From assembly GCF_013170705.1 (NCBI RefSeq), contig NZ_CP033334.1:3883501-3947500 (forward strand): a stretch of DNA of 64,000 nt, given 5' to 3'. A program made the position numbers and the translations under genes. Source of the stretch: Mesorhizobium loti. Its GTDB lineage: Bacteria > Pseudomonadota > Alphaproteobacteria > Rhizobiales > Rhizobiaceae. Below the pieces are notes generated by a model that searched no databases, had not been told where the DNA came from, and was given only the letters and a program-made list of their open reading frames with translations. Below, one piece after another: positions 1-64,000 of this stretch (position 1 is the first letter of the stretch; the number at the start of each line of letters is the position of its first letter).

Positions 1-10
1 GAGGACGGCC

Positions 11-538
11 ATGAATTCCATCGAAATCGGAGCGCTGAGTGCCGGTGCGGAAACACTGGCAAAGCTGGCTGACCTGCTGGTCGAGACAGTTGCCGGCGGT
101 GGCTCTGTCAGCTTCATGCATCCGCTGGTGCCGGAAGCGGCAAGCGCATTCTGGGAGAGGTCGCTGGCGGCGGCGGCAAAAGGCGAAAGGGTGGTGCTTG
201 GCGCATGGGACGGCAAGGTTCTGGCCGGCACCGTCACCTTGCTGCTCGACTGCCCACCCAATCAGCCGCACCGGGCCGAAATCGCCAAGCTGATGACATC
301 AGTCGAATACCGGGGCAGGGGTATCGGAACGCGCCTGATGCGGGCCGCGGAGCGTCTCGCCGTGGAGAATGGACGCACGCTGCTGGTTCTGGATACGGCG
401 ACGGAAGAGGGCGCGTCAGGCCTCTACGAAAAACTCGGTTTCACCCTGGCTGGGGAAATTCCGGACTATGCGCTGAAGCCGCATGGCGGGCTGACTGGCA
501 CGCTGATCTACTGGAAGCGGATCGGCGCCGGGTCGTGA
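11..538 (+). CDS. GNAT family N-acetyltransferase
   Basis: A 175-residue single-domain GNAT protein that should transfer an acetyl group from acetyl-CoA to an amine; the substrate cannot be told from sequence. The acetyl-CoA pyrophosphate loop is visible as RGRGIG at residues 101-106, inside the usual beta4-alpha3 context (VEYRGRGIGTRLM), followed by the C-terminal YEKLGF segment typical of the fold. The start is the ATG after a GAGGAC-like ribosome binding site at the very edge of the window. It ends 12 bases before the end of the convergent LysR gene, so it is not obviously part of the neighbouring phosphonate unit. Cytoplasmic. Confidence 0.85.
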   Translation: MNSIEIGALSAGAETLAKLADLLVETVAGGGSVSFMHPLVPEAASAFWERSLAAAAKGERVVLGAWDGKVLAGTVTLLLDCPPNQPHRAEIAKLMTSVEYRGRGIGTRLMRAAERLAVENGRTLLVLDTATEEGASGLYEKLGFTLAGEIPDYALKPHGGLTGTLIYWKRIGAGS

Positions 539-550
539 TGGCTCACGCCG

Positions 551-3293
<2,743 letters not shown>

Positions 3294-3322
3294 CCGCGGT
3301 CCATCACCGGGAAGGACAGCCC

Positions 3323-3436
3323 ATGTGTTTCTGCTTCAATGGCGCAAACGCGCTGGCTGCATTCCGGCCGGAGACCTGTCGCGAGCGGTCGCCTGACGCG
3401 TCGTTTTTCGGCCCATTGCCGATCGCGCCCAGCTGA
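3323..3436 (+). CDS. Possible 37-residue cysteine-containing small ORF
   Basis: Starts at an ATG 13 bases after a GGAAGGA-like site, immediately downstream of tmpB, and begins MCFCFNG. It has three cysteines, two in a CxC pair, and no recognisable domain. It may be a small protein translated with tmpAB or simply chance. Little else can be said. Confidence 0.2.
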   Translation: MCFCFNGANALAAFRPETCRERSPDASFFGPLPIAPS

Positions 3437-3446
3437 AACGAAGCAC

Positions 3447-3470
3447 CCGCGCGGCGGAAGCGCCGCGCGG
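3447..3470. terminator. Strong GC hairpin between converging genes
   Basis: Perfect 10-base-pair stem CCGCGCGGCG / CGCCGCGCGG with a GAAG tetraloop, placed between tmpB (+) and the flavin monooxygenase (-). There is no T tract, so it may act as a Rho-associated or structural terminator for both directions rather than a classical intrinsic one. Confidence 0.45.
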
Positions 3471-3520
3471 GGCCGGCCTTGCTGATCGCAGGAGAGGAGG
3501 GGACTCCTGGGGATAGGCAG

Positions 3521-5329
3521 CTAGGCCTTGTGGTGAACCTGTTGCAGCCCATAGACCGGCGTCGGCAAGCCGACCTGCCGTGCTTTCAGCTGCAGCGACA
3601 GATACTGCGAATAGTGGCGCGACTGGTGGAGGTTGCCGCCATGGAACCACAGTGCCTCCTGCTGGGTCGGCTTCCACATGTTGCGCTGCTCGCCTTCCCA
3701 CGGGCCGGGATCCTTGGCGGTGTCGGAGCCAAGGCCCCAGACCTTGCCGACCTTGTCGGCCACCTCCTGCGAGATGAGGTCCGCGGCCCAGCCGTTCATC
3801 GAGCCATAGCCGGTGGCATAGATCACGAGGTCGGCCGGCAATTCGGTGCCATCGACGAATTTGACGCCGGTCTGGGTCAATTCCTGCACCGCGGCACCTG
3901 GACCGCTCTTGAGCTTGATCGAGCCGTCGATGACGAGATCGCAAGCGCCGACATCGATATAGTAACCCGAACCGCGGCGCAGGTATTTCATGAACAGGCC
4001 CGAACCGTCATCACCCCAGTCGAGCAGGAAGCCGGCCTTCTCCAGGTCCGCGTAGAACTTCGCGTCACGTTCCTTCATCTGCTGGTAAAGCGGAATCTGG
4101 AACTCGTGCATGATGCGGTAGGGCAGGGAGGCGAAGATCAGGTCGGCCTTGCGCGTCGTCATGCCGTTCTCGACCGCCTGCTCCGAATAGAGCCCGCCGA
4201 GCCCGATATCCATCAGCGTGTCGGACCTGACGATATGGGTGGAGGAGCGCTGCACCATGGTGACGTCGGCGCCTCCCTCCCACAGTGCCGCGCATATGTC
4301 ATGGGCGGAGTTGTTGGAGCCGATGACCACGACCTTCTTGCCGCGGTACTTGTCTGGACCCGGATGGGTCGAGGAATGCTGCTGTTCGCCCTTGAAGATG
4401 TCCTGGCCCTTGTATTTCGGCCAGTTCGCCTTGCCGGACATGCCGGTCGCGAGCACCAGCTGCTTGGGCTTGAGCACGATCTCCTCGCCGTCGCGCTCTA
4501 CGACGACGGTCCATTCCTTGGCCTTCTCGTCGTACCTGGCGGATTTGGCTGTTGTGGAGGACCAGTAGTTCAGCTCCATCACCTTCGTGTACATCTCAAG
4601 CCAGTCGCCGATCTTGTCCTTCGGCGCGAAAACCGGCCAGTTCTTTGGGAAGTCGATATAGGGCAGATGGTCGTACCAGACCGGATCATGCAGGCAGAGC
4701 GACTTGTAGCGCTTGCGCCAGGAATCGCCCGGGCGTTCGTTCTTTTCGATGATGATGGCCGGCACGCCGAGCTGGCGCAGGCGGGCACCCAGCGCAATGC
4801 CGCCCTGGCCGCCGCCGATGATCACGACATAGGGCTGTCTGCTGCGGCCGAGTTCGGCGATCTCGTCGTCACGCTCCTCGCGCCAGGATTTCCTGTCCTT
4901 GCCGTGACCATGCTTGGCTCCGAGCGGTCGGGTGAAGCCGGACTTCTCCTCGTGTCCCTTCAGTTCAGCCATGGTGGTGAGCAAGGTCCAGATAAGGTCG
5001 CCCTTGAAGCGCACCAGGCCGAAGCCGCGCGCCGCCCTTGTCTCGAAGGTGATCCAGGCAGTGGTGACACCGTCCGCCTCGCTTGCTTCCTCGCCTTCGG
5101 CGACCTTCCAGTCGCTTGGTCCGGTTTCAGCCAAGGTTGCCGTCAGCATGTCGCGGACCTGGTCCTGGCCCTCCATCGTCTTCAGGTTCCAGGTAAAGGT
5201 GACGAGATCGCGCCAGTAGCAATCCGCCTGGAAACAATTGGCGGCTGCGTCTATGTCGCCGTCCGCAAGCGCCTTGCCGAACTTGTCGAGCAGCGCCTGC
5301 GCCTTCGTGGTGGGGGTTCTCTCAAGCAT
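3521..5329 (-). CDS. SnoaL-fused flavin-dependent monooxygenase
   Basis: A 602-residue two-part protein. Residues about 1-140 look like a SnoaL/NTF2-type cone domain (FGKALADGDIDAAANCF opening); the rest is an FMO/Baeyer-Villiger-like flavoprotein with the FAD motif GGGQGG at 172-177, a second NADPH motif GSNNSAHD, and the late ATGYGSMNG motif. The start at 5329 follows GGAGGAGAAACC; the open frame runs 122 codons further upstream but that part is antisense-like and overlaps the preceding gene. It lies 26 bases after the dehydrogenase and so shares its sigma-54 promoter. Plausible role (inference): oxygenating the ketone made by the dehydrogenase. Substrate unknown. Confidence 0.8.
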   Translation of the reverse strand: MLERTPTTKAQALLDKFGKALADGDIDAAANCFQADCYWRDLVTFTWNLKTMEGQDQVRDMLTATLAETGPSDWKVAEGEEASEADGVTTAWITFETRAARGFGLVRFKGDLIWTLLTTMAELKGHEEKSGFTRPLGAKHGHGKDRKSWREERDDEIAELGRSRQPYVVIIGGGQGGIALGARLRQLGVPAIIIEKNERPGDSWRKRYKSLCLHDPVWYDHLPYIDFPKNWPVFAPKDKIGDWLEMYTKVMELNYWSSTTAKSARYDEKAKEWTVVVERDGEEIVLKPKQLVLATGMSGKANWPKYKGQDIFKGEQQHSSTHPGPDKYRGKKVVVIGSNNSAHDICAALWEGGADVTMVQRSSTHIVRSDTLMDIGLGGLYSEQAVENGMTTRKADLIFASLPYRIMHEFQIPLYQQMKERDAKFYADLEKAGFLLDWGDDGSGLFMKYLRRGSGYYIDVGACDLVIDGSIKLKSGPGAAVQELTQTGVKFVDGTELPADLVIYATGYGSMNGWAADLISQEVADKVGKVWGLGSDTAKDPGPWEGEQRNMWKPTQQEALWFHGGNLHQSRHYSQYLSLQLKARQVGLPTPVYGLQQVHHKA

Positions 5330-5355
5330 GGTTTCTCCTCCGGTTGTCAAATTGA

Positions 5356-6468
5356 TCAGGAAAGGTCGATGAGGATTTTCAGCTGGGTTCCGGCAGGATC
5401 GAGCAGGGCATCGAAACCGCCGGACACCGCCTCCGCAAGACGTATGCGCCTGGTGACCACCTTGGAGGCAGGCAACTGTCCCGAACTGATGAGACGGATG
5501 ACACGCGGCCACAGATGCGTTGGATAGGCCCAGGAGCCGCGGATATCGACGTCCTTGAACGTGACCTGGAACCAGTCGAGCGGGTTCTCGTGCGGATGCA
5601 GGCCGGTTTGCACGACGACACCCTGCTTGCGCACAGCCGCGAGGCAAGCCTTCAGCGCATGTTCGTTGCCGACGCATTCGATGGCGATATCGCAACCGAC
5701 ACCGCCTTCGCTCGCGGCGCGCACCGCCTCATCCACCTTGTACCGCTTCGGATTGAGTGTCACCACGCCAGGCAGGATCGAACGCGCCATCTCCAGCCTG
5801 GTGTCGTTCAGGTCGGAGATGAACAGTTGGGTTGCGCCCGCGGCGCGCGCGGCCAGCATCGTCAGAATGCCGATCGGGCCGGCGCCGGTGACCAGCACAG
5901 AGCTTCCCGCGCTTACCCCACCACGGTCGCAGGCATAGACGGCGACCGCGGTCGGCTCGACCAATGCGGCTTCCTCATCGGACATTTCGTCTGGGATGCG
6001 CTCGACATTGTAGTCGTTGAGCAAGGCGGCTTCCGCCATGCCGCCGCCGATCCAGCTCAAGCCCGCCAGCGCAAGCTTGTCGGACAGATGGTAGAGGCCG
6101 CGCGCGGCATAATAGTCTCCCGAGCGCGGCATGATCAGCGGCTGCACCGCCACGCGGTCGCCAACCGAGACAGAGGTCACGTCGTCGCCGACGGCCTCGA
6201 TGACGCCGCCGAATTCATGTCCAAGCACCTGCACGCCGCTGGCGCCGGTGAACGGATGCGGCTCCGTCGGTATGAAGATCGGCCCGTAACTATATTCATG
6301 CAGGTCGGTTCCGCAGATTCCGACAAACCTGTTGCGGAGAACAACCTGTCCCGGCCCCGGCCTTGCCGGCCTGGGAATGTCCTCGATGCGCAAATCCCTG
6401 GCGGCATGAAAGCGCAGGGCCTGCATGCTCCGCGCCGCGGCTGCAAGATTGACCGCGTTCTGTGTCAT
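5356..6468 (-). CDS. Zinc-type alcohol dehydrogenase, 2,3-butanediol dehydrogenase-like
   Basis: A 370-residue medium-chain dehydrogenase. Catalytic zinc ligands are visible: C52 (ICGTDLHE), H84-E85 (GHEFGG) and E171 (EPTAV); the NAD-binding glycine motif is GAGPIG. The stretch GICGTDLHEY-GPIFIP is characteristic of 2,3-butanediol/threonine-type dehydrogenases. Unusual: the lobe that normally carries four structural-zinc cysteines (about 108-130) has none, so this protein should bind only the catalytic zinc. The start at 6468 has AGGAGAAGCC upstream. It is the first gene after a sigma-54 promoter and is followed by the flavin monooxygenase, suggesting a two-step oxidation of a secondary alcohol or diol. 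Confidence 0.85.
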   Translation of the reverse strand: MTQNAVNLAAAARSMQALRFHAARDLRIEDIPRPARPGPGQVVLRNRFVGICGTDLHEYSYGPIFIPTEPHPFTGASGVQVLGHEFGGVIEAVGDDVTSVSVGDRVAVQPLIMPRSGDYYAARGLYHLSDKLALAGLSWIGGGMAEAALLNDYNVERIPDEMSDEEAALVEPTAVAVYACDRGGVSAGSSVLVTGAGPIGILTMLAARAAGATQLFISDLNDTRLEMARSILPGVVTLNPKRYKVDEAVRAASEGGVGCDIAIECVGNEHALKACLAAVRKQGVVVQTGLHPHENPLDWFQVTFKDVDIRGSWAYPTHLWPRVIRLISSGQLPASKVVTRRIRLAEAVSGGFDALLDPAGTQLKILIDLS

Positions 6469-6508
6469 GGCTTCTCCTCCAAGTTCCATGTGGGTACCTG
6501 GAACGCGG

Positions 6509-6524
6509 AGCAAGCAGCATGCCA
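6509..6524 (-). promoter_or_regulatory. Sigma-54 (-24/-12) promoter for the dehydrogenase-monooxygenase operon
   Basis: On the minus strand the sequence reads TGGCATG-CTGC-TTGCT, an essentially perfect match to TGGCAYR-N4-TTGCW with the invariant GG and GC at the right spacing. Transcription would start near 6498, about 30 bases before the ATG at 6468. The neighbouring gene encodes a sigma-54 activator, which supports the call. Confidence 0.85.
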
Positions 6525-6590
6525 ACCGTACTGCTGAGTCGGAAATCGTAATAAAATCAGCATCATCTAGCGGTTTCTGCTGTCATGGGC

Positions 6591-6640
6591 TGTTGCGGCG
6601 GTGTTGCGCGTGCCATGGCGCGCCACAGCGGACGCAACAC
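6591..6640. promoter_or_regulatory. Candidate enhancer (UAS) for the sigma-54 activator
   Basis: Three copies of TGTTGCG: two direct copies at 6591-6597 and 6602-6608, 11 bases apart (one helical turn), and one inverted copy at 6633-6639. The outer pair forms the 8-base inverted repeat GTGTTGCG/CGCAACAC, with the palindrome TGGCGCGCCA between. The block lies 90-140 bases upstream of the predicted start site, normal for enhancer-binding proteins, and abuts the end of the activator gene. Confidence 0.55.
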
Positions 6641-8562
6641 TAATTGGGCGCGTCCAGCCGCAGCCGCTTCATGCGGCGATGCACCGTCGTGCGGTCGACA
6701 CCCAGACGCCGCGCGGCCTCGGAGATGTTCCAGCCAGCGGCCGCGAGAGCATCCAGCAGTGCCGCACGCTCGTCCTCGGGCGACGGAGCGCGCAGGGCAA
6801 CCAGTCTGGCGGGCGCAGCAAGCGGCGTCAGGTATGGCAATGCGAAGTCGGGCAGGTCGGCTGGCTCGATCATCCCGCCCTCGCAAAGCGTCACCGCCAG
6901 ATCGATGGCGTTTACGAGTTCGCGGATGTTGCCGGGCCAGCGGTGACGGATCAGCGCCAGGCGCGCCGCGGGCGAGAGCTTGGCTGTCCGGCCGGCAAGG
7001 TGGGCGCGCTGATCCACCAGTCGGTCCAGCAGCCATTCGAAATCGGTGCGTTCGCGCAGCGCCGGCAAGGTCAGCGAGGCCGCGTTCAGCCGGTAGAACA
7101 GATCCTCGCGGAAACGTCCCTCTTCGACCAGCTTGCGCAGATCATGGTGCGAGGCCGAGATGATCTTGATGTCGACCTGTCGCGGCTCGATGCCGCCGAC
7201 CGGGACCAGTTCGCGTTCGGCGATCACGCGCAGCAGCCGCGATTGCAGAGGGTAGGGCATGTCACCGATCTCGTCGAGGAACAGCGTGCCGCCGTTGGCG
7301 GCCTCGATCAGTCCCTTGCGCCCCTTGGCGGCGGCTCCGGTAAAAGCACCGGCGACATGGCCAAAAAGTTCGCTCTCGATCAGATGTTCAGGAATGGCCG
7401 CGCAGTTGATGGCGACAAACGGGCCGGGCCGCTGCGCACAATCGTGGATCGCGCGGGCGAGATATTCCTTGCCGGAGCCGGTCTCGCCATGGATCAGGAT
7501 GGGAATGGTCGTGCGCGCCAGCTTGGCGGCACGCAGTTGCGTGGCAGCCATCGCCGGATCGCCGCCGGAAAGGTCGCCGATAGGCTTCGGTACCGCCTCG
7601 ACCGGCGCGCGGCGTCCGGTCGCCGGCTGCGGTTCGATGGCGTGCGCGAACAGCGCGCTGCCGCTGCGGCCGAACACCAGCCGCTCCTCGGTCGGGCGGC
7701 CGCGTGTCAGGCTCGGCAGATCGTCGACGCTGACATCGAGATAGCGCGAGATCGACTGGCCGATGGGGGAGGGCGAGTGCCGCCAGTCGACACCTCCGGC
7801 CTGCGCCAGAAGCAGCGCTCCGCCACGCGTCGTGCCAAGGATGCGGCCCGAGGCATCGAGGGCGATGGCCGCCTCGGGGTCGACGTCGAGGAATTCCGGC
7901 GAACGGGAAAAACGCAGCACCCATTCGGAGTGCATCTGGGCCATCAGATTGGCGAGCTCGATGCGCCGCGCGGAAGCCGTCACCAGGTGCAGCGCCAGGT
8001 TCTGGCTGATCTTCGGCTGCGGGGAGCGCAGCAGGGAAATGTCGAGCACAGCGGCGAGCTCGCCATTGGTGTCGAAGATCGGCGCGGCGGTGCAGGAGAG
8101 CGGCGTGTGGGTCGTGTCGAAATGGTCGGTCTGGTGGATCGTCATCGCCTCGCCAGTGACGATGCAGGAGCCGACACCGCAGGTTCCGGTGCGGCTTTCC
8201 GACCATTCGGAGCCGAGATAAAGTCCTGCCGTGCGCAACTGGTCCATGAACAGGGGATCACCGAGGAAGTCGACGGTGACGCCCTTCGCGTTTGCCAGCA
8301 GCAGCACATAGTTCTGGCCCGCCACCTGCTTGAAGAGGGTTTCCAGGCCGCTGCGGGCGATCGCGATCAGCCGCTCGGACTGTTCGCGATGTTCGCGCAA
8401 CTGGGTATCGGGGACGATATAGGCTTCCGTCGGCCGGGCCGGGTCGAGCCGGTGGGTGTCCACACAGCGTAGCCAGGACTTGACCACGACATCGTCGCGG
8501 GCCGATGTCCTGCCGGACAGGACCTGCTCTATTTCCCGGATATGCTCCCGTTCGCCAGCCAC
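6640..8562 (-). CDS. Sigma-54-dependent transcriptional activator, AcoR/Fis family
   Basis: A 640-residue enhancer-binding protein: N-terminal GAF-like sensory part (to about 200), a linker, the AAA+ domain with Walker A GETGSGKE and the sigma-54 contact loop GAFTGA, and a C-terminal Fis-type helix-turn-helix ending at the stop. The architecture is that of AcoR/MimR-type activators of acetoin, ketone or alcohol catabolism. I prefer the GTG at 8562, which has GGGAGGAGG just upstream; an ATG at 8616 extends it by 18 codons. It reads toward the dehydrogenase-monooxygenase pair, whose promoter is of sigma-54 type, so it is very probably their activator. The inducer cannot be deduced. Confidence 0.9.
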   Translation of the reverse strand: MAGEREHIREIEQVLSGRTSARDDVVVKSWLRCVDTHRLDPARPTEAYIVPDTQLREHREQSERLIAIARSGLETLFKQVAGQNYVLLLANAKGVTVDFLGDPLFMDQLRTAGLYLGSEWSESRTGTCGVGSCIVTGEAMTIHQTDHFDTTHTPLSCTAAPIFDTNGELAAVLDISLLRSPQPKISQNLALHLVTASARRIELANLMAQMHSEWVLRFSRSPEFLDVDPEAAIALDASGRILGTTRGGALLLAQAGGVDWRHSPSPIGQSISRYLDVSVDDLPSLTRGRPTEERLVFGRSGSALFAHAIEPQPATGRRAPVEAVPKPIGDLSGGDPAMAATQLRAAKLARTTIPILIHGETGSGKEYLARAIHDCAQRPGPFVAINCAAIPEHLIESELFGHVAGAFTGAAAKGRKGLIEAANGGTLFLDEIGDMPYPLQSRLLRVIAERELVPVGGIEPRQVDIKIISASHHDLRKLVEEGRFREDLFYRLNAASLTLPALRERTDFEWLLDRLVDQRAHLAGRTAKLSPAARLALIRHRWPGNIRELVNAIDLAVTLCEGGMIEPADLPDFALPYLTPLAAPARLVALRAPSPEDERAALLDALAAAGWNISEAARRLGVDRTTVHRRMKRLRLDAPN

Positions 8563-8707
8563 GCGTCCTCCTCCCAAGGCAACGTTTAGCCTGGCATAGT
8601 GGTGCGACGGCCGCATGGGCTCAACTGTACTATGGTAGCGCGTGGCTTATCGCGTTATCGCGAGACGGGGCCGATCTCACAGGCGAGTGAATTCGCATTA
8701 TCCCCCA

Positions 8708-8736
8708 TTGACGAGCCCGCGACTCCACCTTTATGG
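8708..8736 (+). promoter_or_regulatory. Candidate promoter of the ilvIH leader
   Basis: TTGACG at 8708-8713 and TTATGG at 8731-8736 with a 17-base spacer. The expected transcription start is near 8743, only a few bases before the leader-peptide ATG at 8746, so the leader mRNA would be almost leaderless. Confidence 0.45.
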
Positions 8737-8745
8737 TTCGCCACC

Positions 8746-8796
8746 ATGAAAAAGGCACTCATTCTCGTAGGAAGGCGCGTGGGCAAGGCGGTGTAA
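8746..8796 (+). CDS. ilvIH leader peptide (16 residues, Leu-Ile-Leu-Val)
   Basis: A 16-codon ORF reading MKKALILVGRRVGKAV, with Leu-Ile-Leu-Val at residues 5-8 and two further valines. It sits immediately upstream of an RNA hairpin series and a terminator in front of acetolactate synthase. This is the expected layout for attenuation by branched-chain aminoacyl-tRNA supply: ribosome stalling at residues 5-8 would change downstream folding. No Shine-Dalgarno site precedes it. Confidence 0.7.
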   Translation: MKKALILVGRRVGKAV

Positions 8797-8852
8797 CCGC
8801 CGGGCGAAATCCTCCCATGCGCAACACACAGGCTCCCTCGGGGGCCTTTTTT
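8775..8852 (+). terminator. Attenuator hairpins and terminator of ilvIH
   Basis: Three elements: GCGCGTGGG (8775-8783) pairs with CCCATGCGC (8814-8822); a perfect GGCGGT/ACCGCC hairpin (8787-8801) spans the leader stop codon; and GGCTCCC/GGGGGCC (8831-8846) is followed by TTTTTT (8847-8852), an intrinsic terminator. The first stem overlaps the 3' half of the leader peptide, so ribosome position should decide which structure forms. Confidence 0.7.
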
Positions 8853-8916
8853 ATTGCCTGAAACACGACTAAACGACCAGCAATCGCCAGATGGCGGACA
8901 GTACGGGACCAGACCG

Positions 8917-10698
8917 ATGAGCAATGGACAGAACGGGCGACGTGAAATGACGGGCGCCGAAATGGTGGTGCAGGCGCTGAAGGACAATGGCGTCAAGCAC
9001 GTCTTCGGCTATCCGGGCGGCGCGGTCCTTCCGATCTATGACGAGATTTTCCAGCAAGACGAGGTCGAGCACATTCTGGTGCGGCACGAACAAGGCGCGG
9101 GCCATGCGGCCGAGGGCTATGCACGCTCGACCGGCAAGGCCGGCGTCATGCTGGTGACTTCCGGCCCCGGTGCCACCAATGCGGTGACGCCGCTGCAGGA
9201 CGCGCTGATGGATTCGATCCCGCTGGTCTGCCTGACGGGGCAGGTGCCGACCTCGCTCATCGGTTCCGATGCGTTCCAGGAGTGCGATACGGTCGGCATC
9301 ACGCGGCCCTGCACCAAGCACAACTGGCTGGTGAAGGACGTCAATGAACTCGCGGCGACCATCCATGAGGCCTTCCATGTCGCGACGACCGGCCGGCCTG
9401 GTCCGGTGGTGGTCGACATTCCGAAGGACGTGCAGTTCGCCAAGGGGTTCTACGTCCCGCCGCAGATCGCGCCGCGCACCAGCTACCAGCCAAAGGTCCA
9501 GGGTGATCTGGAGAAGGTCAAGGCGGCGGTCGATCTGATGGCCAATGCCAAAAGGCCGATCATCTACAGCGGCGGCGGCGTGATCAATTCCGGTCCGGAA
9601 GCGAGCCACCTGTTGCGCGAGCTGGTCGACCTCACCGGTTTCCCGATCACCTCGACGCTGATGGGGCTCGGCGCCTATCCGGCGTCGGGCAAGAACTGGC
9701 TGGGCATGCTCGGCATGCACGGCACCTACGAAGCCAACATGGCCATGCATGATTGCGACGTGATGATCTGCATCGGCGCGCGCTTCGACGACCGTATCAC
9801 CGGCCGGCTCAACGCGTTCTCGCCGAATTCACGCAAGATCCACATCGACATCGATCCGTCGTCGATCAACAAGAACGTGCACACCGAAGTGCCGATCATC
9901 GGCGACGTCGGCCGGGTGCTGGAGGATATGGTGCGGTTGTGGCGGGCAACCGCCAAGGCCGACAAGAAGGCGCTCTATCCCTGGTGGGAGCAGATCGCCA
10001 AATGGCGCGCGCGCGATTCACTGGCGTTCAAGATGAACAACGACGTGATCATGCCGCAATACGCCATCCAGCGGCTCTACGAACTGACCAAGGACATGGA
10101 CACCTACATCACCACCGAGGTCGGCCAGCACCAGATGTGGGCGGCGCAGCACTATCATTTCGACAAGCCGAACCGCTGGATGACGTCAGGCGGGCTGGGC
10201 ACGATGGGTTACGGCCTGCCGGCGGCGCTCGGCGTGCAGATCGCCCATCCCGACGCGCTGGTCGTCGACATTGCCGGCGACGCTTCGGTGCAGATGACGA
10301 TGCAGGAGATGAGTGCGGCCGTGCAGCACGACGCGCCGATCAAGATCTTCATCCTCAACAACCAGTACATGGGCATGGTGCGCCAATGGCAGCAGTTGCT
10401 GCATGGCAACCGGCTGTCGCATTCCTACACCGAGGCGATGCCGGACTTCGTCAAGCTGGCCGAGGCCTATGGCGGCCACGGCATTCGCTGCGAGAAGCCG
10501 AACGAGCTGGACGATGCCATCAAGGAGATGATCTCGGTCAGGAAGCCGGTGCTGTTCGACTGCCGCGTGGCGACGCTTGCCAATTGCTTCCCGATGATCC
10601 CGTCAGGCAAGGCGCATAACGAGATGCTGTTGCCGGACGAGGCCACCGACGAGGCGGTGGCGAATGCCATCGACGCCAAGGGCCGGGAACTGGTGTAA
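8917..10698 (+). CDS. ilvI: Acetolactate synthase large subunit
   Basis: A 593-residue thiamine-diphosphate enzyme that condenses two pyruvates to acetolactate (or pyruvate with 2-oxobutyrate), the first common step of Val/Leu/Ile synthesis. Visible: the catalytic glutamate in RHEQGAGHAAEGYAR, the FAD-binding middle domain, and the ThDP motif GDASVQ...LNNQY near residue 455-485. Length is normal for the IlvI/IlvB family. The ATG at 8917 is chosen because an upstream in-frame ATG (8854) lies directly after the attenuator terminator and adds no family-like sequence. It precedes ilvH by about 77 bases in the same operon, controlled by the leader described above. Confidence 0.97.
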   Translation: MSNGQNGRREMTGAEMVVQALKDNGVKHVFGYPGGAVLPIYDEIFQQDEVEHILVRHEQGAGHAAEGYARSTGKAGVMLVTSGPGATNAVTPLQDALMDSIPLVCLTGQVPTSLIGSDAFQECDTVGITRPCTKHNWLVKDVNELAATIHEAFHVATTGRPGPVVVDIPKDVQFAKGFYVPPQIAPRTSYQPKVQGDLEKVKAAVDLMANAKRPIIYSGGGVINSGPEASHLLRELVDLTGFPITSTLMGLGAYPASGKNWLGMLGMHGTYEANMAMHDCDVMICIGARFDDRITGRLNAFSPNSRKIHIDIDPSSINKNVHTEVPIIGDVGRVLEDMVRLWRATAKADKKALYPWWEQIAKWRARDSLAFKMNNDVIMPQYAIQRLYELTKDMDTYITTEVGQHQMWAAQHYHFDKPNRWMTSGGLGTMGYGLPAALGVQIAHPDALVVDIAGDASVQMTMQEMSAAVQHDAPIKIFILNNQYMGMVRQWQQLLHGNRLSHSYTEAMPDFVKLAEAYGGHGIRCEKPNELDDAIKEMISVRKPVLFDCRVATLANCFPMIPSGKAHNEMLLPDEATDEAVANAIDAKGRELV

Positions 10699-10775
10699 TC
10701 GACGAGCCAAGGCAGGGCTTGTCGAAAGAAGCCGTGCGAAAACAATAATCAGATCAAGAATTTGAGATCCATGTC

Positions 10776-11351
10776 ATGAACGCACAGCACCTTCAACCGA
10801 CCGGCTCCGCCTACTTCATCGCCAAGGAAACGGAGCGGCCGGAGATCCATACGCTTTCCGTGCTGGTCGACAACGAGCCCGGCGTGCTCGCCCGGGTCAT
10901 CGGCCTGTTTTCCGGACGCGGCTACAACATCGAGAGCCTGACCGTCTCCGAGACCGAACATGAGAAGCACCTGTCGCGCATCACCATCGTGACGCGCGGC
11001 ACGCCACATGTGATGGAGCAGATCAAGAACCAGCTCGAGCGCATCGTGCCGGTACACCGTGTGGTCGATCTGACTGTCCGCTCGCACGAGCTTGGGCAGG
11101 AGCGGCCGCTGGAGCGGGAACTGGCGCTGGTCAAGGTAGCCGGTTCCGGCGAGGCTCGCGTCGAGGCGCTGCGGCTGGCGGACGCCTTCCGCGCCAGCGT
11201 CATCGACGCCAACACCGAGCATTTCATCTTCGAGATCACCGGCAAGGGCTCGAAGCTCGACCAGTTCATCGCCATCATGAAGCCGCTCGGCCTGGTCGAG
11301 ATCTGCCGCACCGGCGTGGCGGCGATGAACCGCGGCCCGCAAGGCATGTAA
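10776..11351 (+). CDS. ilvH: Acetolactate synthase small (regulatory) subunit
   Basis: A 191-residue regulatory subunit with an N-terminal ACT domain (HTLSVLVDNEPGVLARVIGLFSGRGYNIESL, about residues 25-60) that binds valine, and the C-terminal ALS_ss domain. It stimulates the large subunit and gives it feedback control. Same strand and operon as ilvI. The N-terminus carries about 20 extra residues before the ACT domain, common in alphaproteobacteria. Confidence 0.96.
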   Translation: MNAQHLQPTGSAYFIAKETERPEIHTLSVLVDNEPGVLARVIGLFSGRGYNIESLTVSETEHEKHLSRITIVTRGTPHVMEQIKNQLERIVPVHRVVDLTVRSHELGQERPLERELALVKVAGSGEARVEALRLADAFRASVIDANTEHFIFEITGKGSKLDQFIAIMKPLGLVEICRTGVAAMNRGPQGM

Positions 11352-11373
11352 GGCCCGTCACGTCGCCGTCGGA

Positions 11374-11769
11374 TCAGTCCTGGGGTTTTGCCGGCGGGAC
11401 CTCGCTTTTGCCGCTGGCCAGGGCCTTGCTTTCCCTTTTCAGTGGACGTGACACGGGGCAGACATCCTGAACGAAGCCGTTCAGGGTGTTCACCAGGTTG
11501 TTCTCGACCAGCGAGTAGTGGATGAACTGTCCCTGCCGCTCCCTGGCGATGAGGCCTGCCGTCTCCAGAATGTTCAGGTGCTGCGAGATCGATGGCTTCG
11601 ACATGTCGAAGCGCGCCGCGATCTCGCCCGCGGTCAGCGAGGAATGGGCGAGATAGGCCAGAATCCTGCGCCGGGGTGCCGAAGAGAGCGCCTCGAACAC
11701 GCGCTGTATCGCGCCGCTGGCGCCGATGCCGGCCTCAGCGTCCGATGCCTGTTCAGTTTTCTCGACCAC
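11374..11769 (-). CDS. ArsR-family winged-helix repressor
   Basis: A 131-residue ArsR/SdpR-like regulator: helix-turn-helix at about residues 30-90 (AGEIAARFDMSKPSISQHLNILETAGL) and a beta-wing. No clear metal-binding cysteine motif in the recognition helix, so it is more like the SdpR group than arsenic sensors; a CP pair occurs in the tail (VCPVSR). GTG start at 11769. Transcribed divergently from a fatty acid desaturase, with two copies of an inverted repeat between, so it probably represses both. Confidence 0.85.
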   Translation of the reverse strand: MVEKTEQASDAEAGIGASGAIQRVFEALSSAPRRRILAYLAHSSLTAGEIAARFDMSKPSISQHLNILETAGLIARERQGQFIHYSLVENNLVNTLNGFVQDVCPVSRPLKRESKALASGKSEVPPAKPQD

Positions 11770-11827
11770 TTTGCGACCTCGTAATCACAGGCGCCATGGA
11801 GACGCTTGTCGGAATTTTCCGGACATC

Positions 11828-11889
11828 ATTTAGACTATTGCCTAAATACCTAATCCGGGCATAATAGATGATTAGCTTACTGCCTAAAT
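11828..11889. promoter_or_regulatory. Twin palindromic operator for the ArsR/desaturase pair
   Basis: Two copies of a TTAG-N8-CTAA inverted repeat: ATTTAG-N8-CTAAAT at 11828-11847 and GATTAG-N8-CTAAAT at 11870-11889. Their centres are 42 bases apart, four helical turns, so two dimers would bind the same DNA face. Both share TGCCTAAATA in the right half. Confidence 0.6.
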
Positions 11890-11955
11890 ATGGCGCGAGG
11901 CGCCGAAAGACAAGGCTGTGGTTCGGAAAATGTTCATGCGAGGGAGGGGTTCCCG

Positions 11956-12915
11956 ATGAAGACCATATCCACGGGCAGAATGATTTCTCGACAAGACAGC
12001 GACGCGCGCGATGGCAGGGTTGTCTGGATGCCGGCCAAGTCGATCTGGGTCGGCGCGATGACTGTCGTTGCCATCGTGTTCGGGCCGCTCACCTTCAGCT
12101 GGAGCGCCCTTGCGCTGTTCGTGGTGACGACAGCGGTGACGATCTGCGCCGGACACTCGGTCGGGATGCATCGCCTGCTCATCCATCGCTCGTTCAAGGT
12201 TCATATCTGGATCGAACACGCGCTGGTCTATCTCGGCGTGCTGGTCGGCATGGCCGGCCCGTTCGGAATGATCCATGCGCACGATATCCGCGACTGGGCG
12301 CAGCGGCAGACGGCCTGCCACGACCTGCATGCCCACCGCCAGCCCTTTTTCATCGACGCCTTCTGGCAGATGCATTGCGTGGTCGCCTTGCGCAATCCGC
12401 CTGACTTCGTCATCGAGCCGTCGATCCGGAATGACCGGTTCTACAAATTCCTCGAGCGCACCTGGATGCTGCAGCAGCTGCCATGGGCCATTGCCTTCCT
12501 GCTGCTTGGCGGCTGGAGCTGGGTGGTCTGGGGCATCGCGGTGCGTGTTTCCATGTCCCTCACAGGACATTGGCTGGTCGGGCATTTCGCGCATCGGAGC
12601 GGCGACCAGGGATGGTGTGTCGATGGCGTGGCGGTGCAGGGCTACAATCTGCCGCGTTTCGGTTTGGTGACGTTCGGGGAGAGTTTTCACGGCAACCATC
12701 ACGCATTCCCCGAATCCGCCAGGCTTGGTCTTGAACGGGGACAGATCGACCTCGGCTGGATCTTCATCCGGGTTCTTGCCGGCCTTGGTCTCGCGCACAG
12801 CGTGAAACTTCCGGAAAATACTCCAAGACGGAAGGGGTTGCGCCGCCTGCGCGGCGGGCAGCCGGCCATGACTGCCGCCGACAACCGGCTGCCGGCGCCG
12901 TCTCACGTCAGATGA
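11956..12915 (+). CDS. Acyl-CoA/fatty acid desaturase
   Basis: A 319-residue integral membrane desaturase of the delta-9 (stearoyl-CoA) type. Histidine clusters of the di-iron centre are visible: HSVGMHRLLIHRSF near residue 70 and HGNHHAFPESARLG near residue 245, with further histidines in the central loop (HDIRDWAQRQTACHDLHAHR). Four hydrophobic stretches are present. The start at 11956 follows GGGAGGGG; the frame can be extended to 11890 but that overlaps the operator. Divergent from the ArsR repressor. Inference: a regulated change in membrane lipid unsaturation. Confidence 0.85.
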   Translation: MKTISTGRMISRQDSDARDGRVVWMPAKSIWVGAMTVVAIVFGPLTFSWSALALFVVTTAVTICAGHSVGMHRLLIHRSFKVHIWIEHALVYLGVLVGMAGPFGMIHAHDIRDWAQRQTACHDLHAHRQPFFIDAFWQMHCVVALRNPPDFVIEPSIRNDRFYKFLERTWMLQQLPWAIAFLLLGGWSWVVWGIAVRVSMSLTGHWLVGHFAHRSGDQGWCVDGVAVQGYNLPRFGLVTFGESFHGNHHAFPESARLGLERGQIDLGWIFIRVLAGLGLAHSVKLPENTPRRKGLRRLRGGQPAMTAADNRLPAPSHVR

Positions 12916-13038
12916 AGGCGTCCCGGGTTCGACGGGCTGAGTTACGATCGACATGGCCGGCGACTGCTGGACCAAAGGATTGCGGTTGCGTCTGACGTGT
13001 TCGCTATCTATGTCAGCATTGCTGACCTTGTGGACCCG

Positions 13039-13635
13039 ATGTCACTCGACGCATTCCTCGCACTGCTCGTCTATGCCTTCGTGACCTCGATCACGCCGGG
13101 GCCGAACAACCTCATGCTCTTGGCCTCCGGCGTCAATTTCGGCATCACCAGGACGATCCCGCACATGCTGGGCATCAGCATCGGTTTTCTCGTCCTGTTG
13201 CTGGCCGTGGGTTTCGGCCTTGGCGCGGTGCTGACGGCGTTTCCGGCGCTGCACAATGTCCTCAAGGTCGCTGGCGCCGCCTATCTGCTCTACCTCGCAT
13301 GGAAGATCGCCACGTCGCGCTCACTGAGCGGCAAGGGTGAGGCGGAAGCGCGGCCGATGCGCTTCATCGATGCGGCGGCATTCCAGTGGGTCAATCCCAA
13401 GGCCTGGGTGATGGCGATCACCGCCATGGCTGTCTACACGAACCCCGACCACCCCTTCATCTCGGTAGCGCTGATCTCGTTCGCCTTCGCCGTGGTCAAC
13501 CTGCCCAGCGTCTCGGTGTGGGCGGGGTTCGGCACGGCGTTGCGTGGATTTCTGTCGGACCCGGTACGGTTGAAATGGTTCAACATCGCCATGGGCGTGC
13601 TGCTGGCGGCGACGCTGTGGCCGATGCTGAAATAG
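13039..13635 (+). CDS. LysE-family amino acid exporter
   Basis: A 198-residue LysE/RhtB-type efflux protein with about six membrane segments and the family signature SITPGPNNLMLLASGVNFG near residue 15-35. Exports an amino acid or derivative; the substrate is not predictable. I prefer the ATG at 13039 (MSLDAF) over the GTG at 12997 because family members begin just before the first membrane helix; ribosome binding sites are weak at both. Confidence 0.88.
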   Translation: MSLDAFLALLVYAFVTSITPGPNNLMLLASGVNFGITRTIPHMLGISIGFLVLLLAVGFGLGAVLTAFPALHNVLKVAGAAYLLYLAWKIATSRSLSGKGEAEARPMRFIDAAAFQWVNPKAWVMAITAMAVYTNPDHPFISVALISFAFAVVNLPSVSVWAGFGTALRGFLSDPVRLKWFNIAMGVLLAATLWPMLK

Positions 13636-13694
13636 GGGTCCCGACGGTTCGACGAGCCTCGCCCCCCTGTGGCGGCGACCGGCTGCCCACCTAT

Positions 13695-13707
13695 TGTGCA
13701 GTGCACA
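13695..13707. promoter_or_regulatory. Palindrome upstream of the RND efflux operon
   Basis: TGTGCA-G-TGCACA, a perfect 13-base palindrome about 95 bases before the adaptor gene start. No regulator gene is adjacent, so the binding protein, if any, lies elsewhere. Confidence 0.3.
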
Positions 13708-13800
13708 TTAAATCTTCGTAATGCCGTGTTTTGGCCCTTTTCCGACAAATGCCTGTCCTATCTATTCGGCTAAATCGCGGCAATCAGCCGTGAACGAGCT

Positions 13801-15117
13801 ATGATACGACCACCTGGCAACGGCGTGTCGGACGGAGAGGGTGCTTTGACGATACGTGGAAAAGTCATTCTTTCATTGCTTGCCGTCGCCTGTGCCGGCG
13901 GGGCCTGGCTCTATCTGTCTCCCGATACGCTGGGCAAGGTTGAGCAACTGGTCGGCGTAAAGCCGGTCGCCGTTGCGGGCAAATCGGCAACCGACGAGCC
14001 GGCGGCAGGGGACAAGCAGGCATCAGGCGGCGGTGGCGCCCGTTCGGCCTCGATCGTTTCGGCAACGGCAACGACGGCCGACTTCCCGATCCGTCGCTAT
14101 GCCATCGGCTTCGTCTCCTCTCCGGCTGTGGTCAACATCAACGCGAGGGTCTCCAGCCAGATCGTGTCGATCGATATCAAGGACGGGCAGATGGTGAAGG
14201 CGGGCGACACGCTGTTCTCGCTCGATGACCGCTCGCTGAAGGCGCAACTCGCCAAGGACCAAGCGGCACTTGCCAAGGACCAGGCGTTGCTCGCCAGCTC
14301 GAATTCCGATCTTCAGCGCGCCAAGGATCTTGTCGCCAAGCAGGCTGGTACCCAGCAGACCTATGATCAGGCCATTGCCGCGCAGAAGGGGGCGGCCGCG
14401 ACCGTGGATGCCGACAAGGCGACGATCGATGCCGACAACGTCCAGCTTGGCTTTGCCACGATCACAGCCCCGATCTCGGGTCGGCTGGGCGCCGTCAACG
14501 TGTCGGTCGGCGATCTCGTCACGGTCAGCAATGGCAACAGCAGTACGGCAACACCGCTGGTGACGATCACCCAGATGGACCCGTTGCAGGTCAACTTCAA
14601 TCTGCCGGAAAGCAACCTTGCGCTGTTGCACAAGGCGCTTGCCAATCCGCAGCAAGGCGCGGTGACGTTGACCAAGGACGGCGACCCGACGCCGATCGGC
14701 AAGGGCACGCTCGATTTCGTCGATTCCAGTGTCGACACCGCGTCGGGCACGATCGCGACGCGGGCGAGCATACCGAATGCCGATCTGTCGCTGTGGCCCG
14801 GCCAGTATGTCAATGTCGTCCTCGACGCCGGGATCATGCCGCAGATGACCTCCGTTCCGACCGTCGCGGTCCAGCCCAGCCAGAAGGGCCCGTTCGTCTA
14901 TGTGGTCAAGCCGGACAGCACCGTCGAGATGCGGCCGGTGCAGGTGGCTCTGACCGAGGGCCAGAACAGCGCCATCAGCCAGGGGCTGAAAGCCGGCGAG
15001 AAAGTGGTCACGGAAGGCCAGACAAGGCTGAAGAATGGTGCCGCGGTGCATGAGGGCAACTCGACGGCCGCGCCCAAGGTGGCCGAGGCGACCAACGCCG
15101 GCGAGGCGGCCCGATGA
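13801..15117 (+). CDS. RND efflux periplasmic adaptor (membrane fusion protein)
   Basis: A 438-residue HlyD/AcrA-type adaptor: N-terminal membrane anchor (KVILSLLAVACAGGAWLYLS), a lipoyl half-domain (VSIDIKDGQMVKAGDTLFSLD), a short alpha-hairpin rich in Ala/Lys/Gln, the second lipoyl half (ATITAPISGRLGAVNVSVGDLV), beta-barrel and membrane-proximal domains. Its last codons overlap the permease start (ATGA). Serves as the link between the inner membrane pump and an outer membrane channel, which is not encoded nearby. Most like MdtA-type adaptors. A GTG a few codons inside is an alternative start. Confidence 0.92.
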   Translation: MIRPPGNGVSDGEGALTIRGKVILSLLAVACAGGAWLYLSPDTLGKVEQLVGVKPVAVAGKSATDEPAAGDKQASGGGGARSASIVSATATTADFPIRRYAIGFVSSPAVVNINARVSSQIVSIDIKDGQMVKAGDTLFSLDDRSLKAQLAKDQAALAKDQALLASSNSDLQRAKDLVAKQAGTQQTYDQAIAAQKGAAATVDADKATIDADNVQLGFATITAPISGRLGAVNVSVGDLVTVSNGNSSTATPLVTITQMDPLQVNFNLPESNLALLHKALANPQQGAVTLTKDGDPTPIGKGTLDFVDSSVDTASGTIATRASIPNADLSLWPGQYVNVVLDAGIMPQMTSVPTVAVQPSQKGPFVYVVKPDSTVEMRPVQVALTEGQNSAISQGLKAGEKVVTEGQTRLKNGAAVHEGNSTAAPKVAEATNAGEAAR

Positions 15118-18100
15118 TCTCCGAATTCTGCATCCGCAGGCCCGTCGCCACCCTTCTGATGTCGTTCGCCCTCGTGCTGGGCGGGCTGTTTGCTTACAAG
15201 TTCCTGCCCGTGGCAGCACTGCCCAGCGCCGAATTTCCGGTGGTCAACGTCTCGGCTTCACTGCCGGGCGCGTCGCCGGAAACCATGGCGACATCGGTGG
15301 CGACGCCTCTGATCAAGCAGTTCGCCACCATCGCCGGCATCGATTCGATCTCGACCACGAATTCGCTCGGCCAGACTTCGATCGCCATCCAGTTCGTGCT
15401 TAACCGGGATATCGACGCAGCGGCGGCGGACGTGCAGGCGGCGATCGCGCGAACGCAGAAATCGCTGCCGCCGCAGATGACGGCGCCGCCGAGCTATCGC
15501 AAGGTCAATCCGGCCGACGCGCCGATCCTCTTGATGTCGCTGGTCAGCGACACGGTTCCATTGACCGAGCTCGACGCCTTCGCCGAGAACGTGATCTCGC
15601 CATCGCTGTCGACCATCGACGGTGTGGCGCAGGTCTCGATCTTCGGTCAGCAGAAATACGCGGTGCGCATCCAGATCGATCCGACAGCGCTTGCGGCGCG
15701 CGGCATCTCGATCGACCAGCTGCAGGCGGCGGTCGCGTCGGCCAACAGCAACACGCCGCTCGGCGTGCTGCAGAACAACAAGCAGCAGCTGACCATCACC
15801 GCCAACACACAGCTCACCGATGCCGCCGGCTTCTCCAACCTCATCATCGCCACCAAGAACGGCCACCCGGTGCGGCTGGGCGAGGTAACCCGTGTCGTCG
15901 ATTCGGTGCAGACCACGACGACGGCGAGCTGGTACGATGGTACCCGCGCGATCATCATGGCCGTGCAGCGCCAGCCCGATGCCAACACCGTCGACGTCGT
16001 CGACAAGGTCAAGGCGATGTTGCCGTCCTTCCAGGACCAGATGCCGGCCGCCGCGCAGATCAAGCTGCTGAACGACCGTTCGACGTCGATCCGCCAGGCC
16101 GTCGACGACGTCCAGTTCACGCTGCTGTTGACCATCGCGCTGGTGGTCATGGTTATCTTCGTGTTCCTGCGTCGGGTGACGGCGACCATCATCCCGGCAG
16201 TGGCGGTGCCGATCTCGCTGATCGCCACGCTTGGCGCGATGTTCCTGTTCGGATTCTCCATCGACAACATATCGCTGATGGGCCTGACGCTTGCCGTGGG
16301 CCTCGTCGTCGACGATGCCATCGTGATGCTGGAAAACATCTTCCGGCACATGGAAGAGGATGGGTTGTCGGCCTTCGATGCCTCACTCAAGGGCGCGCGC
16401 GAAATCGGCTTCACCATCATCTCGATCTCGATCTCGCTGGTGGCGGTGTTCATCCCGGTGCTCCTGATGGGCGGCGTGATCGGACGCATCTTCAACGAGT
16501 TCGCCGTCGTGGTGACCGTCGCCATCCTGGCATCGATGTTCGTGTCGCTGACGCTGACGCCGATGCTGTGCTCGCGGCTGCTATCGGTCACGAAGGCCGA
16601 TCGCGACAAGCATGGCGCTGGCCATAAGCGGGATATCGTCACGCGTGGCTACGACCGGGTTCTGACCTTCTGCCTGCGGCACACCTTCCTGGTGTTTCTC
16701 GTCTTCGTGGGCACGGCCGCGGCGTCGGTTTGGCTGATCCAGATCTCGCCCAAGGGCTTCTTCCCGCAAGAGGATATCGGCCAGATATCGGTGACGACCA
16801 TCGCGCGCCAGGACATCTCGTTCGACGCCATGGCCAAGCTGCAGGGCCAGGTGGCCAGCGTCTTCTCGCATTCGCCCTATGTCGATCACGTGGCGTGGTC
16901 GGCGGGCAGCGGCAACAATGCGCTCAACCAGGGGCAGCTCTTCGTCCAGCTCAAGGGCAAGGACCAGCGTCCCAATATCGAGAAGGTGCTTTCGGATCTG
17001 CGCAAGCAACTGGCCGGCGTGGCGGGCATCGAGACCTACATGCAGCCGGTGCAAAATCTGAGGCTGGGGTCGCGTTCGTCGGCCAGCGCCTACCAGCTCG
17101 TGGTTCAGGGCCTCGATACCGGCCTGACCGATACGTGGGCGCAGAAGCTGAACGACGCCATGGCGGCCGACCACGCGACGTTCACCGACGTCACCAGCGA
17201 CCTGCAAAACAATGCGCTGCAAGCATCGCTGGTGGTGGATCGCGACAAGGCCGCCCAGCTCGGCATCGACACCGACACGCTGCGCACCGCGCTCTATGGC
17301 GGGTTCGGCACCGACCAGGTTTCGACGATCTTCGGTTCGGCCGACAGCTACGAGGTCATCACCGAGCTCGATCCCAAGATCGAATGGTCGCCCGAGCGGA
17401 TGCTTGCCATCCAGATGCGGACGGCGAGCGGCTCCCTGGTTCCGCTTGGCGCTTTCGCCCGGGTCGACCGCACGGCCGGCGCCCTGACCGTCAACCAGCT
17501 CGGCCAGCTTCCCGCCGTGACCATCTCCTACAATTTGCCGCAAGGCGTGGCGCTGGGTGACAGCGTGACCCGCATCAACGCGCTCAAAGAGCAGATCGGC
17601 ATGCCGACGGAGATCTCGACCACCTTTGCCGGCACCGCCAAGACCTTCCAGGATTCACTGGCCAACCAGGGGCTTCTGGTCGGCGGCGCGATCCTGACCA
17701 TCTATATCGTGCTGGGTATTCTCTACGAGAGCTTCATCCATCCGCTCACCATCCTCACCGGCCTGCCATCGGCAGTGCTCGGAGCGGTGGTTGCCCTGCG
17801 CTTCGCCGGCATGGATCTGTCCGTCATAGCGGTGATCGGCATCCTGATGCTGATCGGCATCGTCAAGAAGAACGGCATCATGATGGTCGACGTCGCGCTT
17901 GAATTGCGACGAGAGGGCATGTCGGCCAAGGAGTCCATTCACAAGGCCTGCCTGATGCGTTTCAGGCCGATCATGATGACGACGCTGGCGGCGCTGATGG
18001 GGACGTTCCCGATCGCGCTCGGCACCGGCGCCAGCGCCGAGCTGCGCCAGCCGCTGGGCGTTGCCGTTGTCGGCGGCCTGCTGGCTTCGCAGGCGCTGAC

Positions 18101-18275
18101 CCTGTTCGTGACGCCGGTGATCTACGTCTACATGGAGAATTTCTCCGGCTGGCTGGTCGGGCTCATGCCGAAGCGCAAGGCTGAACTGAAGGTGGTCGAC
18201 AATGGCGACCAGCCTTCATTGTTCGGCACCAATGACGACATCCGGGCGGAGCCGCAGAAGACAGCGGCCGAATAG
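15114..18275 (+). CDS. RND multidrug efflux permease (HAE1 family, MdtB/AcrB-like)
   Basis: A 1053-residue RND pump of normal length: transmembrane helix 1 at the N-terminus, two large periplasmic loops, and the central helix clusters. Helix 4 carries the proton-relay aspartates in GLVVDDAIVMLENI; GGVIGRIFNEF follows in helices 5-6. Drives proton-coupled export of lipophilic compounds together with the upstream adaptor. Highly acidic/Gln C-terminal tail. The pair has no local TetR repressor or TolC gene. Confidence 0.95.
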   Translation: MISEFCIRRPVATLLMSFALVLGGLFAYKFLPVAALPSAEFPVVNVSASLPGASPETMATSVATPLIKQFATIAGIDSISTTNSLGQTSIAIQFVLNRDIDAAAADVQAAIARTQKSLPPQMTAPPSYRKVNPADAPILLMSLVSDTVPLTELDAFAENVISPSLSTIDGVAQVSIFGQQKYAVRIQIDPTALAARGISIDQLQAAVASANSNTPLGVLQNNKQQLTITANTQLTDAAGFSNLIIATKNGHPVRLGEVTRVVDSVQTTTTASWYDGTRAIIMAVQRQPDANTVDVVDKVKAMLPSFQDQMPAAAQIKLLNDRSTSIRQAVDDVQFTLLLTIALVVMVIFVFLRRVTATIIPAVAVPISLIATLGAMFLFGFSIDNISLMGLTLAVGLVVDDAIVMLENIFRHMEEDGLSAFDASLKGAREIGFTIISISISLVAVFIPVLLMGGVIGRIFNEFAVVVTVAILASMFVSLTLTPMLCSRLLSVTKADRDKHGAGHKRDIVTRGYDRVLTFCLRHTFLVFLVFVGTAAASVWLIQISPKGFFPQEDIGQISVTTIARQDISFDAMAKLQGQVASVFSHSPYVDHVAWSAGSGNNALNQGQLFVQLKGKDQRPNIEKVLSDLRKQLAGVAGIETYMQPVQNLRLGSRSSASAYQLVVQGLDTGLTDTWAQKLNDAMAADHATFTDVTSDLQNNALQASLVVDRDKAAQLGIDTDTLRTALYGGFGTDQVSTIFGSADSYEVITELDPKIEWSPERMLAIQMRTASGSLVPLGAFARVDRTAGALTVNQLGQLPAVTISYNLPQGVALGDSVTRINALKEQIGMPTEISTTFAGTAKTFQDSLANQGLLVGGAILTIYIVLGILYESFIHPLTILTGLPSAVLGAVVALRFAGMDLSVIAVIGILMLIGIVKKNGIMMVDVALELRREGMSAKESIHKACLMRFRPIMMTTLAALMGTFPIALGTGASAELRQPLGVAVVGGLLASQALTLFVTPVIYVYMENFSGWLVGLMPKRKAELKVVDNGDQPSLFGTNDDIRAEPQKTAAE

Positions 18276-18352
18276 CTGCCTGATGGCCTGGATAAAAGCT
18301 TGCCCAAGCCGTGGCGCTTGCCGCCGGCGGATCGGAACCGTAGTTTGTGGCC

Positions 18353-18958
18353 ATGTCCCATGATCATGACCACGACAATGAGCTCGACCCGTTCGCGGCG
18401 CGCGTGCGTGCGCTGGAAACCATCCTGACCCGCAAGGGGCTGATCGATCCGGCCGCGATCGACGTCATCGTCGATACCTACGAGACCAAGATCGGCCCGC
18501 GCAACGGCGCGAGGGTCGTGGCCAAGGCGTGGAACGATCCCGCCTATGCCGACTGGCTGAAGCGCGACGCGACGGCGGCGATTGAATCGCTGAGCTATAC
18601 CGGCCGCCAGGGCGAGCACATGCAGGCGGTGTTCAACACTGGCGACACCCACAACCTCGTCGTCTGCACGCTGTGCTCGTGCTATCCATGGTCGGTACTT
18701 GGCCTGCCGCCGGTCTGGTACAAGGCTCCGCCCTATCGGTCGCGCGCGGTGATCGATCCGCGCGGCGTGCTGGAGGAATTCGGCCTGACGTTGCCGGCCG
18801 CAACCAAGATACGCGTCTGGGATTCAACGGCGGAACTGCGCTATCTCGTGGTGCCGATGCGGCCGGGCGGTACCGAGGGCTGGAGCGAGGAGCAATTGGC
18901 CGATCTGGTGAGCCGCGATGCAATGATCGGCACTGCCCTGGCGAAAGGGCCGGCATGA
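18353..18958 (+). CDS. nthA: Nitrile hydratase alpha subunit, cobalt type
   Basis: A 201-residue metal-binding subunit of nitrile hydratase, which hydrates nitriles to amides. The active-site claw is C105-T-L-C108-S-C110; threonine after the first cysteine (CTLCSC) marks cobalt-type enzymes, iron-type have CSLCSC. C108 and C110 are the residues oxidised to sulfinate and sulfenate in the family. N-terminus is His/Asp-rich (SHDHDHDNE), which could bind metal. The ATG at 18353 is used; a GTG two codons upstream is possible. Overlaps the beta gene by 4 bases. No amidase or nitrilase is nearby to use the amide. Confidence 0.95.
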
Positions 18959-19614
18959 ACGGGCCCCAGGATCTTGGCGGACAGATGGGGTTCGGGCCGG
19001 TCGCGCCCGAAAAGGACGAGCCCTATTTCCACGCGGCCTGGGAGAGGCGGGCGCTCGGCGTCACGCTTTGCGCCGGCGCCATGGGAGCCTGGAATATCGA
19101 TGAGAGCCGGCATGCGCGCGAATCGCTGCATCCGGCCGATTACTATTCCTCCAGCTACTATCAGATCTGGATAAAGGCGCTGGAGACCCTGCTCAAGCGC
19201 CATGGCTTCGTCAGCGAGCGCGATCTCGCGGCCGGCGAGGCGATCGATGCGGCGGCGATCCCGAAGCGGGTGCTGAAGGCCGAAAACGTGCCGGCGGTGC
19301 TGGCCAAGGGTGGTCCCTGCGACCGGCCCGTTGCCTCGCCGGCGCGGTTCAAGGCCGGCCAGCAGGTGCGGACGAAGAATTTCAACCCCACCGGTCACAC
19401 ACGGCTGCCGCGCTATGCGCGCGGCAAGCTGGGCAGGATCGAGGCGGTGCGCGACGGCTTCGTCTTTCCCGACACCAACGCGCACGGGCGAGGCGAGAAC
19501 CCGCAATGGGTCTATACGGTGGTTTTCGACGGCACGGAGATCTGGGGCGAGGGCGCCGATCCGACGCTTGTCGTCTCGATCGACGCCTGGGAGAGCTATC
19601 TTGAGCCGGCCTGA
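18955..19614 (+). CDS. nthB: Nitrile hydratase beta subunit
   Basis: A 219-residue beta subunit that forms the alpha-beta heterodimer and supplies arginines contacting the oxidised claw cysteines. Typical opening ([15 protein letters not shown]) and typical C-terminal SH3-like barrel ([21 protein letters not shown]...[17 protein letters not shown]). Start ATG at 18955 overlaps the alpha stop (ATGA). Order alpha-beta-accessory is one of the standard layouts for cobalt nitrile hydratases. Confidence 0.95.
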
Positions 19615-19966
19615 CGGGACCGCCGCCGATTTGCCCGTTGGCCTCGACGCGCCGGTTTTCGCCGAGCCTTGGCAGGCCGAGGCGTTCGCCATGACGGTGG
19701 CGCTGCACGACAAGGGCCTGTTTTCGTGGGGCGAATGGGCACAGGCGCTGTCGGCCGAGGTGAAGAAGCCGGGCGCCGCGACGGACGGACACGATTATTA
19801 CGAGCATTGGCTGGCAGCGCTGGAGCGGCTGCTGGCGTCGAAGGGACTGGCCGCCAGATCCGATGTCGACGCGATGGCCCGAGCCTGGGAGCGCGCCGCG
19901 CACGCCACGCCCCATGGCAGGCCGATCCTGCTCGAGAACGACCCGGAGTTCCAATCCGCGACGTGA
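19601..19966 (+). CDS. Nitrile hydratase accessory protein (beta-like activator)
   Basis: A 121-residue protein homologous to the N-terminal half of the beta subunit (PVFAEPWQAEAFAMTVALHDKGLFSWGEWAQAL, about residues 17-50). In cobalt nitrile hydratases such proteins (P14K/NhlE type) help deliver cobalt and mature the alpha subunit. There is no ATG; the TTG at 19601 is the first usable start and overlaps the end of the beta gene by 14 bases, so translation is probably coupled. The nearest in-frame alternative is far inside the conserved domain. Confidence 0.85.
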   Translation: MSRPDGTAADLPVGLDAPVFAEPWQAEAFAMTVALHDKGLFSWGEWAQALSAEVKKPGAATDGHDYYEHWLAALERLLASKGLAARSDVDAMARAWERAAHATPHGRPILLENDPEFQSAT

Positions 19967-20206
19967 GCGGATGTCCAGGACCGCCCCAAATGCTCGTGCC
20001 GCCTGAGCGATGGTGCTCGCCTTCGCCGGCACAGCCTTGATTGCCCTCGGCTGACAGCAACGATGGCCGGGCGCCCACCTTTTGTTCCCTTTACGTTCTT
20101 GTGTGCGCCTGATAGCCTCAGCTGTCGGAGGCGCTCGGTGCGCCATTGGCGGCAGTCGATTGGCGGCTGTCTTGTGTTTCGCTTGCGAATCCGGTCTGTC
20201 GCACTG

Positions 20207-21334
20207 ATGGAATTCTCACCCCAACAGGACGAGGCGCTGCAGGCGGTTGCCCGCTGGCTGCAAGCCGGCAAGCCGCAGCTGTTCCGGCTGTTCGGCTATG
20301 CCGGCACCGGCAAGACGACGCTGGCACGCTATTTTGCCGAACATGTCGACGGCCAGGTGCAGTTCGCCGCCTTCACCGGCAAGGCGGCCCAGGTGCTGCG
20401 CTCCAAGGGGGCGGTCAATGCCCGTACCATCCATTCGTTGATCTACAGGCCCAAGGGCGAGGAATCGGTCGAGGACGAGGTCACCGGCAAGACCTCGATG
20501 TCGCCGACCTTCTCGCTCAACCGGCAGAGCCCGATCTCGCGCGCCAAGCTGGTGGTCATCGACGAATGCTCGATGGTCGACGAGCAGCTCGGCCGCGACC
20601 TCATGAGTTTCGGGACGCCGATCCTGGTACTGGGCGACCCCGGCCAGTTGCCACCGATTTCGGGCGGCGGCTTCTTCACCGATCACGAACCCGACTTCCT
20701 GCTCACCGAAATCCACCGGCAGGCGCGTGACAATCCGATCCTGCGCTTGGCGCTCGACGTGCGCGAAGGCCGCGAATTCATGCGCGGCGACTATGGCACG
20801 GCGCAGGTGATCGGCAAGGAAGACGTCAACCAGGAACTGGTGCTGAGGGCCGACCAGGTGCTGGTCGGCACCAACCGCACGCGTCGCCGCTACAACCAGC
20901 GCCTGCGCGAGCTCAAAGGCTTCAATGCCGACTATCCGCAGGCCGGCGACAAGCTCGTGTGCCTGCGCAACGATCCCGCCAAGGGGCTGCTCAATGGCTC
21001 GCTGTGGAAGGTGATGACCTCGTCGCGCGAGACGGTGAAGCCCGGTATCAACCTTCTGGTTTCGCCCGAAGAGGACGATCCGGACCGTGGCGTCGCCAAG
21101 ATCAAGCTGCTCAAGGCGGCGTTCGAGTATCCCGACGCCGATATCCCCTGGCAGCAGAAGAAGCGCTTTGATGATTTCGACTATGGCTATGCGCTGACCG
21201 TGCACAAGGCGCAGGGCTCGCAGTGGAACGAGATCGTGCTGTTCGACGAGAGCTGGGCCTTCAAGGAAACCCGCCAGCGCTGGCTCTATACCGCTATCAC
21301 CCGGGCCGCCGAGCGGCTGACCATCGTCAGGTAG
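20207..21334 (+). CDS. SF1 ATP-dependent DNA helicase, RecD-like
   Basis: A 375-residue compact superfamily 1B helicase. Walker A is GYAGTGKTT at about residue 30, Walker B is VVIDECSMVD, and the UvrD_C_2 motif near the C-terminus is ALTVHKAQGSQWNEIVLFDES. Similar in size to stand-alone RecD-like proteins often annotated as exodeoxyribonuclease V subunit; no RecB or RecC gene is nearby. Start chosen at the ATG at 20207 because the 48 codons upstream have no family-like sequence. Cellular role unknown. Confidence 0.88.
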   Translation: MEFSPQQDEALQAVARWLQAGKPQLFRLFGYAGTGKTTLARYFAEHVDGQVQFAAFTGKAAQVLRSKGAVNARTIHSLIYRPKGEESVEDEVTGKTSMSPTFSLNRQSPISRAKLVVIDECSMVDEQLGRDLMSFGTPILVLGDPGQLPPISGGGFFTDHEPDFLLTEIHRQARDNPILRLALDVREGREFMRGDYGTAQVIGKEDVNQELVLRADQVLVGTNRTRRRYNQRLRELKGFNADYPQAGDKLVCLRNDPAKGLLNGSLWKVMTSSRETVKPGINLLVSPEEDDPDRGVAKIKLLKAAFEYPDADIPWQQKKRFDDFDYGYALTVHKAQGSQWNEIVLFDESWAFKETRQRWLYTAITRAAERLTIVR

Positions 21335-21754
21335 CTACGACGAGGGCTTTTCCCGTACGCCGACTTGCCGGACACCGAGCCATTCCCAGGCCTCGTCTTC
21401 GTCCTCGGCCTTGAAATGCCTGAATTCGATGGGTGACGACGCGGGCAAGGCCTGCCGTGCGTCCGGCGTCCAGTCCGGTGCGCCGATCGCCGCGCAGCGG
21501 CCTATATGCTCCAGTGCATGGAGGGCGCCCAGTTTGAGGGTCTCTTCGGAGATGTCGGCCCAGTCGACGCCGTCATGATCGACCATGCGCACAGCCACGT
21601 CGATTCGCTGATGAAGCGCGTAGGCCGCTTCCAGCAGGCCAAACAGGTTTTCCGCATCGGCCGCCGAGACATGCCCGACCACATCGATTGCGAACAGGTC
21701 GTCGCGACCGGTGTCGATGCGACGGATCGCCGGCACGGATTGCAGGAAATTCAC
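21335..21754 (-). CDS. SpoIIAA-like (STAS-related) protein
   Basis: A 139-residue protein resembling the SpoIIAA-like family (STAS fold, formerly DUF3478): AIDVVGHVSAADAENLFGLLEAA then VAVRMVDHDGVDWADIS. Function of the family is unknown; members may bind lipids or nucleotides. GTG start at 21754 with a strong AAAGGAGG seven bases away. Its stop codon directly abuts the stop of the converging helicase gene. Confidence 0.75.
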   Translation of the reverse strand: MNFLQSVPAIRRIDTGRDDLFAIDVVGHVSAADAENLFGLLEAAYALHQRIDVAVRMVDHDGVDWADISEETLKLGALHALEHIGRCAAIGAPDWTPDARQALPASSPIEFRHFKAEDEDEAWEWLGVRQVGVREKPSS

Positions 21755-21912
21755 GGCGAGGCCTCCTTTGGAAGAGAGTTGGTCTTCTGGAACACTGGAA
21801 AGCCCTATCTGTTCCCGCCAAAGACGCTATAGATGCCCGGTCTCAAGCGCGCCCAGGCTGAACGGATGGCCGCGGCGCGCCGCTAACCCGCCTGTTTCAC
21901 GGACACCAGCCC

Positions 21913-22653
21913 ATGCCCGCAAAGCTTTCCGTCAACCTCAACGCCATCGCCATGCTGCGCAACCGGCGCGACTTGCCGTGGCCCAGCGTGATCGGCATCG
22001 GCCGGCTCGCCCTTGCCGCCGGAGCGCATGGGCTGACCGTCCATCCGCGTCCCGACGAGCGTCACACGCGGCATTCCGACCTGCCGGAGATCCGGGCGCT
22101 GATCGACGACGAGTTCCCGCAGGCTGAATTCAACATCGAGGGCTATCCGAGCGAGGATTTCCTGGCGCTTGTGGAAAAGCATCAGCCCGAACAGGTGACG
22201 CTGGTTCCCGATGAGCCGGCACAGGCAACCTCCGACCATGGCTGGAACTTCGCCGCCGACGCGGCGTTCCTGACACCAATCGTCAGGCGCCTGAAGAAGG
22301 GTGGTTTCAGGGTGTCGCTGTTCTCCGATGCCGATCCCGCCGGCATTGCGGCCGCGCGCGATACCGGTGCCGACCGGATCGAGCTCTATACCGGTCCCTA
22401 TGGCAGCTGCCATTCCGATTCCGCAAAGGCGGCCAACGAGCTGGAAAGATTGGGGAAAACAGCCGATGCGGCATCCGCCGCCGGTCTCCAGGTCAATGCC
22501 GGGCACGATCTGACGGTGGGCAATCTGCCCGCTCTGGCGAGGCGCATTCCGGCATTGGCCGAAGTGTCAATCGGACATGGGTTGACAGCCGACGCGTTGG
22601 AGTATGGCATGGCCGGCACGGTGGGTCGGTTTCTCAGGGCCTGTGGGTGGTAA
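21913..22653 (+). CDS. pdxJ: Pyridoxine 5'-phosphate synthase
   Basis: A 246-residue TIM-barrel enzyme that closes the ring of pyridoxine 5'-phosphate from 1-deoxyxylulose 5-phosphate and 3-amino-2-oxopropyl phosphate. Signature features: [14 protein letters not shown] (NxNxxAxxR) at the start, HPRPDERH for phosphate and substrate, ELYTGPYG, and [16 protein letters not shown] near the C-terminus. Length normal. Lies alone between a converging pair and kup. Confidence 0.96.
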
Positions 22654-22756
22654 TGATGGCAGCCTCGCGCACCAGGCATGGCAGCCATAACGTGACGGTA
22701 CTTGATATTGCATCGCAGCAAGCGTAGAGCACCGCGCGCTTATCGGAGTGTCGTCC

Positions 22757-24676
22757 ATGGCCCTTGCCAATACTGGTAGTGAGGCAGAACCCGTCGAACA
22801 ATCGAGCCATCCGGAAATCGAGCAGCACAGCACCAAGGTGCTGATGCTGGGCGCGCTCGGCGTTGTCTATGGCGATATCGGCACCAGCCCGATCTACGCC
22901 TTTCGCGAGGCCCTGGTGGCGTCTTCGGGCGGTCAGGTCGCGGAGCGTGGCGATATATTGGGCGTGCTGTCGCTTATCATCTGGTCGCTGACGATCATCG
23001 TCACCATAAAATACATCATGTTCGTGCTGCGCGCCGACAATCGCGGCGAGGGCGGCGTGCTGTCGCTGATGGCGCTGGCGCGCGGCAGTTTCCCGAAGCG
23101 CTCGGCGGTGATCCTGGGCGTCGGCATCGTCGGCGCCTCGCTGTTCTTCGGCGACGCCGTCATCACGCCGGCGATTTCGGTGCTGTCGGCGGTCGAGGGC
23201 ATGAACGTCGTTACCCCCACCTTCCAGCCCTATGTCGTGCCGCTGACACTGGTGATTCTTGCCATGGTGTTCGCGGTGCAACGGTTTGGCACGGGCGGTG
23301 TGGGACTGGTCTTCGGTCCGGTGACCGCAGTCTGGTTCCTGGCTATCGGCCTGTCCGGGCTCAAGCACATCATCGCCGATCCGGAGATCCTGTGGGCGAT
23401 CAGCCCGCACTATATCGTCGCCTTCCTGATTCATTCGCCAGATGTCGCCTTCGTCACCATCGGTGCCATCTTCCTCGCCGTCACCGGCGCCGAGGCTCTC
23501 TATGCCGATCTCGGCCATTTCGGCCGCAAGCCGATCGTGCTGGCCTGGCTGTCGATCGTGTTCCCTTGCCTGCTGCTCAACTATGCCGGGCAGGGCGCCT
23601 TTGTGCTGGCCAAGAACGGGGTGGTCGGCCATCCGTTCTTCGAGATGAACGAAGGCTGGATGCTTATCCCGATGGTGGTGCTGGCGACCGCCGCGACGGT
23701 CATCGCCAGCCAGGCGGTGATTTCGGGTGCCTTCTCGCTGACCAGGCAGGCGGTGCAGCTCAACATGCTGCCGCGGCTCGAAATCCTGCATACGTCGGAA
23801 AAACAGTCCGGCCAGATCTACATGCCGCGCGTCAACCTCTTGCTGGCGCTGGTGGTGATGCTGCTGGTGGTCGGGTTCGGCGAGTCCAGCAAGCTCGCCT
23901 CCGCTTATGGCATCTCGGTGACCGGCAACATGCTGGTGACGACAGTACTGCTCTATGTCGTCATGACGCGTATCTGGAAATGGCGGCTGAGGGTGGCAAT
24001 CCCGCTGACCGCACTGTTTGCCTTAATCGACATCGGCTTCTTCGCTTCCAACATCGTCAAGGTGTTCGAGGGCGGCTGGGCCTCGCTGGCGGTGGCCTTC
24101 ACCATTGTCACAGCCATGTGGACCTGGGTGCGCGGCAGCCGCTACCTGTTCGACAAGACCCGCCGTAACGAGATCCCGCTCGATTTCCTCGCCGGCAATC
24201 TGTTGAAGAAGAAGCCGCAGCTGGTGTCCGGCACCGCGGTGTTCCTGACCAGCGATCCGCTCAGCGCGCCGACAGCGCTCATGCACAGCCTGAAGCACTA
24301 CAAGGTGCTGCATGAGCAGAACGTCATCCTTTCGGTGGTGACGGCGCCGCAGCCGGTGGTGCCCGATAGCGACCGGGTCAAGATGGAGACGGTCAACGAA
24401 CTGTTCATGCGGGTGACACTGACGTTCGGCTACATGGAACAGCCCAATATTCCGCGCGCGCTGGCGATCTGCCGCAAGCAGGGCTGGAAGTTCGACATCA
24501 TGACGACATCCTTCTTCCTGTCGCGCCGGTCGCTCAAGGCCTCGCCCAATTCCGGCATGCCGGTGTGGCAGGACCGGCTGTTCATCGGTCTGGCGCGCAC
24601 GGCCGCCGACGCCACCGAATATTTCCAGATCCCGACCGGACGCGTGGTGGAAATCGGTACGCAGGTGGCGATCTGA
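22757..24676 (+). CDS. kup: KUP-family potassium uptake protein
   Basis: A 639-residue KUP/HAK/KT transporter: proton-coupled potassium uptake at the inner membrane. Twelve hydrophobic segments, with the diagnostic [19 protein letters not shown] in helix 1, and a cytoplasmic C-terminal domain from about residue 470. The start is the ATG at 22757; a GTG three codons upstream is weaker. Rhizobia usually carry several kup copies. Confidence 0.95.
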
Positions 24677-24716
24677 CGACCTTGATCGCCTCGACCTAAG
24701 CTGGTGGAGGGCGGGC

Positions 24717-25751
24717 ATGAGCGGCGAATTGGTGCTTGTCACCGGCGGATCGGGTTTCCTCGGCGCCCACTGTATCCTTGAACTCCTGAAGGGCGGCTAC
24801 CGCGTACGCACCACGGTGCGCAGCTCCAAGCGCGAAGCCGATGTGCTGGCCATGCTCAAGGCCGGCGGCATCGAGCCAGGCGACAGGCTGTCCTTCGCCA
24901 TCGCCGACCTCACGAGCGACGCAGGCTGGCCGCAAGCCGTCGCCGGTTGCGACTACGTGCTCCATGTCGCCTCGCCATTTCCGCCGGGCGTGCCCAAGCA
25001 AGAGGACGATCTGATCATCCCGGCTCGCGAGGGTGCGCTGCGGGTGCTGCGGGCGGCGCGGGATGCTGGCGTCAAACGCGTCGTGCTGACCTCGTCCTTC
25101 GCGGCCATCGGCTATGGCAAGATGCCGCCCGGGCCGTTCACCGAGGAGAACTGGACCGATCCGACGGCCAAGGTCAGCGCCTATGTGAAGTCGAAGACGC
25201 TTGCCGAGCGCGCGGCCTGGGATTTCATCGCTGCCGAGGGCGGCAGGCTGGAGTTGGCGGTCGTCAACCCGGTCGGCATCTTCGGACCGGTTCTCGGCGC
25301 CGACCATTCGACCTCCACCGAATTTGTCCAGCGGATGATGAACGGCGCCATGCCGGGGTTGCCGCGTCTGTCCTTCGGCGTGGTCGACGCACGCGACGTG
25401 GCGGACCTGCATGTGCGTGCCATGACCAATCCAGCCGCCAAGGGCGAGCGCTTCCTCGCGGTATCAGGCGACTTCATGACCGTGCGGGAAATCGCGCAGA
25501 CCGTGAAGGCGCGGCTCGGCGACGCGGCGTCGCGCGTCTCGACGAGGCAGCTTCCCGATTGGCTGGTGCGGATCGTCGGATTGTTCAACGCCGAAGCCGC
25601 GCAACTGGTTACGGAACTGGGCAAGGTCAAGAATGCCACCAACGCCAAGGCGGTGCGTGTGCTCGGCTGGGCGCCGCGCTCGCGCGAAGACGCGCTGGCC
25701 GCCACCGGTGAGAGCCTGGTCCGGCTCGGCCTGCTCAAGACATCGAAGTAG
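24717..25751 (+). CDS. NAD-dependent epimerase/dihydroflavonol reductase-like protein
   Basis: A 344-residue extended short-chain dehydrogenase. TGGSGFLG at residues 9-16 binds NAD(P); the catalytic YxxxK is in AYVKSKTLAERAAW. The stretch VLHVASPFPPG and PSTEFVQRMM-like region place it with dihydroflavonol-4-reductase/cinnamoyl-CoA reductase-like bacterial proteins that reduce small aldehydes or ketones. Substrate unknown. Confidence 0.85.
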   Translation: MSGELVLVTGGSGFLGAHCILELLKGGYRVRTTVRSSKREADVLAMLKAGGIEPGDRLSFAIADLTSDAGWPQAVAGCDYVLHVASPFPPGVPKQEDDLIIPAREGALRVLRAARDAGVKRVVLTSSFAAIGYGKMPPGPFTEENWTDPTAKVSAYVKSKTLAERAAWDFIAAEGGRLELAVVNPVGIFGPVLGADHSTSTEFVQRMMNGAMPGLPRLSFGVVDARDVADLHVRAMTNPAAKGERFLAVSGDFMTVREIAQTVKARLGDAASRVSTRQLPDWLVRIVGLFNAEAAQLVTELGKVKNATNAKAVRVLGWAPRSREDALAATGESLVRLGLLKTSK

Positions 25752-25785
25752 CGCGGCGGGAGGGTGACCTCCCACCGCTCTGGTT

Positions 25786-26676
25786 TCAACCAGCCAGCGC
25801 GGCTTTGTTGGCTTCCAGGAACTGTTTCAGCGATACCGACTTTCGACCGGAAAGCGTCTCGACCGAATCCGTCACCATGCCAAGGCCGCCGGCGCGCGTG
25901 GCGGCGTCGAATGACACCAGAAGCTTGGCGATCGGCTCGGGAAGCCCTGCGGCCTTCATGCCCTCCGTCAGTGCTTCATCGGAGAGCTGGACGACCTGGA
26001 TCGGCTTGCCGGTAGCTTCGGTGACAAGCGCGGCGACTTCGGCTGTCGTATAGGCCTTGGGGCCGGTCAGCGTGTAGGTCTTGCTGTCAACGGTTTGCGA
26101 GGCCAGCCCCGCGGCTATGGCCGCGGCGAGATCGTCGCGCGCTCCATAGGAAATGGCGCCGTCGCCCGCGGACGTATACCATTGGCCCGATGCGAGGATC
26201 TGCGGCACCGCCATGAAGAGGTTCTCGTCGTACCAGCCATTGCGGAAGATCGTGTAGGGGATGCCGCTCGCCTTGATCGCCTGCTCGGTATCGTAGTGGT
26301 CAGGCGCGAAGAGGACCGGCGAGCCCGGCTCAGTGTTGGGCAAGGAGGTGTAGAGCAGATGCTTGACACCGGCTTTTCCGGCAGCGGCGACCGCCGCCAG
26401 TTGCTGCTCGCGACGCTTTCCCTGGATCGCCAACTCGTTGGTCGAGATGATGAGCGCCCGGTCGGCGCCTTCGAAGGTCTTTGGCAGCGATGCCGTGTCA
26501 TCGAAGTCCGCCTGGCGGACGGTGACCCCGCGCGCTGCAAGATCCGCAAGGTTGGCGGGCGTGCGCGTGGTGGCGATGATCCGGGCCGCCGGTACCTTGA
26601 ATGTGTCCAGCAGGTGGTTGATGACGCTGCGGCCGAGCTGGCCGGAAGCGCCGGTGACGAGAAGGGTTGCGGTCAT
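25786..26676 (-). CDS. NmrA/QorB-like NAD(P)-dependent quinone oxidoreductase
   Basis: A 296-residue atypical SDR of the NmrA family. Glycine motif TGASGQLG at residues 9-16; no YxxxK catalytic pair is obvious, typical for QorB/YtfG proteins. Start at 26676 follows AGGATCC; the frame extends 16 codons to 26724. Divergent from an HxlR regulator with a perfect inverted repeat between them, the same arrangement as the qorB/ytfG-HxlR (QorR) pairs. Probably a redox- or quinone-stress enzyme. Confidence 0.82.
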   Translation of the reverse strand: MTATLLVTGASGQLGRSVINHLLDTFKVPAARIIATTRTPANLADLAARGVTVRQADFDDTASLPKTFEGADRALIISTNELAIQGKRREQQLAAVAAAGKAGVKHLLYTSLPNTEPGSPVLFAPDHYDTEQAIKASGIPYTIFRNGWYDENLFMAVPQILASGQWYTSAGDGAISYGARDDLAAAIAAGLASQTVDSKTYTLTGPKAYTTAEVAALVTEATGKPIQVVQLSDEALTEGMKAAGLPEPIAKLLVSFDAATRAGGLGMVTDSVETLSGRKSVSLKQFLEANKAALAG

Positions 26677-26712
26677 GGAGGATCCTGACATTGCGCCGAA
26701 AGGCGGTTCGGT

Positions 26713-26737
26713 TGCTGGTCTCAAAAAGAGACCAGCA
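26713..26737. promoter_or_regulatory. Operator-like perfect inverted repeat for the HxlR regulator
   Basis: TGCTGGTCTC-AAAAA-GAGACCAGCA: 10-base arms with a 5-base spacer, lying between the divergent SDR and HxlR genes. Size and position fit a dimeric HxlR operator controlling both. Confidence 0.65.
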
Positions 26738-26810
26738 CTAAAATAGGAATTGACCCGGTGCCGTAAAGAAGGCAGTTTTTGGGGAGGTAGGCACAGGCAG
26801 GGAACCAGCC

Positions 26811-27221
26811 GTGGACAGCAAGATCATCAATCTGAAATCCAAACTCGACATCTACAAAGCCATGACCGGCGGCGGCAATCTCGCCGATTGCCCGGTCCGA
26901 GACGTCATCCAGGGGCTTAACGGCAAGTGGAGTTCGCTGTTGATGGCGGCGCTGGCCGAGCAGCCTTATCGCTTCGGCGAGTTGCGGCGGCTGGTTCCCG
27001 ACATCTCGCAGCGCATGCTGACCCAGACGCTCTACGATCTGCAGCGCGACGGCTATGTGCATCGCGAAGTGTTCCCGACCAAGCCGCCGAGCGTCGAATA
27101 TAGCCTCACCGATCTCGGGCGCTCGATGTTCGATGCATTGCAGCATTTGTTGCAGTGGGCCGAATTCAACCATGATGCGGTGCGCGCGGCACGGGCCGGC
27201 TTCGACGCAACACAGGCTTGA
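26811..27221 (+). CDS. HxlR-family transcriptional regulator
   Basis: A 136-residue HxlR-type winged-helix protein: the signature CPVRDVIQGLNGKWSSLLMAAL (with the redox-capable N-terminal cysteine at about residue 28), FGELRRLVPDISQRMLTQTL and the wing VEYSLTDLGRSM. Homologues such as QorR and HypR respond to quinones or thiol stress through that cysteine. GTG start at 26811. Divergent from the QorB-like gene it likely represses. Confidence 0.88.
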   Translation: MDSKIINLKSKLDIYKAMTGGGNLADCPVRDVIQGLNGKWSSLLMAALAEQPYRFGELRRLVPDISQRMLTQTLYDLQRDGYVHREVFPTKPPSVEYSLTDLGRSMFDALQHLLQWAEFNHDAVRAARAGFDATQA

Positions 27222-27273
27222 ACAGCCGGACAGGGCCGGCGCCGCGACTTGATTTCGCACAGCGGCTGAAGGA

Positions 27274-28560
27274 TTGTCCCGGCCAGTTCGGCTTGGGGGC
27301 ATCAGCATTTCCTACGACATCGCAATTGCAGGCGCCGGCCCGGCGGGGCTGGCCATGGCGCTTTATCTCAAGCGGGCAGGGCACAGGGTCACCATCTTCG
27401 AGCGCTTCGAGAAGCCGAAGCCGGTCGGCTCCGGGCTGATCCTGCAGCCGACCGGCTTGACGGTTCTGGCCGATCTCGGCCTGCTCGACGATATCATGGC
27501 GCTTGGCGCTCGGATCGACCGGCTGCATGGCGCCGATGCCTGGACCGGCCGCACCGTGCTCGACGTTCGCTATGATGCCCACCGCGGCCGCCGTTTTGGG
27601 CTGGCGGTGCACCGGGCGGCCCTGTTCGGTACGCTTTTTCGCGCCGCCCGGCGCGAGGCGATCGTCATCGAGACCAGCGTCGAGATCGAGACCATGGAGG
27701 CCGGCGAACGGGCGACGCTGATCTGTGGCAATGGACGACGGGCAGGGCCGTTCGATCTAATCGTCGACGCCAGCGGCTCACGCTCGAAACTGCGGCAGAG
27801 CGTGGCCAATGCAGGTGCGCCACGGCCGCTCAGCTATGGCGCGTTCTGGGCATCGCTCGGCTGGCGCGGCGAAGGGTTTGACGAGCACGCGCTCTTGCAG
27901 CGCTACGACAAGGCCAGCGTGATGATCGGCGTGCTGCCGATCGGCCGGCCGGAGCCCGGCGCCGAAAAAATGGCGGCCTTCTTCTGGAGCCTGAAGCCTG
28001 ATGATGCCGACGCGGTGCGCGCTGCCGGCCTCGACGCCTGGAAGGAGAGGGTGGTGCGGCTGTGGCCGCAAAGCGAGGCGTTCACCCGCCAGATCGACAG
28101 TTTCGACCAATTGTCGCTGGCCCGCTACGGCCACCACACGATGAAGCTTCCGGTCGGCCGAAGATTGGCCGTCATCGGCGATGCCGCGCATTCGACCAGC
28201 CCGCAGCTTGGGCAAGGAGCCAACATGGCGCTGCTCGACGCGGCGGCGCTCAGCCATGCGCTGGCACGCACGCGGAGCGTCGAGGCAGCACTTGAGGCCT
28301 ATGCCAAGGCGCGGCGCTGGCACGTGCGTGTGTTCCAGGCGCTGTCGCTGGCGTTCACGCCGTTCTACCAATCGGATTCCGTGGCGCTGCCCTTCATCCG
28401 CGACAGGCTGGTGGCGACCATCGCAAAGATCCCGCCGGCGCCGCGGCTTCTGGCTTCGATGGTCGCCGGCACGGTGATCGATCCGTTCAGGCGGGCAGGG
28501 CTGAGGGAAGCGCGATGGGATTTCGGACAAAATCCAGGTCATGGTACGACTGCATCATAG
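27274..28560 (+). CDS. FAD-dependent monooxygenase (aromatic hydroxylase-like)
   Basis: A 428-residue class A flavoprotein hydroxylase. FAD motif GAGPAG near residue 20, the DG-like motif region, and the GD motif GDAAHSTSPQLGQGANMALLDA near residue 300. No ATG: the TTG at 27274 is the likeliest start, preceded by GAAGGA; the first ATG lies beyond the FAD motif and cannot be right. Its 3' end overlaps the earliest possible start of the CHAT gene. Substrate unknown, probably a small aromatic or quinone-like compound. Confidence 0.82.
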   Translation: MSRPVRLGGISISYDIAIAGAGPAGLAMALYLKRAGHRVTIFERFEKPKPVGSGLILQPTGLTVLADLGLLDDIMALGARIDRLHGADAWTGRTVLDVRYDAHRGRRFGLAVHRAALFGTLFRAARREAIVIETSVEIETMEAGERATLICGNGRRAGPFDLIVDASGSRSKLRQSVANAGAPRPLSYGAFWASLGWRGEGFDEHALLQRYDKASVMIGVLPIGRPEPGAEKMAAFFWSLKPDDADAVRAAGLDAWKERVVRLWPQSEAFTRQIDSFDQLSLARYGHHTMKLPVGRRLAVIGDAAHSTSPQLGQGANMALLDAAALSHALARTRSVEAALEAYAKARRWHVRVFQALSLAFTPFYQSDSVALPFIRDRLVATIAKIPPAPRLLASMVAGTVIDPFRRAGLREARWDFGQNPGHGTTAS

Positions 28561-28594
28561 AGTTTTCGCCAAGCCGATCCGCGTGAACACAGTG

Positions 28595-31405
28595 ATGTCC
28601 ATAGCCCGAGGTCCGAGAGGCCTGATGCGCGTTGCGGCTTCGATGCTGGCGATGTTGATCGTCGCGCTGTCTATGCCGAAGGCATACGCCCAGACGACAA
28701 GCCAGCCGGGCCAACAGCACCCATCGGACGGCCAGGCCGCGCTGGCCGCCCGCATCGACGCTGCCTACAGACTGATGATGGACGCGGGACGCTTCGACGA
28801 AGGCTATGCGCAATTGCGGGCAGCGCTGCTCGCCACCGCCAGAAGCGACCTCTACGAATTCACCGTGGAGAGTTACTCGAACGCGGGCGCGACTTTCCTC
28901 AACAACCAGATCCTCGACGAAGCCGAGGAGATTTTTGCCGAGGGGCTGAAGACAAGGGCCATGCGGCAGGATGTCGCCAAGCGCGCCGACTTTTATCTCA
29001 ACTACGCAATGCTGAAGCAGGCGGAGAAGGATTATCAGGGCTTCGTGTCAATGTGCGCGACAGCCACCAACTTGTACGCCCACTATCACGGCAAGGAGTC
29101 GCAGGAACTCCTGTATGCCAACGACGTGTTGGCGACCGGGGTCGCGGCGTTCGGTCAGATCGCTTCAGCCATCAACATCGAGCAGCGCAATCTGAAGTTG
29201 GCCGAGCAGGTAACCGGTACCGATGATCGTTTCATCTGGAAACTGCAGAACAATCTGGCCGACATGCTGCGCCAGATGGGAGCTCCGACACGCGCCTTGC
29301 ACTATGATCTGGCCGTTCTGGAGAAGCGGATCGGCTACTACGGCCCGGACCACTTCAACGTTCTGGTCAGCGCCAACAACACCGCGCAGGACTATCTGGA
29401 CCTTGGCAAATACGACGAGGCCTTGCGCCACTTCCAGCAGAACCGGGACATTGCCGTCGTTCTCAAGCAGGAAGGCAATCTGGTCGAACAGGCCGATGCT
29501 TGGGTGCTCTATACCAGGGTGCTCTCTGGTGTGCAGCCGCTCGATCAGCCAACGCTGGCACAGTTGCGGCAACTGACCACCGACCCGAACTATCCCGAGA
29601 TACTGGCAATCAAGATCGCCAACCTGCTGGCCGCGCATTTCACTGCCGTGGGCGACACCGAAAGCAGCATGGCCCAACTCGAACGGGCCTATAGCGTCGC
29701 CGGATCGACTTACGGGGTGGTGCATCCGCTGACATTTGCCGCGCGCCAGGCGATGGCCAATCTCAAGGCAAGGAGGAATCCTGCCGCCGCGGCCGCCGAT
29801 TTCGCTGCTCTCGACGATGACATGCTGCGTTGGAATTGGTTCCAGGTGAGCACATCAGGCAATCCCGTCGTTGCCGAGGCGAGCCGCGCCCTGGCCGACG
29901 ACATGCTCTACGACTATGCGCGCCTCGCAAAGGACAATGCGTCGGTGGTGCCGGCGTTTGCCGAAGCCGTGCGCCGCTGGCCGACGCTTGAAAATAAAAA
30001 ACGCGACCTGTTGCGCAGGCTATACCGCCTGATCGATCCGAACGATCTGGAGACACGGCACTTGATCGAGGCCGGGATCCGGCTGTCCCTGGCCTATCAG
30101 GAGGCGGCTTCCAGTGGTGACAGTTCCGATGATCCGGGTGCGGTGCAGCCCGACCAGGTTGAGGCGGCGTACCAGAAGGCCATCGCCAAAGCCATGGCCA
30201 AGTACAGTTTCAGCCAGGGCCTGGTGGACAAGCCGCTACCTTCTGCCGGCACCCTGCTGAAGCCAAACCAGGCGCTGATCGATTACTTCATCACCCGCAA
30301 GTGGCGGGCGGATCGGGAGAGCGCCGAACCGCTGGAAGACGAGCGCCTCTATGCGATCGTCACGCGCAAGGACCAGCAGCCGCGCCTCTACGATCTCGGC
30401 GATCCGCGCAGGCTCATCCCGGCCGCTCGCGAAACACGCATGGCAAACCTGAGGTCGACGCGTTCCGCGCAGGAGCGCGGTGCCGTGACGTTGGTCGACC
30501 TGAACGCCACATTCACCGGGCTTTATGCCGGTCTGATCGGACCGCTGGAGCCGTCGCTCGGTGGCGCCGACACGCTCTTCGTGGTGCCGGACGGCAAACT
30601 GTTTTCGGTGCCGTTCCCCCTGCTGCAGGACGGCAAGGGCGCGACGCTTGATGACCGCTTCGCCGTGCGCATGCTGACGCGGCCGGAATCGCTGCTGAAC
30701 GCCGGCGTCGGCCAGAGTCTTCCCAGGACCGGCAGAGCCCTGCTGGCCGGCGGGTTGGACTATGCGCGAGGTCCCGAAAAGGGGGCGGAGCCGTTGCCGG
30801 GCACCCGCAAGGAGGTGGATGCGATCGCCTCGATCCTGCGCGCCGATGACTATTCGGTCCATATGCTGACCGGAACGGCGGCCAGGGAGCGGACGCTGCG
30901 CGAGGCTATGGAGCAGGCGACGGTCGCGCATCTGGCCACCCACGGCGCTTATCGTGACGAGAAAGAGGGCGGGGTGGGCGGCGTGAACGCCCTTTGGCAG
31001 AGCCAGGTCGTGCTGTCGCAAGCCGGAGACCGGCAGTCGATGAAACGTGACGATGATGACGGCCGGCTCTATGGCATGGAGCTGATGAGCTGGGATCTGT
31101 CGGGGCTCGACCTGCTTGTCCTGTCCGCTTGTGAGACGGCGCGAGGCCAGGAGACATTCGTCGGTGGCTTGCGTGGCCTGCCGACGGCAATCAACATCGC
31201 CGGCGCCAAGCGCTCGTTGCTGACGCTGTGGCCGGTGGACGACGCCGGTACCGCCGCCTTCATGGTCGGGTTCTACCGTTATCTTGCCGACGGACAGACC
31301 TATCCGGAAGCACTTCGCCAGACCCGCCGCGATGCCCGCGCAGGCAAGATACCGGGCGCCCAGGATCCGAGGGTCTGGGCCGCCTTTGTCATGTTCGAGA
31401 ACTGA
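28595..31405 (+). CDS. Secreted TPR-CHAT domain protein (caspase-like peptidase fold)
   Basis: A 936-residue protein with an N-terminal signal peptide (hydrophobic core ASMLAMLIVALSM, likely cleavage after AYA-Q), a long alpha-helical tetratricopeptide region (about 70-400), and a C-terminal CHAT domain (about 600-930). The catalytic dyad is intact: H783 in HLATHG and C846 in LSACETA. CHAT proteins are clan CD cysteine peptidases related to caspases and separase. Being exported with TPRs suggests a periplasmic or surface protease that recognises a protein partner. The start could instead be ATG 28625, or the longer frame from 28541 which overlaps the monooxygenase. No partner gene is recognisable nearby. 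Confidence 0.85.
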   Translation: MSIARGPRGLMRVAASMLAMLIVALSMPKAYAQTTSQPGQQHPSDGQAALAARIDAAYRLMMDAGRFDEGYAQLRAALLATARSDLYEFTVESYSNAGATFLNNQILDEAEEIFAEGLKTRAMRQDVAKRADFYLNYAMLKQAEKDYQGFVSMCATATNLYAHYHGKESQELLYANDVLATGVAAFGQIASAINIEQRNLKLAEQVTGTDDRFIWKLQNNLADMLRQMGAPTRALHYDLAVLEKRIGYYGPDHFNVLVSANNTAQDYLDLGKYDEALRHFQQNRDIAVVLKQEGNLVEQADAWVLYTRVLSGVQPLDQPTLAQLRQLTTDPNYPEILAIKIANLLAAHFTAVGDTESSMAQLERAYSVAGSTYGVVHPLTFAARQAMANLKARRNPAAAAADFAALDDDMLRWNWFQVSTSGNPVVAEASRALADDMLYDYARLAKDNASVVPAFAEAVRRWPTLENKKRDLLRRLYRLIDPNDLETRHLIEAGIRLSLAYQEAASSGDSSDDPGAVQPDQVEAAYQKAIAKAMAKYSFSQGLVDKPLPSAGTLLKPNQALIDYFITRKWRADRESAEPLEDERLYAIVTRKDQQPRLYDLGDPRRLIPAARETRMANLRSTRSAQERGAVTLVDLNATFTGLYAGLIGPLEPSLGGADTLFVVPDGKLFSVPFPLLQDGKGATLDDRFAVRMLTRPESLLNAGVGQSLPRTGRALLAGGLDYARGPEKGAEPLPGTRKEVDAIASILRADDYSVHMLTGTAARERTLREAMEQATVAHLATHGAYRDEKEGGVGGVNALWQSQVVLSQAGDRQSMKRDDDDGRLYGMELMSWDLSGLDLLVLSACETARGQETFVGGLRGLPTAINIAGAKRSLLTLWPVDDAGTAAFMVGFYRYLADGQTYPEALRQTRRDARAGKIPGAQDPRVWAAFVMFEN

Positions 31406-31438
31406 GGCCGCTCAAGGCGAGTGATTGCTCGCGGGCGC

Positions 31439-32170
31439 TCACGCGGATCGCGCCAACGCAAATGATCCGGCTGCATCGCTTCGGCGGATGAGGCTCGACA
31501 GGAAAGATCCCTTCGCTTGCAGGAAGGCATGCAGGCGTTGCGGATAGTCCGGCGCCACGGCGTTCCTGATCGACGGTCGATCATTCAAGGCTTTCCGCCA
31601 GGCCTGGACGCGCGGCTTGCCGTCCAGGATGCCGAAATCGCCGATCCGGTCGAAAGCGTCTAGGTATCTGAAAATCGGCCCGTACACCGCATCGACGAGC
31701 GAGAACCGGTTGCCGGCGAACCATGGGCCGCTCCGGTCGGCGTTGTCAGCGAGTTCGGCTTCGAGGCGCTCAAACATGGCGGATAGCGCACCGGATTCGG
31801 CAAGGAAGCCGGCTTCGGCCGGGGCTGAATAGAAGCGACCGATGGCGTTGAGGATGGCCGAGCCGTATTCGATCCAGGCACGGTGCCGGGCACGGGCGTA
31901 GGGATCGGCCGGGTGGAGAGCGCCGGCCTGCGTTTCCTCCAGGAATTCGAGGATGACCGCGGATTCGAAGACCATAGTCTCCTTGCCATCTTGCTGAACG
32001 CGCAGCAGCGGCACCTTGCCGAGCGGCGAGATCGCCTTGAACCACACAGGCTTGTCGGCGAGGTCGATGTCGACGCGTTCGAACGGCACGCCTTTCTCGG
32101 CCAGCGAGATCGCGGCGCGTTGGACATAGGGGCACAGAGGATGGCTGACGAGAACGAGTTTGTCGGACAT
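31439..32170 (-). CDS. Glutathione S-transferase family protein
   Basis: A 243-residue GST: N-terminal thioredoxin-like domain starting LVLVSHPLCPYVQRAAISL, where C12 in HPLCPYV suggests an omega-like cysteine GST, and a C-terminal helical domain. The start at 32170 is preceded by GGCAAATC; the longer frame upstream runs through the operator repeats and is rejected. Divergent from a MarR regulator with three palindromes between them, so it is probably induced by an electrophile or oxidant sensed by that protein. Confidence 0.88.
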   Translation of the reverse strand: MSDKLVLVSHPLCPYVQRAAISLAEKGVPFERVDIDLADKPVWFKAISPLGKVPLLRVQQDGKETMVFESAVILEFLEETQAGALHPADPYARARHRAWIEYGSAILNAIGRFYSAPAEAGFLAESGALSAMFERLEAELADNADRSGPWFAGNRFSLVDAVYGPIFRYLDAFDRIGDFGILDGKPRVQAWRKALNDRPSIRNAVAPDYPQRLHAFLQAKGSFLSSLIRRSDAAGSFALARSA

Positions 32171-32190
32171 GATTTGCCTTTCGATAGTCA

Positions 32191-32249
32191 ATGCAATTGC
32201 ATCTATGTAGATGCATATGCATTGATCGTCAAGCTTGATGCATTTGCAT
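32191..32249. promoter_or_regulatory. Three ATGCA-N2-TGCAT palindromes between GST and marR-like gene
   Basis: Perfect 12-base palindromes at 32191-32202, 32211-32222 and 32238-32249, with centres 20 and 27 bases apart. They fill the divergent promoter region and are the obvious MarR operator sites; more than one dimer probably binds. Confidence 0.7.
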
Positions 32250-32269
32250 CTATCGCCTAAAGGTAGGCC

Positions 32270-32728
32270 ATGACCGAGAAAGCCACGCCTTCGCCGGAGG
32301 CCATCAAGGCCTGGGCTCGCCTGATGCGTGTTTCGCGCCAATTGGTGGAGCGTGCCGAAGACGCCCTGAAAGAGGGCGGCCTGCCGCCGCTTGCCTGGTA
32401 CGATGTGCTGCATGAGCTGGCCGAGGCGGGCGAGGGCGGGTTGAGGCCATTTCAATTGATCGAGCGCACCCTGTTTGCGCAGTACAACATTTCGCGGCTA
32501 CTGGCGCGGCTTGAGGCCGACGGCCAGGTCGAGAAGCTGCCGGTGGCGGACGATGGCCGCGGCCAGACCATCCGCATCACAGCCAAGGGGCGCGAGACGC
32601 GCCGCCGGATGTGGGCCGTTTACGGGCGGTCGATCGCCGAACTGGTTGGCGCCAGGCTTTCACCGGACGAGCTGAAAACGGTGTCGGCCCTGCTTGGCCG
32701 GCTGCGTCATCCGCCTGCCGGCGATTGA
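32270..32728 (+). CDS. MarR-family transcriptional regulator
   Basis: A 152-residue MarR protein with the winged helix at about 45-110 (LIERTLFAQYNISRLLARLEADGQVEKLPVADDGRGQTIRITAKG). A conserved D-x-R-like wing (DDGRGQ) is present. Start ATG at 32270 after AAAGGTAGG. Divergent from a glutathione S-transferase and very likely the repressor of both through the three upstream palindromes. Confidence 0.9.
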   Translation: MTEKATPSPEAIKAWARLMRVSRQLVERAEDALKEGGLPPLAWYDVLHELAEAGEGGLRPFQLIERTLFAQYNISRLLARLEADGQVEKLPVADDGRGQTIRITAKGRETRRRMWAVYGRSIAELVGARLSPDELKTVSALLGRLRHPPAGD

Positions 32729-32816
32729 GCATGGGCGCTGCGCGCGTTTCGCGGATACTAGCGGATATTTTCGTCATATCCCCTTGCGCCGAGTATCGGA
32801 TTGCGCAATATGCCGA

Positions 32817-32831
32817 ACCGTAACGTACGGT
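32817..32831. promoter_or_regulatory. Palindrome upstream of the TetR gene
   Basis: ACCGTA-ACG-TACGGT, perfect 6-base arms with 3-base spacer, 49 bases before the TetR start. Consistent with an autoregulatory TetR operator. Confidence 0.45.
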
Positions 32832-32880
32832 ACGGCTTCCGGGTGACCCCAAGGCCTCTACCTGTGAACAGGAACAAAGC

Positions 32881-33540
32881 GTGTTGCTGGCAAACGCCGA
32901 CATCGACAACAGCCAGGCGCTGACGGAGCGGCAGAAGGCCGTTCTGGATGCGGCGTTGCGGCTGCTGGTCGAGGAGGGCGATCATCTGACCATGACCGCC
33001 GTGGCGCGGCGGGCCAGTTGCTCCAAGGAAACGCTGTACAAGTGGTTTGGCGACCGTGACGGGCTGCTGACGGCGACCGTGCAGTGGCAGGCCTCCAAGG
33101 TGCGCGTGGCTTCCGTCGACCGCAAGGGGCTCGACCTTGCCTCGCTGACGGCAAGCCTCGAGCGCTTCGCCTCCGACTGGCTCAAGGTGATCTCCAGCGA
33201 CACCTCGATCGCGCTCAACCGGGTGGCGGTCGGTCATGCCGGGTCGGGCAAGGACAATCTCGGCGCTGTTGTGCTGGAAAACGGCCGTTTCGCGCTGGCG
33301 AAGCGGCTGAAGCCGGTGCTCGAGGCGGGGCGTCAGGCCGGGCTTTTGGAATTCACGGATGCCGAGACGGCGTTCCGTACCTTTTTCGGGCTGGTCGCCC
33401 GCGACGTGCAGATCCGTCTGCTGCTAGGCGACCGGCTGGAATTGACTGAGGCGGCGATCGGCGGCGATGCCGCGCGGGCGACGCAGCAGTTTCTCGCTCT
33501 TCATGGAGCAAAAACCGGCCGCAAGGCCTCTGATTTATAA
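32881..33540 (+). CDS. TetR-family regulator upstream of ilvC
   Basis: A 219-residue TetR/AcrR-type regulator: N-terminal helix-turn-helix (TMTAVARRASCSKETLYKWFGDRDGL, about 35-65) and a C-terminal ligand domain with a TetR_C_7-like end. GTG start at 32881 with an AGGAAC site. It ends only 18 bases before ilvC on the same strand, so the two may be cotranscribed; whether it regulates branched-chain synthesis is open. Confidence 0.88.
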   Translation: MLLANADIDNSQALTERQKAVLDAALRLLVEEGDHLTMTAVARRASCSKETLYKWFGDRDGLLTATVQWQASKVRVASVDRKGLDLASLTASLERFASDWLKVISSDTSIALNRVAVGHAGSGKDNLGAVVLENGRFALAKRLKPVLEAGRQAGLLEFTDAETAFRTFFGLVARDVQIRLLLGDRLELTEAAIGGDAARATQQFLALHGAKTGRKASDL

Positions 33541-34682
<1,142 letters not shown>

Positions 34683-34691
34683 CTCGACAAT

Positions 34692-34719
34692 AAAAACGGC
34701 GCCGTGAGGCGCCGTTTTT
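34692..34719. terminator. Bidirectional intrinsic terminator
   Basis: Perfect 12-base-pair stem AAAAACGGCGCC / GGCGCCGTTTTT with GTGA loop; A tract on one side and T tract on the other make it work for ilvC (+) and for the converging BA14K gene (-). Confidence 0.85.
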
Positions 34720-34742
34720 CATTTCCGGATCGTCCAGCCAAC

Positions 34743-35306
34743 TTACCTATAGGGCGACCAGCACTGCTGGCGGGGACCGTTATAGGGCTGGAACGTGTTG
34801 TCCCAGGCGCGATACGACCGGTAGCGGTTGTAGCACCATTGCACATGGGCGTTGGAAAGCCGTCCGGCGCGATAATAGCGGCGCGGCGGCGGCGCATAGT
34901 AATCGTAGTTGTTGTAGTTGTTGTACATGCTGCCAAGGCCGAGCCCCAGGCCCAGGCCAAGGACCGCGGCGGCGCCGTCATCATAGTAGCCGCCGTGGTA
35001 GTGGCGGCGGCCATGGCGCCAGCGCCAGTTGTCGCCGCCGTTCCAGTTGCCGCCACCATTCCAGTGCCGGTTTCCGTTCCAATGGCCCGACCGGCGCCAG
35101 CGCCAGTCATCGTTGAAGCCACGGTTATTGTTGTTGCCGCCGGCCCAGCTGTCGCGAACCGGCGTGACCGTCGGCGCCGCGGTGCTCGTGGGAAGCGACA
35201 GGTCCGGCTGCAGGATCGGTCCGGCGGCGGACGGCGCCGTGATGCCGGAGACGATGCCAAGGGCTATCAGCCCGGACTTGATGGTGGAAGAAAAGAGCGA
35301 GTTCAT
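34743..35306 (-). CDS. BA14K-family exported protein
   Basis: A 187-residue exported protein: N-terminal signal peptide ([19 protein letters not shown]), a low-complexity middle rich in Asn, Gly, Trp and His (repeats of HWNGxxNWNG type), a glycine-leucine run ([10 protein letters not shown]), and the C-terminal BA14K domain with [19 protein letters not shown] and a second cysteine (QQCWSPYR). BA14K proteins are found in Hyphomicrobiales and were first described as Brucella immunoreactive/lectin-like antigens. Start at 35306 chosen for the signal peptide. Confidence 0.85.
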
Positions 35307-35494
35307 TGCACTCTCCAAGAGATACAGCCCCACGCCTACCCTGGGAATGGGCCCAATGTGGATGTTAGCGTCTGAACGGCGGATGAACGGAAAGGTTCCG
35401 TCAACCATGGCGCGAATGCCGTCAGGACCAACCGATCCCTGCTTGTGGTCCTGCGATCTTGTTTTCTGGCGCTCTTGCAGGCAAAGGTCAGGGC

Positions 35495-36607
35495 ATGTCG
35501 CTGCGCCTTGCCACCTTCAATGTCGAGAACCTGATGAACAGGTTCGATTTTTCCGGCTACCGCAACCAGCTCAACGAGGATCGGACGCTGGCGCTGTTCG
35601 ATATCCAGAGCGAGGCCGAGTACAAGATGCTGGAACAGGCCCGCGCCATCGCGCAGTCCGACGACACGCGCCAGCTCTCGGCGTTGGCGATCGCCGCCAC
35701 CCGGGCCGACATCATCTGCATGCAGGAGGTCGACAATATCGAGGCGCTGAAGGCCTTCGAATATGGCTACCTGTTCAAGATGGTGGGGCAGGGCTACCGG
35801 CAGAAATACACCACATCAGGCAATGATTCGCGCGGCATCGACGTCGCCGTGATGATGCGCAACGAGACCGCGCAGGGACAGCCGATCGAATTCGTGCGCA
35901 TGACCAGCCATGCCTATGTCACCTACGAGCAGTTCGGGCTGCATACGCCGGAACTGGCGGCCCTCGGCAGCCAGGCCAATGAACGCATTTTCCGGCGCGA
36001 CTGCCTGGAAGTCGACATCACCGTGGGCGGCCTGCCGCTGACGCTTTATCTCGTGCATTTCAAGTCGATGGGTCCGGCGCGCAACGGGCTTGACGGACGC
36101 GAGGCGACGATGCCGGTGCGCATGGCCGAGGCGCTGGCCGTGCGCCGGATCATCGAGGAGCGCTTCGGTGGCGACCATGCCGCCGACAAGCGCTGGGCGA
36201 TCTGCGGCGACATGAACGATTACCGGCAGCGCGTGAAGATCGCCGGCGACGATGTCGACGGCTACCGTTTCGAGGTGGTTGACGAGAACCAGTCCTGCAT
36301 CGACGTGCTGACGGCTGGCGGCTTCTGCGAAAATGTCGTCGAGCGGCGGCCGGAAATGAACCGCTGGACCTTCTATCACACACGCGGGCCTGAAGAGCGG
36401 CATCTTTGCCAGCTCGACTACATCCTGCTCTCCAGGGGACTGGCGGCGAAGAATGCCACCGCCGTTCCCGACATCATCCGCAACGGCCAGCCCTGGCGCA
36501 CGATCTTTCCGGCGGGCCAGGAGGTCGAGCGCTTCCCGCGTGCCGGCTGGGACCGGCCGAAAGCGTCCGACCATTGCCCGGTGGCGATCACGCTGGACAT
36601 GGCTTGA
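35495..36607 (+). CDS. Endonuclease/exonuclease/phosphatase-family protein
   Basis: A 370-residue EEP-fold metal-dependent hydrolase. Motifs: ATFNVENL at the start, CMQEVDN with the metal glutamate, GDMNDY and SDHCPVAI with the catalytic aspartate and histidine. Could act on nucleic acid, phosphoinositide-like or nucleotide substrates; no signal peptide. Followed 24 bases later by a NUDIX gene on the same strand, probably cotranscribed. Confidence 0.88.
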
Positions 36608-36631
36608 TAAAGGGACTGGGGCTTGATTGGC

Positions 36632-37345
36632 ATGAGTTTCGACCTGCCGCGCAATGTCATCCTGGCGGTCGATGCCGTCGACGTCCGGCTCGACCCCGGC
36701 CCGCATCCTTTCGCCAAGGATAATGCGGCGGCGATCGCCGAGAACTGGCAGCGCGAGATGGCAGCCAATCCCGCGCTGTTCGACGGCACGGTGGTGCTGC
36801 TGTCGCAACTTGCCTGGCGCGACAACCGCCTCGTCGGCCGCTGCCATGCGGTCAACTACTCCACCTTCATGCTCTGGCGGAAGCGGCCGGAGAATTCCGG
36901 CGCCGAGCACGCCTATGCCCATGCCGTGCTGGTGGCGGGCGACAATGCGCTGGTGGCGATCCGCATGGGGCCGCGGACGGTCAATGCCGGCCGTGTCTAT
37001 TTCGCCGCCGGCTCGTTCGAGCCTGTCGATTTCCACGACGGGATGGTCGATGTCGATTTCAACATGATCCGCGAGGTGCGCGAAGAGACCGGTATCGACC
37101 TGACGGATGCCAGACGCGGCGTGCGCTGGCACGCCCTGTCGACAGCAAGCGGCACGGTGATCTTCCGCCGCTATCATGTCGATGACCCGGCCGATGAGGT
37201 CGCGCGCCGGATCTCGGCCTTCGTTGCCGCCGAAACCGATCCGGAGATCGAAGGACCGGTGATCATCCGCCACGCCGCCGACCTGCCGGAGGGGCTGTCG
37301 CCGCACATGAAGCCGCTGATCGAGTGGCATTTCGCCAACAGCTAG
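36632..37345 (+). CDS. NUDIX-fold hydrolase
   Basis: A 237-residue protein with a NUDIX helix in MIREVREETGIDL around residues 145-157 and the preceding glycine in AAGSFEP; the spacing between the glycine and the REVREE core is wider than the classical box, so catalytic competence is likely but not certain. An N-terminal extension of about 100 residues (KDNAAAIAENWQREMAANPALF) is shared with DUF4743-like NUDIX proteins. Start at 36632; TTG at 36623 is the alternative. Confidence 0.8.
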   Translation: MSFDLPRNVILAVDAVDVRLDPGPHPFAKDNAAAIAENWQREMAANPALFDGTVVLLSQLAWRDNRLVGRCHAVNYSTFMLWRKRPENSGAEHAYAHAVLVAGDNALVAIRMGPRTVNAGRVYFAAGSFEPVDFHDGMVDVDFNMIREVREETGIDLTDARRGVRWHALSTASGTVIFRRYHVDDPADEVARRISAFVAAETDPEIEGPVIIRHAADLPEGLSPHMKPLIEWHFANS

Positions 37346-37346
37346 A

Positions 37347-37597
37347 TTTGTCTCCGTCTTGATTCCGATCTCGCTGCTGGCGATACGCCAGACCTTCTCG
37401 TCGGGATATGTTCCCGTGTTGACCTGGGGTGGCCTGCGCGGCGGCGTTTCGGTGGCGCTGGCGCTGTCCTTGCCGGACAGCGCGGCCAAACCCGTGCTGC
37501 TGCCGCGACCTACGCGGTGGTGACCTTCTCGATCATCGTGCAGGGACTGACGATGAAATGGGTGATCGGCAGGACGACGGACCCGGCCAACGTGTAG
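37347..37597 (+). pseudogene. C-terminal remnant of a CPA1-type Na+/H+ antiporter
   Basis: Reading from 37350 gives a segment with VLTWGGLRGGVSVALALSLP, the hallmark of CPA1 (NhaP-like) antiporters, then a premature stop after a frame change at about 37496-37502. In the other frame the family-like sequence resumes (AATYAVVTFSIIVQGLT) and ends at a TAG at 37597. One missing G (CTGCTG[G]CCGCG) restores a single frame. Only about 80 C-terminal residues remain; the N-terminal three quarters are absent. No start codon or RBS. Confidence 0.75.
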
Positions 37598-37691
37598 CTT
37601 GCCCGGTTTTTCACAGGCCTTGTCGGCGCGGCGTGTGCCCGGCCGCGCAGGCAAGCGCCCCAGGGTTGGGGATAGCCGTTGAAGCTGCTGC

Positions 37692-38909
37692 CTATTCGTG
37701 CCGTAGCGCGTCGATCGGATCGAGCCTGGCGCCGCGCATTGCCGGGAAGAAGCCGAACACCATGCCGATCAGCGCCGAAAAGCCGACGGCGAGCAGAATG
37801 ACGGCCGGGCTCGGCGCAAAGGGTATCGTCAGCGTCAGCGAGGCGAGGCCGGCCAGTGCCAGGCCGATCAGGATGCCGATGATGCCGCCGAGCAGCGACA
37901 GCACCGTCGCCTCGACCAGGAACTGGATGAGGATATGTTTCTCGTGCGCGCCGATGGCGAGCCTGATGCCGATCTCGCGGGTGCGTTCCGTGACCGAGAC
38001 CAGCATGATGTTCATGATGCCGATGCCGCCGACCAGCAGGCTGACGCCGGCGACGGCGCCGAGCATGCCGGTCATCGTGGTGGTGGCGCTGGCCATGGCG
38101 TCGGCGATCTGCGTCATGTCGCGGATCGCGAAATCGCTCTCGCGGTCGGGCGTGATCCGGCGCGCGTCGCGCAAGATGTCCTCGACACGCGGCTGCAATT
38201 CGCTGGTCGGCGTGCGGTCGTCGGCGGCGATGTAGATGTTGTCGATGTCGCGGTTGCCGGCGATGCGGCGCTGATAGGCGTGCAGCGGCATCAGCACCAC
38301 ATTGTCCTGATCCTGTCCGAAGCCCGTATAGCCCTTGGGCTCGAGCAGGCCGATGATCTTGCAGGAGGTGCGGTTGACGCGGATGATCTCGCCCTCCGGG
38401 TCGCCGGCGCCAAAGAACTGCTGGCGCACCGTCTCGCCGATCAGGCAGACGCCGGTGCCCGAGCGGGTTTCGGAATCGCTGAACGGGCGGCCGGACACCA
38501 GCTTCCAGTCGCGTGCGTCGAGATAGGCGCTGTCGGTGCCGGTGACACCGGAGGTCAGGCTTTCGGTGCCGAAGATGACGCGGACCTGCTTCTGCGAGGC
38601 CGGCGAGATGGCGCGCGCGCCGGTCAGATGCGCGACCAGTGCGGCAAGGTCCTTCTCCGCCAGTGGCCGCACCACCTGGTCGAGCCCGCCCGGGCCGCCG
38701 GGACCGGCCGGGCGACCGGCACGGACGACCAGCAGGTTGCTGCCGAGCTTGGAGATGTCGGCCTTGACCTTCTGCGTGGTGCCGGAGCCGATGGTCAGCA
38801 TCGCAATGACGGCGGCGACACCGATGACGATGCCGAGCAACGTCAGGAACGAGCGCAGTACGTTGCGGCGGATCGAGCGCAGCGAGAGGCGGACGGTTTC
38901 CCAGATCAT
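37692..38909 (-). CDS. MacB-like ABC transporter permease
   Basis: A 405-residue permease of the MacB/FtsX type VII class: transmembrane helix near residue 20-45, a large periplasmic MacB_PCD domain (about 45-240), and three C-terminal helices (GMLGAVAGVSLLVGGIGIMNIMLVSVTERTREIGIRLAIGA). Unlike E. coli MacB, the ATPase is a separate polypeptide encoded just upstream; the gap is 2 bases. With the adaptor it should form a tripartite exporter coupling cytoplasmic ATP hydrolysis to periplasmic substrate extrusion. Confidence 0.93.
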   Translation of the reverse strand: MIWETVRLSLRSIRRNVLRSFLTLLGIVIGVAAVIAMLTIGSGTTQKVKADISKLGSNLLVVRAGRPAGPGGPGGLDQVVRPLAEKDLAALVAHLTGARAISPASQKQVRVIFGTESLTSGVTGTDSAYLDARDWKLVSGRPFSDSETRSGTGVCLIGETVRQQFFGAGDPEGEIIRVNRTSCKIIGLLEPKGYTGFGQDQDNVVLMPLHAYQRRIAGNRDIDNIYIAADDRTPTSELQPRVEDILRDARRITPDRESDFAIRDMTQIADAMASATTTMTGMLGAVAGVSLLVGGIGIMNIMLVSVTERTREIGIRLAIGAHEKHILIQFLVEATVLSLLGGIIGILIGLALAGLASLTLTIPFAPSPAVILLAVGFSALIGMVFGFFPAMRGARLDPIDALRHE

Positions 38910-38911
38910 GA

Positions 38912-39619
38912 TCAGGCCACCTCGACATTCATGGTGTCCGAGGCGACGTGGCCGTCGAGGAAGCGGATGGTGCGCTCGGCATATTCGGCGACGTCGGCCT
39001 CATGCGTGACCATGGTGACGGTCAGGCCGAGCTCCTTGTTGAGCTTCGTCAGCAGTTCCATGATCTCATGCGTGCGGGCGGTATCGAGGTTGCCGGTCGG
39101 TTCGTCGGCGACGAGCAGCGTCGGGCGGGTGACGATGGCACGCGCGATCGCCACGCGCTGCTGCTGGCCGCCGGAAAGTTCCGCCGGCGTATGATGCTCG
39201 CGACCGACCAGGCCGACCTGGGCGAGTGCTTGCATGGCAAGGTCGCGCCGCTCGCGGGCGGCGACGCCGCGATAGATCAGCGGCAGTTCGACGTTTTCGG
39301 CGGCCGTGGTGCGCGCCAGCAGATTGTAGCCCTGGAAGACGAAGCCGACATAGAGGTTGCGCAGCATGGCGCGGCGGTTGCGGTCGAGCCGGCCGGCGTC
39401 GACGCCCATGAAGGAGTAGGTTCCGGCCGTCGGCGTGTCGAGGCAGCCGATGATGTTCATCGCCGTCGATTTGCCGGAGCCGGACGGCCCCATGATGGCG
39501 ACGAATTCGCCGCGCCTGATGGCAAGGTCGACTCCGGCCAGCGCATGGACCTTGGCTTCGCCCTGGCCATAGCTCTTCCAGACCTTGTCGAAGGTGATGA
39601 GCGTCGCGCTAGCGGCCAC
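38912..39619 (-). CDS. ABC transporter ATP-binding protein (MacB/LolD type)
   Basis: A 235-residue ATPase: Walker A GPSGSGKST at about 40-48, signature LSGGQQQRVAIARA, Walker B LLVADEPTGNLD and H-loop TH. It belongs to the MacB/LolD/FtsE class that works with mechanotransmission permeases. The gene sits between the adaptor (5 bases) and permease (2 bases), so the three are one operon. Confidence 0.95.
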   Translation of the reverse strand: MAASATLITFDKVWKSYGQGEAKVHALAGVDLAIRRGEFVAIMGPSGSGKSTAMNIIGCLDTPTAGTYSFMGVDAGRLDRNRRAMLRNLYVGFVFQGYNLLARTTAAENVELPLIYRGVAARERRDLAMQALAQVGLVGREHHTPAELSGGQQQRVAIARAIVTRPTLLVADEPTGNLDTARTHEIMELLTKLNKELGLTVTMVTHEADVAEYAERTIRFLDGHVASDTMNVEVA

Positions 39620-39624
39620 GGCCG

Positions 39625-40914
39625 TCAGCTCCGCGGCTGCGAGGCGGTGATGACCTGCGCGCCTTCGTCCAGGCCGGAGGTGATCTCGGTCAGTTCGCCA
39701 TCGGTCGAGCCGATCTTGACGTTGACCGGATGCGGCCGGCCGTTCTCCAGCACATACAGCGTGCGCGAGCCATCGGTCGGGGTCGTCGCCTGGCGCTGGC
39801 GGTTGCCGCCCGGACGACCCATGCGGCCGGTGAACAGGTCGCTGAGGCTCCAGCCACGCGCGGCCTGCTGCGCCGGGCGGTAGCGGAAGGCGGAGGAGGG
39901 CACGGTAAGCACGCCCTTGGCCTCCCTTGTGACGACGGAAACGGTGGCGGTCATGCCGGGCCGCAGCAGCAGCTCGTTGTTGTTGACCTCGAGCCGCGCA
40001 TTGTAGGTGACGACGCCGTCTGTCGTGACCGAGGCATAGGAGATGTCGCGGATCTCGGCATCGAACGGCCGGTCGGGGAAGGCATCGACGGTGAAACGGG
40101 CATGCTGGCCTGTCTTGACGGCGCCGATGTCGGCCTCGTCGACCGCCGCCACCAGTTCCATGTTACGCAAATCGGCGGCGATGACGAACAGCACCGGCGC
40201 CTGCAGCGAGGAGGCGACCGTCTGGCCGGGGTCGACCGAGCGCGTCAGCACGATGCCGTCGATCGGGGCATAGATGGTGCTGTTGGCAAGGTCGGTCTGC
40301 TGCGATTTGAGATCGGCATTGGCGATGGCGAGATTGGCCTGGGCGCTGTCAAGCGCCGCCTTGGAGCGGTCGCGCGTCGCGGTTGCCGCCTCGAGCGACT
40401 GGTCGGTCGCCATGCCACGCTTGGTCAAGGCGGCCGCGCGCACCAGCGCGCTTTCGTTTTCGGCCAGCGTCACCGTGGCGTCCTCGACATTGGCGGCCGC
40501 CACTTTCGCGGAAGCCTCGGCCCGTTCGATCTGGACCTGCAGCTTGGCGGTGTCGAGGGCCGCCAGCACGTCGCCCTTCTTCACCTGCTGGTTCTCGTTG
40601 ACCGAGACCGAGCGTATGATGCCGGAAAGCTGGCTGGAAATATCGACCTGGGTGAGCGGCTGCAGCGTGCCCGTCGCCGAAACCTGGACGGTCAGATCGG
40701 CCTTGGCGGCCGGCACGGTGGTGTAATCGATCCTGGCGGGCGTGGCCGCATACCATTGATAGAGGCCAAGACCGGCGGCAAGCACGATCAGGGTCAGTAG
40801 CGCATAGAGCCAACCACGCCGGCGCGTCTTGCGCAGACCCTGTCGGTCGAGCCCAAGCGCCGTCTCGATGGCGGAATCCGATTCCGTCTTTGGCAGATTG
40901 ACAATCTGGTCCAC
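39625..40914 (-). CDS. HlyD/MacA-family periplasmic adaptor
   Basis: A 429-residue adaptor: cytoplasmic N-terminus, one membrane helix (LYALLTLIVLAAGLGLYQW, about 37-55), lipoyl half (SVNENQQVKKGDVLAALD), a long helical hairpin, second lipoyl half (TIYAPIDGIVLTRSVDPGQTV), and beta-barrel domains. First gene of the MacAB-type operon. GTG start at 40914 with AGGGGTCC upstream. An Arg/Gly-rich insert near residue 355-385 (GRMGRPGGNRQRQ) is not typical and probably a flexible loop. No TolC gene nearby. Confidence 0.92.
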   Translation of the reverse strand: MDQIVNLPKTESDSAIETALGLDRQGLRKTRRRGWLYALLTLIVLAAGLGLYQWYAATPARIDYTTVPAAKADLTVQVSATGTLQPLTQVDISSQLSGIIRSVSVNENQQVKKGDVLAALDTAKLQVQIERAEASAKVAAANVEDATVTLAENESALVRAAALTKRGMATDQSLEAATATRDRSKAALDSAQANLAIANADLKSQQTDLANSTIYAPIDGIVLTRSVDPGQTVASSLQAPVLFVIAADLRNMELVAAVDEADIGAVKTGQHARFTVDAFPDRPFDAEIRDISYASVTTDGVVTYNARLEVNNNELLLRPGMTATVSVVTREAKGVLTVPSSAFRYRPAQQAARGWSLSDLFTGRMGRPGGNRQRQATTPTDGSRTLYVLENGRPHPVNVKIGSTDGELTEITSGLDEGAQVITASQPRS

Positions 40915-41014
40915 GTCGGACCCCTATGATGCGTATGTCCCTATCTGTGCACAGATCAGGCTTACCGGTTCAAATATCAAATTAAATTTCGCCCATGTTG
41001 GGATTGAGGCAGGA

Positions 41015-41923
41015 ATGCAAACCCGGAGTTACTTGCTTTACGATGTGTTTACGACCGAGCGACTGGCCGGAAACCCGCTGGCCGTGGTGTTGGATTGCAA
41101 AGGTCTGAACACGGCGGCGATGCAGGCCATCGCGCGCGAATTCAACCTGTCCGAATCGGTCTTTGTGCTGCCGCCGGACAACCCCAAGCACAAGAACCGC
41201 ATCCGCATCTTCACGCCCGACTACGAAATGCCGTTCGCCGGCCATCCGACGGTTGGATCGGCAATCGCGCTTGCCGAACTGGTCGGCGAAGGCGGTGCCG
41301 GCATCTTCGTGCTGGAAGAGAACATCGGCCCGGTGCGCTGCGCCGTCAGCACGCACGATGGCAACACCTTCGCCGAGTTCGATCTGGCGAAACTGCCGGA
41401 ACCGCTGAAGCTCGAGGCCGATCCGGAAGCGATCGGGGCAGCCCTTGGCCTGGCGCCGCACGAGATCGGCTTCGAGAATCACCGCGTCTCGTTCTGGTCG
41501 GCCGGCGTGCCCTATGTGACCATTCCGGTCGCCAATCTCGAGGCGGCGGGCCGCATCCGGCTGGACAACCAGGCCTGGTCGGAGCTGGCGCCGCGCAAGA
41601 GCGAATGGGCCTTCGCCAGCCCCTATGTCTATTGCCGCGAGACGGTGAACCACGAAAGCGCCTTTCATGTCCGCATGATCGTGCCCGGCACGCCGTCCTA
41701 TGAGGATCCGGCGACCGGTTCTGCAGCGGCCGCCTTCGCCGGCGCCATCATGCATTTCGACGGCCCGACGGACGGCATTTCACAGTTGTGGATCGAGCAG
41801 GGGCTGGAGATGGGCCGGCCATCGCGCATCCGCCTGGAACTGACCGTGCAAGGTGGAAAACTGGCCTCGGCGCGCATTGGCGGCAACGCGGTGAAGGTGG
41901 CGGAGGGCAAGCTTTTCGTCTGA
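41015..41923 (+). CDS. PhzF-family isomerase/epimerase-like protein
   Basis: A 302-residue PhzF-fold protein (two diaminopimelate-epimerase-like halves). Signature YDVFTTERLAGNPLAVV at the N-terminus, the conserved glutamate in NLSESVFVLPP, the GHPTVGSA loop and the C-terminal EDPATGSAAAAFAG. Members isomerise small molecules; the physiological substrate is unknown for most. The start at 41015 follows GAGGCAGGA. Confidence 0.9.
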   Translation: MQTRSYLLYDVFTTERLAGNPLAVVLDCKGLNTAAMQAIAREFNLSESVFVLPPDNPKHKNRIRIFTPDYEMPFAGHPTVGSAIALAELVGEGGAGIFVLEENIGPVRCAVSTHDGNTFAEFDLAKLPEPLKLEADPEAIGAALGLAPHEIGFENHRVSFWSAGVPYVTIPVANLEAAGRIRLDNQAWSELAPRKSEWAFASPYVYCRETVNHESAFHVRMIVPGTPSYEDPATGSAAAAFAGAIMHFDGPTDGISQLWIEQGLEMGRPSRIRLELTVQGGKLASARIGGNAVKVAEGKLFV

Positions 41924-42029
41924 TCGCATCAAGGGTTGGTCGATTTGTCGGGAAATGATTCCGGCAGGGCTAGACATGGCCGATGGTGGCGGCTATATGC
42001 CCGCCAACGCCGGTTTTTGCCGGCCGAGT

Positions 42030-42105
<76 letters not shown>

Positions 42106-42143
42106 AATATCTCAAATAAAATAGAGATTCAGGTGGGACCCGG

Positions 42144-42171
42144 CGAAACGATGGAATTGCCCCTCGTTTCG
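42144..42171. repeat. Perfect inverted repeat between tRNA-Lys and the toxin-antitoxin genes
   Basis: CGAAACGA (42144-42151) and TCGTTTCG (42164-42171) with a 12-base loop. No T tract follows. It could be an operator for the DUF433 protein, a scar of the insertion, or a weak terminator for the tRNA. The rest of 42106-42312 shows no gene. Confidence 0.4.
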
Positions 42172-42312
42172 TGTCCGTCCAGTGCCCGCCAAAATCGGCG
42201 CCGTATATTAGACGACCGTCCCTGCCAAATTCGTCAAGAACTGCCCCCGTAAAATGGACTTCTTGCGTTTTTGGAAAGTTGGACGAGAATCACATCGATC
42301 GGGAGTCGGACA

Positions 42313-42957
42313 ATGGACGACAGTAACGTAATCGGCGCGTTCAGCGAGGAAGACGCCGCTCGGCTTACCGGGCTGTCAATCGGCCAACTCCAACTATGGG
42401 ACCGCTCGGGTTTCCTAAAACCCAGCTATGCTCCCGAGAACAGGCATCTACCTTACAGCCGGGTCTTTTCGTTCCGGGACATCGTGTCCCTGCGCGTCCT
42501 GGGACAACTGCGCAATGTGTACAAGGTCCCCATGCAGCATTTGCGCAAGGTGTCTCATACGTTGGCGCATCTGGGCGACGCCAAGTGGACTGCCACTACC
42601 CTCTACGTGCTGGGAAAACGAGTTGTCTTCACCGATCCGCGTACAAACGAGCGCAAGGAAGTGGTCAGCGGTCAACGTGTTTTCGATATCCCCTTGAAAG
42701 TCGCAATCTCCGACACCCGGAAGGCGATTCAGAATCTCAATGTCCGCAGCGCCACTGAGACGGGAAATATCGTCCAGGCGAAGTTCGTCATGCAGAACGA
42801 GCCGGTATTTGAAAGAACCCGAATTCCAGTGGCTGCCGTGCAGAGATATTTAGCCGCGGGCTATTCTAGTGACGCCATAATAAGGGAATTTCCGCTGCTG
42901 ACGGTTGAGGACGTCAATGCAGCGAAGACGTTCACTATCCCCGCTAGCGCGGCCTAG
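42313..42957 (+). CDS. MerR-type HTH + DUF433 protein, putative antitoxin
   Basis: A 214-residue protein with an N-terminal MerR-like helix-turn-helix (FSEEDAARLTGLSIGQLQLWDRSGFLKPSY, about 8-38) and a C-terminal DUF433 domain (RIPVAAVQRYLAAGYSSDAIIREFPLLTVEDVNAAK, about 172-208). DUF433 proteins are the usual antitoxin-like partners of DUF5615 PIN-like proteins, and that is the next gene, 5 bases on. ATG 42313 preferred to the TTG at 42271. Base composition here is clearly less GC-rich than in the rest of the window. Confidence 0.75.
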   Translation: MDDSNVIGAFSEEDAARLTGLSIGQLQLWDRSGFLKPSYAPENRHLPYSRVFSFRDIVSLRVLGQLRNVYKVPMQHLRKVSHTLAHLGDAKWTATTLYVLGKRVVFTDPRTNERKEVVSGQRVFDIPLKVAISDTRKAIQNLNVRSATETGNIVQAKFVMQNEPVFERTRIPVAAVQRYLAAGYSSDAIIREFPLLTVEDVNAAKTFTIPASAA

Positions 42958-42962
42958 CCCAT

Positions 42963-43340
42963 ATGGCAAAGCGGCCGGTATTCGCATTTATGACCGATGT
43001 GAATGTGCCGGACTCAGTAGGGGATTTTCTATCTAGCCAAGGGCACGACGTGGCTCGGGTCCGTGATTTTATGGCCAGCAATTCTCCGGATCCTGTGGTT
43101 GCTCAAGCCGCTATGGAGGCCAACCGAATCCTCATTAGTTGGGATCGGGACTTCAACCAACAGCGGTTTTTGACGCCACGTTTCGATCGCCTCAGTCGCG
43201 TCGGGTTTTCATGCCCGGAACCGGAAGGCGCGGCACGCTTAAAGCAGGTGCTCGATCTGTTCGAATTCGCGATCAAGCGGGCCAAGGGCAAACCTGTCGC
43301 CATTCGGATTGGGCGTGACAAATTGCAGGTGAAATGCTGA
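42963..43340 (+). CDS. DUF5615 PIN-like protein, putative toxin
   Basis: A 125-residue protein of the Mut7-C/DUF5615 PIN-like class. Acidic residues typical of the nuclease fold: D12 in FMTDVNVP and D61-R-D63 in ILISWDRDF. Family members pair with DUF433 proteins in toxin-antitoxin-like (VapBC-type) modules and are expected to cleave RNA. Start 5 bases after the DUF433 stop, so cotranscribed. Toxicity has not been shown for most of this family. Confidence 0.75.
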   Translation: MAKRPVFAFMTDVNVPDSVGDFLSSQGHDVARVRDFMASNSPDPVVAQAAMEANRILISWDRDFNQQRFLTPRFDRLSRVGFSCPEPEGAARLKQVLDLFEFAIKRAKGKPVAIRIGRDKLQVKC

Positions 43341-43428
43341 CGACGCGCGAGGGATGGCCTGAAGCAGCAGTCGCAGGGGGCGAACCTTGCTTGCTAATTG
43401 CCCTTGGTCTGTTTGGAGGGGTCAAAAG

Positions 43429-44097
43429 ATGTCTGTCGAGGAAAGTCTTCGGGCGTTTGATCGTGATACAGACTTGGTTTGCCGCACGTTAGGCTACACG
43501 CTTGCCATTCGAGAGCGCGCAAACGGCGATGCAGCGACGTTGGAAAAGCTCCAGAAAAACGGTCTGTTCTGGACTGATTATGAGCAACTAGCGCTCACTA
43601 CTATCATAATCAGCTTAGGCCGCATATTCGATGTCCAAAAGCAGGCACATAGCGTGCAGCGGCTACAGGAAGAACTCAGATCAGATTTGAGATACTTCGA
43701 CAAAAACTCACTTGCGGCCAGGAAGAAGGCTTACAGCTCCAACACCGATTGGCTGGACGATTATATGAAAAGCGTCCACGAGCTCAACGCGTCCGATCTG
43801 GATTCTATAGCTAAAGAGATTGGCAGAGCAGAATCCCTTTGGAAAAAGTGCAAGCCAATGAGGGACCGCGTTCTTGCGCACGATCAAGCGCAAGCTAAGG
43901 ACGCTCGGACTAAGATTTTCACATCCGTAACCTACGAAGATATCATCGGCGTTGCGCAGGCGCTGACAAACGTTGGCAATGCGCTATTTCAGGCTGAGGT
44001 TAACGGCAGGCAGCCGCAATTTGGCCAAGACACCAACATGGTTGCATTTCGAGTGGGCCGAGAAGCAGCAAACGCGATCCTCGAACAACTCGCATAA
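43429..44097 (+). CDS. HEPN-domain protein, AbiU2-like
   Basis: A 222-residue all-alpha protein with a HEPN RNase motif, R145-x5-H151 in MRDRVLAHDQ, preceded by helices containing ALTTIIISLGRIFDV. Overall form fits the AbiU2-type HEPN family linked to abortive phage infection. ATG 43429 has a GGAGGGG site; 88 bases separate it from the DUF5615 gene. No partner nucleotidyltransferase is present. Codon use is AT-richer than the flanking cob genes, consistent with transfer. Anti-phage function is inference. Confidence 0.6.
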   Translation: MSVEESLRAFDRDTDLVCRTLGYTLAIRERANGDAATLEKLQKNGLFWTDYEQLALTTIIISLGRIFDVQKQAHSVQRLQEELRSDLRYFDKNSLAARKKAYSSNTDWLDDYMKSVHELNASDLDSIAKEIGRAESLWKKCKPMRDRVLAHDQAQAKDARTKIFTSVTYEDIIGVAQALTNVGNALFQAEVNGRQPQFGQDTNMVAFRVGREAANAILEQLA

Positions 44098-44162
44098 AGT
44101 GTTTGCTCTCGTATTCGCTGTGTCGTCTGGGTAGCCGCTGATGAATAGTCAGTCGGTATCGT

Positions 44163-45173
44163 CTATTTCTCCGAGACCCCAGCCTCGGCAAAGCTCGCCA
44201 TTCTCGCATGACACTCCAGTGCCGAGCGCACGATGTTGACGGCGAGGCAGGCGCCGGAGCCTTCGCCGAGCCTCATGCCGAGATCGAGCAATGGCGGCAG
44301 GCTGAGGGCTTCGAGCAGCCCGCGATGGCCCGATTCGGCCGAGACATGAGCCGCGATCGTGTGCGCGAGCCCCGTCGGGTGCAGCCTTGCCAGCGGGGCC
44401 GCGGCGGCGGTGCAGACGAAGCCGTCGAGCAGCACGGGTATGCCGAGATGGCGGGCGGCGAGCGTGGCGCCGAAGATGGCGGCGAGTTCGCGGCCACCAA
44501 GGGCGGCGGCAACGCCCAGCGGATCGGCGAGGGTGGCGGCGTGGCGCTTGAGGCCGGCCTCGATGGCGACCACCTTGCGCTTCAGGCCGGCATCGTCGAC
44601 GCCGGTGCCGCGCCCGGTCCATTTTTCGGCGCCGCCGCCGAACAGGGCGGCCGAGATGGCGGCCGCCGGCGTGGTGTTGCCGATGCCCATTTCGCCGAAG
44701 CAGATCAGGTCGAGATCTTTCGTCACCGCGTCGTAGCCGGCCGAGACGGCGGCGAGGAAGGCTTTCTCGTCCATTGCCGGCACTTGCGTGAAATCGCCCG
44801 TCGGATGGTCGAGGTCGAGCGGGATGACATCGAGTTCGGCGCCGGCGATGCGGGCGAGCTGGTTGATGGCGGCCCCGCCGCCGGCGAAGTTCGCCACCAT
44901 CTGCACGGTGACTTCCGATGGGTAGGCCGACACACCTTGTGCGGTGACGCCGTGATTGCCGGCGAAGACGAACACTTTCACGCGGTCGAGTTTCGGCATG
45001 TCGCGGCCCTGCCAGCGCGCCAGCCATGCGGCGATGGTCTCCAGCCGGCCGAGGCTGCCTTGCGGCTTGGTCAGCGTGTCCTGGCGGCGGGCGACGGCTT
45101 TTGCTGCGGTATCGCTGCCGGCCGGGAGATCGAGGCAGGCGGCGCGCAATTCATCAAGAGATTTGAAGGGCAT
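44163..45173 (-). CDS. cobT: Nicotinate-nucleotide--dimethylbenzimidazole phosphoribosyltransferase
   Basis: A 336-residue enzyme making alpha-ribazole 5'-phosphate, the lower ligand of cobalamin, from nicotinate mononucleotide and dimethylbenzimidazole. Features: VFAGNHGVTAQGVSAYP, the substrate loop GEMGIGNTTPAAA near residue 175, and the C-terminal catalytic glutamate region (LRLGEGSGA). Last gene of the downstream cob segment, 48 bases after cobS. Named cobT in the CobUST/CobV-free sense (nucleotide loop), not the chelatase subunit CobT. Confidence 0.96.
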   Translation of the reverse strand: MPFKSLDELRAACLDLPAGSDTAAKAVARRQDTLTKPQGSLGRLETIAAWLARWQGRDMPKLDRVKVFVFAGNHGVTAQGVSAYPSEVTVQMVANFAGGGAAINQLARIAGAELDVIPLDLDHPTGDFTQVPAMDEKAFLAAVSAGYDAVTKDLDLICFGEMGIGNTTPAAAISAALFGGGAEKWTGRGTGVDDAGLKRKVVAIEAGLKRHAATLADPLGVAAALGGRELAAIFGATLAARHLGIPVLLDGFVCTAAAAPLARLHPTGLAHTIAAHVSAESGHRGLLEALSLPPLLDLGMRLGEGSGACLAVNIVRSALECHARMASFAEAGVSEK

Positions 45174-45221
45174 GGGGGCAAGGTCTCCGGAAAGGAATCA
45201 AGGGGAATCAGGCCAAGGGGA

Positions 45222-45998
45222 TCAAGAGAGCGCGACGGAAGCGACAAGAAGCACCGCGACTTCGCTGACCTGTTGCAAGGCGCCGATCGTGTCGCCGGTC
45301 TGGCCACCGATCTGGTTGAGGCAAAGGGCATGGAAGGCGGCAAACAGCAGGCCGAGCAGGATGAGCGCGGCGATGGCGCCGCCGAGCCCGAGGAGAAGAA
45401 GCGGGATCGCGCCAAGCACGGCGCCGGCGATGGCGATTTCCTGCGAGACCGTACCGGCACCCGCCGACAGGCCATCGGACCGTGCCGGCGGCAACAGGTG
45501 CATGAACGCGCCAAGCACACCGCGCGAAGCGGCGTGGGCAGCCACGAGAGCGAAGAGGGCCTGCGTGGGGTCGACGAATTCCGAAAGCACGTTCCAGCGG
45601 ATCAGCAACGACAGGGTCAGGGCTGCCGCACCATAGGCACCAATGCGGCTGTCGCGCATGATGTCCAGCTTGCGGCCGCGCGATTTGCCGCCGCCAAAGC
45701 CGTCGGCGACGTCGGACAGCCCGTCCTCGTGCAGGCAGCCGGTGGTGATAACGGTTGAAACAAGGGCAAGGGCGGCCGCCGGGCCCATGGCAAGGCCAAA
45801 CCGTTCCGCCGTGGCAAAGACGATGGCGCCGATCAGGCCGACGACGAGACCGGCGACCGGCGCCGCCCAGATCGCGGCGGCAAGGCCGCGGCCGCGAAAA
45901 TCGTGGATGGGCAGAGGCAGGCGGGTGAAGAAGACCAGGCAGAGCGCCATGTCGTCGAGGATTTGCCGAGGCGAAAGGGTCAAATTCGGGAGCTTCAT
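45222..45998 (-). CDS. cobS: Adenosylcobinamide-GDP ribazoletransferase
   Basis: A 258-residue membrane protein (cobalamin synthase) that joins adenosylcobinamide-GDP and alpha-ribazole. Several hydrophobic helices; the metal-binding signature HEDGLSDVADGFGGG with R-x-x-I-MRDSRIG follows. Start overlaps the cobB stop by 4 bases. Called cobV in Pseudomonas denitrificans nomenclature; not the cobaltochelatase CobS. Confidence 0.95.
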   Translation of the reverse strand: MKLPNLTLSPRQILDDMALCLVFFTRLPLPIHDFRGRGLAAAIWAAPVAGLVVGLIGAIVFATAERFGLAMGPAAALALVSTVITTGCLHEDGLSDVADGFGGGKSRGRKLDIMRDSRIGAYGAAALTLSLLIRWNVLSEFVDPTQALFALVAAHAASRGVLGAFMHLLPPARSDGLSAGAGTVSQEIAIAGAVLGAIPLLLLGLGGAIAALILLGLLFAAFHALCLNQIGGQTGDTIGALQQVSEVAVLLVASVALS

Positions 45999-47314
45999 GC
46001 GCCGCCCCTCGCTATCGCATGGAAGAAGGTGCCGCTGACATGGCCGCGCCGATAGCCGGAGGCGCCGATCGGATTGCCCTGACCATCGGCGAGGTCGGCC
46101 AGCGGCTCGTCATTGCCGGTTGCCGTCATCTGCGCATAGTGGAATTCGTGGCCCCGGATCAACGCGCCCTGCACGCCCAGCGGGCAATCGGCGCGCAGTC
46201 GCGCCTCGCGGTAGCCAAGGTTCATCTTCCGCCTTGCAAAACTGGTGGAATGGCCAAGCAGGCCAAGCATTCCGTGCGTTTCGCCCGAGGCATCTTCCAG
46301 CGCCTGGCCAAGCACCATGAAGCCGCCGCACTCGCCATGCACGGGCTTGGTCGCGGCGAAGCGCGCCATTCCGGCCTTGAAAGTCTCCGACGCCGCGAGC
46401 CGGCCGGCGTGAAGCTCGGGATAGCCGCCGGGAAGCCAGCAGACGTCACAATCCTCGTCGGGCGCCTCGTCGGCGAGTGGCGAGAACGGAACGATTTCCG
46501 CGCCCGCCTTGCGCCAATAGCTGGCGACATGCGGGTAGAGGAAGGTGAAGGCGGCATCTTCCGCAAGGGCTATCCGCTGCCCGGGCGGCTGCAGCGCCTC
46601 GTCGAAGCCGCCTTCCGCCGGGGTGAGGGGCGTTGCCAGCGCCATGACCGCGTCGAGGTCGAGCGACTTCTCCGCCATGTTGGCAAGGCGGTCGAGATGC
46701 GCCATCAGATCATCATACTCGCCGGCCTGGACGAGACCGAGGTGCCGCTCGGGCAGGTTCAGGGTGGGGTCGCGCAAGATGGCGCCGACGACAGGCAGGC
46801 CGATCGCCTCGATCGCATCGCCGGAGAGCCGGCGGTGGCGCTCGCTGCCCAGCCGGTTGAGCACGACGCCGGCCATGCGCACATCCGGATCGTAAGTGGC
46901 AAAACCCTTGGCGACGGCCGCCGCGGTGGTCGACTGGCCGGACACGTCGAGCACAAGCAGCACCGGCAGGCCGTAGAGCCGGGCGAGATCGGCCGCCGAA
47001 CCGGTTCGCCCCCGCGCGGCCGGAATGCCGTCGAACAGGCCCATGGCGCTTTCGAGGATGACAAAATCAGTATCGTCAGCCGCTTGTGCGGCGAGGGCGT
47101 TGAGCAGCGATGGCGGCATCGCCCAGCTGTCGAGATTGACGCCGGACAGGCCCGTGGCGGCCGTGTGGAAACCAGGATCTATATAGTCGGGTCCGGATTT
47201 GGCGCCCCGCACCTTCAGCCCGCGTCGGGTGAGCGCGCGCAGAATGCCGATGGTGACGCTGGTCTTGCCCGAGCCGGAGCGCGGGGCGCCGATGATGATG
47301 GCGCGGGCCGTCAT
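45995..47314 (-). CDS. cobB: Hydrogenobyrinic acid a,c-diamide synthase
   Basis: A 439-residue glutamine-dependent amidotransferase that amidates side chains a and c of hydrogenobyrinic acid. N-terminal ATP-binding domain (GAPRSGSGKTSVTIGILRAL) and C-terminal class I glutaminase-like domain with the nucleophilic cysteine in GECGGFMVLG. Overlaps cobS and cobA by 4 bases each, so it is translationally coupled. Confidence 0.96.
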   Translation of the reverse strand: MTARAIIIGAPRSGSGKTSVTIGILRALTRRGLKVRGAKSGPDYIDPGFHTAATGLSGVNLDSWAMPPSLLNALAAQAADDTDFVILESAMGLFDGIPAARGRTGSAADLARLYGLPVLLVLDVSGQSTTAAAVAKGFATYDPDVRMAGVVLNRLGSERHRRLSGDAIEAIGLPVVGAILRDPTLNLPERHLGLVQAGEYDDLMAHLDRLANMAEKSLDLDAVMALATPLTPAEGGFDEALQPPGQRIALAEDAAFTFLYPHVASYWRKAGAEIVPFSPLADEAPDEDCDVCWLPGGYPELHAGRLAASETFKAGMARFAATKPVHGECGGFMVLGQALEDASGETHGMLGLLGHSTSFARRKMNLGYREARLRADCPLGVQGALIRGHEFHYAQMTATGNDEPLADLADGQGNPIGASGYRRGHVSGTFFHAIARGGA

Positions 47315-48129
47315 GCCTTGCCCGCCAATGCGGCGCGCATGGCGACGATGCCACCGACGACGATCAGTGCCGGCGAGGCAAGGCCGGCGGCGGCCACTTC
47401 CTCGGCAATGGTGGCGAGCGTGGCGACGACGGTTCGCTCCCGCGGTGTCGTCGCGGCGACGATCACCGCCGCCGGCGTCGAGGGCGCCAGCCCGCCGTCG
47501 AGCAGCGCTGCCGCGATCAGCGGCAGGTTCGCCATGCCCATATAGACGACAACCGGCTGGCCGGTGCGGGCGATTGCCGCCCAGTCGATGTCGTCGTCGG
47601 TGCCGGCGGCGTGGCCGGTCGCCAGGATCACCGCCTTGTTGATGCCGCGCATGGTGGCCGGGATGCCGGTTGCGGCCAGCGCGCTGAGGCCGGATGTCAG
47701 GCCGGGTAAAACCCGGAAAGGGATAGCTTCGCGCGCGAGCGCCAGGGCCTCTTCGCCGCCACGGCCGAAAATATAGGGATCGCCGCCTTTCAGCCTGACG
47801 ACGCGGCGGCCTTCGCGCGCCAGCCGAACCAGAAGAGCGGTGATATCGTCCTGCTTCATCGAAGGCTGGCCGCCGCGTTTGCCGGCGTAGAACAGTTCGG
47901 CTGCCGATGCCACCGCCACGACATCGGGTGAGACCAGCGCATCATAGACCAGCGCATCCGCCTCGGCCAAGGCCGCCAGGACTTCCAGGGTCAGGCAGCC
48001 GGGGTCGCCGGGGCCGGCGCCGGCCAGCCAGACATGGCCCGGTTCCAGCGAACGCGGCTTGAAGTTCAGCCGGGCAAGCGCCTGTTCGAGCGTGGCGTGT
48101 TCGCCTGTGTTCCTGGTGCTGCCGCTCAC
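47311..48129 (-). CDS. cobA: Uroporphyrinogen-III C-methyltransferase
   Basis: A 272-residue SAM-dependent methylase making precorrin-2 from uroporphyrinogen III, the branch into corrins. Typical [30 protein letters not shown] opening, [18 protein letters not shown] and a C-terminal VVVGGIV. A stand-alone SUMT without the CysG oxidase/ferrochelatase part. 4-base overlaps on both sides. Confidence 0.95.
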
Positions 48130-48890
48130 AATCCGTCCCGTCCGCGAAAACGCCGCTGATAGTGGGCGTCGTACAATGAACTCTCGCCAAAGCCTTCCGC
48201 CGCAAGCGAGCGGCCGACGAAGATGATCGCCGTACGCTCCATCGGATCGGCGGCAAGCTGCGCCTCGATCGTTTCCAGCGTCCCCGTCAGCACGCGCTCA
48301 TCCGGCCACGAGGCCCGGAAGACGATCGCCACCGGACAATCGCCGCCATAATGCGGCGTCAATTCGGCGACGACACGGTCGATGGCGTGGATGGCGAGAT
48401 GGATGGCCAGCGTGGCGCCGGTGCGGCCGAAGCCGGCCAGCGTTTCGCCGGGCGGCATTTTCGAGGCGCGGCCGGAGATGCGGGTCAGCACCAGGCTTTG
48501 CGCCAGTTCGGGAATGGTCAACTCGCGGCGCAGCGCCGCCGCGGCCGCGGCGAAGGAAGGAACGCCCGGCGTCAGCGTGTAAGGGATGCCGTGTTTTTCC
48601 AGCCGGCGGATCTGCTCGGCGACCGCACTCCAAACCGACAGGTCGCCGGAATGCAGCCGCGCTACATCATGGCCGGCCTTGTGGGCCTCGACATAGGCGG
48701 CCTCTATCTCATCGAGCGACATCGGCGCGGTGTCGATCAGTTTGGTCCCGGGCGCGCAATGCTGCAGCAATTCGGGTGCGACGATGGAGCCGGCATGCAG
48801 GCAGACCGGACAGCTTGCCAGGAGCTTGGCACCGCGCAGCGTGATGAGGTCGGCGGCACCCGGACCGGCACCGATGAAATGAACGGTCAT
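48126..48890 (-). CDS. cobM: Precorrin-4 C(11)-methyltransferase
   Basis: A 254-residue methylase of the corrin group: [35 protein letters not shown] start, then [23 protein letters not shown] and a conserved [10 protein letters not shown] loop. Methylates C-11 of precorrin-4 to give precorrin-5. Overlaps cobE and cobA by 4 bases. Confidence 0.95.
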
Positions 48891-49273
48891 GGCGCGTCTC
48901 CGCTGATGGCGATGGCGCAGGTGACCGGGCCAAGCACGGTGCGAGGGCCAAGCAGTTTCGCACCGGCCCCGGCAACGGCGAGGGCCGCCGCTTCGGAAAC
49001 CGAGGGCGTGCCGGCCAGTTCCTGCGAGAGGCTGGAATGGCTGAGCGTGCCTGGCGAGGCGGCTTGAAGCGCTGCGTCATCGACGATGACAACCGGGAGG
49101 TTCAGCGAGCGGCCAGCGGCGGCGATCGCGTCTTCATCCTTCTTGAGCGCCGCGGTGGCCAGTGCCGAAAGCGCCGTCATTGCCAGCCCATGCGCTTCAA
49201 GCGCGGTTTCAATCGCGGCAAGCACGTCCTCGACGCCAACGCCTTTGCGGCTGCCGATGCCCGCGACCATCAT
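48887..49273 (-). CDS. cobE: CobE / CbiG C-terminal-like cobalamin protein
   Basis: A 128-residue protein homologous to CobE and the C-terminal domain of CbiG ([29 protein letters not shown]). CobE has been implicated in late corrin ring steps but its reaction is not settled. I take the ATG at 49273, whose ATGA overlaps the cobL stop; an in-frame ATG at 49291 would overlap further. Confidence 0.9.
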
Positions 49274-50511
49274 GGCTTCACCCAGTTCCATTGCGTGACA
49301 GGCATGGCTGGCCGCCATGCCTGCATCGAACCGACCGGTGAGGCGCGCGAAATGTCTATCCGGGTAAGATCGCCGCCCAGTTTCAGGTGCTGGGCGAGAA
49401 GCAGCGTTTCCATCTCCAGTGTCACGGCATTGGCGACCAGACGGCCACCGGGGCGCAGCGCCTTGATGGCAGTGTTCAAGACGCCGGTGTCGCTGCCCCC
49501 GCCGCCGATGAAGATAGCGTCCGGCATCTCCAGCCCGGCAAGCGCCTTTGGCGCGTTGCCTTCCACCACCACCAGGCCCGGAACGCCGCAGGCGGCGGCA
49601 TTGCGGTGGATGCGAGCGGCGCGGCCCGGGTCGGCCTCGATGGCGATGGCGCGCATCAAGGGGTGGGCGAGCATCCACTCGATGCCGATCGAGCCGGAGC
49701 CGGCGCCGATGTCCCACAGCAACTCGCCGCGCCTGGGCGCCAGTGTCGACAAGGTGACAGCGCGGATTTCGCGCTTGGTGATCTGGCCGTCATGGTCGAA
49801 CAGATGATCGGCAAGGCCAACCGTGAGTGGCAGAACACGGCCTTGCGGGTTCGAATCAATTTCGACGGCCAGCACGTTGAGCGGATTGACGTTTTCGAGG
49901 TCGAAGGCATCGGCGCGTGCCACGCGCTGTTTCTCGTTCGGCCCGCCCAAAGCCTCCAGGACCGTCAGCCGCGATGCGCCGAAATCGAGTTCTGTGAGCA
50001 GGCGGGCAATTGCCGCCGGCGCGTCGCCGTCCGATGTCAGCGCCAGGATGCGCGCATTGGGCTGCAGCAGCGGCCGGATCAGGTCGAGCGGCCGGCCATG
50101 CAGCGAGACGGTCTCGATGTCCTGCAGTGCCCAGCCAAGGCGGGCGGCGGCCAGCGAGACGGCCGACGGCGCCGGGATGACATGCATCTCACGCGGCTCG
50201 ACCTTGCGGGCGAGGGTGGCGCCGACGCCATGGAAAAAAGGATCGCCGGAGGCGAGCACGCAGACTTTGCGGCCCGCCAGCGCCAGCACGTCAGCCATCC
50301 CGGCATCGAAGGGCACCGGCCAGGGGCGCGGCTCGCCCTTGGCGAAGGACGCGACCAGCGCCAGATGGCGCTTGCCGCCGAAGATGAACTCCGCGTCGGC
50401 GATCCGCTGCTTGGCCTCGTCGCCGAGACCCGCTAAACCGTCCTCGCCGATGCCGATCACCGTCAGCCATTTCGACGCATAGCCGGCTCCGCGCGGACTT
50501 TCAGCAGGCAT
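49270..50511 (-). CDS. cobL: Precorrin-6Y C5,15-methyltransferase (decarboxylating)
   Basis: A 413-residue fusion of the CbiE-like (N-terminal, TVIGIGEDGLAGLGDEAKQRI) and CbiT-like (C-terminal, LLWDIGAGSGSIGIEWML) methylases, methylating C-5 and C-15 and decarboxylating the C-12 acetate. The ATG at 50511 shares bases with the start of cobK on the other strand (CAT/ATG overlap), leaving no intergenic space. The first 12 residues (MPAESPRGAGYA) are not conserved, so a later start (for example near SKWLTVIGIG) cannot be excluded. Confidence 0.94.
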   Translation of the reverse strand: MPAESPRGAGYASKWLTVIGIGEDGLAGLGDEAKQRIADAEFIFGGKRHLALVASFAKGEPRPWPVPFDAGMADVLALAGRKVCVLASGDPFFHGVGATLARKVEPREMHVIPAPSAVSLAAARLGWALQDIETVSLHGRPLDLIRPLLQPNARILALTSDGDAPAAIARLLTELDFGASRLTVLEALGGPNEKQRVARADAFDLENVNPLNVLAVEIDSNPQGRVLPLTVGLADHLFDHDGQITKREIRAVTLSTLAPRRGELLWDIGAGSGSIGIEWMLAHPLMRAIAIEADPGRAARIHRNAAACGVPGLVVVEGNAPKALAGLEMPDAIFIGGGGSDTGVLNTAIKALRPGGRLVANAVTLEMETLLLAQHLKLGGDLTRIDISRASPVGSMQAWRPAMPVTQWNWVKP

Positions 50512-51289
50512 GATGACCCACCGTATCCTGATCCTCGGCGGCACCACGGAAGCCCGGCAACTGGCTGGAAAGCTGGCGGTACGCGCTTCGGTCACGCTGT
50601 CGCTGGCTGGTCGCACCGAAAGCCCCGTGGCGCAAGGCGTGCCCGTGCGAACCGGAGGGTTTGGCGGCGCCGATGGCCTGGCCGCCTACCTCGAGGAGAC
50701 AAGCACCGACCTGCTGATCGACGCCACGCATCCCTATGCGGCGCGAATCTCCGCCAATGCCGCGCAGGCGGCGCGCGCGGCCGGCGTGCCGATCTTGGCC
50801 CTGCGCCGTCCGGGCTGGGAGCCCATCGAAGGCGACCGCTGGACTGATGTCGATAGCGTCACCGAAGCCGTGCAGGCACTTGGACCGGCACCGCGCCGCG
50901 TCTTCCTGGCGCTTGGCCGACAGGAGGTGGCGGCCTTCGAAGCCGCGCCCCAGCACCATTACCTCATCCGCAGCGTCGATCCGGTCGAGCCGAAGCTCGC
51001 CGTGCCCGACGCCGACTACCTGCTGGCGCGCGGTCCGTTCCGCGAAGCTGACGAGCGAGCGCTGCTGGAAAGACACAGCATCGACGGTGTCGTGTCCAAG
51101 AACAGCGGCGGCGCCGCCACTTACGGCAAGATTGCCGCCGCGCGGGCGCTTGGTGTCGAGGTGATCATGGTCCGCAGGCCAATGTTGCCGGAGGTGCCTT
51201 CGGCTGAAACCGTCGAAGCGCTGGCCGCGATTGTCAACCAATTCGGGGCCGATCATTTTGTCGAACCCGATGCCGAACGCGGCGTGTAG
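50510..51289 (+). CDS. cobK: Precorrin-6A reductase
   Basis: A 259-residue NADPH-dependent reductase of precorrin-6A to precorrin-6B. Signature RILILGGTTEARQLAGKLA at residues 5-23 and DATHPYAARISANA near 75. It is the only plus-strand gene within the cob cluster: its start overlaps that of cobL and its last 37 bases overlap the end of cobJ. Its promoter would have to lie inside cobL, and any transcript running from cobJ to cobL would be antisense to it. A second ATG follows immediately (50513). Confidence 0.95.
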   Translation: MMTHRILILGGTTEARQLAGKLAVRASVTLSLAGRTESPVAQGVPVRTGGFGGADGLAAYLEETSTDLLIDATHPYAARISANAAQAARAAGVPILALRRPGWEPIEGDRWTDVDSVTEAVQALGPAPRRVFLALGRQEVAAFEAAPQHHYLIRSVDPVEPKLAVPDADYLLARGPFREADERALLERHSIDGVVSKNSGGAATYGKIAAARALGVEVIMVRRPMLPEVPSAETVEALAAIVNQFGADHFVEPDAERGV

Positions 51290-52017
51290 ACCAGCGCCGG
51301 CTTGTCCGCGCGCTTGATGATCCGGGTTTCCGGCGACCCGATGATGATGCAGGTCGCCATGTCGGCCTTTTGCGCATCGACGTCGGCCAGCAGATAAACC
51401 TCGATGCGCTCGTCCGGACGGCCGGTGGCGCGGCCGAAGATGACCGGCGTGGTGCCGGGCAGGATCGCGGTCAGGCATTCGAAAGCGCGGCCAAGCTGCC
51501 AGGGGCGGGCCTTGCTGATGGGGTTGTAGAGCGCGATGACGAAGCCTGCGCCGGCCGCCGCCAGCAGGCGCAGTTCGATCAGGTCCCACGGCTTCAAATT
51601 GTCGGACAGTGAGATGGCGCAGAAATCATGGCCGAGCGGTGCGCCGATGCGGGCGGCGACCGCCAGCATGGCGGTGACGCCGGGCACCACGGCAACGTCG
51701 ATAGCCCGCCATTCAGCCGGGCCGGCCTCGATTGCCTCGCAAACCGCGGCCGCCATGGCAAAGACGCCGGGATCACCGCCGGAAACCACGGCGACGTCGT
51801 GGCCTTCCGCGGCCTTGGTCAAGGCGTCCTTGGAGCGGGCGAGTTCCTCACGGTTGTCGGAGGCAACGCGAGTCTGGTCCGGGCGCAGGTCCAGCCGGTC
51901 GAGATAGGGCTTGTAGCCATAGAAGAACTTCGCCTCGGCCACGGCGCGGCTTGCTTGCGGCGTGACCTGATCGGCATTGCCGGGCCCGAGGCCGATGACG
52001 GTCAGGCGGCCGCTCAT
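51253..52017 (-). CDS. cobJ: Precorrin-3B C(17)-methyltransferase
   Basis: A 254-residue ring-contracting methylase: LTVIGLGPGNADQVTPQASRAVAEAKFFYGYKPYLDRL start and VVSGGDPGVFAMAAAV. Converts precorrin-3B to precorrin-4. Coupled to cobI by a 4-base overlap; its 3' end overlaps cobK on the other strand. Confidence 0.95.
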   Translation of the reverse strand: MSGRLTVIGLGPGNADQVTPQASRAVAEAKFFYGYKPYLDRLDLRPDQTRVASDNREELARSKDALTKAAEGHDVAVVSGGDPGVFAMAAAVCEAIEAGPAEWRAIDVAVVPGVTAMLAVAARIGAPLGHDFCAISLSDNLKPWDLIELRLLAAAGAGFVIALYNPISKARPWQLGRAFECLTAILPGTTPVIFGRATGRPDERIEVYLLADVDAQKADMATCIIIGSPETRIIKRADKPALVYTPRSASGSTK

Positions 52018-52772
52018 GCCTGTGCTCCCAATGCCCCTGGCCGGCCGGACCAGCCGGCGACCAGCACGATGGCGAAATAGGGGGCCTTGTCGTCCTGCTT
52101 GTCGGCGAGCTTCATCGAGACGCTGCCGGCCATGGTGCCGCGCTCGACATAGACGGCGCGCGTCAGCTTGCCGGTGGCTTCGAGCGCCCGCCTGATCTTG
52201 GGCAGGTTGCGGCCGACCTTCATGATGACGGCGGCATCGGTGTCGGCCAGGCGACGCGTCAGCTCGAACTCGCTCATCGTGCCGGGCAAAACCGTCAGCA
52301 CGTCGTCGCCCTGGACGATCGGCACACCGGTCTGCGACCAGCAGCCGGACATTGCGGTGACGCCTGGAATGACTTCGGTCGCGAAGCGATGGGCGAGGCG
52401 GACATGCAGATGCATGTAGGAGCCGTAGAACAGCGGGTCGCCTTCGGACAGGACGGCAACCATCCTACCGGCGTCGAGGTGTTCGGCGACCTTTTCGGCC
52501 GACTCCTCGTAGAAACCGGTGATCTGCGATCGGTAATCGTCGTGATCCTTGTCGATCTCGGTGGTCACGGGATAGAGCAGCGGCAGTTCCAGCATATCCG
52601 GCCGGAAGCGTGCCTCGACGATGGCGCGCGCGTTGCTGTTGTTGCCGCGCTTGGCGAAGTAGGCGACGACATCGGCCTCGGCCAAGGCGCGCGCGGCCTT
52701 CAGCGTCAACAGTTCTGGATCGCCGGGACCCGTGCCGACGCCGACAAGTCGGCCTTTGGGGAGCGCGTTCAC
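52014..52772 (-). CDS. cobI: Precorrin-2 C(20)-methyltransferase
   Basis: A 252-residue methylase making precorrin-3A: GVGTGPGDPELLTLKAARALAEADVVAYF near the start and VLSEGDPLFYGSYMHL at about 95. GTG start at 52772 chosen because it overlaps the cobH stop (GTGA) and has family-like sequence from the next few residues; the long frame upstream is antisense to nothing conserved. Confidence 0.95.
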   Translation of the reverse strand: MNALPKGRLVGVGTGPGDPELLTLKAARALAEADVVAYFAKRGNNSNARAIVEARFRPDMLELPLLYPVTTEIDKDHDDYRSQITGFYEESAEKVAEHLDAGRMVAVLSEGDPLFYGSYMHLHVRLAHRFATEVIPGVTAMSGCWSQTGVPIVQGDDVLTVLPGTMSEFELTRRLADTDAAVIMKVGRNLPKIRRALEATGKLTRAVYVERGTMAGSVSMKLADKQDDKAPYFAIVLVAGWSGRPGALGAQA

Positions 52773-53407
52773 AGGCCGGGCCTCGCCAATGAATTGAGCG
52801 CGGCGGCCGTCATGGCGCTGCCGCCAAGCCGGCCACGCACGATGGCATAGGGCACGCCATAGGAATTCTCGGCCAATGCATCCTTGGATTCGGCGGCACC
52901 GACGAAGCCAACCGGCATGCCGATGATGGCCGCCGGCTTCGGCGCGCCGTCGCGCAATTTTTCCAGGAGATAGAACAGTGCGGTCGGCGCATTGCCGATG
53001 GCGACGACCGAACCGGCCATGCGCTCGCCCCACAGGTCGATCGCGGCGGCCGAACGGGTGTTGCCGATCGCTCTGGCGATGTCGTGCGTGCGCGGATCGC
53101 GCAGCGTGCAGATCACTTCGTTGCCGGCCGGCAGCCGGGCGCGGGTGACGCCATGCGAGACCATTTCGGCATCGCAGAAGATCGGCGCGCCGGCGGCGAG
53201 TGCCTGGCGCGCGGCGGTGACGAAATCAGGCGAGAAAACGAAATGGCTTGATGCTTCGACCTGGCCGCAGGCATGGATCATGCGGATGGCGACATCGGCC
53301 TCGGCGTCCGAGAAGCGCTTGAGGTCGGCTTCGGCGCGGATAATGGCGAAGGAGCGCTCGTAGATCGCCGTGCCGTCGTGAATGTAGTCGTAGGCGGCCA
53401 TGCTCAT
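52769..53407 (-). CDS. cobH: Precorrin-8X methylmutase
   Basis: A 212-residue mutase that moves the C-11 methyl to C-12, giving hydrogenobyrinic acid. Typical YIHDGTAIYERSFAIIRAEADL opening with the catalytic-region histidine MIHACGQVEASSHFVFS and AIIGMPVGFVGAAESKDAL toward the end. ATG at 53407 overlaps the cobG stop; an internal ATG two codons later is possible. Confidence 0.96.
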   Translation of the reverse strand: MSMAAYDYIHDGTAIYERSFAIIRAEADLKRFSDAEADVAIRMIHACGQVEASSHFVFSPDFVTAARQALAAGAPIFCDAEMVSHGVTRARLPAGNEVICTLRDPRTHDIARAIGNTRSAAAIDLWGERMAGSVVAIGNAPTALFYLLEKLRDGAPKPAAIIGMPVGFVGAAESKDALAENSYGVPYAIVRGRLGGSAMTAAALNSLARPGL

Positions 53408-54924
53408 TTCCGTTTTTTAGTTTGGGCCTGTCGGTAAGTCTCGGCGATTGCCGCCAGCCCGAGCCTTGTGAGGCAAGCAGCGGCGGTCTCGTCCTGAAAT
53501 CGTTCGCTGCGGATCACCGCCGCGACGCGACTGAAGCCGCGCGCGGCGTCATAGCCCGGCCTGTAGCCGGCAGGAAGAGCCTTTGCCGTCGCGTTCACGA
53601 CAAGTCCGGCTCCATTTTCGCCGCCGACGATCGTGAGCGTCGCCGGGCCGGGATGCGCGCAGCCCTTGGCGCAGCCGGAAATGTGCAGGGTGAAGTCGAG
53701 AATGTCCGCGTTTTCGGCGGCGATCGTCTCGGCGATGTCACGCGTGGCGATGCGGCCGGAGGCGCAGGCCGGCGTGCCGGGGCAGGCAGCGATGCGGGTG
53801 CGCGGATCGGTGTGGCAGGTGACGAAGTCGAGGGCGGCGGCGGCTTGCTGGAGGCGATGGTTCGCTGACTGTGGTTGGCCGAGGAAGAGCAAGGCGCGGC
53901 CCGGGGCGAGGCGGATTTCGGTGGTGCCCAGCGTGAGGGCGCTTTGCGTGAGAGCGATGAGCTTCTCGGCTGGCATACTGCCGTAGGGGAGAGCAATGCC
54001 GAGGGCGAAAGTGTCGCCGGCCAAAGGGAAAAGGCCGATAGGTTTGCGCGAGGCGCCCCCCTCTGTCCTGCCGGACATCTCCCCCACGAGGGGGGAGATC
54101 GGCTGCCCTGCCGGCGGCGTTGTTCTTGCGAAAGCGGACGTGTGCTGAGCCGTTTCGGCGTTGGAAATGGGCGAGGCCGAGCACGAATGAGCAATCTCCC
54201 CCCTTGTGGGGGAGATGTCCGGCAGGACAGAGGGGGGCGCCACAGAATGCCAGCCTGCGAGAGATACCAATTGCCTCTCCGACAAATCCCTCGCATGCGC
54301 TTCGCGGCCCTTTTCAGCGACCATCCTGAGCGTAGCGACGGCTATGTCTCTAGCGGCATCCGCATCGACTGTTGCCAGCACCTTCGCGTTTCGGCCGTCA
54401 CCGGCAACCGATACGCTCCAGACGATGTCGTTGTCGGCTCGCATCGCCTTCAGCCGCACATCGGCCGTCACCGCATCCATCGTCAGTTGTCCGCCACCGT
54501 CGACAATCACCGACATCTTCGGCCCCAGCCGTTGCGTCAGCCCGGCGTCCTCGACCGCCACCCTGATCCGCTCCGCCAACGGTCGCGGCTCGGCGATCTC
54601 CTGCGGATCGATGCCCGCCAGCGGTCCTGTCTCCACCGGCACGCCGGTCCGCACCGCAATGCCCAGCGCATCGACCTCCGCCGCTAGCAGTGCCGCGCTC
54701 TCCGCTGTCAGGCCGCGTATCTGCAGACTACCCCGCGCCGTCACCTCCATGATGCCGTTGCCATGCCGCTGGGCGGAGTCCGCCAGCTCGATCAAGAGCT
54801 TCGGCGTCAATCCTTCAAAAGATGGGGCTCCGGCAACCGGGTTGAGCCGCACCAGCAGCCCATCGCCGGTCTGCATTGGTGTCGACAGGGCCGGACAGGC
54901 GCCCCGGCGCGAGAAGGCGTTCAT
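53404..54924 (-). CDS. cobG: Precorrin-3B synthase with in-frame palindromic insertion
   Basis: A 506-residue nitrite/sulfite-reductase-like oxygenase that converts precorrin-3A to precorrin-3B; its siroheme-style Fe-S ligands are visible in AACPGTPACASG and HISGCAKGCAHPG near the C-terminus. Start ATG at 54924 overlaps the cobN stop. Unusual: a stretch of about 64 residues (about 229-292) is encoded by a 190-base repeat element and reads as low-complexity Pro/Ser/Gly sequence unlike CobG; the conserved sequence resumes at GLFPLAGDTFALGIALP. The frame is kept, so the protein may still work with an extra loop. The family is normally about 440 residues. Confidence 0.92.
   Translation of the reverse strand: MNAFSRRGACPALSTPMQTGDGLLVRLNPVAGAPSFEGLTPKLLIELADSAQRHGNGIMEVTARGSLQIRGLTAESAALLAAEVDALGIAVRTGVPVETGPLAGIDPQEIAEPRPLAERIRVAVEDAGLTQRLGPKMSVIVDGGGQLTMDAVTADVRLKAMRADNDIVWSVSVAGDGRNAKVLATVDADAARDIAVATLRMVAEKGREAHARDLSERQLVSLAGWHSVAPPSVLPDISPTRGEIAHSCSASPISNAETAQHTSAFARTTPPAGQPISPLVGEMSGRTEGGASRKPIGLFPLAGDTFALGIALPYGSMPAEKLIALTQSALTLGTTEIRLAPGRALLFLGQPQSANHRLQQAAAALDFVTCHTDPRTRIAACPGTPACASGRIATRDIAETIAAENADILDFTLHISGCAKGCAHPGPATLTIVGGENGAGLVVNATAKALPAGYRPGYDAARGFSRVAAVIRSERFQDETAAACLTRLGLAAIAETYRQAQTKKRK
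54052..54241. repeat. 190-base palindromic repeat element inside cobG
   Basis: The two ends are 50-base inverted repeats (54052-54101 and 54192-54241), starting GGCGCCCCCCTCTGTCCTGC and differing at only a couple of positions. Each arm contains its own hairpin (CTCCCCCAC...GGGGGGAG). The middle has about 90 bases. It resembles small non-autonomous mobile palindromes that are intergenic in rhizobia; here it is within a gene and open in the cobG frame. Confidence 0.85.
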
Positions 54925-57900
54925 GCCGCCACTCCCAGCGCCTCTGCCTCGGCAATCAGCGCCGCGAGATCGTCGTCGATGGAATTGCGCAAGGGATGCC
55001 AGAGGCCGCGCCGTCGCGCGGAGAGAAAACGCTCGGCGATGACCTTCGCGGCGGCCGGGTTTTCGCGCAGGATGAAGGCGCGAACTTCCGCGTCGCCAAC
55101 ATAGGCGTCGTGCACGGCCTCGATCAGCGCGCCCGAAATGGCATGGGTGGTCTCGGCGAAGCCGACCAGCCGGTCGACCGTCTCGGCGAATTCGGAGGCG
55201 CCGCGCGGGCCGTGCCGCATCTGTCCGGCGATGAAACGCGCATTGACGGCGCGGGCGCGTACCACCCGCGAGACGGCCTCGCCGACCGAACGCGGCTTCG
55301 GCTTTTGCGGGTCTGTCGTGTCGAGGACGATGACGTCGGCATTCCGGCCGAGCGCTGCAAGTGCTGCCGAAAAGCCGCCGATGAAGGCGACGTCGGCGGA
55401 GCCTTCGAGAATGTCGCGGCCGGGGTCGTCGCCGGTGTGGACCAGAAGATCGGCTTCGGCGATGCGGGTTTCGAACGCGCCGGGCACCGAGACGCCTTCG
55501 CCGCCGGCACCGCCATAGGCATGCGAGGTGGCGTCGAGATAGGCGCGGCCGATTTCTTCGCGCGCTGCCCAGTCGCCGCTCGACAGGAGGTCCTCGACGC
55601 CGGCGCCGTAAGTGCCGGGCGAGGTGCCGAAAATGCGTGGGCTGATCTTGCCATCCGCTCGGGTCCGGGCCGCGAGCGGGTTTTCCGAATCCTCCTCGTC
55701 GCGCGCGGCGACGGCATTGGCGGCGGCGTCGATCAGCGCGATCTGGGTCGGGAACATGTCGCGGAACAGGCCCGATATGCGCCAGGTGACATCGACGCGC
55801 GGGCGGCCGAGCGTTGCCGGCGGCAGCACCTCGATGCCGGTGATGCGGCCGGTGGCGGCATCCCATTGCGGCCGGCAGCCCATCAGCGCCAGGCCTTGCG
55901 CGATTTCCTCGCCGCCGGTGCGCAGCGAGGCCGAGCCCCAGAGGTCGATCACCAGAGAGCGCGGCCAGTCGCCATGCGTTTGCATATAGCCGCGCACGAC
56001 CTCTTCCGCCGCCGCCTTGCCCAGGTCATAGGCGGTCGGTGTCGGCATGGTGCGTGGATCCGACGTGAACAGGTTGCGGCCGGTGGGCAAAACATCGGAG
56101 CGCCCCCGCGCGGGCGCGCCGGCCGGTCCGGCCTTGACGTGGCGGCCATCGAGCGCGGCGAGCAGCGCCGACCTTTCAGCCTCGGCACTTTGGCGGCGCA
56201 TGGCGTCAGGCTCACCATCGGGCGCGCGGCCGTAGATATGCAACCCATCCTTGATGGCGAAGTCCTTGAGGTCGCAGAGCCAGGCGTCGATGCGGCGCAG
56301 CGCCTCGTCGGGCGCGTCGGTCCTGGCGACGCCGGCTTCGGCGGCGAGGCCGGTCTTTTGCGCGGTGTCGACGATCAGCTTTGCCAGGCGGTCGCGGCGG
56401 CGGCGGTCGAGGCCATCTGCCTGGGCATATTCGTCAACCAGCCGTTCGAGTTTGTGCTGGTCGTCGTCCAGTCCCGCGCCGGCCAGCGGCGGCGGCAAAT
56501 GGCCGAGCGTGACGGCGGCGATGCGCCGCTTGGCTTGCGCTGCTTCGCCTGGGTTGGAGACGATGAAGGGGTAGATGACGGGCAAGGGACCGGTGACGAT
56601 CTCGGGAAAGCAGCTTTGCGAGAGTGCAACCGTCTTGCCCGGCAGCCATTCCAGCGTGCCGTGGGCGCCGACATGGATGAGCGCATGGACGCCGAGGGAT
56701 TTGCGCAGCCACAGGCCAAACGCGATCAGGGCGTGGCGCGGGGGGAGCGTCGGGTCGTGATAGTCGGCGCGGCGGTCGGCGGAGCGGCCGCGGTCGGGGG
56801 CGAGGGCGACAGTAATGTTGCCGAAGGTGGCGGCGCGGAAGGGGAAGCTTGCTGAGATCGTTTGTGAAGGTCTGTGCGCCTGGCGCAACCCTGCCTCGTC
56901 TTCTGCCTTGCCCCAAGCGCCTTCGACCCCTGCGATTGCCGCAACCGGCAACTCTGTCGAGAAGGCAATATAGTTGTCTAACGTCAATCCAGTATCGCTG
57001 ACTTCCAGAAAATCCAGCAGCGCGCGCGGCGTTTGCGGAATCCCTTCAACGGCATAGCCCTGTCCCTTCAGGTCATGCAGCATGGCCAGCACGCTCGACG
57101 GCACATCGAGGCCGACAGCATAGCCGGTACGGCCGGGAGCACTGGGATAGTCGGGGATCAGGATAGCCAGCCTGCGCTCGGCTCGAGGCGTCTCCCGCAG
57201 CTTGATGAAGGCCGCGACGCGGTCGGCCACCTGCGCCACGCGATCCGGCTCCGGCCGGTTGACGAAGGCACGGTGGCCGAGTGCCGGATCGACATCGCTT
57301 TCGCCCTTGAAGGAAATCGCGCCGGCGAGGATGCGGCCGTCCAGTTCTGGCAGCACGACATGCATGGCGAGGTCGGCGGGCGCCAGGCCGCGCTGGTTGT
57401 TTTCCCAGACGTCGCGGCGGGTGGTGGCGACGATGGCCTGGAAGACGGGCACACCGGCACGGTCGAACAGGGTTTCGACGCCGGGCTCGGCGCCTGACGC
57501 GAAGGCGGTCGCGGTGAGGATGGCGGCGGGCTTCAGTACGGCGAACGCGGTTTCCACAAAGGCCAGTGACGCCGGGTCTTTCAGGCTGGAGACGAAGATG
57601 GGGACCGGGAGCATGCCGCGTTGGCGCAGCGCTTCGAAAAGAGCATCGATCGGCGCAACATCGGCAGCCAGAAGCATCGAACGGTAGAACAGGATCGGCA
57701 CGACCTTTCCCTCCCCCTCGAGGGGCGGGTGGCCCGCAGGGTCGGATGCGGCCGGTACGACCGGGTGTGGCGTTTCTTGAGGTCGGCGCACTTCAGAGCG
57801 TCGGCGCGCTGTGGAGAGGCCACTCCCAGCCTGCGGCCGGACCCTCCCCTCGAGGGGGAGGGGGACGACGCCGCGTGTGGGCTCGTAGTAGCCGGCTTTT

Positions 57901-58424
57901 GGCACTGCCACCGGCTCAACAACGGCCGCATCCTGGCCCGCCAGCCGCGCCAGCCTCTGCACCAGCGCGCTCATATTGGCCGGGCCGCCTTCGCGGAAAT
58001 AGCCGAGCAGCGCGTCCAATTCCTGGCGCGGCAGCGTCGAGGCTTCGATCAGCCTGAGATCCTCGTCGTGGCTTTCACCGGGAAGCAGCGCCAGTTTTAT
58101 GCCGCGCTCGCGGGCGATCGAGGCCAACTGGTCGCAGCCATAGCGCCACCAATCGTGGCCGCCGAGGATGCGCACCAGGATGATCTTGGCGTGGCGGGCG
58201 ACGCCGTCGACCCAGAGGTCGACGGACATGGGATGGCGAAGGTCGCGCAATGCCGCCAGCCGCATCGAGGGCAGGCGGCCGGCATCGGCCTTCCACGCCG
58301 CCGCCAGCCCGGCAAGATCGCTGTCGGTGAAGGACAGCGCCACGATATCCGCCGGCGTCTGCCGCAGATCGACCGGCTCGGCGAGGTCGTCGAGCGAGGC
58401 GGAGGTCGTGGTGAGGATATGCAT
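54921..58424 (-). CDS. cobN: Cobaltochelatase large subunit CobN with in-frame repeat
   Basis: A 1167-residue CobN, the ATP-dependent aerobic cobaltochelatase subunit that binds hydrogenobyrinic acid a,c-diamide and inserts cobalt with the CobS and CobT chelatase partners (not in this window). Family blocks include VPILFYRSMLLAADVAPIDAL, HVGAHGTLEWLPGKTVALS and the C-terminal AYVGDAEVRAFILRENPAAA. About residues 187-239 come from a 159-base palindromic element and do not resemble CobN; flanking sequence does. 19 bases after cobW, 4-base overlap with cobG. Confidence 0.94.
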   Translation of the reverse strand: MHILTTTSASLDDLAEPVDLRQTPADIVALSFTDSDLAGLAAAWKADAGRLPSMRLAALRDLRHPMSVDLWVDGVARHAKIILVRILGGHDWWRYGCDQLASIARERGIKLALLPGESHDEDLRLIEASTLPRQELDALLGYFREGGPANMSALVQRLARLAGQDAAVVEPVAVPKAGYYEPTRGVVPLPLEGRVRPQAGSGLSTARRRSEVRRPQETPHPVVPAASDPAGHPPLEGEGKVVPILFYRSMLLAADVAPIDALFEALRQRGMLPVPIFVSSLKDPASLAFVETAFAVLKPAAILTATAFASGAEPGVETLFDRAGVPVFQAIVATTRRDVWENNQRGLAPADLAMHVVLPELDGRILAGAISFKGESDVDPALGHRAFVNRPEPDRVAQVADRVAAFIKLRETPRAERRLAILIPDYPSAPGRTGYAVGLDVPSSVLAMLHDLKGQGYAVEGIPQTPRALLDFLEVSDTGLTLDNYIAFSTELPVAAIAGVEGAWGKAEDEAGLRQAHRPSQTISASFPFRAATFGNITVALAPDRGRSADRRADYHDPTLPPRHALIAFGLWLRKSLGVHALIHVGAHGTLEWLPGKTVALSQSCFPEIVTGPLPVIYPFIVSNPGEAAQAKRRIAAVTLGHLPPPLAGAGLDDDQHKLERLVDEYAQADGLDRRRRDRLAKLIVDTAQKTGLAAEAGVARTDAPDEALRRIDAWLCDLKDFAIKDGLHIYGRAPDGEPDAMRRQSAEAERSALLAALDGRHVKAGPAGAPARGRSDVLPTGRNLFTSDPRTMPTPTAYDLGKAAAEEVVRGYMQTHGDWPRSLVIDLWGSASLRTGGEEIAQGLALMGCRPQWDAATGRITGIEVLPPATLGRPRVDVTWRISGLFRDMFPTQIALIDAAANAVAARDEEDSENPLAARTRADGKISPRIFGTSPGTYGAGVEDLLSSGDWAAREEIGRAYLDATSHAYGGAGGEGVSVPGAFETRIAEADLLVHTGDDPGRDILEGSADVAFIGGFSAALAALGRNADVIVLDTTDPQKPKPRSVGEAVSRVVRARAVNARFIAGQMRHGPRGASEFAETVDRLVGFAETTHAISGALIEAVHDAYVGDAEVRAFILRENPAAAKVIAERFLSARRRGLWHPLRNSIDDDLAALIAEAEALGVAA
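57706..57864. repeat. 159-base palindromic repeat element inside cobN
   Basis: Ends are inverted repeats of about 35 bases (57706-57740 and 57830-57864) built around CCCTCCCCCTCGAGGGG, with about 30 matching positions; each arm has its own CCCCTCGAGGGG palindrome. 159 bases is exactly 53 codons and the frame is open. Its sequence is a different family from the cobG element. Confidence 0.8.
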
Positions 58425-58443
58425 CGCGGCCCGTGTCTGAAAA

Positions 58444-59496
58444 TCAGCCGGCGAGTATACGCTCGATTGCCGGGCGGTTCAGCCCCTTGAGGCCGATGAC
58501 GACCAGGCGCGAGCGGCGGTCGTCCTCGGCCGTCCAGGCGCGGTCATAGTAATGATTGACGCGCGGGCCGACGGCCTGCAGGAGGAGCCGCATCGGCTTG
58601 CCGCCGACCTCGACGAAACCTTTCACACGCAACACATTTTCTTCTTCGGCGACAGTGGCGACGCGCCTTGCCAGCTCGTCCGGATTGGCGATCGAAGGGA
58701 TGTCGACGATGAAGGTGTCGAAGTCGTCGTGCTCGTGGTCGAAAGCGCCGTCATGATGGGATTTGCGGTTCTCGATATCGTCCTCGACGGCGAGACCGAG
58801 CCCGAGCAGTATGGAAGGGTCGACCTTGCCGTGCGAGGTCGGCACGATCTTCACGGCGCGGGCGGAATGTTCGTTGACGATGGCGTTGGCCCGGGCCGAA
58901 CCGGCGGCGTCCATCAGGTCGCTCTTCGACAGTATGATCAGGTCCGCGCAGGCGATCTGATCCTCGAACACTTCCTCGACCGGGTCGTCATGGTCGAGGC
59001 TCTCATCCCCGGCGCGCTGCGCTTGCAAGGCGTCCATGTCGTTGGCGACGCGGCCTTCGGCCAAAGCAGGGCCGTCGACCACGGCGATCACGCCATCGAC
59101 CGTCACGCGGCTCTTCACCGTCGGCCACTGGAACGCCTGGACCAGCGGCTTGGGCAGAGCGAGGCCCGAGGTTTCGATCAGGATGTGGTCGACCTTCGGC
59201 GTCAGCGACAGGATCTGGTCCAGCGCCGGCACGAAATCGTCGGCCACGGTGCAGCAGATGCAGCCATTGGCCAGTTCGACGATGTTCTCCTCGGGGCAGG
59301 TGTCGATGCCGCAGCCTTTCAGGATTTCGCCGTCGATGCCGATGTCGCCGAACTCGTTGACGATGATGGCAATGCGCTTGCCGCCAGCGTTTTCCAGGAG
59401 ATGGCGAACCAGCGTCGTCTTGCCGGCGCCCAGGAAGCCGGTGACGACGGTGCAGGGGACGCGGGAGAGATTGCCGGTCGAATTTGGGGCGCTCAT
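58444..59496 (-). CDS. cobW: CobW, GTP-binding metallochaperone-like protein
   Basis: A 350-residue G3E GTPase: Walker A GFLGAGKTT at 20-28, the metal-binding CxCC in NGCICC, and a C-terminal CobW_C domain (ENVLRVKGFVEVGGKPMRLLLQ). A histidine/aspartate-rich stretch (HHDGAFDHEHDD) near residue 245 could bind metal. Thought to supply cobalt for CobNST. Start at 59496 chosen by the conserved N-terminus; the frame runs on upstream. Confidence 0.95.
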   Translation of the reverse strand: MSAPNSTGNLSRVPCTVVTGFLGAGKTTLVRHLLENAGGKRIAIIVNEFGDIGIDGEILKGCGIDTCPEENIVELANGCICCTVADDFVPALDQILSLTPKVDHILIETSGLALPKPLVQAFQWPTVKSRVTVDGVIAVVDGPALAEGRVANDMDALQAQRAGDESLDHDDPVEEVFEDQIACADLIILSKSDLMDAAGSARANAIVNEHSARAVKIVPTSHGKVDPSILLGLGLAVEDDIENRKSHHDGAFDHEHDDFDTFIVDIPSIANPDELARRVATVAEEENVLRVKGFVEVGGKPMRLLLQAVGPRVNHYYDRAWTAEDDRRSRLVVIGLKGLNRPAIERILAG

Positions 59497-59498
59497 GA

Positions 59499-59927
59499 TC
59501 AATCCTTCAACAGGTCGAGGGGAGGAATGCGGGCCACGAGGCCGCGCTTGAGGGAATCGGGCCGGCCACGCCATGGAATGAGGCCGTCCGTCGAGGTGGC
59601 GAAGAGTTTGGCGCCGGTGACGAGGTCGGCGCCGCTGGCCGCGGTCAGGTCGCCGAACACATAACTCCAGCAGCCGTCGCGCAGGACGGCGGCGCTCAGC
59701 CGGCGCTTGCAATTGCCGAGGCATTCGACGGTGCGGACGCGGATGTTGTCATCGGCCGCGGCGTGGCGCGTGTCCTCGGCCAGCAGTTCGCCGGCGCGGG
59801 GATGGGCGTCCGAGCCGGTCTCGTCGCGACAGGAGGCGCAGACGATGACCGTGACGCCGGCCAAGGCTTCGCTGTCGGCGGACGAATTGTCCGCTGTGCC
59901 AGCCGAAAAACTGCCGTTCTGGTCCAA
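59499..59927 (-). CDS. DUF1636 metal-binding protein, first gene after the B12 riboswitch
   Basis: A 142-residue protein of the DUF1636 family: cysteine motifs VIVCASCRDE and VECLGNCKRRL recall thioredoxin-like ferredoxins; commonly found beside cobW and likely involved in cobalt handling. No ATG is available. The open frame runs to 60119 but that stretch is the riboswitch itself, so it cannot be the true start. I choose the TTG at 59927, with AAGGAG nine bases upstream; a TTG at 59864 is an alternative that keeps both cysteine motifs. 2 bases separate its stop from the cobW start. Confidence 0.75.
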   Translation of the reverse strand: MDQNGSFSAGTADNSSADSEALAGVTVIVCASCRDETGSDAHPRAGELLAEDTRHAAADDNIRVRTVECLGNCKRRLSAAVLRDGCWSYVFGDLTAASGADLVTGAKLFATSTDGLIPWRGRPDSLKRGLVARIPPLDLLKD

Positions 59928-59961
59928 AAAGCCGGGCTCCTTGCCCGGAAACCCGCCGGGC
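59926..59961 (-). terminator. Expression platform of the B12 riboswitch
   Basis: Two mutually exclusive hairpins on the minus strand. Terminator: CCGGGC-AAGGA-GCCCGG followed by CTTTTT (59948 to 59926). Antiterminator: GCCCGG (59961-59956) pairs with the same CCGGGC (59948-59943). The AAGGAG ribosome site of the DUF1636 gene is in the terminator loop, so the hairpin could block both transcription and translation. Confidence 0.65.
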
Positions 59962-59984
59962 GATCGGATTCTCTTGTCGCAGAC

Positions 59985-60162
59985 GGCAGGTCTCCTGGCT
60001 CGCGGGTCATCGCCTTGGGTGCCGCCTTCCCGGGAATTCCCAGTGGCTTTCGGCCTTGGCTCTTCGCTTACAGTTGCGGGGACAGCCGCGGATTTGAGAT
60101 TTTTCACCTCGCACCGCATTCCCTCTTAGCCCCTGCCGTTGCGGGCAAGGGACCGTCTGGAC
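59985..60162 (-). promoter_or_regulatory. Cobalamin (B12) riboswitch
   Basis: On the minus strand, conserved parts occur in order: GGAATGCGGTGCGA, then CTGTCCCCGCAACTGTAAGC, the B12 box AGCCACTG (complement of 60041-60048), GGGAAGGC, and the closing GACCCGCGAGCCAGGAGACC. This is a class I adenosylcobalamin aptamer. It sits in front of the DUF1636-cobW-cobN series, so high B12 should switch the cluster off. Confidence 0.95.
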
Positions 60163-60201
60163 GGGATTTAGGCTTTTGCAGGCAGCGGTGTCAACGCGAG
60201 C

Positions 60202-61401
60202 TTACGACATGGCGATGTCGGCCAGCGCCGGGCCCAGATCGCCTGCCGGCGTCACGTCCATGCGTTCAAGGCCAAGCCAGCCCTGCATCTGCTTCAATTC
60301 CTCGAAAAGCTGCGCGGCGGTTTCAGGCGGTGCGCCGGGCTCAGGGTAGGCGGCATGGACGCGCAGGACGCCCGCTGGCCGGTCCGCCTTGAGGTCGACG
60401 CGCGCGACGATCCGGTCGCCGAGCAGGAAGGGGAGGACGTAATAGCCGTATTGGCGCTTTTCAGCCGGCGTGTAGATTTCGATGCGGTAGTGGAAATCAA
60501 ACAGCCGCTCCGAACGCGAGCGCTCGAAGACGACCGGGTCGAACGGCGCCAACAGCGCGCGGGCCTCGATTTTCCGGGGCAGGCGCGCGTCCTTGTGAAG
60601 GTAGGCCGGCTTGTCCCAGCCTTCGACGCGCACCGGCAGCAATTCGCCCAACTCGACCAGTTCCTCCAGCCGGCCCTTCATATCGGCCGGCGACAGCCGG
60701 AAATAGTCGCGCAGGTCGCCTGACGTCGCCACGCCATGGGCGCGGGCGGAAATGCGCAGCAATTCGCGATGCGCGTCCTCGGCCGGGGGCACCGGCAGAT
60801 CGAGGATCGCCTGCGGCAGCACGCGCTCCGGCAAATCATAGAAGCGCTCGAAGCCGCGGCGGTGCGCCGTGGTGATGCGCCCGGCCCAGAACAGCCATTC
60901 GAAGGCGTGCTTGGCATGGCTCCAGCCCCACCAGCCGCCCGAACCTTTCTGGCCTTCGAGCGCCGAAGCGGCGATCGGGCCGCGCTCGACGACCGCGCGG
61001 TAGATGTCTTCTATATAGGCGGCGTGTTCGCGGCCCCATTTGGCCAGCCCCAGATACATTTCATCGCCTTGCTCGGCCCGCTGCATGCGCCAGCGCATCA
61101 GCGGATAGGTCTCGACCGGCAGGAACGAGGCCTCGTGCGCCCAGTATTCGAACACAGTGCGCTTGCGCGTCACGGCGGCATTGTCGAGCAAAGCGAGCGG
61201 GTAGGGGCCCAGGCGCGAATAGAGCGGCATATAATGAGCGCGCACCACCGCGCTGACGGAATCGATCTGCAGCAGGCCGGTGCGGGACAGCACACGGGCG
61301 AGATGACGGCGGTCGGGTGTGCCATTTGGGCGCGGATCGAGAAACCCTTGAGCGGCGAGTGCAATGCGGCGGGCCGCGGCAAGAGAGATCTTTTCCTTCA
61401 T
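60202..61401 (-). CDS. YcaQ-like winged-helix DNA glycosylase family protein
   Basis: A 399-residue protein of the HTH_42 (YcaQ/AlkX-type) family: RRIALAAQGFLDPRP at the start, LLQIDSVSAVVRAHYMPLYSRLGPY, EYWAHEASFLPVETYPLMRWRM, then FDPVVFERSRSERLFDFHYRIEIYTPAEKRQYGYYVLPFLLGDRIVARVDLKADR. E. coli YcaQ is an interstrand crosslink DNA glycosylase with a catalytic QxD-type motif; here QID in LLQIDSV matches. Start at 61401, where the conserved sequence begins; the frame extends upstream without similarity. Confidence 0.85.
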   Translation of the reverse strand: MKEKISLAAARRIALAAQGFLDPRPNGTPDRRHLARVLSRTGLLQIDSVSAVVRAHYMPLYSRLGPYPLALLDNAAVTRKRTVFEYWAHEASFLPVETYPLMRWRMQRAEQGDEMYLGLAKWGREHAAYIEDIYRAVVERGPIAASALEGQKGSGGWWGWSHAKHAFEWLFWAGRITTAHRRGFERFYDLPERVLPQAILDLPVPPAEDAHRELLRISARAHGVATSGDLRDYFRLSPADMKGRLEELVELGELLPVRVEGWDKPAYLHKDARLPRKIEARALLAPFDPVVFERSRSERLFDFHYRIEIYTPAEKRQYGYYVLPFLLGDRIVARVDLKADRPAGVLRVHAAYPEPGAPPETAAQLFEELKQMQGWLGLERMDVTPAGDLGPALADIAMS

Positions 61402-61789
61402 GCAGGCATCACTCCGAGGGGGCTTCGGCTGTGGGTCGGTCTTTGTCTGGGCAGCTTCTTGTCGCAAAACCGGCGTCCAGTTTTGCGGAACCTGCGTGGT
61501 GATTCCAACCCATGCTAGCAGGGTTTTGGCGGCAACCATGTCAGGAGAGAAAAGTGGAGTAAAAAGCGAAGGAAATCAAACAGGAGCGGATCGGACCAGT
61601 TTCTCCGGATATGCCGTCCAGGTCGGCGTTTTGAACAAGGTTTGACTTGCTTCGCTGGAAGTGCTGCGCTAACCCTCGCCGCGTTGCAGCATAGGCCCTT
61701 AAAACGGTTCAGCGGTTAAACTGTCACGCTTCCGCAATAAGGTCCGGTGCTGTAATCAACGTGGATTGGCGCCAACGGAAAGCCGCTGC
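61402..61789. other. Intergenic region upstream of nuoA
   Basis: 388 bases without a convincing gene. It should contain the nuo promoter: TTGACT at 61642-61647 with GCGCTA 18 bases later is the best but weak candidate. A purine-rich AT-richer stretch (61540-61600) precedes it. No RNA gene or repeat seen. Confidence 0.4.
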
Positions 61790-62155
61790 ATGAACGCACT
61801 TCTCAGTTCGTACCTGCCTATCGTCCTGTTCATAGGCGTGGCACTGGTCGTCGGCCTGGCGCTGCTGGCCGCCCCGTTCCTGGTGGCCTACCGCAATCCC
61901 GATCCCGAAAAGCTGTCCGCCTACGAGTGCGGTTTCAACTCGTTCGACGATGCCCGCATGAAATTCGACATCCGTTTCTACCTGGTGTCGATCCTGTTCA
62001 TCATCTTCGACCTGGAAGTGGCCTTCCTGTTCCCCTGGGCCGTGTCCTTCTCGAAGATCGGCATGCTCGGCTTCTGGTCGATGATGGTGTTTTTGGCAGT
62101 GCTGACCATCGGCTTTGCCTATGAATGGAAAAAAGGAGCGCTGGAATGGGATTGA
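61790..62155 (+). CDS. nuoA: NADH-quinone oxidoreductase subunit A
   Basis: A 121-residue membrane subunit of complex I with three helices and the conserved loop [42 protein letters not shown] (quinone-site cysteine in YECGF). Start at 61790 ([10 protein letters not shown]). Its 3' end overlaps nuoB by 10 bases. Confidence 0.96.
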
Positions 62156-62727
62156 ACGACAGTTCAGGCACCCTCGTCGCGCCGAAGCCGAAGGGCATCA
62201 TCGATCCCAACACCGGCAGGCCGGTGGGGGAGGACGATCCCTTCTTCCTCGAAATCAACAATGAGCTTGCCGACAAGGGCTTCCTGGTCACCTCGACCGA
62301 GGCGCTGATCACCTGGGCGCGCAGCGGCTCGCTGATGTTCATGACCTTTGGCCTGGCGTGCTGCGCGGTCGAGATGATCCACACCTCGATGCCACGTTAC
62401 GACTCGGAGCGGTTCGGTGTCGCGCCGCGCGCGTCTCCGCGCCAGTCCGACATCATGATCGTCGCCGGCACGCTGACCAACAAGATGGCGCCGGCGCTGC
62501 GCAAGGTCTACGACCAGATGCCGGAGCCTCGCTACGTCATCTCGATGGGCTCCTGCGCCAATGGCGGCGGTTACTACCACTATTCCTATTCGGTGGTGCG
62601 CGGCTGCGACCGCGTCGTGCCGGTCGACATCTATGTGCCCGGCTGCCCGCCGAGCGCCGAAGCTTTGCTCTACGGCATTCTTCTCCTGCAGAAGAAGATC
62701 CGCCGCACCGGCACGATCGAACGGTAA
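62146..62727 (+). CDS. nuoB: NADH-quinone oxidoreductase subunit B
   Basis: A 193-residue peripheral subunit carrying cluster N2. Ligands are seen as GLACCAVEM (tandem cysteines), [10 protein letters not shown] and [11 protein letters not shown]. Start at 62146 after AAAAGGAGCGC, within the end of nuoA. Electron exit to quinone. Confidence 0.97.
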
Positions 62728-62731
62728 ATCC

Positions 62732-63337
62732 ATGGCAGCATCCCTGAGCGAACTGTCGACCTATCTCGGCGAAAAGCTGATCGGTCGTGTCAATGACGCG
62801 GTGCTCGCCTATGGCGAGCTCACCATCCATGTCGAGCCGCGCGACCTGGTCGAGGTGGTGACCTTCCTGCGCGACGATGCGCGCTGCCAGTTCATCTCGG
62901 TCATCGATGTCTGTGGGGCTGATTATCCGTCGCGGGCCAAGCGCTTCGACGTTGTCTACCATCTGTTGTCGCCGAAGCAGAATGTCCGCATCCGCGTCAA
63001 GGTGCAGGCCGACGAGGAGACAATGGTGCCGTCGATCACCGGCGTCTATCCCGGCGCCGACTGGTTCGAGCGCGAGACCTACGATCTCTATGGCGTGCTG
63101 TTCTCGGGCCATCCCGACCTGCGCCGCCTGTTGACCGACTACGGTTTCGAAGGCCATCCGCTGCGCAAGGATTTCCCGCTGACCGGCTTTGTCGAGGTGC
63201 GTTACGACGACGAAGCCAAGCGGGTGATCTATGAGCCGGTCGAGCTCAAGCAGGAATTCCGCAATTTCGATTTTCTTTCCCCTTGGGAAGGCACGGATTA
63301 CGTGCTGCCCGGGGACGAAAAAGCCAAGACGAATTGA
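62732..63337 (+). CDS. nuoC: NADH-quinone oxidoreductase subunit C
   Basis: A 201-residue 30-kDa-type subunit with the signature [37 protein letters not shown]. Stand-alone, not fused to NuoD as in enterobacteria. Start ATG at 62732, 4 bases after the nuoB stop. Confidence 0.97.
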
Positions 63338-63346
63338 GGCGCCACA

Positions 63347-64000
63347 ATGGCTGAGACCTCCGTCCGCAATTTCAACATCAACTTCGGTCCGCAGCATCCT
63401 GCGGCGCACGGCGTTTTGCGCCTCGTGCTGGAGCTGGACGGCGAAGTCGTCGATCGCGTCGATCCGCACATCGGGCTCTTGCATCGCGGCACGGAAAAGC
63501 TGATCGAGGCCAAGACCTATCTTCAGGCGGTGCCTTATCTCGACCGGCTCGATTATTGCGCGCCGATGAACCAGGAACATGCCTTCGCTCTTGCCGCCGA
63601 GCGCCTGCTCGGCATCGAGGTGCCGAAGCGCGGCCAGCTGATCCGCGTGCTCTATTGCGAAATCGGCCGCATCATGTCGCACATCCTCAATGTGACGACG
63701 CAGGCCATGGATGTCGGCGCGCTGACGCCGCCGCTGTGGGGCTTCGTCGAGCGCGAAAAGCTGATGGTGTTCTATGAGCGCGCCTCGGGCTCGCGCATGC
63801 ATGCCGCCTATTTCCGCCCCGGCGGCGTCCACCAGGACCTGCCGCGTCAGCTGGTCGAGGACATCGGCAAGTGGATCGACCCGTTCCTGAAGTCGATCGA
63901 TGATCTCGACAAGCTGCTGACCGGCAACCGCATCTTCAAGCAGCGCAATGTCGATATCGGCATTGTGTCGCTGGCCGATGCCTGGGCCTGGGGCTTTTCC
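63347..64000 (+). CDS. nuoD: NADH-quinone oxidoreductase subunit D (partial, runs off the window)
   Basis: First 218 codons of the 49-kDa subunit that forms part of the quinone site: [26 protein letters not shown] (conserved histidine in HPAAHG) and [14 protein letters not shown]. Starts 9 bases after nuoC; the 3' end lies beyond 64000. Confidence 0.97.

Follow-up and report, generated by a model that had tools for sequence, protein, structure and literature searches.

Palindromic elements inserted in frame in cobN and cobG of Mesorhizobium loti, and DUF559 as their candidate mobilizing nuclease

Results

Palindromic elements in cobN and cobG

The window—the whole stretch of 64,000 nucleotides of Mesorhizobium loti DNA analyzed here—carries cobN and an adjoining open frame holding cobG, each of which contains a palindromic element read in frame. 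The features are as follows, in window positions.

54921..58424, minus strand: cobN, cobaltochelatase subunit, 1167 aa, reading through the T1 element
57709..57862, minus strand: T1-type palindromic element in cobN, ~154 bp, in frame, about 51-53 codons
57709..57753, unstranded: first arm of the T1 element, a hairpin around CCCCTCGAGGGG plus a second small palindrome
57818..57862, unstranded: second arm of the T1 element, inverted
53404..55866, minus strand: open frame holding cobG, with Nitrite/Sulfite reductase domains
54056..54237, minus strand: T2-type palindromic element in cobG, in frame, with hairpins at 54077-54099 and 54194-54216 and tails outward

The frame at 53404..55866 is presumably CobG, a name we assign from its domains and its place. 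Because its 5' part overlaps cobN, the true cobG start lies further in. A cobalamin riboswitch (59968-60172, minus strand) stands upstream of the cob genes, and the Rfam Atu_C8 Rhizobiales sRNA is found at 8748-8862 (plus strand).

A sequence-only reading of this DNA had described a palindromic element in frame in CobN, and the element is present at that place. Its arms around CCCCTCGAGGGG span 22 nt with 95% complementarity when aligned without gaps, and 45 nt each (57709-57753 and 57818-57862; score 23) when gaps are allowed. The palindrome is above chance: only 1 of 1,064 control positions in the window reaches its arm score, and that position is the CobG insert; as RNA, the element folds at -102.7 kcal/mol (z -5.6), a value that none of 200 shuffles equals. 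The open frame of CobN, a protein of 1167 aa with an NCBIfam CobN match, is unbroken across the element. Between the same aligned blocks, the solved CobN 9uk9 has 15 residues vs. 53 in Mesorhizobium loti CobN; the insert occupies a linker of the protein and keeps the frame.

Are the two elements related? The recurring unit consists of a CTCCCC..GGGGAG hairpin, a second small hairpin or palindrome, and a G-rich tail. Judged by eye, the hairpins point outward in T1 and the tails point outward in T2. By sequence, then, the CobN and CobG elements are the same kind of unit in opposite arrangements and thus not unrelated, as they had been called; both types also adjoin DUF559 genes. We have dropped the reading of two unrelated families.

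A dispersed family in the Mesorhizobium loti genome

With the CobN element as query, the 6.87-Mb genome returned 35 matching pieces, the query itself counted. The core CCCCTYGAGGGG occurs at 32 places vs. 0 in a reversed control, so that the genome-wide search proposed earlier yielded a dispersed family. Eighteen of the 32 cores are arranged as nine pairs with spacings of 113-167 bp, and a further two stand on either side of a DUF559 gene. The pattern CTCCCCYNNRGGGGAG, also tried, had the wrong spacing and few sites. A near search for the T1 element in plasmids gave no match.

Two further in-frame copies in this genome sit within a hydantoinase/oxoprolinase ORF and another in the N-terminal extension of UvrB, and the cobalamin pathway is therefore not special in the tolerance that had been suggested for it. 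The left and right units of the UvrB copy (G000:C1:2385994-2386118) differ from each other. We also examined 20 further stretches, most of them of the CTTCTCCC type. In 16, no frame stays open for 60 codons to either side of the element, one of these (L328) being too short to tell; the remaining four have such a frame and may or may not lie in genes. Placement inside or outside genes is judged here from such open-frame tests on 40 own-genome stretches.

Recurrence at the same sites in relatives

How general is the insert among related CobN proteins? We compared the best 80 of 208 loci, of which 77 contain the CobN start (three partial loci were excluded). The T1 element stands at the same linker in 13 of the 77 relatives, and an element of T2 type in 10. 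Other palindromic families occupy it in four (L083, L084, L094, and L086, the last with a single unit only), and four more have probable scars judged by eye (L056, L058, L067, L082). The remaining 46 show no such state, although L104 may retain a remnant. Different families thus recur at one CobN linker, and the frame is open in 77/77. The sister-species comparison called for by the sequence-only reading shows a segment that is not general to CobN: 13/77 carry the same element, and the others a different element or none.

A search for clean hairpin pairs covered the window's last 20 kb and the 80 loci; the window's own T1 element is too imperfect for detection by it. Of the 81 pairs that it gave, 20 are at CobN linker 1 and 24 at CobN linker 2, 36 occupy the position of cobG, and 1 is close to the N terminus of CobN. 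Nearly all cobG-position pairs (35/36) lie within a spanning open frame, and 31 of these 35 frames have a siroheme-type Cys motif; the one without a spanning frame is L109. Across relatives, three CobN sites and one CobG site have been hit, in line with the tolerance of such DNA in CobN and CobG that had been proposed. The N-terminal pair belongs to a Neorhizobium, and a second Neorhizobium (L132:3920-4500) has a T2-type element near the CobN N terminus with another repeat nested inside and the frame open. At L109, from a complete genome, the C/G runs are one base short in both the CobN and CobG elements and the CobG frame is broken, which may reflect true frameshifts or sequencing errors; we therefore do not count its CobN element, which is in a shifted frame, as evidence against a role in the protein.

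On a CobN tree with the linkers cut out, there are at least 19 state changes at linker 1 and at least 13 at linker 2, where a change may be gain, loss, or exchange of cobN between strains, which a tree does not distinguish. This was a quick tree built from 50 proteins out of 58 rows, with L115-L134 excluded and the site labels of L084, L058, L067, and L082 set by hand. Sister rows carry different element families (L057/L080, L060/L096), and same-site elements in sister species differ in their interiors and loop letters. The two hairpin loops of T2 elements are reverse complements of each other in 32 of 63 elements vs. a mean of 9.6 and a maximum of 19 in 5000 shuffles, the 63 being those of the 81 pairs that have two 23-nt hairpins. 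The element at CobN linker 2 has short repeats next to it, but as evidence of a target-site duplication these are ambiguous.

DUF559 genes beside the hairpins

Which gene might move these elements? Three canonical DUF559 genes are present in the Mesorhizobium loti genome, together with a single weak match, and each canonical gene lies between inverted units of a subtype particular to it. Only the gene at 3733052 (L033), which encodes a 146-aa protein, has CobN-type (T1) ends, and 58 nt of the end of its locus match the CobN element at 87%.

We then surveyed 75 DUF559 loci from own-genome, family, phylum, and genus samples, mostly the best match per genome (8 of 83 rows, cut by contig ends, were dropped); the rows are related and do not amount to 75 independent cases. 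Inverted arms with a score of at least 20 surround the gene at 38/75 DUF559 loci. Among the controls, Vsr loci gave 0/26 (4 of the 30 having been dropped), ORFs 2/752, and shifted positions 6/300. At one of the two ORFs (L108:3267-4453), two oppositely oriented cobalamin riboswitches on either side of a single gene mimic arms. Within a 53-locus subset, inverted arms were found at 30/53 loci, at 18/265 combinations with arms swapped between DUF559 loci, and at 1/106 shifted positions. The swapped matches arise because the units resemble each other, and the tie of a gene to its own subtype is accordingly weaker than its tie to the class.

DUF559 and the hairpins are statistically tied. At 65/75 DUF559 loci, two matched hairpins occur no more than 700 bp away, vs. 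1/26 Vsr loci and 9/696 ORFs, at least five of the nine being elements of the DUF559-hairpin kind. The proportion is 3/3 in the own-genome sample, 19/26 in the family, 22/23 in the phylum, and 21/23 in the genus, and 61 of the 65 loci have a CTCCC..GGGAG hairpin. Hairpins flank the gene at 38 loci and lie only upstream at 21 and only downstream at 6; at 10 of the 75 there is no hairpin pair by the criterion used. Among Y1_Tnp genes, 4/22 loci (8/30 dropped) have a pair within 700 bp; either the pair test has little sensitivity for RAYT-type genes already described, or the Y1 genes sampled are for the most part not RAYTs. One DUF559 gene (L164) is followed by a six-hairpin array of the CCTCTTTGCTAAAGAGG kind within 700 bp.

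The association extends to plasmids, where 6 of 8 DUF559 loci fetched from 45 matching records have a hairpin pair; the other two (Deinococcus and Picosynechococcus) have inverted arms only, the score being 20.5 in the first and, below the threshold, 17 in the second. On a Pseudanabaena plasmid (L336), a cyanobacterial DUF559 gene has CCCCCTAAATCCCCC..GGGGGACTT palindromes on both sides, which suggests that the link reaches cyanobacterial repeats.

Hairpin number per genome follows the gene as well, with a median of 14.5 in 38 genomes with DUF559 vs. 1 in 23 without (Mann-Whitney p 0.0002; one genome with a weak DUF559 match counted as without), and p 0.005 among genomes of 3.3-5.8 Mb only. 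Five of the 23 genomes without DUF559 are exceptions and contain 17-78 hairpins. Variation in DUF559 sequence goes along with variation in the hairpins (rho 0.31, n=63, 0/999 permutations), more weakly once congeners are removed (rho 0.21, n=39, 1/999), and shared ancestry may account for this co-variation. The Y1 transposase (PF01797) has 0 matches in this genome and in three sampled congeners.

What kind of protein is DUF559? Residues D54, E65, D67, and H71 are invariant in 36 aligned rows. The structure model (pLDDT 83) matched 3hrl (E 4e-7), 3r3p (E 2e-4), and 1vsr (E 0.07) in the PDB; of these, 3hrl is an endonuclease-like protein, the homing endonuclease I-Bth0305I is also among the matches, and the Vsr match is weaker. 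Both the modeled fold and the conserved acidic and His residues agree with the Vsr/homing-endonuclease type, and we regard the protein as a putative nuclease. PADLOC returned no match for two DUF559 proteins.

At an intergenic DUF559 site, 30 loci of relatives were retrieved and 19 read (10 were in the opposite orientation and 1 was without its right flank). Four have the element, one a single hairpin left, and 14 other intergenic DNA, with no clean target-site duplication and no sharp empty site among the readable 19.

How might the elements move?

We think it fairly probable that these observations reflect a REPIN/RAYT-like system, in which DUF559 is the candidate mobilizing nuclease and the CobN insert a nonautonomous copy. 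The insert would be a short copy of a dispersed, REPIN-like palindromic element made of two inverted units, and the likely mobilizing enzyme would be the DUF559 nuclease, encoded between units of this kind or beside them. The enzyme would recognize and cut the hairpins, and copies would spread by transposition or by break-and-copy repair. Purifying selection would remove insertions that break a frame, so that within genes open copies in flexible linkers survive. Movement itself we infer from comparison of present-day sequences. Its mode may be transposition or break-and-copy (homing); that no target duplication was seen, that elements appear to be replaced at the same site, and that arms appear homogenized tilt the balance toward the second.

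Taken as a complete account, homing would have DUF559 make a break whose repair copies the element into related sites, without transposition to new ones. The fold match to I-Bth0305I, the 19 readable loci with no target duplication seen, the reverse-complementary T2 loops (32/63 vs. 9.6), the differing interiors and loop letters at one site in sister species, and the sister rows whose families differ at a shared site all point this way. Homing alone, however, leaves the first entry into a new site such as the CobN linker unexplained; arm homogenization could also come from replication slippage, and replacement from ordinary recombination between strains. We hold this variant as a tentative possibility, somewhat short of an even chance.

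Alternatively, the palindromes could be ordinary intergenic repeats—terminators, mRNA stabilizers, or BIME-like sequences—spread by another enzyme or by recombination, with DUF559 genes as passengers or as frequent insertions in repeat-rich places. Such hairpins can serve as RNA structures, as the fold of the CobN element (z -5.6) illustrates, and five genomes of 23 without DUF559 hold many hairpins. Against this stand the inverted arms (38/75 vs. 0/26 for Vsr and 2/752 for ORFs) and the absence of Y1 transposase from this genome, and we judge it unlikely.

Constraint and open frames in the inserts

Are the inserts constrained as protein, or merely tolerated? Across 14 sequences of the T1 insert, differences at the three codon positions are 0.148/0.113/0.143, vs. 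0.089/0.063/0.309 and 0.070/0.040/0.322 in the flanks, where the third position dominates. Codon-position structure is nearly lost within the insert; since the three positions differ about alike, the T1 peptide is not conserved as protein. T1 third positions are more alike than those of the neighborhood, as if the DNA itself were conserved or homogenized. The T2 insert (9 sequences; 0.198/0.211/0.276) shows a weaker loss of structure.

The sequence-only reading had offered, as one option, that the elements are adapted to be translatable, that is, that they evolved open frames so that insertion into genes is harmless. Its proposed comparison with shuffled sequence came out divided. Most tested intergenic copies are at chance: among the 36 copies adjacent to DUF559, open frames number 101/216 against an expected 96.2 (24/100 shuffles reach 101), 12 own-genome CTTCTCCC-type copies have 29/72 vs. 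29.2, and single units are no more open than shuffles. Nine T1-type copies, however, show a mild excess of open frames (37/54, with 29.3 expected; P 0.007), also after removal of the cobN and hydantoinase copies with the uvrB copy retained (28/42 vs. 21.4, P 0.013). In genic cob copies the excess of open frames is clear (300/480 vs. 254.4), which is expected if frame-breaking copies have been lost, and random genomic slices also exceed expectation (120/216 vs. 101). The T1-type excess is what adaptation to translation would predict, yet the chance-level copies leave the claim unsupported, and we consider it quite improbable. Because chance-level openness prevails among the intergenic copies tested and the insert is not conserved as protein, tolerance fits the in-frame inserts better.

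That the segment is a selected functional domain of Mesorhizobium CobN, encoded by a palindrome by chance, would suit its presence in 13/77 relatives with the frame always kept and the residual third-position excess of T2 (0.198/0.211/0.276), but the even codon positions within T1, its replacement by other families at the same linker, and the commonness of probable scars and internal deletions make this exceedingly improbable, and we reject it.

Discussion

Implications

More broadly, we see about an even chance that DUF559 proteins are the enzymes of a widespread, hitherto unrecognized mobile-repeat system, in which a homing-endonuclease-like nuclease spreads C/G-rich palindromic units. Such a system would reach from Pseudomonadota as far as Deinococcota and Cyanobacteriota; the CTCCC..GGGAG repeats found both within genes and between them would be its short copies, and it would have rewritten protein linkers such as that of CobN time and again. 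Should DUF559 indeed move the repeats, a role could be assigned to a Pfam family that still bears the label "unknown function," palindromic repeats of a large class would have a candidate enzyme, and a second nuclease, unrelated to the first, would prove to underlie REPIN-like biology. The linker of CobN offers a natural record of how such DNA enters proteins, from in-frame insertion through scar decay to replacement by other families, with the frame kept.

Comparison with known systems

Where has DUF559 been reported before? VsrA of Caulobacter has the same domain and is described (PMC12907096) as a Vsr-like endonuclease; the role proposed there is in mismatch repair, and the string "palindrom" is absent from the main text. 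Elsewhere, passages of PMC12308824 describe repeated segments with a transposase and DUF559 as recombination hotspots, and passages of PMC5082802 treat other REP elements in Bradyrhizobium. Our search by title and opening of abstract, mostly outside subscription papers, found no tie between DUF559 and palindromic repeats, and prior reports are possible.

A close parallel for the insertions is the Rickettsia palindromic elements (RPEs; Ogata et al. 2000), which passages of PMC10969869 describe as ~150 bp long, of several families, and in frame in genes for unrelated proteins. The CobN and CobG elements are likewise palindromic, about 150 bp, and dispersed, with in-frame copies in cobN, cobG, a hydantoinase ORF (two), and the uvrB extension. 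The likeness is one of description, and there are differences: the host is Mesorhizobium-like, a candidate mobilizing gene has been identified, and the T1 insert peptide is not conserved as protein, its codon positions differing about alike.

MITEs are short, have inverted ends, and have longer nuclease-encoding relatives with the same ends. The CobN element similarly shares its ends with the longer, gene-bearing DUF559 locus L033 (58 nt at 87%). Its ends, however, are hairpin units where a MITE has plain terminal inverted repeats, and the DUF559 locus examined (19 loci readable) gave no clean duplication of a target site. Passages of PMC10969869 review MITEs.

For the system as a whole, a close parallel is REPIN/RAYT, described in passages of Bertels and Rainey 2011 (PMC3116915) as two inverted REP-like palindromes, dispersed, with a nuclease gene alongside. 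The elements reported here share the inverted doublet of REP-like palindromes and the adjoining nuclease gene (DUF559, at 65/75 loci). They differ in that in-frame genic copies recur at some sites. REPINs are thought to be moved by a Y1 tyrosine transposase, whereas the gene here is DUF559, with a predicted Vsr/homing-endonuclease fold, in a genome with 0 matches to PF01797.
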